In this document: positions 1 through 33,646 of the stretch, one piece after another | Numbering within the stretch: position 1 is the stretch's first letter | Layout of the letters: each line of letters opens with the position of its first letter | Source of the DNA: Chloroflexota bacterium | GTDB taxonomy: Bacteria; Chloroflexota; UBA11872; UBA12225 | DNA length: 33,646 bases | Direction: 5' to 3' | NCBI GenBank assembly: GCA_016199265.1 | Contig: JACQGX010000169.1 | Coordinates: 1-33,646, forward strand | Notes under the pieces: model-generated | What the model was told of the DNA's origin: nothing | Database searches by the model: none | Seen by the model: the letters and a program-made list of their open reading frames with translations, nothing else | Made by a program: the position numbers and the translations under genes

Positions 1-31
1 GTCAGCTTTCAGCGGTCAGCCGACCACTGGC
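1..31. repeat. Degenerate heptamer array upstream of the epimerase gene
   Basis: The left edge shows 7-bp periodicity: units of the form GTCAGCT, TTCAGCG, GTCAGCC and then GACCACT. It may continue to the left of the window. It belongs to the heptamer repeats seen between many genes here. No function is evident. Confidence 0.45.
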
Positions 32-80
32 CCCCGGTCCCCACCAATGGCATCATCTCTCCCTCGGAGGAAAAACGGAC

Positions 81-941
81 ATGAAAGTCGTCGTCACCGG
101 CGCCAGCGGCCGCATCGGCCGCGCCGTCTTAGCCGAACTCAGGGAAGCGGGGGGCTGCGAGGTCTGGGCCGCCGATCGGACGCTGCCGCCGCCCAACACC
201 GCACAGCGCGCGCTCTACGTCGATCTGACCGATCCCGGCGCGGTGTATGCCACGCTGGCCGGCGCCGACGCCGTCATCCATCTGGGCGCTTACCCCAACA
301 TCGCCCATCATCCGGGCGAGCACGTCTTCGTCAACAATACCGCCGCCTGCGCCAACGTCGCCGCCGCGTGTGCTGCCTTTGGTATCGAGCGTGTGGTCTA
401 CACCAGCTCAATTACTGTCTACAACCTCGCCCACCAAGCGCGCCACGGCGGCATCACCCGCCTGCCGGCCGACGAATCGATCGGGCACCACCCGAGCAAC
501 TTCTACGCGCTCTCTAAGTGGGTCGGCGAGGAGATCTTCACGCTGGCCGCGCAGCAACACGGTCTGCACGTCGCCTCGCTCCGCCCGTCGCTCGTCGTCG
601 GTCCGGACGAGTACGACGTGCGCGGCCGCCCTCGCACCGACCGGAACGCCTCCGCTAACCTATGGAGCTATGTCGATTCGCGCGATGTTGCTCAAATGGC
701 GCGCCTCGCCCTCGAGCACCTCGACGCGCTCGGCCCCGGCAACCACCCCTTCAACGCCGGTGCCGCCGACGCCCTCGCCGAGGCCCCGCTCGCCAAGATC
801 ATCCCCCGCTTCATCCCCGAGCTCGCCGGCCTCGCCCAAGACCTCACCGGTACCAGACCCGCCTTCGGCATCGAAAAGGCGCAACGCCTGCTGGGCTACA
901 CCCCTCGTTACTCTTGGCGCACCATACGTGGCCGCGCCTAA
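81..941 (+). CDS. NAD-dependent epimerase/dehydratase (extended SDR)
   Basis: This 286-residue protein is an extended short-chain dehydrogenase/reductase of the nucleotide-sugar or sugar epimerase/dehydrogenase type. The N-terminus has a Rossmann strand and glycine motif (GASGRIG, residues 7-13). An acidic stretch that could bind the adenosine ribose follows (WAADRT). The catalytic pair is the YALSK motif near residue 150, preceded by the conserved TSS serine region (YTSSITVY). A Shine-Dalgarno GGAGG lies about 10 nt before the ATG, which supports this start. The length is slightly short for the family (usually 300-340), so the substrate lobe is compact. The neighbours give no pathway. A uronate dehydrogenase or a sugar epimerase are both possible, and the substrate cannot be assigned from sequence. 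Confidence 0.9.
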   Translation: MKVVVTGASGRIGRAVLAELREAGGCEVWAADRTLPPPNTAQRALYVDLTDPGAVYATLAGADAVIHLGAYPNIAHHPGEHVFVNNTAACANVAAACAAFGIERVVYTSSITVYNLAHQARHGGITRLPADESIGHHPSNFYALSKWVGEEIFTLAAQQHGLHVASLRPSLVVGPDEYDVRGRPRTDRNASANLWSYVDSRDVAQMARLALEHLDALGPGNHPFNAGAADALAEAPLAKIIPRFIPELAGLAQDLTGTRPAFGIEKAQRLLGYTPRYSWRTIRGRA

Positions 942-950
942 CGGTACCGT

Positions 951-1610
951 CTAGCCGTTGCCACGAGGCAGCCGGCGCAGCCACCCCTCAGCGCCGATCG
1001 TCATCGAAGGGCCATGCCCCGGCAGCACCACCGTCTGCTCGGGCAGCTTTGCCAGCCTACGTAGCGACTCGACCATGCGGGCGGCATCGCCGCCCGGCAG
1101 GTCGACGCGTCCGTAGCTCCCGGCAAACAGCGTGTCGCCGCTGAACAACAGATCGTGCTCAGCCGAGTACAGACAGAGCGATCCGGGCGTATGGCCGGGT
1201 GTGTGCATCACTACAAGCCGAAGCCCGCCCACCTCGATCGTATCCCCTTCGTCCAGTTCACGGGAGACACGGATCGCCGGCACCTCAGTTTGTGGAAAGA
1301 AGGCCGACCGCTGCGGCTGTGAGATCGCCGGCACATCCAGTCGATGCGCCATTACCGCTGCGCCCGTCGCCTCCTCCAGTTGTCCCGCATCCGCCACGTG
1401 ATCCCAGTGCGCGTGCGTCAGCACGATCGTTTCCAGCGTCAGCCTCCGCTCGCGCACCGCCGCCAGCACCACCTGCGCCGCGCCCAGGGGCGCATCGACC
1501 ACCAGCGCCCCTGAGGCCCCGGGTACGGTCACCAGGTACACGTTGTTTGCCAATGGACCCACTGGGCCCAGGTTGACGACTGGTGATCTGTCGCGCTGCA
1601 TTTGTTGCAT
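951..1610 (-). CDS. MBL-fold metallo-hydrolase (glyoxalase II-like)
   Basis: This 219-residue protein is a metallo-beta-lactamase-fold hydrolase. The zinc-binding signature HAHWDH is at residues 66-71. The later ligands of the family are also visible: a histidine in HTPGHTPGS, the aspartate in FSGDTLF and the terminal histidine in LPGHGPSM. This is the arrangement of small hydroxyacylglutathione hydrolase-like enzymes that cleave thioesters or related esters. The gene converges on the epimerase with only 9 nt between them, and it is divergent from hicA with a 47-nt gap that must hold both promoters. The fold is certain. The substrate is not, because this family is broad. Confidence 0.93.
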   Translation of the reverse strand: MQQMQRDRSPVVNLGPVGPLANNVYLVTVPGASGALVVDAPLGAAQVVLAAVRERRLTLETIVLTHAHWDHVADAGQLEEATGAAVMAHRLDVPAISQPQRSAFFPQTEVPAIRVSRELDEGDTIEVGGLRLVVMHTPGHTPGSLCLYSAEHDLLFSGDTLFAGSYGRVDLPGGDAARMVESLRRLAKLPEQTVVLPGHGPSMTIGAEGWLRRLPRGNG

Positions 1611-1657
1611 ATCCGTTAGGTACAGCGTAGCTGACGCTGCTCACAGGGAATGGACGT

Positions 1658-1888
1658 ATGGCGGAACGACTTCCACGGGTAACCAGGATCGAAGCGCTGC
1701 GCGCGCTCAGGCGCGGCGGGTGGGTGCAAGTGACCCAGGTGGGCAGCCACGTCCACCTCAAGCATCCAAGCAAACCCGGCCGTGTGACGGTCCCCATCCA
1801 CAAAGGTCGCACGCTCAGCGCCGACCTCTTGTCGAGTATTCTTAAGCAGGCCGGCATGACGGTTGACGAGTTCCGGTCGCTGCTGTGA
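1658..1888 (+). CDS. hicA: HicA-type mRNA interferase toxin
   Basis: This 76-residue protein matches HicA (YcfA-like) toxins, which have a double-stranded-RNA-binding-like fold and cleave mRNA when not bound by HicB. The family pattern is visible: an N-terminal helix (TRIEALRALRRGGW), then VGSHVHLKHP with the catalytic histidine at residue 31, a strand (RVTVPIH) and a C-terminal helix (LLSSILKQAGMTVDEF). The length is typical. The gene lies 22 nt upstream of hicB on the same strand, which is the usual toxin-first order of this system. The ATG is preceded by GGAATGGAC, a weak ribosome site, as is common for toxins. Confidence 0.93.
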   Translation: MAERLPRVTRIEALRALRRGGWVQVTQVGSHVHLKHPSKPGRVTVPIHKGRTLSADLLSSILKQAGMTVDEFRSLL

Positions 1889-1910
1889 ATGTGAAGATGA
1901 AAGAGCGAAC

Positions 1911-2150
1911 ATGGTCAGTGTAAACGTTGGAAAGCGGCGCTATACAGTGGTCCTGACGCCGGATAGCGAGGGTGGTTACATGGTCACGGTGCCGGTATTG
2001 CCAGGATGCTTCTCGCAGGGCGCTACGGTTGAAGAGGCGATCGAGCACGCGAGGGAAGCAATCGAGTGCCACATCGCTGGCCTGGAGGCCGACGGCGAAC
2101 CAGTACCGGAAGAGCGTGAGCGTCCCATGGCGGTGCTCGTGGAAGTGTAG
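1911..2150 (+). CDS. hicB: HicB-type antitoxin (short form)
   Basis: The protein from the ATG at 1911 has 79 residues and matches the partially degraded RNase H-like domain of HicB antitoxins. It has a strand with YTVVLTPDSEGGYMVTVP, the conserved LPGCFSQGATVEEAIEHA block, then a helix (AREAIECHIAGL) and a terminal strand (MAVLVEV). HicB neutralises HicA by direct binding. This copy ends right after the core domain. It has no C-terminal helix-turn-helix or ribbon-helix-helix segment, so it may not bind the promoter by itself. An ATG at 1863 is also in frame but overlaps hicA by 26 nt and adds cysteine-rich, non-family sequence, so 1911 is preferred. Confidence 0.92.
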   Translation: MVSVNVGKRRYTVVLTPDSEGGYMVTVPVLPGCFSQGATVEEAIEHAREAIECHIAGLEADGEPVPEERERPMAVLVEV

Positions 2151-2181
2151 GTGCCCAAGTCTTCCTTAGGTGATTCGCCTA

Positions 2182-2661
2182 TCATCCGTTCCGTGCCTTC
2201 CCCGGCTTCCAGCCCACTTCGACCAGGAGATGGTGCAGCGCCAGGCCGGCCGCGTCGCCGGCAACGGTCGCCTCGAAATACCGGCCGCCATGCGAGCCGT
2301 TGACAGGTAGCGCCGACAGCGTCAGGCGCCAGAGGTAGTCCCGGCGCCCCTGGCCGGCCGGCCGGGCCGTCAGCTCCAGTGGCCCGTGACGTGCCAGGAC
2401 GGCAAGAATCTGGTCGAGGCGCGGAAGCCACGTGAGCCCCAGAAACGGGCGCCGCTCGACGCCCCGGCCGGTGTCGATCTCCACGCCGCCGGCATCGTCC
2501 GTTCCGTCAGACAGGACGAGGTACGCCACGTTGAGCCGGTCCATCGCCAGATCGCCGCGGCGAGGCCGCCAGGGGAGACCGGCCACTTTGAGCTCTCGTG
2601 CGAGGTCCATGGCGATCATAGCGTGCCTGTTCTCTCCGGTTTCCGGTGGCATTGTAACCAC
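2182..2661 (-). CDS. Hypothetical protein
   Basis: I do not recognise this protein. It is 159 residues from the first ATG, and an ATG at 2619 (MIAMDLARELK) would give a more natural N-terminus of about 145 residues. The sequence looks like a mixed alpha/beta soluble protein, with hydrophobic strands (LNVAYLVLSDG, LWRLTLSALPV) and no signal peptide or membrane helix. It converges on hicB with a 31-nt gap. Codon use with G/C at third positions fits the neighbours, so it is probably a real gene. It is not obviously part of the toxin-antitoxin unit. Confidence 0.6.
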   Translation of the reverse strand: MVTMPPETGENRHAMIAMDLARELKVAGLPWRPRRGDLAMDRLNVAYLVLSDGTDDAGGVEIDTGRGVERRPFLGLTWLPRLDQILAVLARHGPLELTARPAGQGRRDYLWRLTLSALPVNGSHGGRYFEATVAGDAAGLALHHLLVEVGWKPGKARNG

Positions 2662-2696
2662 GCGGTCACACCGATTCTCCGGCTCGACCGCTCAGG

Positions 2697-2827
2697 GGTC
2701 CAGGCGATTGTTCCGGGGACCGCCACTGGTTGTAGGGGCGTATGGGGATACGCCCAGGGGCGGCGGGCGGGCGTATATCGATACGCCCCTACAGGACATC
2801 TACGCCTCCGGAAGCTTTGCCTGTACC
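2697..2827. mobile_element. MITE-like element A, copy 1
   Basis: This 131-bp element is bounded by imperfect terminal inverted repeats: GGTCCAGGCGATTGTTCCGG on the left against GGTACAGGCAAAGCTTCCGG read inward from the right. Inside is a second palindrome built from TAGGGGCGTAT and ATACGCCCCTA. It has no coding capacity. It shares layout and about four fifths of its bases with the copy at 5381-5512, and shares its ends with 23616-23713. It fills most of the gap between the hypothetical gene and the solute-binding protein gene. Confidence 0.7.
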
Positions 2828-2954
2828 CGCCGCTCCGAGACTACTGGACAAGAACGCGAAACCGTTGTACTGTGAAGGCACGTAGCGCGGCGGGTTACGT
2901 AGATGATCCCCGCGAGACGCATCACCCGAAGAGCGCAACAAGAGGAGCCCACAT

Positions 2955-4355
2955 ATGAACGCATCGAGTGGACCTGGTTTGTCTCGTGATCGCGTCACCC
3001 GCCGCCGGGTTTTGGGTTCTGCACTGTCGTCCGGCGCGACGCTGGGCATCGCCGCCTGCGTGGCACCTGGCCAGTCTGGCGGGACAGCGGTGGACGGCAA
3101 GCCGCGCAAAGGGCCGCCGGTAGAGATCTCGTTCAACACCTGGTACAACGCCGTCACCGAGCCACTTGTGCCGCTGTTCGCGAAGTTCGAGCAGGAGCAC
3201 AACGTTAAAGTCCAGGTGGACATGGTGCCGGCCAACCGCGATATGGCCAAGTATACGGCCTGGTACACCACCGGCACCGCGCCAGACGTGGTCAACGGGG
3301 AGAACTTCTCCTGGAGCCAGTTCTACAACGCTGGCGTGATCCTCGAGATCGGCGACTACCTCAAGCGCGACAAGATCGACTTGCTCAAGCAGTACGTGCT
3401 GATGGGCAGCGAGATCTGGTGCGGCAAGACGTACGCTATGCCCTTCGACGCCGACCCACGCGCCGTCTACTACAACAAGACGCTGATCAAGCAGGCGGGC
3501 GCCAAGGACCCCTGGGACGACCTCAAGGGCCAGTGGACCTTCGACGACATGCAGGAAATCATGATGAAGACGTTCAAGGTGACGGGCAACTCCGGCACGG
3601 ACGTCTACGGCGCCCATACCGGTTACACTGGTATGTCCGAGTCGAACGGCATGTTCGTCTGGTCGTTCGGCGGCACGTGGGCCGACTTCGACAAGATGCG
3701 CTACACGCTCGACTCCAAGGAGTCGGTCGAGGCGCACACCCTGGTCTACGACTGGTTCAACAAAAAGCTCGTCATGCCCAGCGCGGTCGTGACTCAGCTC
3801 GGCGGGGGCGAGAAGCCGTTCGGGCAGGGGCGCGCCGTGTTCCGCATCCGCGCCGCGGCTTCGCACAACACCATTCGCAAGGAGATCGGCGGCGCCTTCG
3901 ACTACGACATCGCGCCGTTCCCCGGCCGCCGCAAGGGCCAGCCGGGCGTGACCATCGTCTCCGGCAACCCCCACACCATCTCGAAGACGACCAAGCACCC
4001 CGACGAGTCGTACCAGTTCGTGAAGTGGCTGGCGGGGGACGACGTGCAGGGCTTCTGGGCCAAGGAGAAGATCCAGCTTCCGACTCTCAAGAAGTGGCAG
4101 GAAACGTTCGTCAAGGATCCCAAGCTACACACCCACGTCTTTGCCGACTCCTACAAGGTGCCCTACGGCATCCACTTCCGGCACAACAACCTCTCTCGCC
4201 ACTACTCGGAGTACGGCCGCGAGATCGCCGAGGTCTTCAACGGCCAGAGGACGATGAACGACTTCCTCAAGACCTTCACGGCCAGGGTGAACAACGAGGT
4301 CGAGTACGGCGCCTGCCTCCCGTACAAGGGCATGCAGGTGCCGATCAAGCCGTAG
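2955..4355 (+). CDS. ABC transporter extracellular solute-binding lipoprotein (sugar type)
   Basis: This 466-residue protein belongs to the family 1 extracellular solute-binding proteins, which capture sugars and hand them to an ABC permease. The N-terminus has a twin-arginine-like TRRRVLG followed by a short hydrophobic stretch and a lipobox (LGIAAC, cysteine 35), so it should be exported and lipid-anchored. The mature part shows family features: EISFNTWYNAVTEPLVPLFAKFEQEHNVKV split over strand and helix, a ligand-region WSFGGTWADF, and a C-terminal helix pair. GAGGAG lies before the ATG. No permease or ATPase gene is adjacent, so it is an orphan that must use components encoded elsewhere. 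Confidence 0.93.
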   Translation: MNASSGPGLSRDRVTRRRVLGSALSSGATLGIAACVAPGQSGGTAVDGKPRKGPPVEISFNTWYNAVTEPLVPLFAKFEQEHNVKVQVDMVPANRDMAKYTAWYTTGTAPDVVNGENFSWSQFYNAGVILEIGDYLKRDKIDLLKQYVLMGSEIWCGKTYAMPFDADPRAVYYNKTLIKQAGAKDPWDDLKGQWTFDDMQEIMMKTFKVTGNSGTDVYGAHTGYTGMSESNGMFVWSFGGTWADFDKMRYTLDSKESVEAHTLVYDWFNKKLVMPSAVVTQLGGGEKPFGQGRAVFRIRAAASHNTIRKEIGGAFDYDIAPFPGRRKGQPGVTIVSGNPHTISKTTKHPDESYQFVKWLAGDDVQGFWAKEKIQLPTLKKWQETFVKDPKLHTHVFADSYKVPYGIHFRHNNLSRHYSEYGREIAEVFNGQRTMNDFLKTFTARVNNEVEYGACLPYKGMQVPIKP

Positions 4356-4390
4356 GCACCGCAGTGTCCGGAGTGAGACACCGCTCGCTC

Positions 4391-4430
4391 GGGAGCCCTC
4401 GGCGGGCCATTTGGCCCGCCGAGGGCTCCC
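4391..4430. terminator. Strong hairpin, probable transcription terminator
   Basis: An 18-bp perfect stem (left arm 4391-4408, right arm 4413-4430) closes a 4-nt ATTT loop. It begins 35 nt after the solute-binding protein stop. There is no T-run after it, so it is not a classical intrinsic terminator. It could stop transcription in a high-GC organism or protect the mRNA 3' end. Confidence 0.7.
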
Positions 4431-4505
4431 CGCGTCCCTGACGGCGGTTGCTCGGCCAATCGCACCCGCCGAGACGTACACTCAAGCACGAGGAAGGACA
4501 GCAAC

Positions 4506-4985
4506 GTGACCGCAACCAAGACACCGATCGAAGTCGTCGTCAAGGCGCAGCCGCTCACGGCGGAAGCCTTTGCCCCCTACGGCCGCGTCGTCGGCCCAGA
4601 GCGCGAGCCGCTGGAGATGAACGAGGGGCAGTTCACCGCCCGCCTGATGACCGTTCACCGCGTGCCGGCGACCATTAGCCGCATCAACCGGCACCTCGAC
4701 CACAGCCAAATGTTCGTCCCCTTGAGTGGCGACCGCACCGTCCTCGTCGTCGCTCCACCCGACGTGCCGATGGACGGCTTCGACGTGCGCCAGATCGCCG
4801 CCTTCGTCACCGACGGCAGGCAGACTGTCATTTTCCACACCGGCACCTGGCACATCGAGCCCCGCGCCCTCGACAAAGAAAGCTGCCAGGTCATCAACGT
4901 CCAGACCGACGTCTTCAGAGACCACACCGAGCTGCTCCACCTGGAGGAAGACTGCGGCGTGACGGTGCGCTTGGTGGTCGAATAG
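4506..4985 (+). CDS. Ureidoglycolate lyase family protein (AllA-like)
   Basis: This 159-residue protein matches the ureidoglycolate lyase (AllA) family, cupin-like enzymes that split ureidoglycolate to glyoxylate and urea at the end of allantoin breakdown. Family features include LTAEAFAPYGRVV at the N-terminus, the central RHLDHSQMFVPL block, and the FHTGTWHIEP segment that carries metal or substrate ligands. The length is normal. The start is GTG at 4506 with AGGAAGG about 8 nt upstream. No other allantoin or purine genes are present, so it may act on a related ureido or keto acid. The upstream solute-binding protein gene is separated by the large hairpin and is probably a separate transcript. 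Confidence 0.85.
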   Translation: MTATKTPIEVVVKAQPLTAEAFAPYGRVVGPEREPLEMNEGQFTARLMTVHRVPATISRINRHLDHSQMFVPLSGDRTVLVVAPPDVPMDGFDVRQIAAFVTDGRQTVIFHTGTWHIEPRALDKESCQVINVQTDVFRDHTELLHLEEDCGVTVRLVVE

Positions 4986-4997
4986 CGGTCTTTCGGC

Positions 4998-5336
4998 TCA
5001 CCCACTTTTCGTCATGCGGACGTACAGCCGCCCATAGCGCACGCACCCCCGCAAGCGAGACTCCCCGACGGGCACGTAGACCGCTTCGCCATTGGCGGCT
5101 TGGATGTAGAGCCGTCCTCGTCTGATGTGGACCAAGGTAGGGACTAGTTCGGCGACGAACGCCTCGTTCACATCGACTTCTTCTGGGAACTCGTTGACCG
5201 TCACGCTCCCGTCCGGTTGGCGCCGGAACACGAGTTGTCCACGTAGTCCTCGCGGCGGTCCCCAGCGCGACACCAGGTCGGGATCGAATGCCAGTGTGAA
5301 GACCTCGGGCAAATGCTCGCCAGTCACGAGAAGCAT
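4998..5336 (-). CDS. Hypothetical protein
   Basis: I do not recognise this 112-residue protein. It appears all-beta in its C-terminal half (RGRLYIQAANGEAVYVPVG, GRLYVRMTKSG) and has two charged loops (RRQPDGSVTVNEFPEEVDV). There is no signal peptide or transmembrane segment. It is convergent with the AllA-like gene, with 12 nt between stops. Its composition matches the surrounding genes, so it is likely expressed, but no function is assigned. Confidence 0.6.
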   Translation of the reverse strand: MLLVTGEHLPEVFTLAFDPDLVSRWGPPRGLRGQLVFRRQPDGSVTVNEFPEEVDVNEAFVAELVPTLVHIRRGRLYIQAANGEAVYVPVGESRLRGCVRYGRLYVRMTKSG

Positions 5337-5380
5337 TATCGCACGATCCCGTGGACGGTGCTAGTCGTCGATGGCGCAGG

Positions 5381-5512
5381 GGTGCAGACAGAACTTCCGG
5401 GGACCGCCGCCGGTCCGTAGGGGCGTATGGTGATACGCCCGACCGCGGCCCCTGGGCGTATGTCGATACGCCCCTACAGTAAATCTACGCCTCCGGAACT
5501 TTGGCCCGCACC
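5381..5512. mobile_element. MITE-like element A, copy 2
   Basis: This 132-bp copy has terminal inverted repeats starting GGTGCAGACAGAACTTCCGG on the left and GGTGCGGGCCAAAGTTCCGG read inward from the right. The inner TAGGGGCGTAT/ATACGCCCCTA palindrome is the same as in copy 1. The two copies are almost equal in length. It sits upstream of the TPR gene, whose start is 102 nt further on. Confidence 0.72.
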
Positions 5513-5613
5513 CATCGTTCGTGAGCACTTGGGTGCCGGCAAACGACTACGCCGCGGCGTGTGCGGTACACTGCGCCCCGTAGGGCCTCCAGCCGCCGTA
5601 CGCCATACGCCAC

Positions 5614-7044
5614 ATGCATGCCAATCCGTGGACGTTGATTGTGCCGCCCGATGCCCAGGCGCTTGACGCACTCGGCGAGGCCGCAGCCCGCGAACTGGCC
5701 GCGTTGGTGTCGCATTGGGAAGCGCAGGACCTGCCCGACGAAGCCTTGCTGGCGCTGGCGGACAGGTTGCTTCCGGTCGCCGCCGATGCCTACCCGCCGC
5801 TTTACCTCATCCGCGGCGAACTGCACCAGCGGCTGCGCCGGTGGGACGGCGCCCGTGCCGATTTTTCCGTCGGAGAGCGGTTGGCCACGCGTGCGCGCGA
5901 GTGGGAGTTGGTCTTCGCCTTCCGTGCGTACGCGATTGGCCTACTCGCGTTCGAGCAGCCTACCGAGGCAGCGCAGCACATGCATTGCCTCTTCGATACG
6001 CTGGGACGGCAGCAGCGCACGCCGGCTTTACGCGCACATGCCGAGCGGCTTGGCTGCCTCGTGCTTGCGGTCGCCGGCCGGCACCTTGACGCCGTGGGAC
6101 ACGCGCGGGCAGCGTTGTCGCTGCTCGACACCGCTCCGCAGACGGGCCTGTGCGCATACCGCCAGGCCGTGCTGCACCATTTCCTGGGCATCTGCGAGAC
6201 CCACACGCACCAGAGCCCCGCCGTGGCGTGCGGACACTTCGAGGCGGCTGTTGCGCTCTATCGTAGGCTCGGTCGCCAGGCCGATGTCGCCCGGGCGCTC
6301 AATGGCCTTGGGTTGCTGCTGCGCCGCATGGGGGATCCGGCGAAGGCGTGCCGGCTGCTCGAGGAGGTGTTGGCCGCGGCGCCGCTCGACGTCACGCGTC
6401 GGGCGACGCTGATTAACCTGACGCGCTGCCGGCGCGAGGCCGGCGATTACTGCGGCGCGTATGAGGCGTTACGGGAGGCGCAAGTGCTGCCCGGCGACGT
6501 CGCACGGTACGTCGAGGCGGAACTGGCCTGGGAGTGCGGTGTGCTGGCGTTGGTCGTGTCGGTCTACTTGGAGCCGGGGAGTCTGCGACAGGCGGTGACT
6601 CGACTCGAAGAGGCCGCATCGCTCGCCGAGGTCCACTGGCCAACGCACCAGGACCAGGTGAGGGCCTCGCTCGCGTTCGGCTACGCTTGCCTGAATCGCC
6701 GCCGCGAGGCGCTGTCGACCTGGCGGGCGGTCGAAGCACTGTTCGAGAGCGAACGCGTGCCGGAAGCCCGCCTCATGGCGCAGGTCGCCTTAGCCGCCTG
6801 CGTCGCCCAACTCGGCGCCAAACGCGCCGCGCAGGCGCGCTTGCGCCGCCTGCGCCGGTGGGCACGGGAACGCGGCTTGACCGACCTCTGCTACGTGTTG
6901 TGCCTCCAGTTTCCGCCGACACGGGACCTGCTCGCGGCGCTGCGGGGACTCCCACCGGCGATCAAGACCCGGCTCACCGCGATCGAGCCGCCTCCGTCAC
7001 CCCGCGCTAGTCGAAGATCGCCGCTCAAGCTCAGGGCGTCGTAG
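5614..7044 (+). CDS. Tetratricopeptide-repeat protein
   Basis: This 476-residue protein is almost entirely helical and shows repeated helix-turn-helix units typical of TPRs. Examples are residues around 60-100 (PLYLIRGELHQRLRRWDGAR), 210-250 (FEAAVALYRRLGRQADVARA, then LNGLGLLLRRMGDPAKACRL) and 270-300 (RCRREAGDYCGAYEALREAQ). The C-terminal 40 residues are basic and proline-rich. There is no signal peptide, DNA-binding domain or enzymatic domain, so it is probably a cytoplasmic scaffold. It resembles the TPR arrays of MalT or SARP-type regulators but lacks their effector parts. The ATG at 5614 has no clear ribosome site and the N-terminus may be a little shorter. Partners are unknown. Confidence 0.8.
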   Translation: MHANPWTLIVPPDAQALDALGEAAARELAALVSHWEAQDLPDEALLALADRLLPVAADAYPPLYLIRGELHQRLRRWDGARADFSVGERLATRAREWELVFAFRAYAIGLLAFEQPTEAAQHMHCLFDTLGRQQRTPALRAHAERLGCLVLAVAGRHLDAVGHARAALSLLDTAPQTGLCAYRQAVLHHFLGICETHTHQSPAVACGHFEAAVALYRRLGRQADVARALNGLGLLLRRMGDPAKACRLLEEVLAAAPLDVTRRATLINLTRCRREAGDYCGAYEALREAQVLPGDVARYVEAELAWECGVLALVVSVYLEPGSLRQAVTRLEEAASLAEVHWPTHQDQVRASLAFGYACLNRRREALSTWRAVEALFESERVPEARLMAQVALAACVAQLGAKRAAQARLRRLRRWARERGLTDLCYVLCLQFPPTRDLLAALRGLPPAIKTRLTAIEPPPSPRASRRSPLKLRAS

Positions 7045-7056
7045 CGTACCGCGGCT

Positions 7057-7090
7057 GCCCTCACCCTAACTCTCTCCCAAAGGGGGAGGG
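7057..7090. repeat. CTCTCCC-AAAG-GGGGAGG palindromic repeat, copy 1
   Basis: A CCCTCACCCTAACTCTCTCC run is followed by a GGGGGAGGG arm, giving a hairpin just after the TPR gene stop. Related copies lie at 15771-15839 and 29878-29920. Weak heptamer-like GGCCCCC units follow at about 7093-7119. It may serve as a terminator. Confidence 0.55.
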
Positions 7091-7117
7091 AACTGCTCCC
7101 CGGCCCCCGGCCCCTGC

Positions 7118-7262
7118 TCAGAAGCTCGTCATGCGCTCCGTGATCTCCTGGGCCTTCTGCGTGAGCTCATTGACCGACATGCGGCCGGCCTTGGCCTCGG
7201 TGAATAACTTGTCGATCTCCGCCCGCGCAGTGAGGCGGGGGCCTTCCCATCCGCCGGTACCC
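7118..7262 (-). pseudogene. C-terminal remnant of an extracellular solute-binding protein
   Basis: Read on the minus strand, this stretch encodes AEIDKLFTEAKAGRMSVNEL, followed by TQKAQEITERMTSF and a stop at 7118-7120. This is the typical last helix of a sugar-binding ABC protein (a helix ending just after a 'G..s..EL..K..' turn). About 47 coherent residues remain. There is no start codon, and upstream sequence becomes arginine-rich and non-coding before a stop. The rest of the gene has been lost. It is not a copy of the solute-binding protein at 2955-4355, whose C-terminus differs. Confidence 0.6.
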
Positions 7263-7336
7263 CCCGTCTCTGTTGGACGAGTGATTCTGGCTATCCGTCG
7301 CCCTTTGCTGCGCCGCCGGCCCCGTCGGGACCGCCG

Positions 7337-7564
7337 CTACTTCGTCAGATGCGCGCGCGACCGGCGACGCGTATGCCCGCCGCCGGCCGACATCGCCCCG
7401 GCCCAACGCGCCGCCTCGCGCGGATCGACGATCCCCAGGCGCTGTACGTACAGCGGCAGGAACGGCAGCGCCATGCCAAACGCCAGCATCGCCACCGTCT
7501 GCGTCGCGCACAGCGTGATGAACGTGCGCCGCCACGCAGGTTCGCCCTTGTGTGGGTCCCGCAT
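7337..7564 (-). pseudogene. N-terminal remnant of an MFS transporter
   Basis: From the ATG at 7564, 75 codons are open. The first 60 residues look like the start of a major facilitator superfamily permease: a cytoplasmic basic segment, then a first membrane helix (TFITLCATQTVAMLAFGMAL) and the PFLPLYVQRLGI loop that normally follows it, then WAGAMSAGGG at the start of helix 2. After this the frame runs into basic, non-family residues and stops at 7337. A complete MFS protein has about 400 residues, so more than four fifths is missing. The break is about 75 nt upstream of the solute-binding-protein remnant, on the same strand. Confidence 0.65.
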
Positions 7565-7598
7565 AGTAGGACAGGATAACGGGCGGTGTACCATCAAC

Positions 7599-7667
7599 CT
7601 AAACCAAGTGCAAAGTGCAAAGTGCAAAGTGAGGCTGCCTGGGGCTTTCACCTTGGCTTTGGTTTAG
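7599..7667 (+). mobile_element. Heptamer element B, copy 1 (69 bp)
   Basis: The layout is a 9-nt head CTAAACCAA, three exact heptamers GTGCAAA, and a 39-nt tail that starts GTGAGGCTGCC and ends CTTTGGTTTAG. The head and the last nine bases are inverted repeats (CTAAACCAA/TTGGTTTAG). It ends 12 nt before the tldD ATG, and its GGGG-containing edge forms part of the only visible ribosome site for that gene. Confidence 0.75.
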
Positions 7668-7679
7668 GGGACACGGACG

Positions 7680-9128
7680 ATGACAACGCCGAAGACTACG
7701 ACGAAGCAACAGAGCACCGTGAACGCCGTGTCTCGAGCGTTGCGGGATCAGTACGGCTTCCTGCGCGAGATCGTGGCCGAGATGGAACGGTCGGTGCCGT
7801 ACGCCTCGGCGCTCGTCAGCGGTGCCGATGGCGTACGCCTCACGCTGCGTGACGGCGAGCAGCAGGCGTCGCGCCGCGAGCCGCGCCACGGCATCGTCTT
7901 GACGGCGTCCAACGGCGCGTTCATCGAGGAAGAAGCGTCGTCTTCGACCGATCCGGACGATGTGCGGCGCGTCGCCCGCGAGCTGGCCGGGCGCGCCGGC
8001 ACGCGAGCCAAAGCGCGTGCGAACGGAACAGCGCTGCAGATCGATCCGGGCGACCCGCTCGACGCCGACTTTGCCACGGCGATCGAGCAGGACCCGGCTG
8101 CCGTCCCGCTCGCCGACAAGCTGGCGCGCTACGAGGCGCTGCGCCAGAAGGCGCGTGGCCTCGACGCGCGGATCGTGCAGGCGATGCTTCGCTACGCCGA
8201 CGGGTCCGAGCTCAAGATCTTCGTCAATCGGGCGAAGTTCGTCACCGAAGTGCTGCGCCGCGTTGACCTGTTTGTGCAGATCATCGTGAGCGATGGGACG
8301 CAGCGCCGCTACGATTGGCGGCGCATCGGCGGCACCGGCGGACTCGAGCTGCTCGAGCTGTCCGACGCCGACCTCGAGGACCTCCGCGATACCACCGTCG
8401 CGCTGCTCACCTCGCGTACCGTCGCGCCGGGTGTCTACGACGTGGTCACCGACCCGGGGGTCACCGGCGTGCTCGCGCACGAGGCGTTCGGGCACGGCGT
8501 CGAGACCGACATGTTCCTGAAGCACCGCGCGCGGGGCGCCGAGTACGTCGGCAAGCAGGTCGGCTCGCCGCTGGTGACGATCATGGACGATCCCACGGTG
8601 CCGCACGGCTACGGCTCGTACTTCGTCGACGACGAAGGCCAGCCCGCGACGCCGACGTGCATTATCAAGGACGGCATCCTCCAGCGTGGGCTCACCGACC
8701 TCAACTCCGCCATGCGCCTGGGCATCCCTCGCTCGGCAAACGGCCGGCGCGAGAGTTTTGAGCGCAAGGCGTACGCGCGCATGTCCAACACGTTCTTCGT
8801 GCTTGGGACGCACACGCCCGAGCAGCTCCTGGAAAGTCTGGACAACGGGCTGCTGCTCTGCCAGGTGAGCAGCGGCATGGAGGACCCCAAGGGTTGGGGC
8901 ATCCAGATCTCGACCCACTACGCGCGCGAGTACCGCGGCGGCAAACCCACCGGCGTGATCTACTCGCCCATCTCGATCACCGGCTACGTGCCCGATCTGC
9001 TGCACGACGTCTCGATGGTCGCCAACGATTTCCACCTGCACCCCGGCGGCTGCGGCAAAGGCTGGAAGGAATACATTTCTGTCGGCGATGGCGGGCCCCA
9101 CCTAAGAACGAGGGTGCGGATCGGCTAA
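7680..9128 (+). CDS. tldD: TldD/PmbA family metallopeptidase, catalytic subunit
   Basis: This 482-residue protein is the zinc-bearing TldD partner of the TldD/TldE protease, which removes leaders from modified peptides and degrades unfolded peptides in the cytoplasm. The HExxxH motif is present as HEAFGH at residues 267-272 (VLAHEAFGHGVETD). A C-terminal cysteine-containing block (HPGGCGKGWKEY) is also family-like. Upstream, the N-terminal modulator-of-gyrase fold runs from about 30 to 250. The length is normal for the family. The next gene, a second family member, begins 18 nt downstream, so the two are likely co-transcribed and form a heterodimer. No candidate precursor peptide gene is visible beside them. 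Confidence 0.93.
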   Translation: MTTPKTTTKQQSTVNAVSRALRDQYGFLREIVAEMERSVPYASALVSGADGVRLTLRDGEQQASRREPRHGIVLTASNGAFIEEEASSSTDPDDVRRVARELAGRAGTRAKARANGTALQIDPGDPLDADFATAIEQDPAAVPLADKLARYEALRQKARGLDARIVQAMLRYADGSELKIFVNRAKFVTEVLRRVDLFVQIIVSDGTQRRYDWRRIGGTGGLELLELSDADLEDLRDTTVALLTSRTVAPGVYDVVTDPGVTGVLAHEAFGHGVETDMFLKHRARGAEYVGKQVGSPLVTIMDDPTVPHGYGSYFVDDEGQPATPTCIIKDGILQRGLTDLNSAMRLGIPRSANGRRESFERKAYARMSNTFFVLGTHTPEQLLESLDNGLLLCQVSSGMEDPKGWGIQISTHYAREYRGGKPTGVIYSPISITGYVPDLLHDVSMVANDFHLHPGGCGKGWKEYISVGDGGPHLRTRVRIG

Positions 9129-9146
9129 GACAAAGGAATCGACAGC

Positions 9147-10535
9147 ATGTTCGACGAAATCGTGGCCGCCCTCAGCCGTCACTCGGGCGTAAGCGACTGG
9201 ACGGTGCGCCGCCGCGTGAGCCACGGCGTTCAGCTCTACGCCATCGGACGCGAGATCGAGAGCCTCCGCGCAGTGACTACCGAAACGTACGACCTCGACG
9301 TCTTCAACGACCACCCGTTCCCGCGCGGGGACGCGGCGCCCACTGTTGGGGGCTTGCCGGTCACACCTGCTGACGAAAGTGGTGCACCCGCGCCGGCCAT
9401 CGCCCGCGGCGTCGCCGGGATTCCGCTTGCTCTCGCCGACCGCGGCCGTCTACAGCACCGGATCGACGACGCGGTACTCATGGCGAGCCTCGTCCACAAT
9501 CCGCCGTACGCGCTGCCGGAACCGGCGGCGTACCCGGATGTGCCGCTCGAAGACCCGTCGCTTTCGCCGGCTCCGGCGATGGAGCGCGCCGCACGCGACT
9601 TCGCCGATCAGCTTTGGGGCCTCGTGGATCGTGAAGCGGGCGTGTGCCTCTCCGCGGCCGAGCTGTTCCTGAGGCGTACCGAGATCGAGCTGCGGAACAG
9701 CCGGGGCATTCACGCCACGGCGGCGACAACGCGCGTCATGACCGAGTTCGTGTTGCTCGCAGGCGGAGAAGGCAGCGAGGAGGCCGAACACTTCCGGCAG
9801 ATCGAGGTGCGTCGCATCGGCGATTTGCGGTTAAGCGAGTCAGTGGCCGAAGCCGCCAACTTCGCACGCGATACCCTGCGTGCCGAAACGCCTAAGACGC
9901 GCACCGGCGCCGTCGTCCTTACGGGGGATGCGCTCGCCCCGCTCTTCGACGCCTTTACGTTCCAGGCATCGGCCAGCGCGGCGTATAACAAGTTTGCCCG
10001 CTTCGAGGTCGGGCAGAACGTCTCCGGCAACCGGCCGCTCGCCGGTGACCCGCTGACACTCCACAGCAACGCGCTGCGGCCGTACGGTCTCGACAGCCAC
10101 CGCTTCGACGGCGACGGTGTGCCCGGCCGCGACGTCCTGCTCATCGAGCGCGGCGTGCTGCGCGCTCGCCACGCCACGCAGCGCTACGCGCAGTACCTCG
10201 GTATACCCGTCACCGGCGAGCCGGGCAACACCGAGGTCGAGCCGGGCACCGCAGCGCTGGCCGACCTCCTGCGCGGCGACGGGCCCGTCTACCACGTCGT
10301 CGGGTTCTCGGCGTCCGACGTCGATCCCATCACCGGCGACTTCGGCTCTGAGATCCGCCTGGGCTACGAAATCACACCCCAGGGCGTACGTCCCATCAAA
10401 GGCGGCTCGGTCAGCGGTAACGTCTTCGCAGCCTTCGCCGATGCGCGGTTCTCCGCCGAAGTCCTCGAACGCGGTGCCTACCGCGGCCCGAGCGCCATCC
10501 GCTTCGCCGCCTTGCGCGTCTCCGGAGAAGCATAG
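9147..10535 (+). CDS. TldE/PmbA-like partner subunit
   Basis: This 462-residue protein belongs to the same modulator-of-gyrase family as its neighbour. It lacks HExxxH, as TldE subunits do. Conserved parts include the C-terminal EIRLGYEITPQGVRPIKGGS and GNVFAAFADARFSAE segments, and the middle VVLTGDALAPLF region. In known systems TldE completes the active-site chamber but carries no zinc. The 18-nt gap after tldD and the same strand point to an operon. A low-complexity, charged stretch around residues 55-95 is an unusual extension for the family. It is called TldE-like by context, since TldE and PmbA names are used interchangeably. Confidence 0.88.
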   Translation: MFDEIVAALSRHSGVSDWTVRRRVSHGVQLYAIGREIESLRAVTTETYDLDVFNDHPFPRGDAAPTVGGLPVTPADESGAPAPAIARGVAGIPLALADRGRLQHRIDDAVLMASLVHNPPYALPEPAAYPDVPLEDPSLSPAPAMERAARDFADQLWGLVDREAGVCLSAAELFLRRTEIELRNSRGIHATAATTRVMTEFVLLAGGEGSEEAEHFRQIEVRRIGDLRLSESVAEAANFARDTLRAETPKTRTGAVVLTGDALAPLFDAFTFQASASAAYNKFARFEVGQNVSGNRPLAGDPLTLHSNALRPYGLDSHRFDGDGVPGRDVLLIERGVLRARHATQRYAQYLGIPVTGEPGNTEVEPGTAALADLLRGDGPVYHVVGFSASDVDPITGDFGSEIRLGYEITPQGVRPIKGGSVSGNVFAAFADARFSAEVLERGAYRGPSAIRFAALRVSGEA

Positions 10536-10544
10536 AGAAACGAG

Positions 10545-10648
10545 TTCACCGCAGAGACGCAGAGATCACGCAGAGAACATAGAGAAGAGATATCCCACAA
10601 CATCCTCTCTGCGCTCTCTGCGCCCCTCTCTGCGTCTCTGCGGTGAAA
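10545..10648. repeat. Long inverted repeat of the TTCACCGCAGAGACGCAGAG type
   Basis: The left arm begins at 10545 with TTCACCGCAGAGACGCAGAG and the right arm ends at 10648 as its near-complement (CTCTGCGTCTCTGCGGTGAA). The arms show short-period internal repeats (CGCAGAGA). The element lies exactly between the convergent tldE-like and pyrD genes, so it can fold into one long hairpin and may terminate both transcripts. Repeats with this core are known to me as dispersed elements in many high-GC genomes. Confidence 0.75.
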
Positions 10649-10656
10649 ACGACATT

Positions 10657-11724
10657 TCACCGCACATCCGCACGCCGGCCCAAAAAAGCGCGACAGATTT
10701 GCGCCGGGAGCGTGGGGCCTTCGTAGATGAGCCCGGTGTAGATTTGCACGAGCGTGGCGCCGGCGTCGAGCTTTTCGAGGGCGTGTTCGGGGCGTGAAAT
10801 ACCGCCGACGCCGGCGATGGGGAGCTTTCCGCCCGTTTCGCGCGCCAGCCAGCGCACGATCTCGGTCGAGCGCAGCCGCAGCGGCTCGCCGCTCAGGCCG
10901 CCCGCCTCGGTGCGGCGCGGATCGGTTACGCCCTCGCGCGCGAGCGTCGTGTTCGTGGCGACGATGCCGTCGACGTGCGTGGCGTCAATCGCCTCGAGAA
11001 CGGCGCCGAGCTGTTCCCAGTCGAGATCGGGCGCTACTTTGACCAACAGTGGCACCCGTCTTCCACCGGTCGAGGCGGCGAGCGAATCGCGCCGCGCCGC
11101 GATAGCGCCGAGCAACCGCTCTAGCGCGTCACGCTCTTGCAGACCGCGCAGGCCCGGTGTGTTCGGCGAGCTGACGTTGACGACGGCGTACCCGGCGAGA
11201 TCGTAGAGCGCGTCGAGCACCGCGACGAAGTCGCGCGCCGCGTCTTCGACCGGCGTGTTTGCGCCCTTGCCCAGGTTGACGCCGAGCACCGCCCCACCCG
11301 GCAGCGGGCGCGGCGCCGCGAGCCGCCGGGCACGGGCGCGTGCCGCCCCCTGGTTGGGGAAGCCCATGCGGTTGATCAGCGCGCGGTCTTTGGGCAGGCG
11401 GAAGATGCGCGGCTGGGGATGGCCCGGCTGCTCCGCCGGCGTAATCGTCCCGACTTCGACCGCGCCAAATCCGAGCGCGGCGAACGCCGCCGGCGCCTGC
11501 GCATTCTTGTCCAATCCCGCGGCGAGCCCCACCGGGCTGGGAAACCGTACGCCGAACGCCTCGACCTCCAGCCGCGGATCGCGCACCGCGTACGCCCGCT
11601 CCAGCAGACGCAGCACTACCGGCGAGCGTTGTGCCGCCGCCAGCAGGCGCACCACCAGCGTGTGCGCGTCCTCAGGATCGAGGCGCGAGAGAACGGGCCA
11701 AGCGAATGACTGATAGAGGCTCAT
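10657..11724 (-). CDS. pyrD: Dihydroorotate dehydrogenase (quinone), class 2
   Basis: This 355-residue enzyme oxidises dihydroorotate to orotate in pyrimidine synthesis, passing electrons to quinone at the membrane. The class 2 N-terminal helical extension is present (SLYQSFAWPVLSRLDPEDAH). The flavin-binding barrel shows VGLAAGLDKNA and EVGTITPAEQPGHPQPRIFR. The active site has the class 2 serine in NVSSPNTPGLRGLQ. LLVKVAPDL, IVATNTT and AGVGGIS follow in order. Its start is 10 nt after the rmlB stop and its ribosome site (GAGAGGAAA) lies inside the rmlB end, so the two are co-transcribed. No other pyr genes are nearby. Confidence 0.96.
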   Translation of the reverse strand: MSLYQSFAWPVLSRLDPEDAHTLVVRLLAAAQRSPVVLRLLERAYAVRDPRLEVEAFGVRFPSPVGLAAGLDKNAQAPAAFAALGFGAVEVGTITPAEQPGHPQPRIFRLPKDRALINRMGFPNQGAARARARRLAAPRPLPGGAVLGVNLGKGANTPVEDAARDFVAVLDALYDLAGYAVVNVSSPNTPGLRGLQERDALERLLGAIAARRDSLAASTGGRRVPLLVKVAPDLDWEQLGAVLEAIDATHVDGIVATNTTLAREGVTDPRRTEAGGLSGEPLRLRSTEIVRWLARETGGKLPIAGVGGISRPEHALEKLDAGATLVQIYTGLIYEGPTLPAQICRAFLGRRADVR

Positions 11725-11734
11725 TCAAGGTTGG

Positions 11735-12775
11735 TCATTTCCTCTCTGCGCGCGCCAGCGCCTTCCCGTACTGGCGCTCGTAGTACTCGCGGTACGCACC
11801 CGACTTGATTCGGCGCCACCAGCTCTCGTGCTCCATGTACCATGCCACCGTCGCCTCGAGCGTGTGGGAGAAATCGTAGGCGCGACGCCAGCCGAGCCGC
11901 TCCAGCTTGCGGAAGTCGAGGTTGTAGCGGTAATCGTGACCCGGCCGATCGGGCACAAACTGCATCAGCGCGTGTGGCTTGCCCAGCAGGTCAAGGATGC
12001 GCGTCGCGAGCTCGACGGTAGTGACCTCCTCGTCGGCGCCGATGTTGTACGCCTCGCCCGGCACCCCCTGGTGAAGCACCAGGTCGATGGCCGCGGCGTG
12101 GTCGTCGACGTAGACGTAGTGCCGCACCGCTCTGCCTTGGCCGTAGATAGGGAGCGGCTTGTCCTCGAGTGCGTTGGTGATGAACAGCGGCGTTGCCTTC
12201 TCGGGATACTGATACGGACCGATGGTGTTCTCGCCCCGCGTCACCAGCACCGGCAGCCCAAAGTTGGTGAAGTACGAGAATACGAGCAGCTCGGCGCCCG
12301 CCTTGCTCGCGCTGTAGGGGTTGCGCGGCTTGAGCGGCGCATTCTCGGGCGTCGATCCCTCGCCGACGTGGCCGTAGACTTCGTCGGTGCTCACTTGTAG
12401 AAAGCGCTTGACGCCTGCTTCCTTGGCGGCGCGCAGCAGCGTGTTCACACCGAGCACGTTGGTGCGCACGAACACGTCCGGATCGAGAATCGAACGGTCC
12501 ACATGGGTCTCCGCCGCGAAGTTCACCACCGCGTCGGCCTCGGCGATGAGCGGCGCCATCGTCTCGTAGTCGCAGATATCCGCCGGAACGAAGCGGTAGC
12601 GCGGACTGTCGTCGATCGGCACCAGGTTCTCCAAGTTCCCCGCGTACGTCAGCTTGTCGACGACGGTGACGCGGGCGTTCGGGTGCCAGGTGAGGTAGTT
12701 GCGCGCAAACGCGCTGCCGATGAAGCCGGCGCCGCCGGCGATGACGACGTGGTCGAGCGGTAGTTCCTGAGTCAT
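11735..12775 (-). CDS. rmlB: dTDP-glucose 4,6-dehydratase
   Basis: This 346-residue extended SDR converts dTDP-glucose to dTDP-4-keto-6-deoxyglucose, the branch point to rhamnose and other deoxysugars. It has the glycine motif GGAGFIG near residue 14, FAAETHVDRSI, and the dehydratase-specific catalytic triplet STDEVYG, in which the Asp-Glu pair replaces the usual residues. The YSASK motif follows, and then RGENTIGPYQYPEK. I chose the ATG at 12775 because it begins right before the Rossmann strand. The open frame continues 65 codons upstream without family similarity. The C-terminal WYMEHESWWRRI segment is typical. rmlA, rmlC and rmlD are not in this window. Confidence 0.95.
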   Translation of the reverse strand: MTQELPLDHVVIAGGAGFIGSAFARNYLTWHPNARVTVVDKLTYAGNLENLVPIDDSPRYRFVPADICDYETMAPLIAEADAVVNFAAETHVDRSILDPDVFVRTNVLGVNTLLRAAKEAGVKRFLQVSTDEVYGHVGEGSTPENAPLKPRNPYSASKAGAELLVFSYFTNFGLPVLVTRGENTIGPYQYPEKATPLFITNALEDKPLPIYGQGRAVRHYVYVDDHAAAIDLVLHQGVPGEAYNIGADEEVTTVELATRILDLLGKPHALMQFVPDRPGHDYRYNLDFRKLERLGWRRAYDFSHTLEATVAWYMEHESWWRRIKSGAYREYYERQYGKALARAERK

Positions 12776-12955
12776 TGGTCTTTCGATAACGGTATTCAGT
12801 ATCGCAGGTCCGGCTCGATCTTGGGGCGTAGTGCTGCCCCCTCTGTAACGCACGACGCCTGAGGCGTGCGCCAGGTCTCTGCCTCGGCCCGGTACTATTC
12901 CTGAGCAGTCCAAAGTCCCAGGGCCAAAGCATGCCCTGAGCGCAGCCCTGAGCCT

Positions 12956-13045
12956 GCCGAAGGGGTCCAAGGTCGGCCGCCAGATGCTACGTCCTTTGGA
13001 CAGGGGACGTTGGACGTTGGACGTTGGACGTTGGACTTGGTTTAG
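12956..13045 (-). mobile_element. Heptamer element B, copy 4 (divergent heptamer)
   Basis: Read on the minus strand from 13045 there is the same 9-nt head CTAAACCAA, four exact GTCCAAC heptamers, two degenerate ones (GTCCCCT, GTCCAAA), and a tail. The tail shares CTGG, a GGC run and ACCTTGG with copies 1-3. The heptamer sequence differs from the GTGCAAA/GTGCAAC of the other copies. It lies directly upstream of the PD-(D/E)XK gene. Just before it are further GTCCAAA-like units (about 12908-12930) and a CCTGAGCGCAG/CCGAAGGGG repeat. Confidence 0.6.
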
Positions 13046-13059
13046 ACTTGAAAGCTGTT

Positions 13060-14565
13060 GTGAGCACCGACGACGTCGTCATTCCCCCACCACTGCCCCA
13101 GGTGCCGCCGGCCCCACTCGCGGTCGGTCGCTACGGCGCCAGCCACGTCGAAGCGGAGGACTTCAGCCGCAAGCTTGGCAACTGGGGGAATGCGTCACGC
13201 CTGATCGGCGATCGCTGGGAGGCATGCGCTCCCGACCTCCTCCGCCGCCGCCTGCCGTGGTCGCTGCCTCTCGGCGGCGGCCGCCTCATGACTATCGTCG
13301 CGGTGCTGGCGCTCGATGCCGATCCGGAGAGCGGTGCCACGCTGCAGCGCGCGGGGGTCTCGGCGCCGGACCTGTTGCTCGTGGGGCGCATGGGCGCGGG
13401 CGCGGGCGGCAAGCCCGTCCTGCGCGCCGCCGACTGCAAGGTTTCGCTCGATACCGCCGAGCGCGAGCAGACGGCGCCGGGCCGGCTCCAGAAGACGATT
13501 GGCAGAATCAAGGCGGGCTACGGCCGTGTCGCGGATGCCTTGCGTCGCCAGGTCGCGCAGGCGCCGGCAGCCGACCGCCGGTTCGTCGCCGAAGCAATTG
13601 AGGCGGCTCTGGCCGATGACTGGAACGCGCTCGTCGCGGGAGAGGGGCTCTTCGTTGCACCGGACAACGGCTTCAATCGCTGGTTCCTGGGGCAGCTCGA
13701 GACGCGACGCCGTACCGGCGTGCCGCTGGGACGCCTCCCTACCTCGGGGCCACGCCGGGCGGCCTCAGAGGTGCGCGGCCCGGTAAACCCCGCGGTTGCC
13801 GTCAGGTTGGAGCTACCGGCGCACCTCGAGCCGATCACCGCCGAAGCGTTTCTCGGGGGCCTGCCCGGCTGGCCCGAAGCCGGATTCGTCGCCGCGCTCG
13901 ACCGAGTCGCGCTCGAGGCCGTCGACCTCGCCGTCGCCGAGCGGTCCTGGCGCGCCGGTGCTGGGTTGCGGGGGGCGATCCTCGCGCTCCGGCGGGCACT
14001 CTTCCATGCGCTGGACGACCGTGCCGGGGCGGGAGGCCGGCCGCGCGACGTCACGAGCACGCTGCGCCGCATCGTTCGGCGCACCTACGCGCGCGACTCG
14101 GCCGGCCTCATCTCTGCGATTGCTCATCTGGTTGCCCGCCGCCGTCCGCTGTGGGACCGCGAGGCGGCGCTCCTCCGCCCACCGGTGTCCTACACGCAAT
14201 GGGTGCTCTGGCTCGCCCAGTCCCAGGTGGGAAACGAGGCTTCGCCTGACGAGCAGGTGGAAAACGAAGAGCCGGCGGTAGGGGCGCGATTCATCGCGCC
14301 CGCCGGCGGCGATGCGGACGCTCAACCATCCACGCCCTCGTTACCCTCGTCCCTCTCGCCACGAGCCCTATACAAGGAGATGTCGGCGCGCCACCGGCGG
14401 CGGGTGCTCGCCGCCGCGGCCGGGCGAGCGAGCGAGGCGGGCGACGAGGAAGCCCTCCTGCGCGAGCTGGAGGCCAAGGTCGAAGAATGGCGCGAGGCGT
14501 CCCGAGCCGATGCGGCGGACTTTGCCGGCTCGCTCCAGGCGGTTGGCCAGACGAAGGACGAATGA
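13060..14565 (+). CDS. Uncharacterised protein with a PD-(D/E)XK nuclease-like motif
   Basis: This 501-residue protein is not one I recognise as a named family. From the GTG at 13060 it has a proline-rich start, then a helix (RLIGDRWEACAPDLLRRRLP), a strand-rich part and the pattern PDLLLVG (P103, D104), followed by LRAADCKVSLD (D125-x-K127) and a glutamine at about 137. This is the order of the PD-(D/E)XK nuclease core, in which the two acids and the lysine bind metal. The rest is helical and arginine-rich, and a charged helix follows near the C-terminus (LLRELEAKVEEWREASRADA). The open frame extends to 13024, but only through element B, so GTG is preferred. It has no partner methylase or ATPase in the window. 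Nuclease activity is inference. Confidence 0.6.
   Translation: MSTDDVVIPPPLPQVPPAPLAVGRYGASHVEAEDFSRKLGNWGNASRLIGDRWEACAPDLLRRRLPWSLPLGGGRLMTIVAVLALDADPESGATLQRAGVSAPDLLLVGRMGAGAGGKPVLRAADCKVSLDTAEREQTAPGRLQKTIGRIKAGYGRVADALRRQVAQAPAADRRFVAEAIEAALADDWNALVAGEGLFVAPDNGFNRWFLGQLETRRRTGVPLGRLPTSGPRRAASEVRGPVNPAVAVRLELPAHLEPITAEAFLGGLPGWPEAGFVAALDRVALEAVDLAVAERSWRAGAGLRGAILALRRALFHALDDRAGAGGRPRDVTSTLRRIVRRTYARDSAGLISAIAHLVARRRPLWDREAALLRPPVSYTQWVLWLAQSQVGNEASPDEQVENEEPAVGARFIAPAGGDADAQPSTPSLPSSLSPRALYKEMSARHRRRVLAAAAGRASEAGDEEALLRELEAKVEEWREASRADAADFAGSLQAVGQTKDE
14271..14307. repeat. Nested palindrome inside the PD-(D/E)XK coding sequence
   Basis: GCCGGCGG and CCGCCGGC enclose GGGCGCGA-ttca-TCGCGCCC. 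It encodes an unrelated stretch (VGARFIAPAGG) between the body and the C-terminal helix of the protein. Its core resembles the GTAGGGGCG repeat at 32519-32538. It looks like a repeat inserted in frame. Confidence 0.6.
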
Positions 14566-14631
14566 CCAGCGACGAAGGTCCTTCGCCGTTGGTCCACTTT
14601 CGTCCACCGCCGACGCAGCGTGACCGGCGCG

Positions 14632-15327
14632 CTAAACGTCGAGCACGACGTGGCCGTAGACGTCGATCACGCGGGTGCGGCCGATCTGCATCTCACGCGG
14701 GCGGGCGCCGTACCCCAGGTGCGTGTGGCCGTGCAGGAAGAACCGCGGCTGGTACTTGAGAATCAAACTGCGCAGGGTTTCGAATCCCCGGTGCGGCAAA
14801 TCGGCCATCTCCCAGTTGCGCCGCTCGGGCTCGACGTAACACGACTGGCCGAGGTTGGCCGGCGGCGTGCCCGCCGGCGGATCGATACAGAGACACCGTT
14901 TCTCCGGCAGCGGGCACATGCGCGGCGCGCTGTGCGCCATCATCACGTCGACGCCGCCGGACTGGCGCAGCGTCCAACGGGCCCAGAACGCCTTCCACCA
15001 CATCTGCCGCTCGGTGTACTGCGCCGGACCGCCGTTGTACCACCGGCTGCCCTCGAGCCCAAAGAACCGCACGCCGTTGAACGTCTCCACCCGATCATGC
15101 AAGTTCACGCAGCCGCTGGGTGGCGTCTCCTCGTACATCGTATCGTGGTTGCCGCGGACGTAAAAGCACGGAACGTTGAACACCGAGACGAGATAGTCGA
15201 GGTAGCTGGGCTTGAGATCGCCGCACGAGACGATCAGCTCGACGCCGACCGTTTGCCAGCGGCTTGCGTTGTAGTGCTCGTACAGCGTGCGGTCTACCGT
15301 ATCGGCTACCGCGAGGATTCTCACCAC
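14632..15327 (-). CDS. Metallophosphoesterase (calcineurin-like)
   Basis: This 231-residue protein is a calcineurin-like phosphoesterase with two metal sites. The family blocks are in order: VRILAVADTVDR near the start (Asp), SCGDL, RGNHDT, MMAHSAP and FLHGHTHLG. The first block has Thr-Val in place of the usual Asp-x-His (ADTVD), so one metal ligand is altered and the activity may differ. The start is GTG at 15327. The acylphosphatase gene lies 71 nt upstream on the same strand, which suggests one transcript. The substrate (nucleotide, diester or protein phosphate) cannot be told. Confidence 0.9.
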   Translation of the reverse strand: MVRILAVADTVDRTLYEHYNASRWQTVGVELIVSCGDLKPSYLDYLVSVFNVPCFYVRGNHDTMYEETPPSGCVNLHDRVETFNGVRFFGLEGSRWYNGGPAQYTERQMWWKAFWARWTLRQSGGVDVMMAHSAPRMCPLPEKRCLCIDPPAGTPPANLGQSCYVEPERRNWEMADLPHRGFETLRSLILKYQPRFFLHGHTHLGYGARPREMQIGRTRVIDVYGHVVLDV

Positions 15328-15398
15328 AGGCGCGCTCGGCTCGATGTGTGTCGGTGATTGCTGCTTGTTGCTGGCCGGCCGGTGGTGCCGGTCTCCGG

Positions 15399-15677
15399 TC
15401 AGTGTCTGACGGAGAAGCCGGAGAACTCACCCGAGGCCGGTTCCCGCGAGACGTCAACCCGCTCGACGTAGGCGCCAGGAGGTCCCTGACGTACCGCGCC
15501 GACGAGGCGCTCCAGCGACGGCCGATCGCCCTCGGCGACGACCTCCACCCGACGCCCGTTAGGACAGTTGCGTACGTAACCGGAAAGGCGCAGCCGCCTC
15601 GCCTCCGTCTGGACGAAGTAGCGAAAGCCCACGCCCTGCACGCGGCCATGTACGGTCGCAGCCAACCGTTCGTTCAC
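15399..15677 (-). CDS. acyP: Acylphosphatase
   Basis: This 92-residue enzyme hydrolyses acyl phosphates. The phosphate loop and catalytic arginine are in VHGRVQGVGFRYF, and the catalytic asparagine is in GYVRNCPNGRVEV-like sequence (GYVRNCPNGRR). The length is exactly that of the family. I start it at the GTG at 15677, with GGGGAG about 6 nt upstream. A longer frame reaches an ATG at 15899, but its extra 74 residues come from repeat sequence (PLPLGEGG, PERSRRGEG) and are not family-like. It probably shares a transcript with the metallophosphoesterase. Confidence 0.93.
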   Translation of the reverse strand: MNERLAATVHGRVQGVGFRYFVQTEARRLRLSGYVRNCPNGRRVEVVAEGDRPSLERLVGAVRQGPPGAYVERVDVSREPASGEFSGFSVRH

Positions 15678-15770
15678 CTGGCTCCCCGCAACGCCCTCTC
15701 TCCGCAGTATACGCGGCGCGCCCACGCGGTGCCATGCCAGAAGGTGCTGGCGCTTGTTCCGGGGGCCGCG

Positions 15771-15839
15771 GCTGCCCTCACCCCTTCGGCTGCGCTCAGG
15801 GCAGGCTCCGCCCTCTCCCAAAGGGAGAGGGAACGAGGG
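15771..15839. repeat. CCCTCTCCC/GGGAGAGGG palindromic repeat, copy 2
   Basis: GCTGCCCTCACCCC is followed by a CTTCGGCTGCGCTCAGGGCA block and then CCCTCTCCCAAAGGGAGAGG. It lies in the 321-nt space between the acylphosphatase and fucosidase genes, which otherwise holds only repeats. It is related to the copies at 7057 and 29878. Confidence 0.7.
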
Positions 15840-15884
15840 CCACGGCTTGCCGGTTGCCGGAACACTTGCGGGCGTCCCATGACA

Positions 15885-15987
15885 GAGTGCAGCGTGCAAT
15901 GTGCAGCGTGTAAAGTGGGCTGTCTTCGCGGCGACGGTTTGCCGTGGAGCCGCAACTCACTCACGTTGCACGCTGCACCCTGCACCA
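15885..15987. repeat. Inverted pair of heptamer arrays before the fucosidase gene
   Basis: The left array at about 15885-15920 has units GTGCAGC, GTGCAAT, GTGCAGC, GTGTAAA. The right array at about 15963-15987 is their complement (GTTGCAC, GCTGCAC, CCTGCAC). Folding would put the fucosidase ribosome site (AAAGGAGA, 15987-15994) directly at the base of the hairpin, so it could influence translation. Confidence 0.65.
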
Positions 15988-15998
15988 AAGGAGACGTC

Positions 15999-17288
15999 AT
16001 GCCCATCCCCCAGCCTGCGCCAACGCCCGGCAAGACCGACTGGGTTGTCCACGATCGCCTTGGCCTGTTCATCCACTGGGGCATCTACAGCCTCGCCGCG
16101 CGACACGAATGGGTAAGAAACCGCGAGCGTATCTCCAACGCCGACTACCAGAAGTACTTCGATCACTTCGATCCCGACCTCTACGACCCCAGGCAGTGGG
16201 CGCGGGCTGCCAAAGGCGCCGGGATGAAGTACGCCGTCATCACGTCCAAGCACCATGATGGCTTCTGCCTGTTCGACAGCAAGCTCACCGATTACAAGGC
16301 GACGAATACCCCCGCCGGCCGCGACCTGCTCGCGCCGTGGGTCGAGGCCTTTCGCGCCGAAGGTCTCAAGGTCGGCTTCTACTACTCGCTCATCGACTGG
16401 CACCACCCCGAATTCCCCATCGACGGGCTGCACCCGCAGCGCGACGACGTCGAGTTTCGTGAGGCGAACAGGGATCGCGACATCCGTAAGTACGCCGCGT
16501 ACCTGCACGGCCAGGTACGCGAAATCCTGAGCCTGTATGGCACGATCGACGTCCTTTGGCTCGACTTCTCCTACTCGAGCCGTGACTGGGGCTGGTCGCG
16601 CGGCAAGGGCAAGGAGGATTGGCAAAGCGAGCGGCTCATCGAGCTCGTGCGCGAGCTCCAGCCCGACGTTATCGTCAATAACCGCACCGAGGTCGAGCAG
16701 GACTTCCATACGCCGGAGCAGTTTCAGCCGCGCGGCTGGCTGCACGTGAACGGCCGGCCGGTCATCTGGGAGGCGTGCCAGACGCTCAACGGCTCGTGGG
16801 GCTATGACCGCGACAATCTCGACTGGAAGCCACCCAAGATGCTCGTCCAGATGCTGATCGACGGCGTCTCGAAGGGCGGGAACCTGCTCCTGAACGTCGG
16901 CCCGACCGCGCGTGGTGAGTTCGACCCACGCGCGCTCTGGACGCTCGAGCAGATCGGCGAATGGATGCGGTTGCACTCGCGTGCGATCTACGGCTGCACG
17001 CAGGCCGAGTTCACCCCGCCTCTAGACTGCCGCTATACCTACAACCCGCAGACCAACCGGCTCTATCTTCACCTCTTCGCCTGGCCGTTCAAGCACGTCC
17101 ACCTCGACGGCCTCGCCGGCAAGGTGGCCTACGCCCAGCTCCTCAACGACGCCTCCGAGCTTCGCTTCTCGGACTTCACTCAGCACGACCGCTACCCCAC
17201 CTCGGATCCCAACGCCCTCACCCTCCAGCTCCCCATCCGGCAGCCCGACGTCGAAGTTCCGGTGATCGAGCTGTTCTTGAAAGAGTAG
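15999..17288 (+). CDS. Alpha-L-fucosidase, glycoside hydrolase family 29
   Basis: This 429-residue enzyme removes alpha-linked fucose from glycans. The family signatures are the N-terminal GLFIHWGIYSL (residues 22-32), MKYAVITSKHHDGFCLFDSK (residues 76-95, a substrate-binding His-His pair), GFYYSLIDWHHPEF and GTIDVLWLDF, where D189 is the likely nucleophile. A GNLLLNVGP motif follows. The start is ATG 15999 with AAAGGAGA 4 nt upstream. An open frame extends upstream to 15264, but it only passes through repeats and the antisense of acylphosphatase. No signal peptide is seen, so the enzyme is probably cytoplasmic. There is no fucose-uptake or fucose-metabolism gene nearby. The C-terminal beta domain is short. 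Confidence 0.95.
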   Translation: MPIPQPAPTPGKTDWVVHDRLGLFIHWGIYSLAARHEWVRNRERISNADYQKYFDHFDPDLYDPRQWARAAKGAGMKYAVITSKHHDGFCLFDSKLTDYKATNTPAGRDLLAPWVEAFRAEGLKVGFYYSLIDWHHPEFPIDGLHPQRDDVEFREANRDRDIRKYAAYLHGQVREILSLYGTIDVLWLDFSYSSRDWGWSRGKGKEDWQSERLIELVRELQPDVIVNNRTEVEQDFHTPEQFQPRGWLHVNGRPVIWEACQTLNGSWGYDRDNLDWKPPKMLVQMLIDGVSKGGNLLLNVGPTARGEFDPRALWTLEQIGEWMRLHSRAIYGCTQAEFTPPLDCRYTYNPQTNRLYLHLFAWPFKHVHLDGLAGKVAYAQLLNDASELRFSDFTQHDRYPTSDPNALTLQLPIRQPDVEVPVIELFLKE

Positions 17289-17300
17289 GGTCAAGAGACG

Positions 17301-17335
17301 GGGGCCAGGGGCCAGGGACCAGGGATCAGGGGCCG
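17301..17335. repeat. Heptamer array (GGGGCCA)
   Basis: Five contiguous 7-bp units are GGGGCCA, GGGGCCA, GGGACCA, GGGATCA and GGGGCCG. They begin 12 nt after the fucosidase stop and lie between it and the convergent penicillin-binding protein gene. Confidence 0.85.
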
Positions 17336-17365
17336 AGACACGAGAGGCCGCACCGAGCCTACTAC

Positions 17366-19861
17366 CTACTTCTTCTTGCCTCGTCCTTCTTGCCTTGGCG
17401 CCGGGGCAGACCGTGCTTCCTGGCCCGGCGCCAGCGTTGCCTGCGTGGGCGTCGTCGGTCTCGGCGTCGCCGTCGCCTGCGCGCCCGCTTCCGCAACCGT
17501 CGGCGTCGGGGAGCGGCTACCTGACTGCTGTTGCGGCTGTTGCGGCTGTTGCGGCGCCGACTGGGTTGCCGGCGTCGACGTGGCCGCCGGCGCCCGGCGT
17601 CCGGCGGCGTTGGTCGCGGCCGCCGCGACGATCGCCGTGGCCGTGGATGCGACCCGCACGCGTAGCTCCTCGACCGACGGCGACGGGGTAAACGCCGGCC
17701 GCACCGGTGTTTCGGTCGGCGTTACCGAGGCCGGCGTGGGCGTCGGCGTCGGCGTCGGCCGCTCGCACTTCTCCAGCTTGGCCAGATCGGCTGCGACAAA
17801 GAGGTCTTCGATCTTCTCTTCCGGGCACCCTTCCGTCCACAGCTTGCCGGAATCCCTGGCGATCGCCGCCCGCTGCAGCCCCGGTGGTGGGCGCAGCGGA
17901 TCGACGGGCAGCGGCTGGAGGGCGAACTCCATGAAGTCGTGCCAGATGGGGGCGGCCCCAGTGAGGCCGGTCGTCCCCCGCATGGGCGAGTTGTCGGCGT
18001 TGCCCACCCACACGCCCACGACGAGCTGGCTGGTGTAGCCCACCGTCCAATTGTCCCGGAAGTCGTCGGTCGTCCCCGTCTTCACCGCCGCCGGTCGGGA
18101 GAGCCGCAGCGGACTGGTGGCCCCAAACGCCGGCGTCCGGGCTGCGTTGTCCGACAGGATGCTGGTGAGCAGGTACGCGTGCCGCGCGTCGGCCACCGGC
18201 TGCGGCTGCGGCCCCGGCCACTCGTCGAGGACGTTGCCCCGTGTATCGGATACTTTGAGGATCGAGACCGGCTCGACCCGCCGGCCGCCGTTGGCCAGCA
18301 CCCCGTAGGCGCTGGTCAGCTCGAGCAGGCGGACCTCGCCGCCGCCCAGCGTGAGGGCCAGGCCGTAGCGACGCGGGTCGGTCAACGTCGTGATCCCCAG
18401 GCGTTTGGCCAGGTCCATCATCGCCGGCACGCCGGCGAACTGCAGCGCCTTGACCGCGGGAATGTTGTACGAGTTGGCCAGCGCGGTGCGCACCGTGACG
18501 GGGCCGTGGAAGCGCCCGTCGTAGTTGCGGGGCCGGTACGGTGGATTGCCGGGGAAGGTGGTCTCGACGTCGTCGATGATGGTGGCCGGTGTCCAGCCCT
18601 GCTGCAGCGCGGCGAGGTAGGTGATCGGCTTGATCGAGGAGCCGGGCTGGCGGGGCGCGAGGGCGACGTTGACCTCCCCTTGAATGGCTTTGTCGGCGTA
18701 GTCGGCGCTGCCGACCATGGCCAGGATCTCGCCGGTGGCGGGATTGAGCGCCACCAGCGCACCGTTGCCGGCGTTGAAGCGGGCCAGACCGGCCACGTGC
18801 CGGCGCAAGATCTGCTCGGCCGCCTCCTGCAGCCGGATATCGAGCGTCGTCGTCACCTCGAGTCCGCGCTCGAAGAGGCTTCGCTGGCCGTACTTGGGAT
18901 TGTTCTCGAACTGGTTGCGGATCCAGAGCACGAAGTGCGGCGCCTTGAGCTCGGCGTACTGCTTGTCGTTGTACTGCAATGGCTTGGCGGCGGCCGCTTT
19001 GGCCTCGTTCGGAGAAAGAAAGCCCTGCCGGGCCATCAGGTCGAGCACGCGCTGCTGTTCCGCCTTTGCGGCAGGCTCGTTTTCGAAGGGATTGGTCGTC
19101 GAAGGCGAGCGGATCAGGCCGGCGAGCAGCGCCGCCTCGGCCACGTCGAGCTCCTGCACGGACTTGCCGAAATACGCCTCGGCGGCGGCCTGGACGCCGT
19201 ACGCTTGGTTCCCGAAGTAGACGCTGTTGAGGTAGAGCTCGAGGATCCTGTCCTTGGAGTAGCGCCGGGAGATGTCGATCGCCAGCACTGCCTCGCGAAC
19301 CTTGCGCGAGAGCGTCTTCTCGTCGCTGAGCAGCGTATTCTTCACGAGTTGCTGCGTGATCGTGCTGCCGCCGCTCAGGCGCTCGCCGCGGCTGGCGACG
19401 TTATCCCGGAATGCGCGGGCGATGCCCTGTACGTCGATGCCGGGATTGTGGTAAAACCGTGCGTCTTCGGCCGCCAGGAACGCGTTCTTCACGTGCTCCG
19501 GGATTTCCTGGATCGGCACCGACGTCCGGCGGCCCTTGTTCGGATCGTACACCTCGTAGAGCAACACGCCGTTGCGATCGTAGATCTTGCTGCTCTGAAA
19601 CTGAATGCGTTCGGTGATCCGTTCCGGCGACGGCAGATCGCGCGAGACGTAGGCGTACGCCGCCACGGCGCCGATGCCCCCCAGCACCGCCGCGCCGGCC
19701 AGCGCAATGACCAGCATGAGCAACACGCGGGCACACCTTCTCACTGCGCGCGCCGGTCTCGTCACCGTGTGCTTCATCCGTAGTGTCACCCATCTGCGCC
19801 GCCGGCCACATGATGAGCATGTGATCGCCATCGTCGCATTCGCTGTCGGTGATGCGTCCAA
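17366..19861 (-). CDS. Penicillin-binding protein 1A family (bifunctional transglycosylase/transpeptidase)
   Basis: This 831-residue membrane protein polymerises and cross-links peptidoglycan. After a basic region comes one membrane helix (VLLMLVIALAGAAVLGGIGA). The family 51 glycosyltransferase follows with AFLAAEDARFYHNPGID (catalytic Glu), STITQQLVKN and a RKVREAVLAI region. The transpeptidase has the serine motif PGSSIKP, the NSYNIP motif and the KTGT motif (AVKTGTTDDF). The last 130 residues are low-complexity (TPTPTPTP, PQQPQQPQQQS). The ATG at 19777 (MKHTVTRPAR) is a better start than 19861, because it opens the basic region directly before the membrane helix. It is probably a single-gene transcript. 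Confidence 0.95.
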   Translation of the reverse strand: MDASPTANATMAITCSSCGRRRRWVTLRMKHTVTRPARAVRRCARVLLMLVIALAGAAVLGGIGAVAAYAYVSRDLPSPERITERIQFQSSKIYDRNGVLLYEVYDPNKGRRTSVPIQEIPEHVKNAFLAAEDARFYHNPGIDVQGIARAFRDNVASRGERLSGGSTITQQLVKNTLLSDEKTLSRKVREAVLAIDISRRYSKDRILELYLNSVYFGNQAYGVQAAAEAYFGKSVQELDVAEAALLAGLIRSPSTTNPFENEPAAKAEQQRVLDLMARQGFLSPNEAKAAAAKPLQYNDKQYAELKAPHFVLWIRNQFENNPKYGQRSLFERGLEVTTTLDIRLQEAAEQILRRHVAGLARFNAGNGALVALNPATGEILAMVGSADYADKAIQGEVNVALAPRQPGSSIKPITYLAALQQGWTPATIIDDVETTFPGNPPYRPRNYDGRFHGPVTVRTALANSYNIPAVKALQFAGVPAMMDLAKRLGITTLTDPRRYGLALTLGGGEVRLLELTSAYGVLANGGRRVEPVSILKVSDTRGNVLDEWPGPQPQPVADARHAYLLTSILSDNAARTPAFGATSPLRLSRPAAVKTGTTDDFRDNWTVGYTSQLVVGVWVGNADNSPMRGTTGLTGAAPIWHDFMEFALQPLPVDPLRPPPGLQRAAIARDSGKLWTEGCPEEKIEDLFVAADLAKLEKCERPTPTPTPTPASVTPTETPVRPAFTPSPSVEELRVRVASTATAIVAAAATNAAGRRAPAATSTPATQSAPQQPQQPQQQSGSRSPTPTVAEAGAQATATPRPTTPTQATLAPGQEARSAPAPRQEGRGKKK

Positions 19862-19895
19862 CCGGCCGCAAGATGCAAGATGTGCGCCAGTGAGG

Positions 19896-19990
19896 ATAGT
19901 TGTCGGTAGTCGGTAGTCGGTTGCTCGCCGCGCTCGCCCGGGTTGGGGTAGGGGGCAACTGACTACTGACTACTGACTACCGACAACTAC
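19896..19990. repeat. Inverted pair of heptamer arrays (GGTAGTC / GACTACT)
   Basis: The left arm at 19896-19927 reads ATAGTTGTCGG then TAGTCGG units. The right arm at 19954-19990 has three TGACTAC units ending in CGACAACTAC, which complements the left. The arms match end to end, so a hairpin of about 30 bp is possible with a 27-nt GC-rich loop. It lies between the divergent penicillin-binding protein and dehydrogenase genes, so both promoters must lie in or beside it. Confidence 0.8.
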
Positions 19991-20013
19991 AATTTGGACA
20001 TGGAGACGAGCGA

Positions 20014-21075
20014 ATGACGACGGCCGCGATGGATGCGCTGGTACTGACCGCGCCTGGGCAGGTGGAGAACCGGCGGTGGGGAAAGCCACCGGCGCCGGAA
20101 GGGGAAGACGTGCTGGTGCGGGTGATCCGCGCGGGGATCTGCGGATCGGAGCTGGAAGGGGTGGCGACCAAAAGCCCGCGGCGAGTGCCGCCGCTCATCA
20201 TGGGGCACGAGTTCGCCGGCCGGATCGAGGCGGTCGGGCCGGAGGCCGCGGCCGCCGGCTGGCGGGTGGGCGAGCGCGTCGTCCCCAATCCGTTGATGCC
20301 CTGCGGTCGCTGCCGCACCTGCGCGCGGGGGCTGACCAACGCCTGCCCCAACCGCACGCTGTTGGGCCTGCACCGGCACGGCGGGCACACCGAATGGGTG
20401 CTGGTTAACGCCCGCCAGTTGCACCGCATCCCCGACTCGTTGAGCGACGAGGCCGCTGCCATGGCCGAGCCGCTCGCCGTCGCCGTTCACGGGGTACGCC
20501 TGCTCGGCGGCAGCGCCGTGCTACCGCGCGCGGTGGCGATCTACGGCGCGGGCACGATTGGTCTGCTCGCGCTCCAGGCGGCGCGGCTGGCCGGAGCGAC
20601 GACGACACTCGTGTTCGACGTCGACGAAGAACGGCTCGCAGTCGCGCGCCGGCTGCGTGCGACACGGGCGCTCGATCCCCGCTCGGAAGCCGGCGCCGGG
20701 GAGGGCCTGGAGCGCACCGCGGCGTCGCTCACCGATGGTGATGGATTCGACGGCGCGATCGACGCCGTCGGGCGGGGTGACACGCGCGCCGGCACGCTCA
20801 AGCTGATACGCCCCGGCGGCACCGTCGTCTGGGTTGGCTCGGCGCAGGACGAGGTGCCCGTGCGCGGTATGGAGCTGCTGCTCGGGGAAAAGCGCATCCA
20901 GGGGGCGTATGCGTACACCGACGACGACTTCAAGACGGCGCTTGGCCTGCTCGCTGCCGGTCGTGTCGAAACCGCGAGCTGGAGCGCCGTCTTCCCCCTG
21001 CGCGAAGGAGCGCAGGTGTTCGAGCGGCTCCTGACTCACCAGGAACCGGCGATCAAGGCGCTGCTGGCGCCGTGA
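20014..21075 (+). CDS. Zinc-dependent alcohol/polyol dehydrogenase (MDR family)
   Basis: This 353-residue medium-chain dehydrogenase oxidises a secondary alcohol or sugar alcohol with NAD(P). The catalytic zinc ligands are C43 (GICGSE), H65-E66 (GHEFAG) and a later acid (E152 region). Four structural zinc cysteines are at about 97, 100, 103 and 111 (MPCGRCRTCARGLTNAC). The Rossmann motif is YGAGTIGLLALQ, followed by an acid strand (VFDVDEERL). A GGAG box is about 7 nt before the ATG. It is closest in pattern to sorbitol and galactitol-phosphate dehydrogenases, but the substrate is not certain. The stop codon lies inside the first heptamer of the following array. Confidence 0.92.
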   Translation: MTTAAMDALVLTAPGQVENRRWGKPPAPEGEDVLVRVIRAGICGSELEGVATKSPRRVPPLIMGHEFAGRIEAVGPEAAAAGWRVGERVVPNPLMPCGRCRTCARGLTNACPNRTLLGLHRHGGHTEWVLVNARQLHRIPDSLSDEAAAMAEPLAVAVHGVRLLGGSAVLPRAVAIYGAGTIGLLALQAARLAGATTTLVFDVDEERLAVARRLRATRALDPRSEAGAGEGLERTAASLTDGDGFDGAIDAVGRGDTRAGTLKLIRPGGTVVWVGSAQDEVPVRGMELLLGEKRIQGAYAYTDDDFKTALGLLAAGRVETASWSAVFPLREGAQVFERLLTHQEPAIKALLAP

Positions 21076-21196
21076 AGCGTGAAACGTGGAACGTGAAGCG
21101 TGAGTCTGTCAAGCAGCGGCGGTCTGTGACCGTGGCCCGGTCCCGCACGATGCCACACCGTAGTTCACGTTTCACGCGTCACGTTTCACGCTCCAC
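21072..21196. repeat. Inverted pair of five-unit heptamer arrays (GTGAAGC/GTGAAAC)
   Basis: The left array is GTGAAGC, GTGAAAC, GTGGAAC, GTGAAGC, GTGAGTC (21072-21106). The right array is the complement orientation (AGTTCAC, GTTTCAC, GCGTCAC, GTTTCAC, GCTCCAC, 21162-21196). The dehydrogenase stop TGA (21073-21075) is part of the first unit. The right array ends 13 nt before the next gene. Confidence 0.9.
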
Positions 21197-21209
21197 GGAC
21201 TAGTAATCC

Positions 21210-21950
21210 ATGGTCTCCAAAGCAGAACGAGCCGAGCGCCGCCGGCTGATGATTCTCGCTGGGCTGAGTGTCTTTGGGCTTGGCGCCGGTGCAGTGCACC
21301 TCGCGCAATCTGCGGGCCGGCGGGCCGGCTCAGGCCTAAAGCAAGTGCAACGTGCAACGTGCAACGTGCAAAGTGAGGACGCCTGCGGGTCCCATCTTGG
21401 CTTTGGTGTAGACGAGGTGGACTCTGCGCTGCGCGCTGATCCGGCGAGGGCAGCGGCGTTCCAGGTGCGGGCGTTCCTGGTCGCCACGGGCGTCTTTGCT
21501 GCCCCGGAATCGGGGCAGGCGCCGGCCGAGTTCGCCGCGTCGCAGGAGGCCGCCGCCGCGGCCGGCGCGCCGCTGGCACACACCATCTGGACGGACGCAG
21601 ATTCGTTCGAACGAGATGGATGGAGCGCACTGATCCAGGCCGGCCGCATTCCGGTGAGCCGTCCACCGGCGATCGACTTCATGCGCGAGGTCGCCGTCTT
21701 GATCTGGCCGGTGAGCGGCCGGGCGCCTGAAGCCCTGCTCCAGGCACACGGGCTCTTGCTCCGTGGCGCCGCGCTGCGCTGCGGCAGCACGGCGTTGAGT
21801 TGCGCGTCGGTGCGAGCGTGGATGGCGCCGTACCGCGCCCACCGGCGGGTGCGACCACCGTCCTGCCGTACGCGCTGGCCACCGTGCCCCGCAGCCAGTG
21901 GCCCCTTCCCGTCCCGCCGCCCGTCGTCCCGCCCCTCGTGGTCACCCTAG
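21210..21950 (+). CDS. Exported or anchored protein, frameshifted near its C-terminus and carrying an inserted repeat
   Basis: The 246-residue open frame starts with a basic segment and one hydrophobic helix (MILAGLSVFGLGAGAVHLA), so it is membrane-anchored or secreted. Residues 43-68 (GLKQVQRATCNVQSEDACGS and on) are encoded by element B copy 2 and are not family sequence. The middle (WSALIQAGRI, PAIDFMREVAVLIWP) resembles PrcB-like beta domains, tentatively. After about 21765 the protein turns arginine- and serine-rich. The frame one base back instead reads GVELRVGASVDG and then TTVLPYALATVPRSQWPLPV, ending at 21958. This is a more natural end, so one base is probably missing in this copy or the assembly. 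Confidence 0.6.
   Translation: MVSKAERAERRRLMILAGLSVFGLGAGAVHLAQSAGRRAGSGLKQVQRATCNVQSEDACGSHLGFGVDEVDSALRADPARAAAFQVRAFLVATGVFAAPESGQAPAEFAASQEAAAAAGAPLAHTIWTDADSFERDGWSALIQAGRIPVSRPPAIDFMREVAVLIWPVSGRAPEALLQAHGLLLRGAALRCGSTALSCASVRAWMAPYRAHRRVRPPSCRTRWPPCPAASGPFPSRRPSSRPSWSP
21336..21411 (+). mobile_element. Heptamer element B, copy 2 (76 bp), inside a coding sequence
   Basis: The head is CTAAAGCAA, followed by GTGCAAC three times and GTGCAAA once, then the 39-nt tail starting GTGAGGACGCC and ending TTTGGTGTAG. It is exactly one heptamer longer than copies 1 and 3. It lies in frame within the gene that starts at 21210. Confidence 0.8.
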
Positions 21951-22167
21951 CCGACTGACTGCAGCGACATCGATTCGCAGACCGCCACCCCCTTGTCCCG
22001 CTGGTCCCCCTCACCCAAGCTGCGGTCGTCGCTCAAACAGCAGCGCAGGACCGTTGTCGTTACGTTTCGTTGCCAGACTGGCGCGAGAATTGTTCGGCTT
22101 CGACCCGCTGCGGAAACACGGGCCGGGTATAACTGGTACGCATTATGCAATGTGCCCTGTTGGGTAG

Positions 22168-22695
22168 TTGTCAATTCATCGCACGACAACTCGCGAAAGG
22201 GAGATCGCGCGCTGGAGCGTGGGGGGCGCGGCGGGGGGATTGGCGCGCAGCGGAATGCCGATGCCGAAGTGTGAACATTTAGGGACAGCAGGCGCCACGG
22301 GAGTCTCAGACGTCCCAGCCGCTAGGACGATTCTGATCGTGGAAGATGATCCGGCGACGGCGCTCACGATTCATGATTTGATGGAGCTCGGCGGGTACGA
22401 GATCCACCGCGCCGCGACCGCGGGTCAGGCGCGGGCGCTGCTCGATCACGTCCGCCCCGACCTGATCATTCTCGACCTCGTTCTGCCGGACGCCGATGGC
22501 CTGGCGCTCTGCGGCGAGTTCAAGACGCGCCTCAAGGGCGTGCCGGTCATCATTTGCAGCGCGAACCACCAGGCGCGCGAGCACGTGCTCCGCCCGCAGA
22601 ACGGCGCCGACGAATTCGTCGCCAAGCCGTTCGACATCGCCGAGCTCGAGTCGCGCGTCGCTGCGCTCCAGCCTGACACGACGCAGGCGGCGTAA
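22168..22695 (+). CDS. Single-domain response regulator (receiver)
   Basis: The 175-residue frame contains one receiver domain, from about residue 54 to 170. The acidic pair is in ILIVEDDPATA, the phospho-acceptor aspartate in DLIILDLVLPDADG and the conserved lysine in FVAKPFDIAEL. The usual Thr/Ser switch region reads IICSAN. There is no output domain. The first 50 residues are poorly conserved, and the ATG at 22255 (MPMPKCEHLG) may be the true start. Such proteins pass phosphate on or bind a target. It lies 1.7 kb downstream of the stressosome operon, on the other strand. Confidence 0.88.
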   Translation: MSIHRTTTREREIARWSVGGAAGGLARSGMPMPKCEHLGTAGATGVSDVPAARTILIVEDDPATALTIHDLMELGGYEIHRAATAGQARALLDHVRPDLIILDLVLPDADGLALCGEFKTRLKGVPVIICSANHQAREHVLRPQNGADEFVAKPFDIAELESRVAALQPDTTQAA

Positions 22696-22749
22696 GTGGT
22701 GCTCACCACCTGATCACGTGAGCGCGGCGAGCCACTGCCGGCTGCCCGC

Positions 22750-23538
22750 TCACATCGGCTTGGGCAACTGCTCTTCGCCACGGGTTTCGCGCTGCACCGT
22801 CGGACGAATCGCCAGCTCGTCGATCGTCGCTCGATGGGGGAGCGTGGCGACGAGGAGGATCGCGGCGGCGACGTCTTCCGGCTGAAGCATGGCGGCGCGC
22901 GCTTCATCGGACGGCACGACGGGCCGCTGGTCGATAATCGGCGTATCGACTTCGCCGGGGAACACCGAGCAGGCCCGGATGTTAAACGGCCGCTCCTCGG
23001 CATTGATCGACTGTGTCAGCGAATGCTGCCCGGCTTTCGACGCGCTATAGGCCACGCCCGAGATGACGCCGGCGCGCTTCCCCGCCATCGAGACGAGATT
23101 AATGATCGTGCCCGAGCGCTGGCGGCGCATCGTCTCCAGCGCCTTTCGAGCGCAGTAGAAGCTGCCGGACAGATTGATCGCGATCACCCGCTGCCAGTCT
23201 TCGATCGAAATATCGTGAATGTTGCGCCGCTTGGTGTTGATGCCGGCGTTGTTGAGCAGGACGTCGACGCGCCCCCACTGCCCGACGACACGGTCGAAGA
23301 GCTGATCCGCGTCCGCCGGGTTGGACACGTCGCCGGCGACGACGAGCGCCTCGCCGCCGGTCCGCCGGATCTCTTCGGCTGCGTGCTCGAGCGGCTCGGC
23401 CCGCCGGCCGGAGAGCGCGACGCGCGCGCCCACCGCGGCGAACGCGATCGCCGCGGCGCGTCCAATGCCGGTCCCTGCCCCGGTGACGACGGCTACTTGG
23501 CCGGCGAGTGCTGGTGGCTCGCTTCCATGCTCACTCAT
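22750..23538 (-). CDS. SDR family NAD(P)-dependent oxidoreductase
   Basis: This classical short-chain dehydrogenase has about 262 residues. It has the cofactor motif TGAGTGIG, LLNNAGIN, the catalytic serine in INLVSMAGK and the YSASK motif. The C-terminal region has EVDTPIID. I start at 23538, with GGGAG about 12 nt before the ATG. An upstream ATG at 23580 would add 14 residues. The substrate is unknown. It is transcribed between the two receiver genes, which are on the plus strand, so it is not part of the signalling operon. Confidence 0.92.
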   Translation of the reverse strand: MSEHGSEPPALAGQVAVVTGAGTGIGRAAAIAFAAVGARVALSGRRAEPLEHAAEEIRRTGGEALVVAGDVSNPADADQLFDRVVGQWGRVDVLLNNAGINTKRRNIHDISIEDWQRVIAINLSGSFYCARKALETMRRQRSGTIINLVSMAGKRAGVISGVAYSASKAGQHSLTQSINAEERPFNIRACSVFPGEVDTPIIDQRPVVPSDEARAAMLQPEDVAAAILLVATLPHRATIDELAIRPTVQRETRGEEQLPKPM

Positions 23539-23615
23539 TGACGGTTGCTGCTCCCTATCGGTGCTCTGCGCATCCGCCAATGATACGACCCGACTCAGCC
23601 GGCCGGAGCCGGTTT

Positions 23616-23713
23616 GGTGCAGGCAAACGTTCCGGAGGGGGCAGCGTTCTTATAGGGGCGTATCGAGATACGCCCTACTGCCAGGGGCGGTCCCCGGAGC
23701 TTCTGCCTGCACC
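23616..23713. mobile_element. MITE-like element A, copy 3 (short)
   Basis: This 98-bp copy has terminal inverted repeats GGTGCAGGCAAACGTTCCGG and GGTGCAGGCAGAAGCTCCGG (the latter read inward from the right). It keeps the TAGGGGCGTAT palindrome but has lost part of the middle. A 9-bp GGAGCCGGT occurs at 23605-23613 and again directly after the element at 23714-23722. This may be a target-site duplication, although two bases separate the left copy from the element end. Confidence 0.7.
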
Positions 23714-23786
23714 GGAGCCGGTCTACGCCGGTTTGAGCCCCGTGCCGGTCACACGTCGCGGCACGGGCCATGCATTCCGATAGTAC

Positions 23787-24344
23787 GTGATGGCGAGTTC
23801 GTTCGTAGTCTATCTGACTGGAAGCGGTGCGGCGCGGACGCGGGACGTGGCGACGCACCGGTCTCTTGGCGCGCCGCGTGTCGCGTCGACCCCGAGCACG
23901 CGGCCGCGCGAGCTGCGTGAACGGGCCGGTGCCGACGTACAGCCACGAGTGCTCGTCGTCGAAGACGACGTACCGATCCGCTTGCTGGTGCGCGAGGTGC
24001 TGACGGATGAGGGGTACATCGTCAAAGATGCGCCGAACGGGGCGGCCGCACTCGACGTGCTCGACGGGTGGACGCCGCACGTGATCTTGCTGGACATGCG
24101 TATGCCCGTCATGGACGGCTGGCAGTTCCTCGAGGCGTACCGCCGGCGATCGGGCCCGCATGCGCCCGTCGTCGTCTGTACGGCCGCGGTCGATCCGGCG
24201 AAACGCGCGGCCGCGGTGCAGGCGGATGACGTTCTGTCCAAGCCCTTCGACGTCGACCAACTGGTTGAGATTGTCGAAACGTACGCTCGACGGGCCGGGC
24301 GGCGCAAATCCGGCGCTCAGCGGCCTTCGAGCCGCGCCGCCTGA
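23787..24344 (+). CDS. Single-domain response regulator (receiver)
   Basis: The 185-residue frame has a receiver domain from about residue 50 to 170: RVLVVEDDVPIRLLV, the phospho-acceptor in VILLDMRMPVMDGW, VVVCTAAVD with a threonine switch residue, and the lysine in DVLSKPFDVDQL. It has no output domain. It starts at GTG 23787 or ATG 23790, and the first 45 residues are not family-like, so the start may be further in. It converges on the RsbX-like gene with an 87-nt gap. It is the closest candidate partner for the histidine kinase of the stressosome operon. Confidence 0.9.
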   Translation: MMASSFVVYLTGSGAARTRDVATHRSLGAPRVASTPSTRPRELRERAGADVQPRVLVVEDDVPIRLLVREVLTDEGYIVKDAPNGAAALDVLDGWTPHVILLDMRMPVMDGWQFLEAYRRRSGPHAPVVVCTAAVDPAKRAAAVQADDVLSKPFDVDQLVEIVETYARRAGRRKSGAQRPSSRAA

Positions 24345-24431
24345 ATGACCAGCCGCGCACACGACCGGCCCGAGGCAGTTTCACAAGTCTGATACGAAAC
24401 CGTCTTCGTCGGCAGCGCCGCGCGGGTGTCG

Positions 24432-25097
24432 TCACGCTTCGCTGGTCGCGACGACCACCGTCGCATCGTCGGCCGGCCGGGCCCAACGCTCGAGAATTTC
24501 GCCGGCAATCGCCCGCGGATCGGGCGCGGGCGCAGCGTGAGGCGTGGCGCTCGACAGGCCGCTGGGCAGCCATGGCGCCAGCGTCGCGAGCGCCTTGAGA
24601 TCAAAGCGGACGCTGATGCCATCGGTGTGCAGCACGAGCAGCCAGGCGGGGGACAGGTCGAAGGCGACCGGCCGGAACGTGGGCAGCGCGACGCCGGCGA
24701 TGCCCCGGAAGCTGATCGGCCGCTGCTGCCGGCCCTCTTGCCACAGGCGCGCTTCGACGTTGCCGACCCCCGCATACGTCAGGCGGCGCGCCGCCGTATC
24801 GATCTGCGCGATTGAAATCGCCGCACCGCGCGTGCCGCGCAGCGCTTCGTGGCATACTCGTATCGCCTCCACCACGTCCATGCCCGGTACCGCCTCCAGT
24901 GCCCCCACCGCGGCCGCCGCGGCCGCCGCCGCGGCGGGTCCGTGCCCGAGCCCGTCGACAACGCCGATGCGGCACACGTCGCCGTGCCAAGCAACCGACC
25001 AGGCGTCCCCGTTCGTGCTCTCACCGGGGTACGGCCGAGTCGCCGCCGCAACACGCAATCGCTCGTGGGCTCCGGACGGCACGCTTTCAGGCCGCAC
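24432..25097 (-). CDS. rsbX: RsbX-like PP2C-type serine phosphatase (SpoIIE family)
   Basis: This 221-residue protein is a small SpoIIE-type PP2C phosphatase. The metal aspartates are in STNGDAWS (D31) and GVVDGLGHG (D48), and the later ones are in LLVLHTDGIS and ADDATVVVAT. It has no sensor or STAS domain and is the length of RsbX, which resets stressosomes by dephosphorylating RsbR and RsbS. It is the last gene of the operon, 9 nt after the ATPase. A long alanine run (PAAAAAAAAAVG) lies between helices. RsbX is the best fit by size, domain make-up and place. Confidence 0.88.
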   Translation of the reverse strand: MRPESVPSGAHERLRVAAATRPYPGESTNGDAWSVAWHGDVCRIGVVDGLGHGPAAAAAAAAAVGALEAVPGMDVVEAIRVCHEALRGTRGAAISIAQIDTAARRLTYAGVGNVEARLWQEGRQQRPISFRGIAGVALPTFRPVAFDLSPAWLLVLHTDGISVRFDLKALATLAPWLPSGLSSATPHAAPAPDPRAIAGEILERWARPADDATVVVATSEA

Positions 25098-25106
25098 GAT
25101 CGCCTG

Positions 25107-25550
25107 CTATGTGTGCCCGCATCCCCGCTCGCTCTTCCTCACCCACTTGCACGCGCGCACGCGCGTGCCGCTGGCATCGGACACAATCGCAAATTCGTCC
25201 ATCAGCCGCCGTACGGCGCCGAGCCCGCCTCCGAGCCCGCCTCCGGTGCTGGAACCGTTGGCCATCGCCTGATCGACGTCTGCAATTCCTGGGCCGTCAT
25301 CGCGGCTTTCGACCAACACCCGGGCGCCTCGCTCGTCTTGCATGGTGGAAAGCGTTATCTCGCCGCCGCGAGCGTATCTGATCAAGTTTGTGCCAAGCTC
25401 GGAAACCGCCAACACCACCATCTCGGCGCCGTTCCGGTCGAGCCCAAGATCCGTCGCCAGGCGCCGCGCCGCGCGCCGCGCGCGCTGCACGTCGACGTCG
25501 ACACGGATCCGAATACGCTCCACTGCTACCGATTCCTCTTCCGATTCCAT
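25107..25550 (-). CDS. Second ATP-binding protein of the RsbT/RsbW type
   Basis: The protein from the ATG at 25550 has 147 residues and is a GHKL-fold ATPase. The N-box is SELGTNLIRYA, the G1 box DDGPGIADV and the glycine lid GGGLGGGLGAVRRL. It is a sibling of the RsbT encoded just upstream, which it overlaps by 25 nt. The open frame extends upstream to 25883, but that part is only the rsbT gene in another frame. It could be an anti-sigma-like kinase or a second switch kinase. A further partner with a STAS domain is not obvious, so its role is open. Confidence 0.85.
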   Translation of the reverse strand: MESEEESVAVERIRIRVDVDVQRARRAARRLATDLGLDRNGAEMVVLAVSELGTNLIRYARGGEITLSTMQDERGARVLVESRDDGPGIADVDQAMANGSSTGGGLGGGLGAVRRLMDEFAIVSDASGTRVRACKWVRKSERGCGHT

Positions 25551-25957
25551 TTCCGAATCGTCACTGTCGTGCCCCGGCCCGGCGCCGTATCGATCTCCAT
25601 TTCGTCCACGAGGCGCCTGGTGCCCGGGAGGCCCATGCCCAGGCCGGTGCCGGACGAGTAACCGTCGCGCATCGCCAGCTCGACGTCGGCGATGCCCGGC
25701 CCGCGGTCGGCGACGACAATCTCGATTCCGGTGCCGCGCGGTGCCCCCTCGAGCGGCCGAATGTAGGCGTCGCCGGTGGCGGCGTATCGCACGACGTTGC
25801 GCGTCAGCTCGGATACCGCCGTCGCGATTCGGCTTTGGTCGAGCAGCCCGAACCCCAGCCGCTTCGCCAGCGCGCGCGCGCATTGCCGCGCGGCGACGAT
25901 ATCGTCTTCGCCCCGGATGGGAATGTGCTCGTCAGCGCCGACCATCGTTGCGGCCAT
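25526..25957 (-). CDS. rsbT: RsbT-like serine/threonine switch kinase of the stressosome
   Basis: This 143-residue GHKL kinase matches RsbT. The N-box is SELTRNVVRYA (E50, N54), the G1 box ADRGPGIADV and the lid SSGTGLGMGLPGTRRLVDEM. A terminal strand follows (GTTVTIRKW). In studied systems RsbT phosphorylates RsbR and RsbS under stress, leaves the complex and activates a downstream partner. Its ATG lies 26 nt inside the rsbS end, which suggests translational coupling. The order R-S-T-X is the classical one. Confidence 0.93.
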   Translation of the reverse strand: MAATMVGADEHIPIRGEDDIVAARQCARALAKRLGFGLLDQSRIATAVSELTRNVVRYAATGDAYIRPLEGAPRGTGIEIVVADRGPGIADVELAMRDGYSSGTGLGMGLPGTRRLVDEMEIDTAPGRGTTVTIRKWNRKRNR

Positions 25958-26372
25958 TACGGCTCCCGGCGCGCGCCGGGAGTAGACGCGCGTTCTCCTC
26001 TCCCTGTAGCCGCTGTAGCCGCTGTAGCCGCCGGAGCAGCGCCATGCCCTTTTCCGGATTGAGCGCCGTCCTTACGCCTTTGAGCTCGAGCCCGAGCTCG
26101 ACCAGCGTGATCGCGACCGCCGGCTGAATGCCGGTGATGACCGTCACCGCCCCCAGCAGGCGTGTTGACGCGGCGACCTCGCCAAGGAGGCGCCCGAGAA
26201 ACGAATCGACCGTCTCGACGGCAGAGAGGTCGAGGAGGACGCCCCGCGCCCCCGTCCGCTCGACCGCGGCGCTGAGCTCGGTCTGGAGCGTCAGCGCATC
26301 CGAATCGCGCAGCTCGTCCTGCACGGTGGCGATCAGCGTTTCGCCCACCTTGATAATTGGAACTCGAGCCAT
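25932..26372 (-). CDS. rsbS: RsbS-like STAS domain scaffold of the stressosome
   Basis: This 146-residue protein is a single STAS domain matching RsbS closely. The segment LLDLSAVETVDSFLGRLLGE carries S57, which aligns with the phosphorylated serine of Bacillus RsbS. VITGIQPAVAITLVELGLEL is also nearly identical to the family. The C-terminal 30 residues are an extra basic tail, encoded partly by three 9-bp CTGTAGCCG repeats (about 26005-26031). Its start is one base after the rsbR stop, so the two are coupled. Confidence 0.94.
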   Translation of the reverse strand: MARVPIIKVGETLIATVQDELRDSDALTLQTELSAAVERTGARGVLLDLSAVETVDSFLGRLLGEVAASTRLLGAVTVITGIQPAVAITLVELGLELKGVRTALNPEKGMALLRRLQRLQRLQGEENARLLPARAGSRNGRNDGRR

Positions 26373-26954
26373 TTAGCCCGTCGCCGTCTCCGTGCCCACG
26401 CCTGTCGCATCGCCCCGGGCGGCGCCGCGGACCGGCACGACCTCCAACCCCAGGCGCGCGAACGACCACTCGAGCCCCTTGGCCAGCGTCGTACGCGTGA
26501 CGACGCCCGAAATATCGATGCCCAGATGCACCATCGTCAGCGCGGTACGCGTCGAGATGCCGACGATCAACACCTCGGCGCCGAGCAGCCGCGCGACGGC
26601 GACCGTCTCGAGCAGGTGCTTGGCCACTACCGTATCGACGACCGGCACCGCCGTGATGTCGAGGATCACGATTTCTGAGCCCGTCTGCACGATGCGCTCG
26701 AGCAGGATTTCATTCATCTCCTGCGTGCGCGCCGTATCCAGGCTGCCGACGATGGGGAGCGCCAGGATCCCCTGCCACACCTGGATCACCGGTGTTTGCA
26801 GCTCGAGAATCGTCCGGCGCTGCTCCTCGAGCAGCGCCGCCTGGCTCGCCGTCGTCTGAAGATCGGCGACGTTCCGCTCCTCGGTCCGATCAGGTCGGGA
26901 TGCCGGCTTTGCCTGTCCCACGTACGCACCTACCTCCGTTTTCTGCTCCCGCAT
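26373..26954 (-). CDS. rsbR: RsbR-type STAS protein of the stressosome
   Basis: This 193-residue protein has the RsbR C-terminal STAS domain. The linker helix (RRTILELQTPVIQVWQGILA) is followed by the domain with VPVVDTVVAKHLL (T108) and TALTMVHLGIDIS (T140), which align with the two phospho-threonines of RsbRA. The usual N-terminal sensory domain of about 130 residues is missing. Only about 45 residues precede the linker. So the protein cannot sense through a globin-like fold, and the signal must enter elsewhere. It overlaps the histidine kinase end by 25 nt. Confidence 0.93.
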   Translation of the reverse strand: MREQKTEVGAYVGQAKPASRPDRTEERNVADLQTTASQAALLEEQRRTILELQTPVIQVWQGILALPIVGSLDTARTQEMNEILLERIVQTGSEIVILDITAVPVVDTVVAKHLLETVAVARLLGAEVLIVGISTRTALTMVHLGIDISGVVTRTTLAKGLEWSFARLGLEVVPVRGAARGDATGVGTETATG

Positions 26955-28090
26955 CCATCGTTGTTTCCCCTCACCCCCGGCTCCCTCGTACCCGCCGGTA
27001 GCTCGACACGAAACGTGCTGCCGTGCTCCGGCTCGCTCGTGACATGCACTCGGCCGCCGTGCGCGGTGACGAACTGCTGCACGAGCGAGAGGCCGAGGCC
27101 CAGGCCCTGCGCGCCGCTGCGCCGCGCCTCCGGCGTGCGGTAGAACTTCTCGAAGATCCGGTGCCGCTGCTCCGGCGTCATGCCGATGCCGGTGTCCTGT
27201 ACTTCCACCCAGGCGACGTCGCCGCCCACGCCGTGCCGCACCCGCACCGTCCCACCCGACGGCGTGTACCGGATCGCGTTAGAGAGCAGATTGCCGAAGA
27301 CACTGAGCAGGGCACCGCCATCGCCGTTTACCGGCACGTCGCGCGGTTCGCGATCCCACTCCAGTGACAGGCTCTTGCCGACCGCGGCCGGCCGTGCCCA
27401 GCGGCACGCCTGTGCCACAATGGCGACGAGGTCTTGCGGCGAGCGTTCCAGTTGCGGGGGCTCACCCCGGCTCGCTTCCACCAAGTCGCCGGTCAACCGC
27501 GAAAGACGGTCGATCGCCTCCCGCGCCGCTTCCAGCAGCGGCGGAAGTCGCTGTACCTGACCCCGTGTCAGCGAACGCACCGCCAGGTCGACGTTGCCCT
27601 TGGCGGCCGTGAGCGGCGTGCGTAACTCGTGGGCGACCACGGCCAGCAGATCGGCCTTCTCCTTCGCTGCCTGCTCGGCCTCTTCGCGCCGCTGGCGTTC
27701 CAGCTCGCGCCGCGTTTCGGCCTCGCGACCCAGCTCGTTAAGCCTCAGATCCAGATACTGCTTGTACTGGACGCCAAAGGCAATCATCACCTCGAGCAAG
27801 AAGTGGTAGCTGTCGCCGACGGCGTGCAGCCGCTCCCGGTACGACCGGCCGGTCTGGAGCGCTTCGAACGCCTCGAAGTGCAGCGCGACGATCTCCTCGG
27901 GCCCCAGGCCGGATTCGACGAGCGCCTGGCTCAACACCGAAGCGCGGTAGAGTGCCCGCTCGTCGTGTGTCGAGAGGTAGTCGCGGAGTGTCACGCCGTA
28001 GGCCGATGCGGGATCGGCCGGCGCTCCATTGCCGTGAGCCTCGCCTGGATTGGTCGCGGCCGCCGGCCCAGAGTCGTCGAAACTTGCCAT
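26930..28090 (-). CDS. Histidine kinase with an RsbU-N-like (RsbT-binding) domain
   Basis: This 386-residue soluble kinase has no membrane helix. Residues 31-120 form a helical domain (LRDYLSTHDERALYRASVL, IVALHFEAFEAL, FLLEVMIAFGVQYKQY) that resembles the N-terminal domain by which RsbU binds RsbT. A charged coiled-coil linker (about 120-148) follows. The HisKA domain has H154 (VVAHELRTPL), and the HATPase has NLLSNAIRYTPSGG, DTGIGM, FEKFY and GLGLGLS. It is the first gene of the stressosome operon. The family assignment of the N-domain is by pattern and should be tested by profile search. Confidence 0.9.
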   Translation of the reverse strand: MASFDDSGPAAATNPGEAHGNGAPADPASAYGVTLRDYLSTHDERALYRASVLSQALVESGLGPEEIVALHFEAFEALQTGRSYRERLHAVGDSYHFLLEVMIAFGVQYKQYLDLRLNELGREAETRRELERQRREEAEQAAKEKADLLAVVAHELRTPLTAAKGNVDLAVRSLTRGQVQRLPPLLEAAREAIDRLSRLTGDLVEASRGEPPQLERSPQDLVAIVAQACRWARPAAVGKSLSLEWDREPRDVPVNGDGGALLSVFGNLLSNAIRYTPSGGTVRVRHGVGGDVAWVEVQDTGIGMTPEQRHRIFEKFYRTPEARRSGAQGLGLGLSLVQQFVTAHGGRVHVTSEPEHGSTFRVELPAGTREPGVRGNNDGCGSRKRR

Positions 28091-28113
28091 TTGCGAGCGC
28101 TTTCGCGACTTGA

Positions 28114-28119
28114 ATTATG
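28114..28119 (-). promoter_or_regulatory. Possible -10 box of the stressosome operon
   Basis: CATAAT on the minus strand lies about 24 nt before the histidine kinase ATG, five of six bases matching the -10 consensus. No good -35 box is seen 17 nt upstream. The kinase ATG lacks a clear ribosome site. Confidence 0.25.
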
Positions 28120-28380
28120 TCACATCGGTGTCGCTGCACATGGCCACCGGTCGCCCTTGGAGAGACTCTGTCACAAGATTGACACGCACGGTGGCACACC
28201 GCTACCTGCGCTCTGGTACACCTCACGCGCGGCACTGTGTCCTGTTGTTTGCTCGACCATGCGCCCGCTGCCCACGCAACCGTTGCCGGCTATCGGACGT
28301 TCCGGCGCCGAAAGGACGTGCGCTCATGCGCGGCCGCGGTCTTCTGTAAGTCTACCGGTCTGTAGCTCGGGCGCATCGTC

Positions 28381-28443
28381 TTGTGAGGGCGCATCGACGT
28401 GCGCCCGGTCGCGGATCGGCCGCACGTCGATGCGCCCTCACAA
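28381..28443. repeat. Perfect 23-bp inverted repeat
   Basis: The arms 28381-28403 and 28421-28443 are exact complements, starting TTGTGAGGGCGCATCGAC, with a 17-nt loop. It lies in the 397-nt space between the divergent histidine kinase and SRPBCC genes, 45 nt before the latter. The rest of that space shows no gene. A TTGACA at 28179 has no matching -10. Confidence 0.85.
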
Positions 28444-28487
28444 GGCAAAGACATCACCGGGCGTCCGCGTGAGCTTGAAGTGCAACC

Positions 28488-29093
28488 ATGACTCGTATCG
28501 ACGCAGAGGTAATCGTACCGGCACACCCGCTGGACGTGTGGCCCTTACTCTCAGAGCACGAACGCTGGCCGGCCTGGAACGCGCCGGTGGGTGGCAAACT
28601 GCGCCTGGCGAGCGCCGAGCTGCTTGCCGGGCCGCCCGACCGGGTCGGCGCCGTCCGAGAGGGGACGGTCATTTTGGCTCGCGTGCCGCTGCTGGGCACC
28701 CGGACGGTTGGCTGGGCCGGTTGCACCACCGATATCGCGTGCCCATGGACGGTCGAGTTCGAAGCGGCCGGCCGGCGTGGCGCTTGGCGATGGCGCCTCC
28801 GTATCTGGCTGCTCGAGCACGGGGATGACCAGTGCCGCGTGCGCTGCCGGCTCGAGTATGCGGCGCCCGCTCTCTGGCTGCGCGTGGTTGACGCGCTCAT
28901 AGTGCGCCGCGAGGTCGCCGGCTGCCTGGACGGCGTACTGCGCGGCCTCGCCGGTTCACTCGCCGTCGAAGTGCCGGCGGCGATCGACGAGCTCGCCCAC
29001 GATGCGCTGTTCGAGCCCGGAACGACCGACTCGCCCGAGCCGATCGCCGAAGATGCGTCGGTGGGTGCTCCGGAGGCCACGGTCGCGGCGTGA
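28488..29093 (+). CDS. SRPBCC family (START-like) protein
   Basis: This 201-residue protein starts with a classic SRPBCC beginning, a strand (RIDAEVIVPAHPLDVWPLL) followed by a helix and a WPAWN segment. The domain is a helix-grip fold that binds hydrophobic ligands. The middle strands (AGCTTDIACPWTVEFEA, WRWRLRIWLLEH) and a long terminal helix (RREVAGCLDGVLRGLAGSLA) fit it. About 45 acidic and alanine-rich residues follow. The ligand is not known. It lies 40 nt before the RraA-like gene, so both may be one transcript. Confidence 0.8.
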   Translation: MTRIDAEVIVPAHPLDVWPLLSEHERWPAWNAPVGGKLRLASAELLAGPPDRVGAVREGTVILARVPLLGTRTVGWAGCTTDIACPWTVEFEAAGRRGAWRWRLRIWLLEHGDDQCRVRCRLEYAAPALWLRVVDALIVRREVAGCLDGVLRGLAGSLAVEVPAAIDELAHDALFEPGTTDSPEPIAEDASVGAPEATVAA

Positions 29094-29133
29094 CGCCAGC
29101 CCGTAGAATCAGTGCCGCTACGGAGCGAAAAAG

Positions 29134-29823
29134 ATGATAGCCAAGCTCACACCGGAACAACTTGAAGAACTGCGCGCCATCGACAGCCCGACCATCGCCA
29201 ATGCCATCGAGTATTTCAAGGTGCGCCCTCGCGTGAGCGGTTACGCCGGCGCGCAAGTCAAATGCCTGATCCCCGGACTCGGCAGCATGCTCGGCTACGC
29301 CGTCACGTGCAAAGGAGACAGTACCACCGAAGGCAAAGACCGCCGCGAGCACACCGAGCTCTACCGGGCGATTGCCGCGCTGCAGCCGCTGCCGGCCATC
29401 GTCGTCATCGGCGATGATGGCGATCCGGCAAAGATCGACCTCTCGTGCCACGCCGGCGAGATGATGGCGACGACGATGAAGCGCGTCGGTGCCGCCGGCC
29501 TCGTGACCAACGGCGGCCTGCGCGACATCCACGAGGTCACGGCGCTCGGCAACTTCCACTACTTTGGGCGCGGCCTCGTCGTCGCCCACGGGCAGCCATG
29601 CATCTACGACGTCGGCGTCACTGTCAACATCGCCGGCATGGAGGTCAAGCCCGGCGACCTCCTGCACGGCGATGAGAACGGCGTCACCGTCATCTCGGCC
29701 GAGATCGCCGACAAAGTCGCCGCGCAAGCCATGGAAGTGCGGGCCGCTGAGCACAAGCGCCTGCGCGACATCCTCAGCCCGGACTTCCACAAGCAGTTCG
29801 AGCAGGCGACGAGGTACGAGTAG
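29134..29823 (+). CDS. RraA-like / HMG aldolase family protein
   Basis: This 229-residue protein belongs to the RraA family, which includes 4-hydroxy-4-methyl-2-oxoglutarate aldolases and RNase E inhibitor-like proteins. Signatures are VVIGDDGDPAKIDLSCHAGE, the GAAGLVTNGGLRD substrate- and metal-binding block (Arg-Asp), and the terminal PGDLLHGDENGVTVI. The start ATG 29134 has GGAG upstream. The C-terminal helix is longer than in RraA itself. Aldolase activity is plausible and is not shown. Its stop codon is in the first unit of a GTAGGCA array. Confidence 0.9.
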   Translation: MIAKLTPEQLEELRAIDSPTIANAIEYFKVRPRVSGYAGAQVKCLIPGLGSMLGYAVTCKGDSTTEGKDRREHTELYRAIAALQPLPAIVVIGDDGDPAKIDLSCHAGEMMATTMKRVGAAGLVTNGGLRDIHEVTALGNFHYFGRGLVVAHGQPCIYDVGVTVNIAGMEVKPGDLLHGDENGVTVISAEIADKVAAQAMEVRAAEHKRLRDILSPDFHKQFEQATRYE

Positions 29824-29854
29824 GCAGTAGGCAGTAGGCAGTAAGCGGTAGACA
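29820..29854. repeat. Heptamer array (GTAGGCA)
   Basis: Three exact GTAGGCA units and two degenerate ones (GTAAGCG, GTAGACA) start at 29820. The RraA-like stop TAG (29821-29823) is inside the first. The same heptamer forms the outer arms of the array at 31417-31573. Confidence 0.85.
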
Positions 29855-29877
29855 GGGGGCAGAACGGGAAAGCGTTG

Positions 29878-29920
29878 CCCCCTCGTTCCCTCTCCCAAAG
29901 GGAGAGGGCTAGGGTGAGGG
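29878..29920. repeat. CCCTCTCCC/GGGAGAGGG palindromic repeat, copy 3
   Basis: CCCCCTCGTTCCCTCTCCCA followed by AAGGGAGAGGGCTAGGGTGA forms a hairpin in the reverse layout of the copy at 15771. It overlaps the end of the holin-like gene, whose proline-rich tail reads through its edge. Confidence 0.7.
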
Positions 29921-30163
29921 CGGCCGCGGCCTTGGAGCAACCGCCGGCGACGGCGTCTTGCTCGCCGCCGGCTGACCGCGTGGCGCCGCCGGCGGGCGCG
30001 TGATCCCAGGGGCCCGGCCGAAGTAGAATCCGAAGACGCCAAAGATGAGCTGCGACAACAGCTCCGGCACCTGCCGCCCTGTCAGCCACAGGATCGACAC
30101 ATCCACCAGCAGCACCAGCGCCATCATCGCCGCCACTATCGCAAAGAAGTCTGGACCGTGCAT
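29909..30163 (-). CDS. Small membrane protein, holin-like
   Basis: This 84-residue protein has one clear membrane helix (FFAIVAAMMALVLLVDVSIL), a possible second one (LLSQLIFGVFGFYFG), and a proline-rich basic tail. AAAGGAG lies about 5 nt before the ATG. It is the last gene of the phage-like cluster, and a short two-helix protein here fits a holin or a phage membrane protein. No endolysin is next to it, so this is only a layout-based guess. Confidence 0.65.
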   Translation of the reverse strand: MHGPDFFAIVAAMMALVLLVDVSILWLTGRQVPELLSQLIFGVFGFYFGRAPGITRPPAAPRGQPAASKTPSPAVAPRPRPPSP

Positions 30164-30187
30164 GAGTGCTCCTTTCTGTGGTGATCA

Positions 30188-30637
30188 CTACACCTCCACC
30201 AATACCAGCCTCGTCTCCCACTCCAGCAAGAACTGCCCGCCCAGGGGCGAGAGGCGGTCCTCCATCTCTTCGACGCCGACCGGCCAGGTGGTGCCTGCCG
30301 GATCGACCAGTGTGATCGTGCTGTTGACCTGTGCGGCGAAGGCGAGCAACGCGCTGTGCCACTGCTGCGCCGTGAGCTGGCTCGGCGTTCCGTCGGCGTG
30401 GATGAGGCCACTGCGGCACACGACGACGAGCTCGACGATCCGCTTGCCGGCCGCGATCGGCGTGACCGGTACGACGGCCGCCACGTTTGTGCCGCGGTAC
30501 CACACCTTTGGCAAAACCACCCGAAGACTGTCCGGCTTGACGTAAAAACCCGTCGCGACGTTGGCGTTCACGCTCGGATGGCGCAGCGTCACGCTGCAGT
30601 TCTGCCCCACCGTCCACGGTGGCCCATCGGCTGCCAT
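30188..30637 (-). CDS. Phage tail-like structural protein
   Basis: The 149-residue protein looks mainly beta-rich (GFYVKPDSLRVVLPKVWYRG, RIVELVVVCRSG) and ends with FLLEWETRLVLVEV. I do not recognise a specific family. AAAGGAGG lies 6 nt before its ATG. Its place in the phage cluster, strand and size suggest a minor tail or head-tail joining protein. Confidence 0.6.
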   Translation of the reverse strand: MAADGPPWTVGQNCSVTLRHPSVNANVATGFYVKPDSLRVVLPKVWYRGTNVAAVVPVTPIAAGKRIVELVVVCRSGLIHADGTPSQLTAQQWHSALLAFAAQVNSTITLVDPAGTTWPVGVEEMEDRLSPLGGQFLLEWETRLVLVEV

Positions 30638-30703
30638 GCGGTCCTCCTTTCAGGAGCAGCAGGCGCCGGGGAATGTCCTGCTACGTGTTACATGTACCTT
30701 GGC

Positions 30704-31021
30704 TCAGTGCACTGTTAGCGCCGTCTGCGCCTGTTCCCCCGCAAGGGGCGCCGCCACGGCGCCGCCATGCGTATGCGCGTTGTACTTCCCGCGCAGCTCC
30801 TCGACCACGGCGGCGATAGTGAGTTGGTTTGCCCGCACCCTCTCCAACTCCGCTACCACGTCGACCCCGGTCCCTACCGCCCCGGCTCCCACCGACGCCT
30901 CCCCTCCGCCTCCGCCTGCCGTCGCCGCCCGCAATTCACTCACTGCCGCCTCCCATCTAACGTCCAAGGTCCAGGGTCCACGGTCCAAAGTCACCTCAAC
31001 AGTCTCAGCTTCACCATCCAC
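30704..31021 (-). CDS. Small phage protein with NAHTH motif
   Basis: The 105-residue frame starts at GTG 31021. A GTG at 30994 overlaps the previous stop as GTGA and may be the true start. The end reads ELRGKYNAHTHGG, a motif frequent in baseplate and tail-spike-associated proteins. The N-terminal DRGPWTLDV stretch is encoded by a heptamer array (30961-30990). The middle is glycine and alanine-rich, then helical. The family is uncertain. Confidence 0.55.
   Translation of the reverse strand: MDGEAETVEVTLDRGPWTLDVRWEAAVSELRAATAGGGGGEASVGAGAVGTGVDVVAELERVRANQLTIAAVVEELRGKYNAHTHGGAVAAPLAGEQAQTALTVH
30961..30990. repeat. Heptamer array at a phage gene junction
   Basis: On the minus strand the units are TTGGACC, GTGGACC, CTGGACC and TTGGACG. 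They are close to the GGACGTT units at 13009-13036. The array starts right after the stop of the 30991-31404 gene and is read as codons of the next gene. The heptamer has no stop codon in any frame. Confidence 0.75.
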
Positions 31022-31404
31022 CGATTCCCGGCATTGCCGCCCCCGCCGCTGCCGGTTGTTCCCAAGCCGGCGCGCACCTTGTCGAGCACGACGTAGCGGG
31101 CGGCGGCGGCTACACCCGCCGCGGTGGCCGTCGCGGTGCGCGCCACCAGCTTGAGCCCATCAGGGAACACGGTCTCGCCGGGAAGTTCGGCCATCGCATC
31201 CCACGGCGCGCGTGTCACGTCACCCACCCGCGAGGCGATCCCGGCCGGGACCTGGCCGGCGTCGCGCCACACGACACCGGCCACCGTCTGGTACCCAACC
31301 GTCCCGCCTCCCGCGCTCACCAACGTCACCGTCTCGCTGCGTCCCGCCCGAATCTTCGCCCGGTTAGCTGCGACGTGCGCCACCTTACGGCTGTCCAATG
31401 GCAT
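30991..31404 (-). CDS. Phage minor structural protein
   Basis: This 137-residue protein has a beta-rich body (ETVTLVSAGGGTVGYQTVAG, GETVFPDGLKLVARTAT) and a basic end (RWMVKLRLLR). A GGAG is about 8 nt before the ATG. I do not recognise the family. Its place after a connector-like protein suggests a head-closure or minor tail role. Confidence 0.6.
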   Translation of the reverse strand: MPLDSRKVAHVAANRAKIRAGRSETVTLVSAGGGTVGYQTVAGVVWRDAGQVPAGIASRVGDVTRAPWDAMAELPGETVFPDGLKLVARTATATAAGVAAAARYVVLDKVRAGLGTTGSGGGGNAGNRWMVKLRLLR

Positions 31405-31416
31405 GCATCTTCTCCA

Positions 31417-31573
31417 AGTAGGCAGTAAGCAGTAGGCAGTAGCCGGTTGCGAGTAGTGGGTAGTCGGTCGTCGGTGGTCGGTCGTCGGTGGTCGGTCGTC
31501 GGTGGTCGGTCGTCGGTGGTCGGTGCCCGCCCACTCTGGGCGGACTACTGCCTACTGCCTACTGCCTACTACT
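31417..31573. repeat. Large compound heptamer repeat in the phage cluster
   Basis: Outer arms at 31417-31450 and 31541-31573 are complementary arrays of GTAGGCA and TGCCTAC. Between them (31455-31524) is a 14-bp unit (GGTCGTC plus GGTGGTC) repeated about four times. The array fills the space between two phage genes. The connector stop TAG (31569-31571) is at its border. Confidence 0.9.
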
Positions 31574-32210
31574 TCCGGCTCCACACCGCTCGTCCCCGCG
31601 CGCCGAACGTTCGCGCGACCGCCAGGCGCGTCAAGGTCGACCTGAACTCGCCGAGCGCGGTGTCGCTGCGGCGGCGCCATTCGAGGGCGATCATCGTGTC
31701 GTCTACCTGCGCGGCGGTCGCGCCATCCTCGTATTTGAAGTTGTCTGCGCTCGGCGTGGAGTAGGCGAGGCAGGCGAAGCCGTAAGCGCCGAGCGCAATC
31801 AGCACCTCGTGTGGCTCGGCAATCGTGCTGCCCGCGCCGTCGAGCACCTGCCGGCTGGCCCAGCGCACGCGCACCTGCTCGCCCACCGGCGCCGTGGGTA
31901 CCAAGAGCGTCAGCGTCTGCCGGTCGGGTGAGAGCCGCCAGTCGACGAGCGCCGGTGGGTACTGCCCCACCGGCCACTCGACCTCCTCCACTGCCCACAG
32001 CCCGCTCAACGACGCGAGCGAGACGTCGCGGCTGTCCGGCGTCGTCACGAGCGTCTGGTCGCGCACGTACGGATGGGCCTGGCTGTGCTCCGCCACCGCA
32101 CGTTCGACCGCACGATCGAGATCGGCGTCAGCGAAGCGCGGCGCGCTGCTGGCGGGATCGTTGAGGTCCAGCCGGAGCCACGCCCGGAACGTCGCCAGTG
32201 TCGCCGGCAT
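31569..32210 (-). CDS. Phage head-tail connector-like protein
   Basis: This 213-residue protein begins with TLATFRAWLRLDLNDPASSA and FADADLDRAVERAVAEHSQA, the typical first helices of head-tail connector or adaptor proteins. The C-terminal half is helical. AGGAGGG lies about 10 nt before the ATG. It follows the capsid and a coiled-coil gene, as connectors do. Confidence 0.75.
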   Translation of the reverse strand: MPATLATFRAWLRLDLNDPASSAPRFADADLDRAVERAVAEHSQAHPYVRDQTLVTTPDSRDVSLASLSGLWAVEEVEWPVGQYPPALVDWRLSPDRQTLTLLVPTAPVGEQVRVRWASRQVLDGAGSTIAEPHEVLIALGAYGFACLAYSTPSADNFKYEDGATAAQVDDTMIALEWRRRSDTALGEFRSTLTRLAVARTFGARGRAVWSRK

Positions 32211-32388
32211 CTCTGGTTATCCCTCCTCCTGACACGTTTTCCGCCTGCGCTTGCTCGTTCGATTGCTCGCCCGCCGCTCTGTTCGCCAGTCCGAGACGGT
32301 CGAGCACGATCTTCGCTCCCTCCAGGAGCGCCAAGCGGTGTTCGAGAGACGTGACCCGTTCCCTGAGTTCCGCCGCGTATTGGTCCAT
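32128..32388 (-). CDS. Small coiled-coil protein
   Basis: This 86-residue protein starts with a strong heptad helix (AAELRERVTSLEHRLALLEG) and continues into a glycine and proline-rich tail. AAGGAG lies 6 nt before the ATG. The last 83 nt overlap the connector gene in another frame. It could be a small assembly or scaffolding factor, which is a guess from its place. Confidence 0.6.
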   Translation of the reverse strand: MDQYAAELRERVTSLEHRLALLEGAKIVLDRLGLANRAAGEQSNEQAQAENVSGGGITRDAGDTGDVPGVAPAGPQRSRQQRAALR

Positions 32389-32408
32389 GTGCTACTCCTT
32401 CGTAGACC

Positions 32409-32477
32409 CTAGCCCGAGTGCAAAGTGCAAAGTACAAAGCGAGGCTCCCTGTGAGTTCCATCTTGGCTTTGGCAGAG
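32409..32477 (+). mobile_element. Heptamer element B, copy 3 (69 bp)
   Basis: The 9-nt head is CTAGCCCGA, followed by GTGCAAA, GTGCAAA, GTACAAA and a 39-nt tail that ends TTGGCTTTGGCAGAG. Total length and unit layout equal copy 1. It lies between the phage coiled-coil and capsid genes, so host and phage regions carry the same element. Confidence 0.78.
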
Positions 32478-32518
32478 TCCCCGGCCCCCTCGTAGGGTAG
32501 GTTTGCGTGGGGGGCACG

Positions 32519-32538
32519 GTAGGGGCGAAGCATTCGCC
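32519..32538. repeat. GTAGGGGCGAAGCATTCGCC palindromic repeat
   Basis: GGCGAA-GCA-TTCGCC forms a short hairpin. It lies in the 227-nt repeat-filled space between the capsid gene and the coiled-coil gene. It resembles the palindrome inside the PD-(D/E)XK gene. Confidence 0.7.
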
Positions 32539-32580
32539 GGCAGGCGGTGGGCCAGCCAACCGGCTACCGGCTCCTACCGC

Positions 32581-32615
32581 GCACTCAGCACTCAGCACTC
32601 AGCACTTAGCACCTC
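32581..32615. repeat. Heptamer array (GCACTCA) directly after the capsid gene
   Basis: Three exact GCACTCA units and two variants (GCACTTA, GCACCTC) occupy 32581-32615. On the coding strand they are TGAGTGC units that begin at the very next base after the capsid stop (32616-32618). Confidence 0.88.
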
Positions 32616-33646
32616 TTAGCCGGCTACCTGCGACCAGAAGGCGCCGCGGTAGTCGAGCCAACCGCCGCCAAACTCCCACCGCACCTTGAAGCTGATCTGG
32701 TCGTTGGTGAAGACGCTCCCCTGCGCCGGCTGATCCTGCATCAGCAGCTCCGGCTCCTCGCGGCCGCCGACGAACCCCACCTCCAGGCTCTCGATGTGCG
32801 CCGGATCGGCGAGCAAGAACCAGTCGGTCACGTCGGTGAACTGCGCCACGCTGATCGGTTCGACGGCGCCTTGGAGCACGTTCACGTCGTTGTTCGCGCT
32901 GCCCGGAACGAGCGTCGAGTTCACCAGCGTGAGCGCGGTGAAGAGCAGATCGGGCGGCACCAGCAGGCACCGCGGGCGCAGGTTCAGCCGCTTGCCGGCG
33001 CTGTTGGTCTGCTTGAGCATCGACGTGATCGCCGCTTGGAGGGCCGACGACGAGAGCGCGCTGGTGCCCCGGTTGGCGTGGCTCGTCTGCGTGCCGTCGT
33101 CGAACACCTTGGTGCCGTCGCTCATGAACGGGTTGCTCGTGAACAGCCCGTAGACGAACTCGTTGATCGTGATGCCCGCGGCGATCGCCAGCTTCGCCGG
33201 AATCTTGCGCACCGCGTCGACGTCGTCGTTGAGGATCGCCTCCCTGGTGACGACGACCAGGTTGCCCTTCTTGACCGGCGCGTAGTTCTCGCGGGAGTCG
33301 TCCCAGGCGAGGTTGGTGTACGCGCCGCCCTCGGCCACCGTCGACAGCGACCCGAAGTCGTGCAGGCGGATGCGGTCCTGGCTGTTGATGTCCCGCAGCG
33401 TCCGGATGTTGCAGAACCGCCGCCAGTCCTGCGGCTGGCCGGCGTAATCTTGCACGAGCCGCTTGGTCATGCTGTTGAGCAACGCTTGATTGAGCACCCC
33501 CGTCGTGACCTCGTTCGCCTCGCGTACGATCGACAGCTCCGGCCGGACGTAACCGCTGACTGTCACGTCGCCGGTGATCTGGGTGTAGGCCTCCCGCAGG
33601 CTCGTCCAGCGCGGCGCCTGGATACCGGCGCGTCGCAGCATCGCCA
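32616..33646 (-). CDS. Phage major capsid protein (partial at right edge)
   Basis: The 341 residues visible from the first ATG match Mu-T/HK97-type major capsid proteins. Key blocks are SLREAYTQITGDVTVSGYV, DWRRFCNIRTLRDINSQDRI, a GTKVFDDGTQTSHANRGTSA loop, LRPRCLLVPPDLL, and a terminal FKVRWEFGGGWLDYRGAFWS. The first ATG (33641) lies five bases from the edge and the frame stays open, so the gene may continue. In related proteins this fold is fused to an upstream prohead protease, and that cannot be checked here. Confidence 0.88.
   Translation of the reverse strand, partial: AMLRRAGIQAPRWTSLREAYTQITGDVTVSGYVRPELSIVREANEVTTGVLNQALLNSMTKRLVQDYAGQPQDWRRFCNIRTLRDINSQDRIRLHDFGSLSTVAEGGAYTNLAWDDSRENYAPVKKGNLVVVTREAILNDDVDAVRKIPAKLAIAAGITINEFVYGLFTSNPFMSDGTKVFDDGTQTSHANRGTSALSSSALQAAITSMLKQTNSAGKRLNLRPRCLLVPPDLLFTALTLVNSTLVPGSANNDVNVLQGAVEPISVAQFTDVTDWFLLADPAHIESLEVGFVGGREEPELLMQDQPAQGSVFTNDQISFKVRWEFGGGWLDYRGAFWSQVAG

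Follow-up and report, generated by a model that had tools for sequence, protein, structure and literature searches.

A six-gene operon occupies positions 24432-28090, on the minus strand, of a 33,646-nucleotide stretch of DNA from a Chloroflexota bacterium (assembly GCA_016199265.1, contig JACQGX010000169.1), and this whole stretch is referred to as the window. The genes are ordered as histidine kinase, RsbR, RsbS, RsbT, a second GHKL ATPase (designated GHKL2) and a PP2C phosphatase. The genes, the domains of the kinase and the adjacent response regulator are as follows.

26930-28090, minus strand: histidine kinase, encoded by the operon's first gene; 386 aa, composed of RsbU_N, a helical linker, HisKA and HATPase_c (Pfam)
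27770-28000, minus strand: RsbU_N of the kinase, the predicted RsbT docking site; residues 31-107, PF08673, E 7.8e-17
27461-27658, minus strand: HisKA of the kinase; residues 145-210, PF00512, E 1.6e-12, with the phospho-acceptor His154 in HELRTP
26993-27322, minus strand: HATPase_c of the kinase; residues 257-366, PF02518, E 1.2e-29
26373-26954, minus strand: rsbR-like gene; 193 aa, STAS only, E 2.2e-13; PDB RsbR matches at E 1e-26
25932-26372, minus strand: rsbS-like gene; 146 aa, STAS; PDB RsbS matches at E 1e-29; S57 at the phospho-site position
25526-25957, minus strand: rsbT-like switch kinase (GHKL); 143 aa, HATPase_c_2, E 7.7e-14
about 25107-25550, minus strand: GHKL2; 147 aa, HATPase_c_2, E 1.7e-15
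24432-25097, minus strand: RsbX-like PP2C; 221 aa, SpoIIE PF07228, E 5.9e-15
23787-24344, plus strand: single-domain response regulator, candidate phosphate acceptor; REC from about 23949, Response_reg, E 8.8e-26

The gene coordinates and the Pfam domains of all six products agree with the six coupled genes recognized in the earlier note, and the measured junctions are as tight as it had claimed (overlaps of about 25 nt, or 10 nt or less). The kinase and RsbR genes overlap by 25 nt, RsbR and RsbS are separated by 0 nt, RsbS and RsbT overlap by 26 nt, RsbT and GHKL2 overlap by 25 nt provided that GHKL2 starts at the ATG at 25550, and a gap of 9 nt lies between GHKL2 and the phosphatase. A consensus scan revealed no sigma-70-like promoter, and terminator-like sites were not above chance.

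The RST core, the second ATPase and the phosphatase

Adjacent homologues of RsbR, RsbS and RsbT with conserved phospho-site residues constitute an RST module. The alignment with solved stressosomes places T108 and T140 of RsbR and S57 of RsbS at phospho-site positions, as had been proposed. The RsbT-like protein clusters with RsbT of other stressosome loci. GHKL2 falls in a separate clade and fits the profile of HATPase_c_2-SpoIIE fusions better than RsbT does; judged from its sequence, it corresponds to the ATPase half of these fusions. The ATP-binding boxes are intact in both RsbT and GHKL2. The phosphatase is a short single-domain PP2C within an rsb operon, and its metal-binding aspartates are intact (motifs NGDAW, VDGLGHG, HTDG and PADDAT), as in the RsbX type.

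Descriptions of stressosomes present them as sensory hubs that perceive stress through the N-terminal turrets of RsbR. No N-terminal sensory domain was found by Pfam on the RsbR of this operon, and therefore the locus is classified as a variant with an RST module and not as a standard stressosome. STAS-only RsbR proteins of 167-199 aa are encoded by this operon and in G301, G185 and L060, and no sensor-bearing RsbR paralogue was found across the whole genomes G000, G301 and G185 (MAGs, 77-89% complete). Literature searches of open-access papers returned nothing relevant on sensorless RsbR or on stressosomes in Chloroflexi.

The RsbU_N kinase and its distribution

The earlier note had identified the N-terminal domain of the kinase with that of RsbU and had made this identity a test of its reading. 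Pfam and a PDB profile search with these RsbU_N domains confirmed it, the sole PDB match being B. subtilis RsbU (E 1e-14). A globin or RsbR_N-type sensor at the N-terminus was rejected, since both searches gave RsbU only. Apart from RsbU_N, neither Pfam nor the AF2 model of the kinase revealed a sensor domain such as PAS or GAF. The C-terminal SpoIIE/PP2C domain of RsbU is absent, and HisKA and HATPase_c are present in its place; the H-box HELRTP with His154 is intact. In the AF2 model, a single continuous helix (residues 84-175) connects RsbU_N, by way of the linker, with the H-box helix. Fold comparison of the whole-kinase model matched ordinary histidine kinases, while the matches to the model of the RsbU_N domain fell short of significance (best E about 1), the weak ones including RsbU (2j6y and 2j70) and the RsbR N-domain (2bnl). 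This RsbU_N is the only one found in its own genome (77% complete), and thus no RsbU phosphatase was found there.

In the modelled interface with RsbT, E24 and Y28 of RsbU are buried (PMC12143880). Their counterparts in the alignment are E44 and Y48 of the kinase. The position of E24 is occupied by E in 8 of 8 aligned kinases and, in addition, in Thermomicrobiaceae, where F is observed at the position of Y28; Y28 is lost in several divergent kinases. Another predicted contact, between RsbU R91 and RsbT D92, is not strictly conserved.

The co-location of the kinase with rsbRST was expected to recur in relatives, and it does. The identical six-gene order is shared by this operon, G185 (CoA_1_bin.38) and the Thermomicrobiaceae genome LS_FP_2_bin.78, the latter two being MAGs of the Chloroflexota lineage, and in six further Chloroflexota genomes an RsbU_N kinase adjoins rsbRST, the kinase being downstream in some relatives. 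A profile search of genome contigs, made with a set narrower than all eight domains, reached close relatives only. Within Chloroflexota, rsbT occurs in 9 of the 10 genomes that have RsbU_N and in 40 of the 390 that lack it (Fisher p 2.8e-8, an optimistic value given that the genomes are related). G301 contains a single rsbRST locus; its three RsbU_N kinases are dispersed, and none of them lies beside rsbRST. At a threshold of E 1e-3, no RsbT was found in G184, whose RsbU_N kinase is weak.

The response regulator gene at 23787-24344 is convergent with the operon and lies 87 nt from its end; the earlier note mentions neither this regulator nor the missing sensor domain of RsbR. Two of the three RsbU_N kinases of G301 adjoin a regulator of the same subfamily, and the regulators adjoining RsbU_N kinases rank 1 and 3 among the 107 hits of the search in that genome. 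The reciprocal search from G301 placed the regulator of the window at rank 3 of 63, and strict one-to-one orthology was rejected on this basis. No kinase was found close by the closest other regulator paralogues in the same genome on the stretches examined.

RsbT as a probable switch of the kinase and alternative readings

Control of the kinase by free RsbT would best explain these data, because the gene order recurs, rsbT co-occurs and E24/Y28 are conserved. The operon is probably that of a stressosome with a soluble histidine kinase as its output, switched by freed RsbT and passing its phosphate to a single-domain regulator. The predicted core of RsbR and RsbS would hold RsbT; RsbT would phosphorylate the core, be released, and bind the RsbU_N dimer and the linker of the kinase. 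Bound RsbT may order the linker helix running into the H-box helix and thereby change the kinase activity, most likely turning autophosphorylation on. A single-domain response regulator would then accept the phosphate, the likeliest candidate being that encoded at 23787-24344, and the RsbX-like phosphatase would reset the core. The domain make-up, the residues, the order of the genes, its recurrence and the co-occurrence are observed; the binding of RsbT, the direction of control, the partner regulator and, because no sensor domain was found, the stimulus of the core are inferred.

Observations that count against RsbT control of the kinase are the G301 kinases away from rsbRST, the lack of RsbT in G184, the incomplete conservation of R91/D92 and the regulator pairing, which is not a strict reciprocal best hit. 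Another comes from V. vulnificus, in which no interaction of RsbT was found with the downstream two-component protein, itself without RsbU_N (PMC9237108).

Signal flow in the reverse direction is unlikely: the RsbU_N of the kinase would titrate RsbT, and the kinase or its phosphorylation state would determine the amount of RsbT free to bind RsbR-RsbS. Flow of this kind would supply the input that a core without a sensor needs from elsewhere, and the position of the kinase gene as the first one, overlapping rsbR, suggests fixed stoichiometry. However, the kinase itself has no sensor other than RsbU_N, and RsbU_N is an output receiver in RsbU and, in the account given in PMC12143880, in the M. 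thermoacetica GGDEF enzyme. The three kinases of G301 also fit fan-out better. It is rather improbable that RsbT or GHKL2 controls the kinase through serine/threonine phosphorylation instead of stable binding. Such phosphorylation was suggested for Vibrio, where the kinase has no RsbU_N (PMC9237108), and it agrees with the intact ATP-binding boxes of both ATPases, but it would make a conserved RsbU_N with its binding residues needless. Finally, the N-terminal domain could be a dimerisation module only, which has lost RsbT binding, in a kinase that is co-transcribed yet independent. The two G301 kinases that adjoin a response regulator away from rsbRST are in line with this; the RsbT-contact residues are conserved in the very loci that carry rsbT, Y28 is lost in several divergent kinases, and RsbU_N co-occurs with rsbT across the phylum, which makes loss of binding very improbable.

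Under the preferred reading, in which freed RsbT switches the kinase, the core could tentatively be regarded as a relay: a stressosome without a dedicated sensor, whose input lies elsewhere (e.g., GHKL2, the phosphatase or nucleotide levels) and whose one RsbT pool drives several RsbU_N kinases. The last point is suggested by G301, where one rsbRST locus is accompanied by three such kinases, an arrangement that suggests that a single stress signal fans out into several two-component pathways. The conserved operons with sensorless RsbR make turret-free stressosome signalling, and its input, directly testable.

Comparison with known systems

RsbU_N kinases beside rsbRST were reported in Proteobacteria (Heinz et al. 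2022, PMC9237108), and control of RsbU_N kinases by RsbT was proposed along with a modelled RsbU_N-NreB kinase (2025 eLife, PMC12143880). The idea of a stressosome-wired RsbU_N kinase is thus not new, having been published for other bacteria, and this operon offers a compact system for the published, unproven idea of RsbT switching a histidine kinase. We could not find a description of STAS-only RsbR, of the kinase gene in first position, or of one rsbRST locus with three dispersed RsbU_N kinases.

The RSTX modules of the Heinz type likewise comprise rsbR-S-T and an RsbX-like PP2C beside an RsbU_N histidine kinase, in an operon without sigB cascade genes. In those modules RsbR has a globin sensor and the kinase lies downstream of rsbX, whereas here RsbR is STAS-only, the kinase comes first and lacks PAS/GAF, and an extra GHKL ATPase stands between rsbT and the phosphatase. 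Globin-type rsb loci are also present in Chloroflexota (L019-L021, L023 and L025).

The B. subtilis system shares RsbR-RsbS-RsbT, the conserved phospho-sites, the RsbX-type phosphatase and the RsbU_N receiver. Its RsbR has an N-terminal globin-like domain, absent here, and its output is a PP2C phosphatase acting on RsbV, in contrast to the histidine kinase of this operon; no RsbU was found in the genome. For Moorella thermoacetica, Quin 2012 (cited in PMC12143880) showed that the GGDEF enzyme MtG is controlled by RsbT with RsbU_N. As is probable here, RsbU_N acts there as an exchangeable receiver for RsbT on an output other than a phosphatase, a diguanylate cyclase in place of the histidine kinase. 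The R-S-T-(HATPase_c_2+SpoIIE)-kinase modules of Deinococcus, Sphingomonas and Paraburkholderia similarly unite, within a single operon, the core with a PP2C and a histidine kinase. An RsbT-like domain takes the place of RsbU_N in their kinase, and RsbRD_N is present in their RsbR, while their ATPase-PP2C fusion is the counterpart of the separate GHKL2 and PP2C described here.

The operon and the predicted RsbT-receiving domain of its kinase

The six-gene operon described in the earlier note is confirmed on the minus strand at 24432-28090, with successive junctions of a 25-nt overlap, 0 nt, a 26-nt overlap, a 25-nt overlap and a 9-nt gap. In Pfam, gene 1 encodes RsbU_N (the RsbU domain that receives RsbT; E 7.8e-17, residues 31-107) followed by HisKA and HATPase_c, genes 2 and 3 STAS (RsbR and RsbS), genes 4 and 5 HATPase_c_2 (RsbT and a second GHKL ATPase, GHKL2), and gene 6 SpoIIE/PP2C. 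RsbR and RsbS each match their own chain type of solved stressosomes better than the other type, and the proposed phospho-sites, T108 and T140 of RsbR and S57 of RsbS, fall on the known positions of these structures. A 31-nt inverted repeat (28380-28444; 94% complementary, 3-nt loop, no T run) lies upstream of the kinase gene. The window is one entire contig of a metagenome-assembled genome (MAG; 5.59 Mb, 430 contigs, 77% complete), in which genome searches found only one RsbU_N and only one rsbT locus.

The assignment of the kinase N-terminal domain to RsbU_N held: beside the Pfam match, a PDB search with a profile built from eight such Chloroflexota domains finds only Bacillus subtilis RsbU (E 1e-14). 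The modelled RsbT-RsbU interface includes RsbU E24, Y28, I74 and I78 and RsbT R19, R23 and N24, and RsbU Y28I abolishes RsbT binding (PMC12143880). In alignments, E24 and Y28 correspond to E44 and Y48 of the window kinase and are conserved in 8/8 aligned kinases; the Thermomicrobiaceae kinase has F in place of Y28, and the divergent kinases of loci L022, L023, L024 and L026 have lost the residue. The window RsbT retains R19 and R23. The kinase as modelled by AF2 (mean pLDDT 77.8) has three helices and then a single helix, 84-175, passing via a linker into the His154-bearing helix, an architecture that would be expected if linker ordering controls the kinase. Putative control of the kinase by RsbT, as the earlier note interpreted the operon, is supported as a prediction.

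Recurrence in Chloroflexota and candidate output

Among 400 Chloroflexota genomes, RsbU_N is present in 10 and RsbT, searched with the window protein, in 49 at E 1e-18 or better. RsbT occurs in 9 of the 10 RsbU_N genomes (Fisher p 2.8e-8, related genomes not being independent). Relatives do carry the kinase beside rsbRST: the identical order kinase-rsbR-rsbS-rsbT-GHKL2-PP2C was found in CoA_1_bin.38 (G185; loci L018 and L062, one contig, counted once) and Thermomicrobiaceae LS_FP_2_bin.78 (L060). Six other genomes (L019-L021, L023-L025) have the RsbU_N kinase downstream of rsbR-S-T-(GHKL2)-PP2C.

Next to the operon are the following genes.

23787-24344, convergent with the operon, 87 nt away: single-domain response regulator, the candidate partner
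22168-22695 and 22750-23580, beyond the candidate partner: second single-domain response regulator and SDR-type dehydrogenase

In AVDCRST_MAG77 (G301), a relative in the same family, a regulator adjoins two of the three RsbU_N kinases. These regulators rank 1 and 3 among 107 matches to the window's regulator, which ranks third of 63 in the reverse search; kinase and regulator are therefore likely paired at the level of a small subfamily. In the same genome the single rsbR-S-T-GHKL2-PP2C locus contains no kinase and the three RsbU_N kinases lie elsewhere, which suggests fan-out from one rsbRST locus to several kinases.

RsbR without a sensor domain

A conserved stressosome lineage without a sensor is the aspect most deserving follow-up. 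The longest ORFs of the STAS-only RsbR are 193 (window), 187 (G301), 199 (G185) and 167 aa (L060). A sensor concealed upstream of the L060 rsbR is unlikely, because this gene starts 4 nt within the end of the kinase gene. Whole-genome searches of the window's genome, G301 and G185 (MAGs 77-89% complete) found no paralogue beyond one RsbR and one RsbS, and the same query picks up globin-type RsbR at E 1e-35; at this completeness, a paralogue was possibly missed in any single one of them. No PAS, GAF or other sensor domain was found in the kinase. In the tree, RsbT from the loci with sensorless RsbR (window, L052, L018, L060) falls on one side of a branch, and GHKL2 from these loci does likewise. 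A literature search of limited scope found no description of a stressosome with sensorless RsbR.

Comparison with known systems

A HATPase_c_2-SpoIIE fusion occupies the position after rsbT in Deinococcus, Sphingomonas, Paraburkholderia, Streptomyces and one Chloroflexota genome (three called by Pfam, the rest from annotation and profile match). One half of this fusion matches the window's GHKL2 and the other the window's PP2C. In 5/5 fusions the GHKL2 profile outscores the RsbT profile; the two genes are thus best read as a split form of this fusion.

Some stressosome operons contain another type of histidine kinase, with an RsbT-like GHKL N-terminus fused to HisKA-HATPase-REC, a wiring different from the RsbU_N of the window.

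L129:6894-8627, Deinococcus radiodurans MP1
L130:6700-8370, Paraburkholderia
L131:6737-8608, Sphingomonas
L111:2678-4381, one Chloroflexota genome

Loci L113, L114 and L115 are triplets of RsbT, PP2C and a GAF/PAS histidine kinase without adjacent rsbR/rsbS and without RsbU_N; R19 is absent from both aligned RsbT among them. A Stenotrophomonas rhizophila plasmid, recorded as gammaproteobacterial, carries a Bacillus-like cluster (L133:4072-7110) annotated as anti-sigma factor, phosphoserine phosphatase (RsbU_N match), antagonist, RsbW and SigB.

Among the Chloroflexota loci with the kinase downstream, 5/5 RsbR scanned have a protoglobin-like domain (two matches below the Pfam cut-off), as in the type that Heinz et al. 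(PMC9237108) described. That 2022 study put forward the link from stressosome to kinase on the basis of genomic association, and a 2025 eLife study (PMC12143880) as a mechanism; the latter cites the demonstration of GGDEF enzyme control by RsbU_N and RsbT in M. thermoacetica; the title of Pane-Farre 2005 already mentions different output modules. RsbT-to-kinase wiring is already proposed elsewhere, and the window operon is therefore a variant of this proposed wiring, not a new kind.
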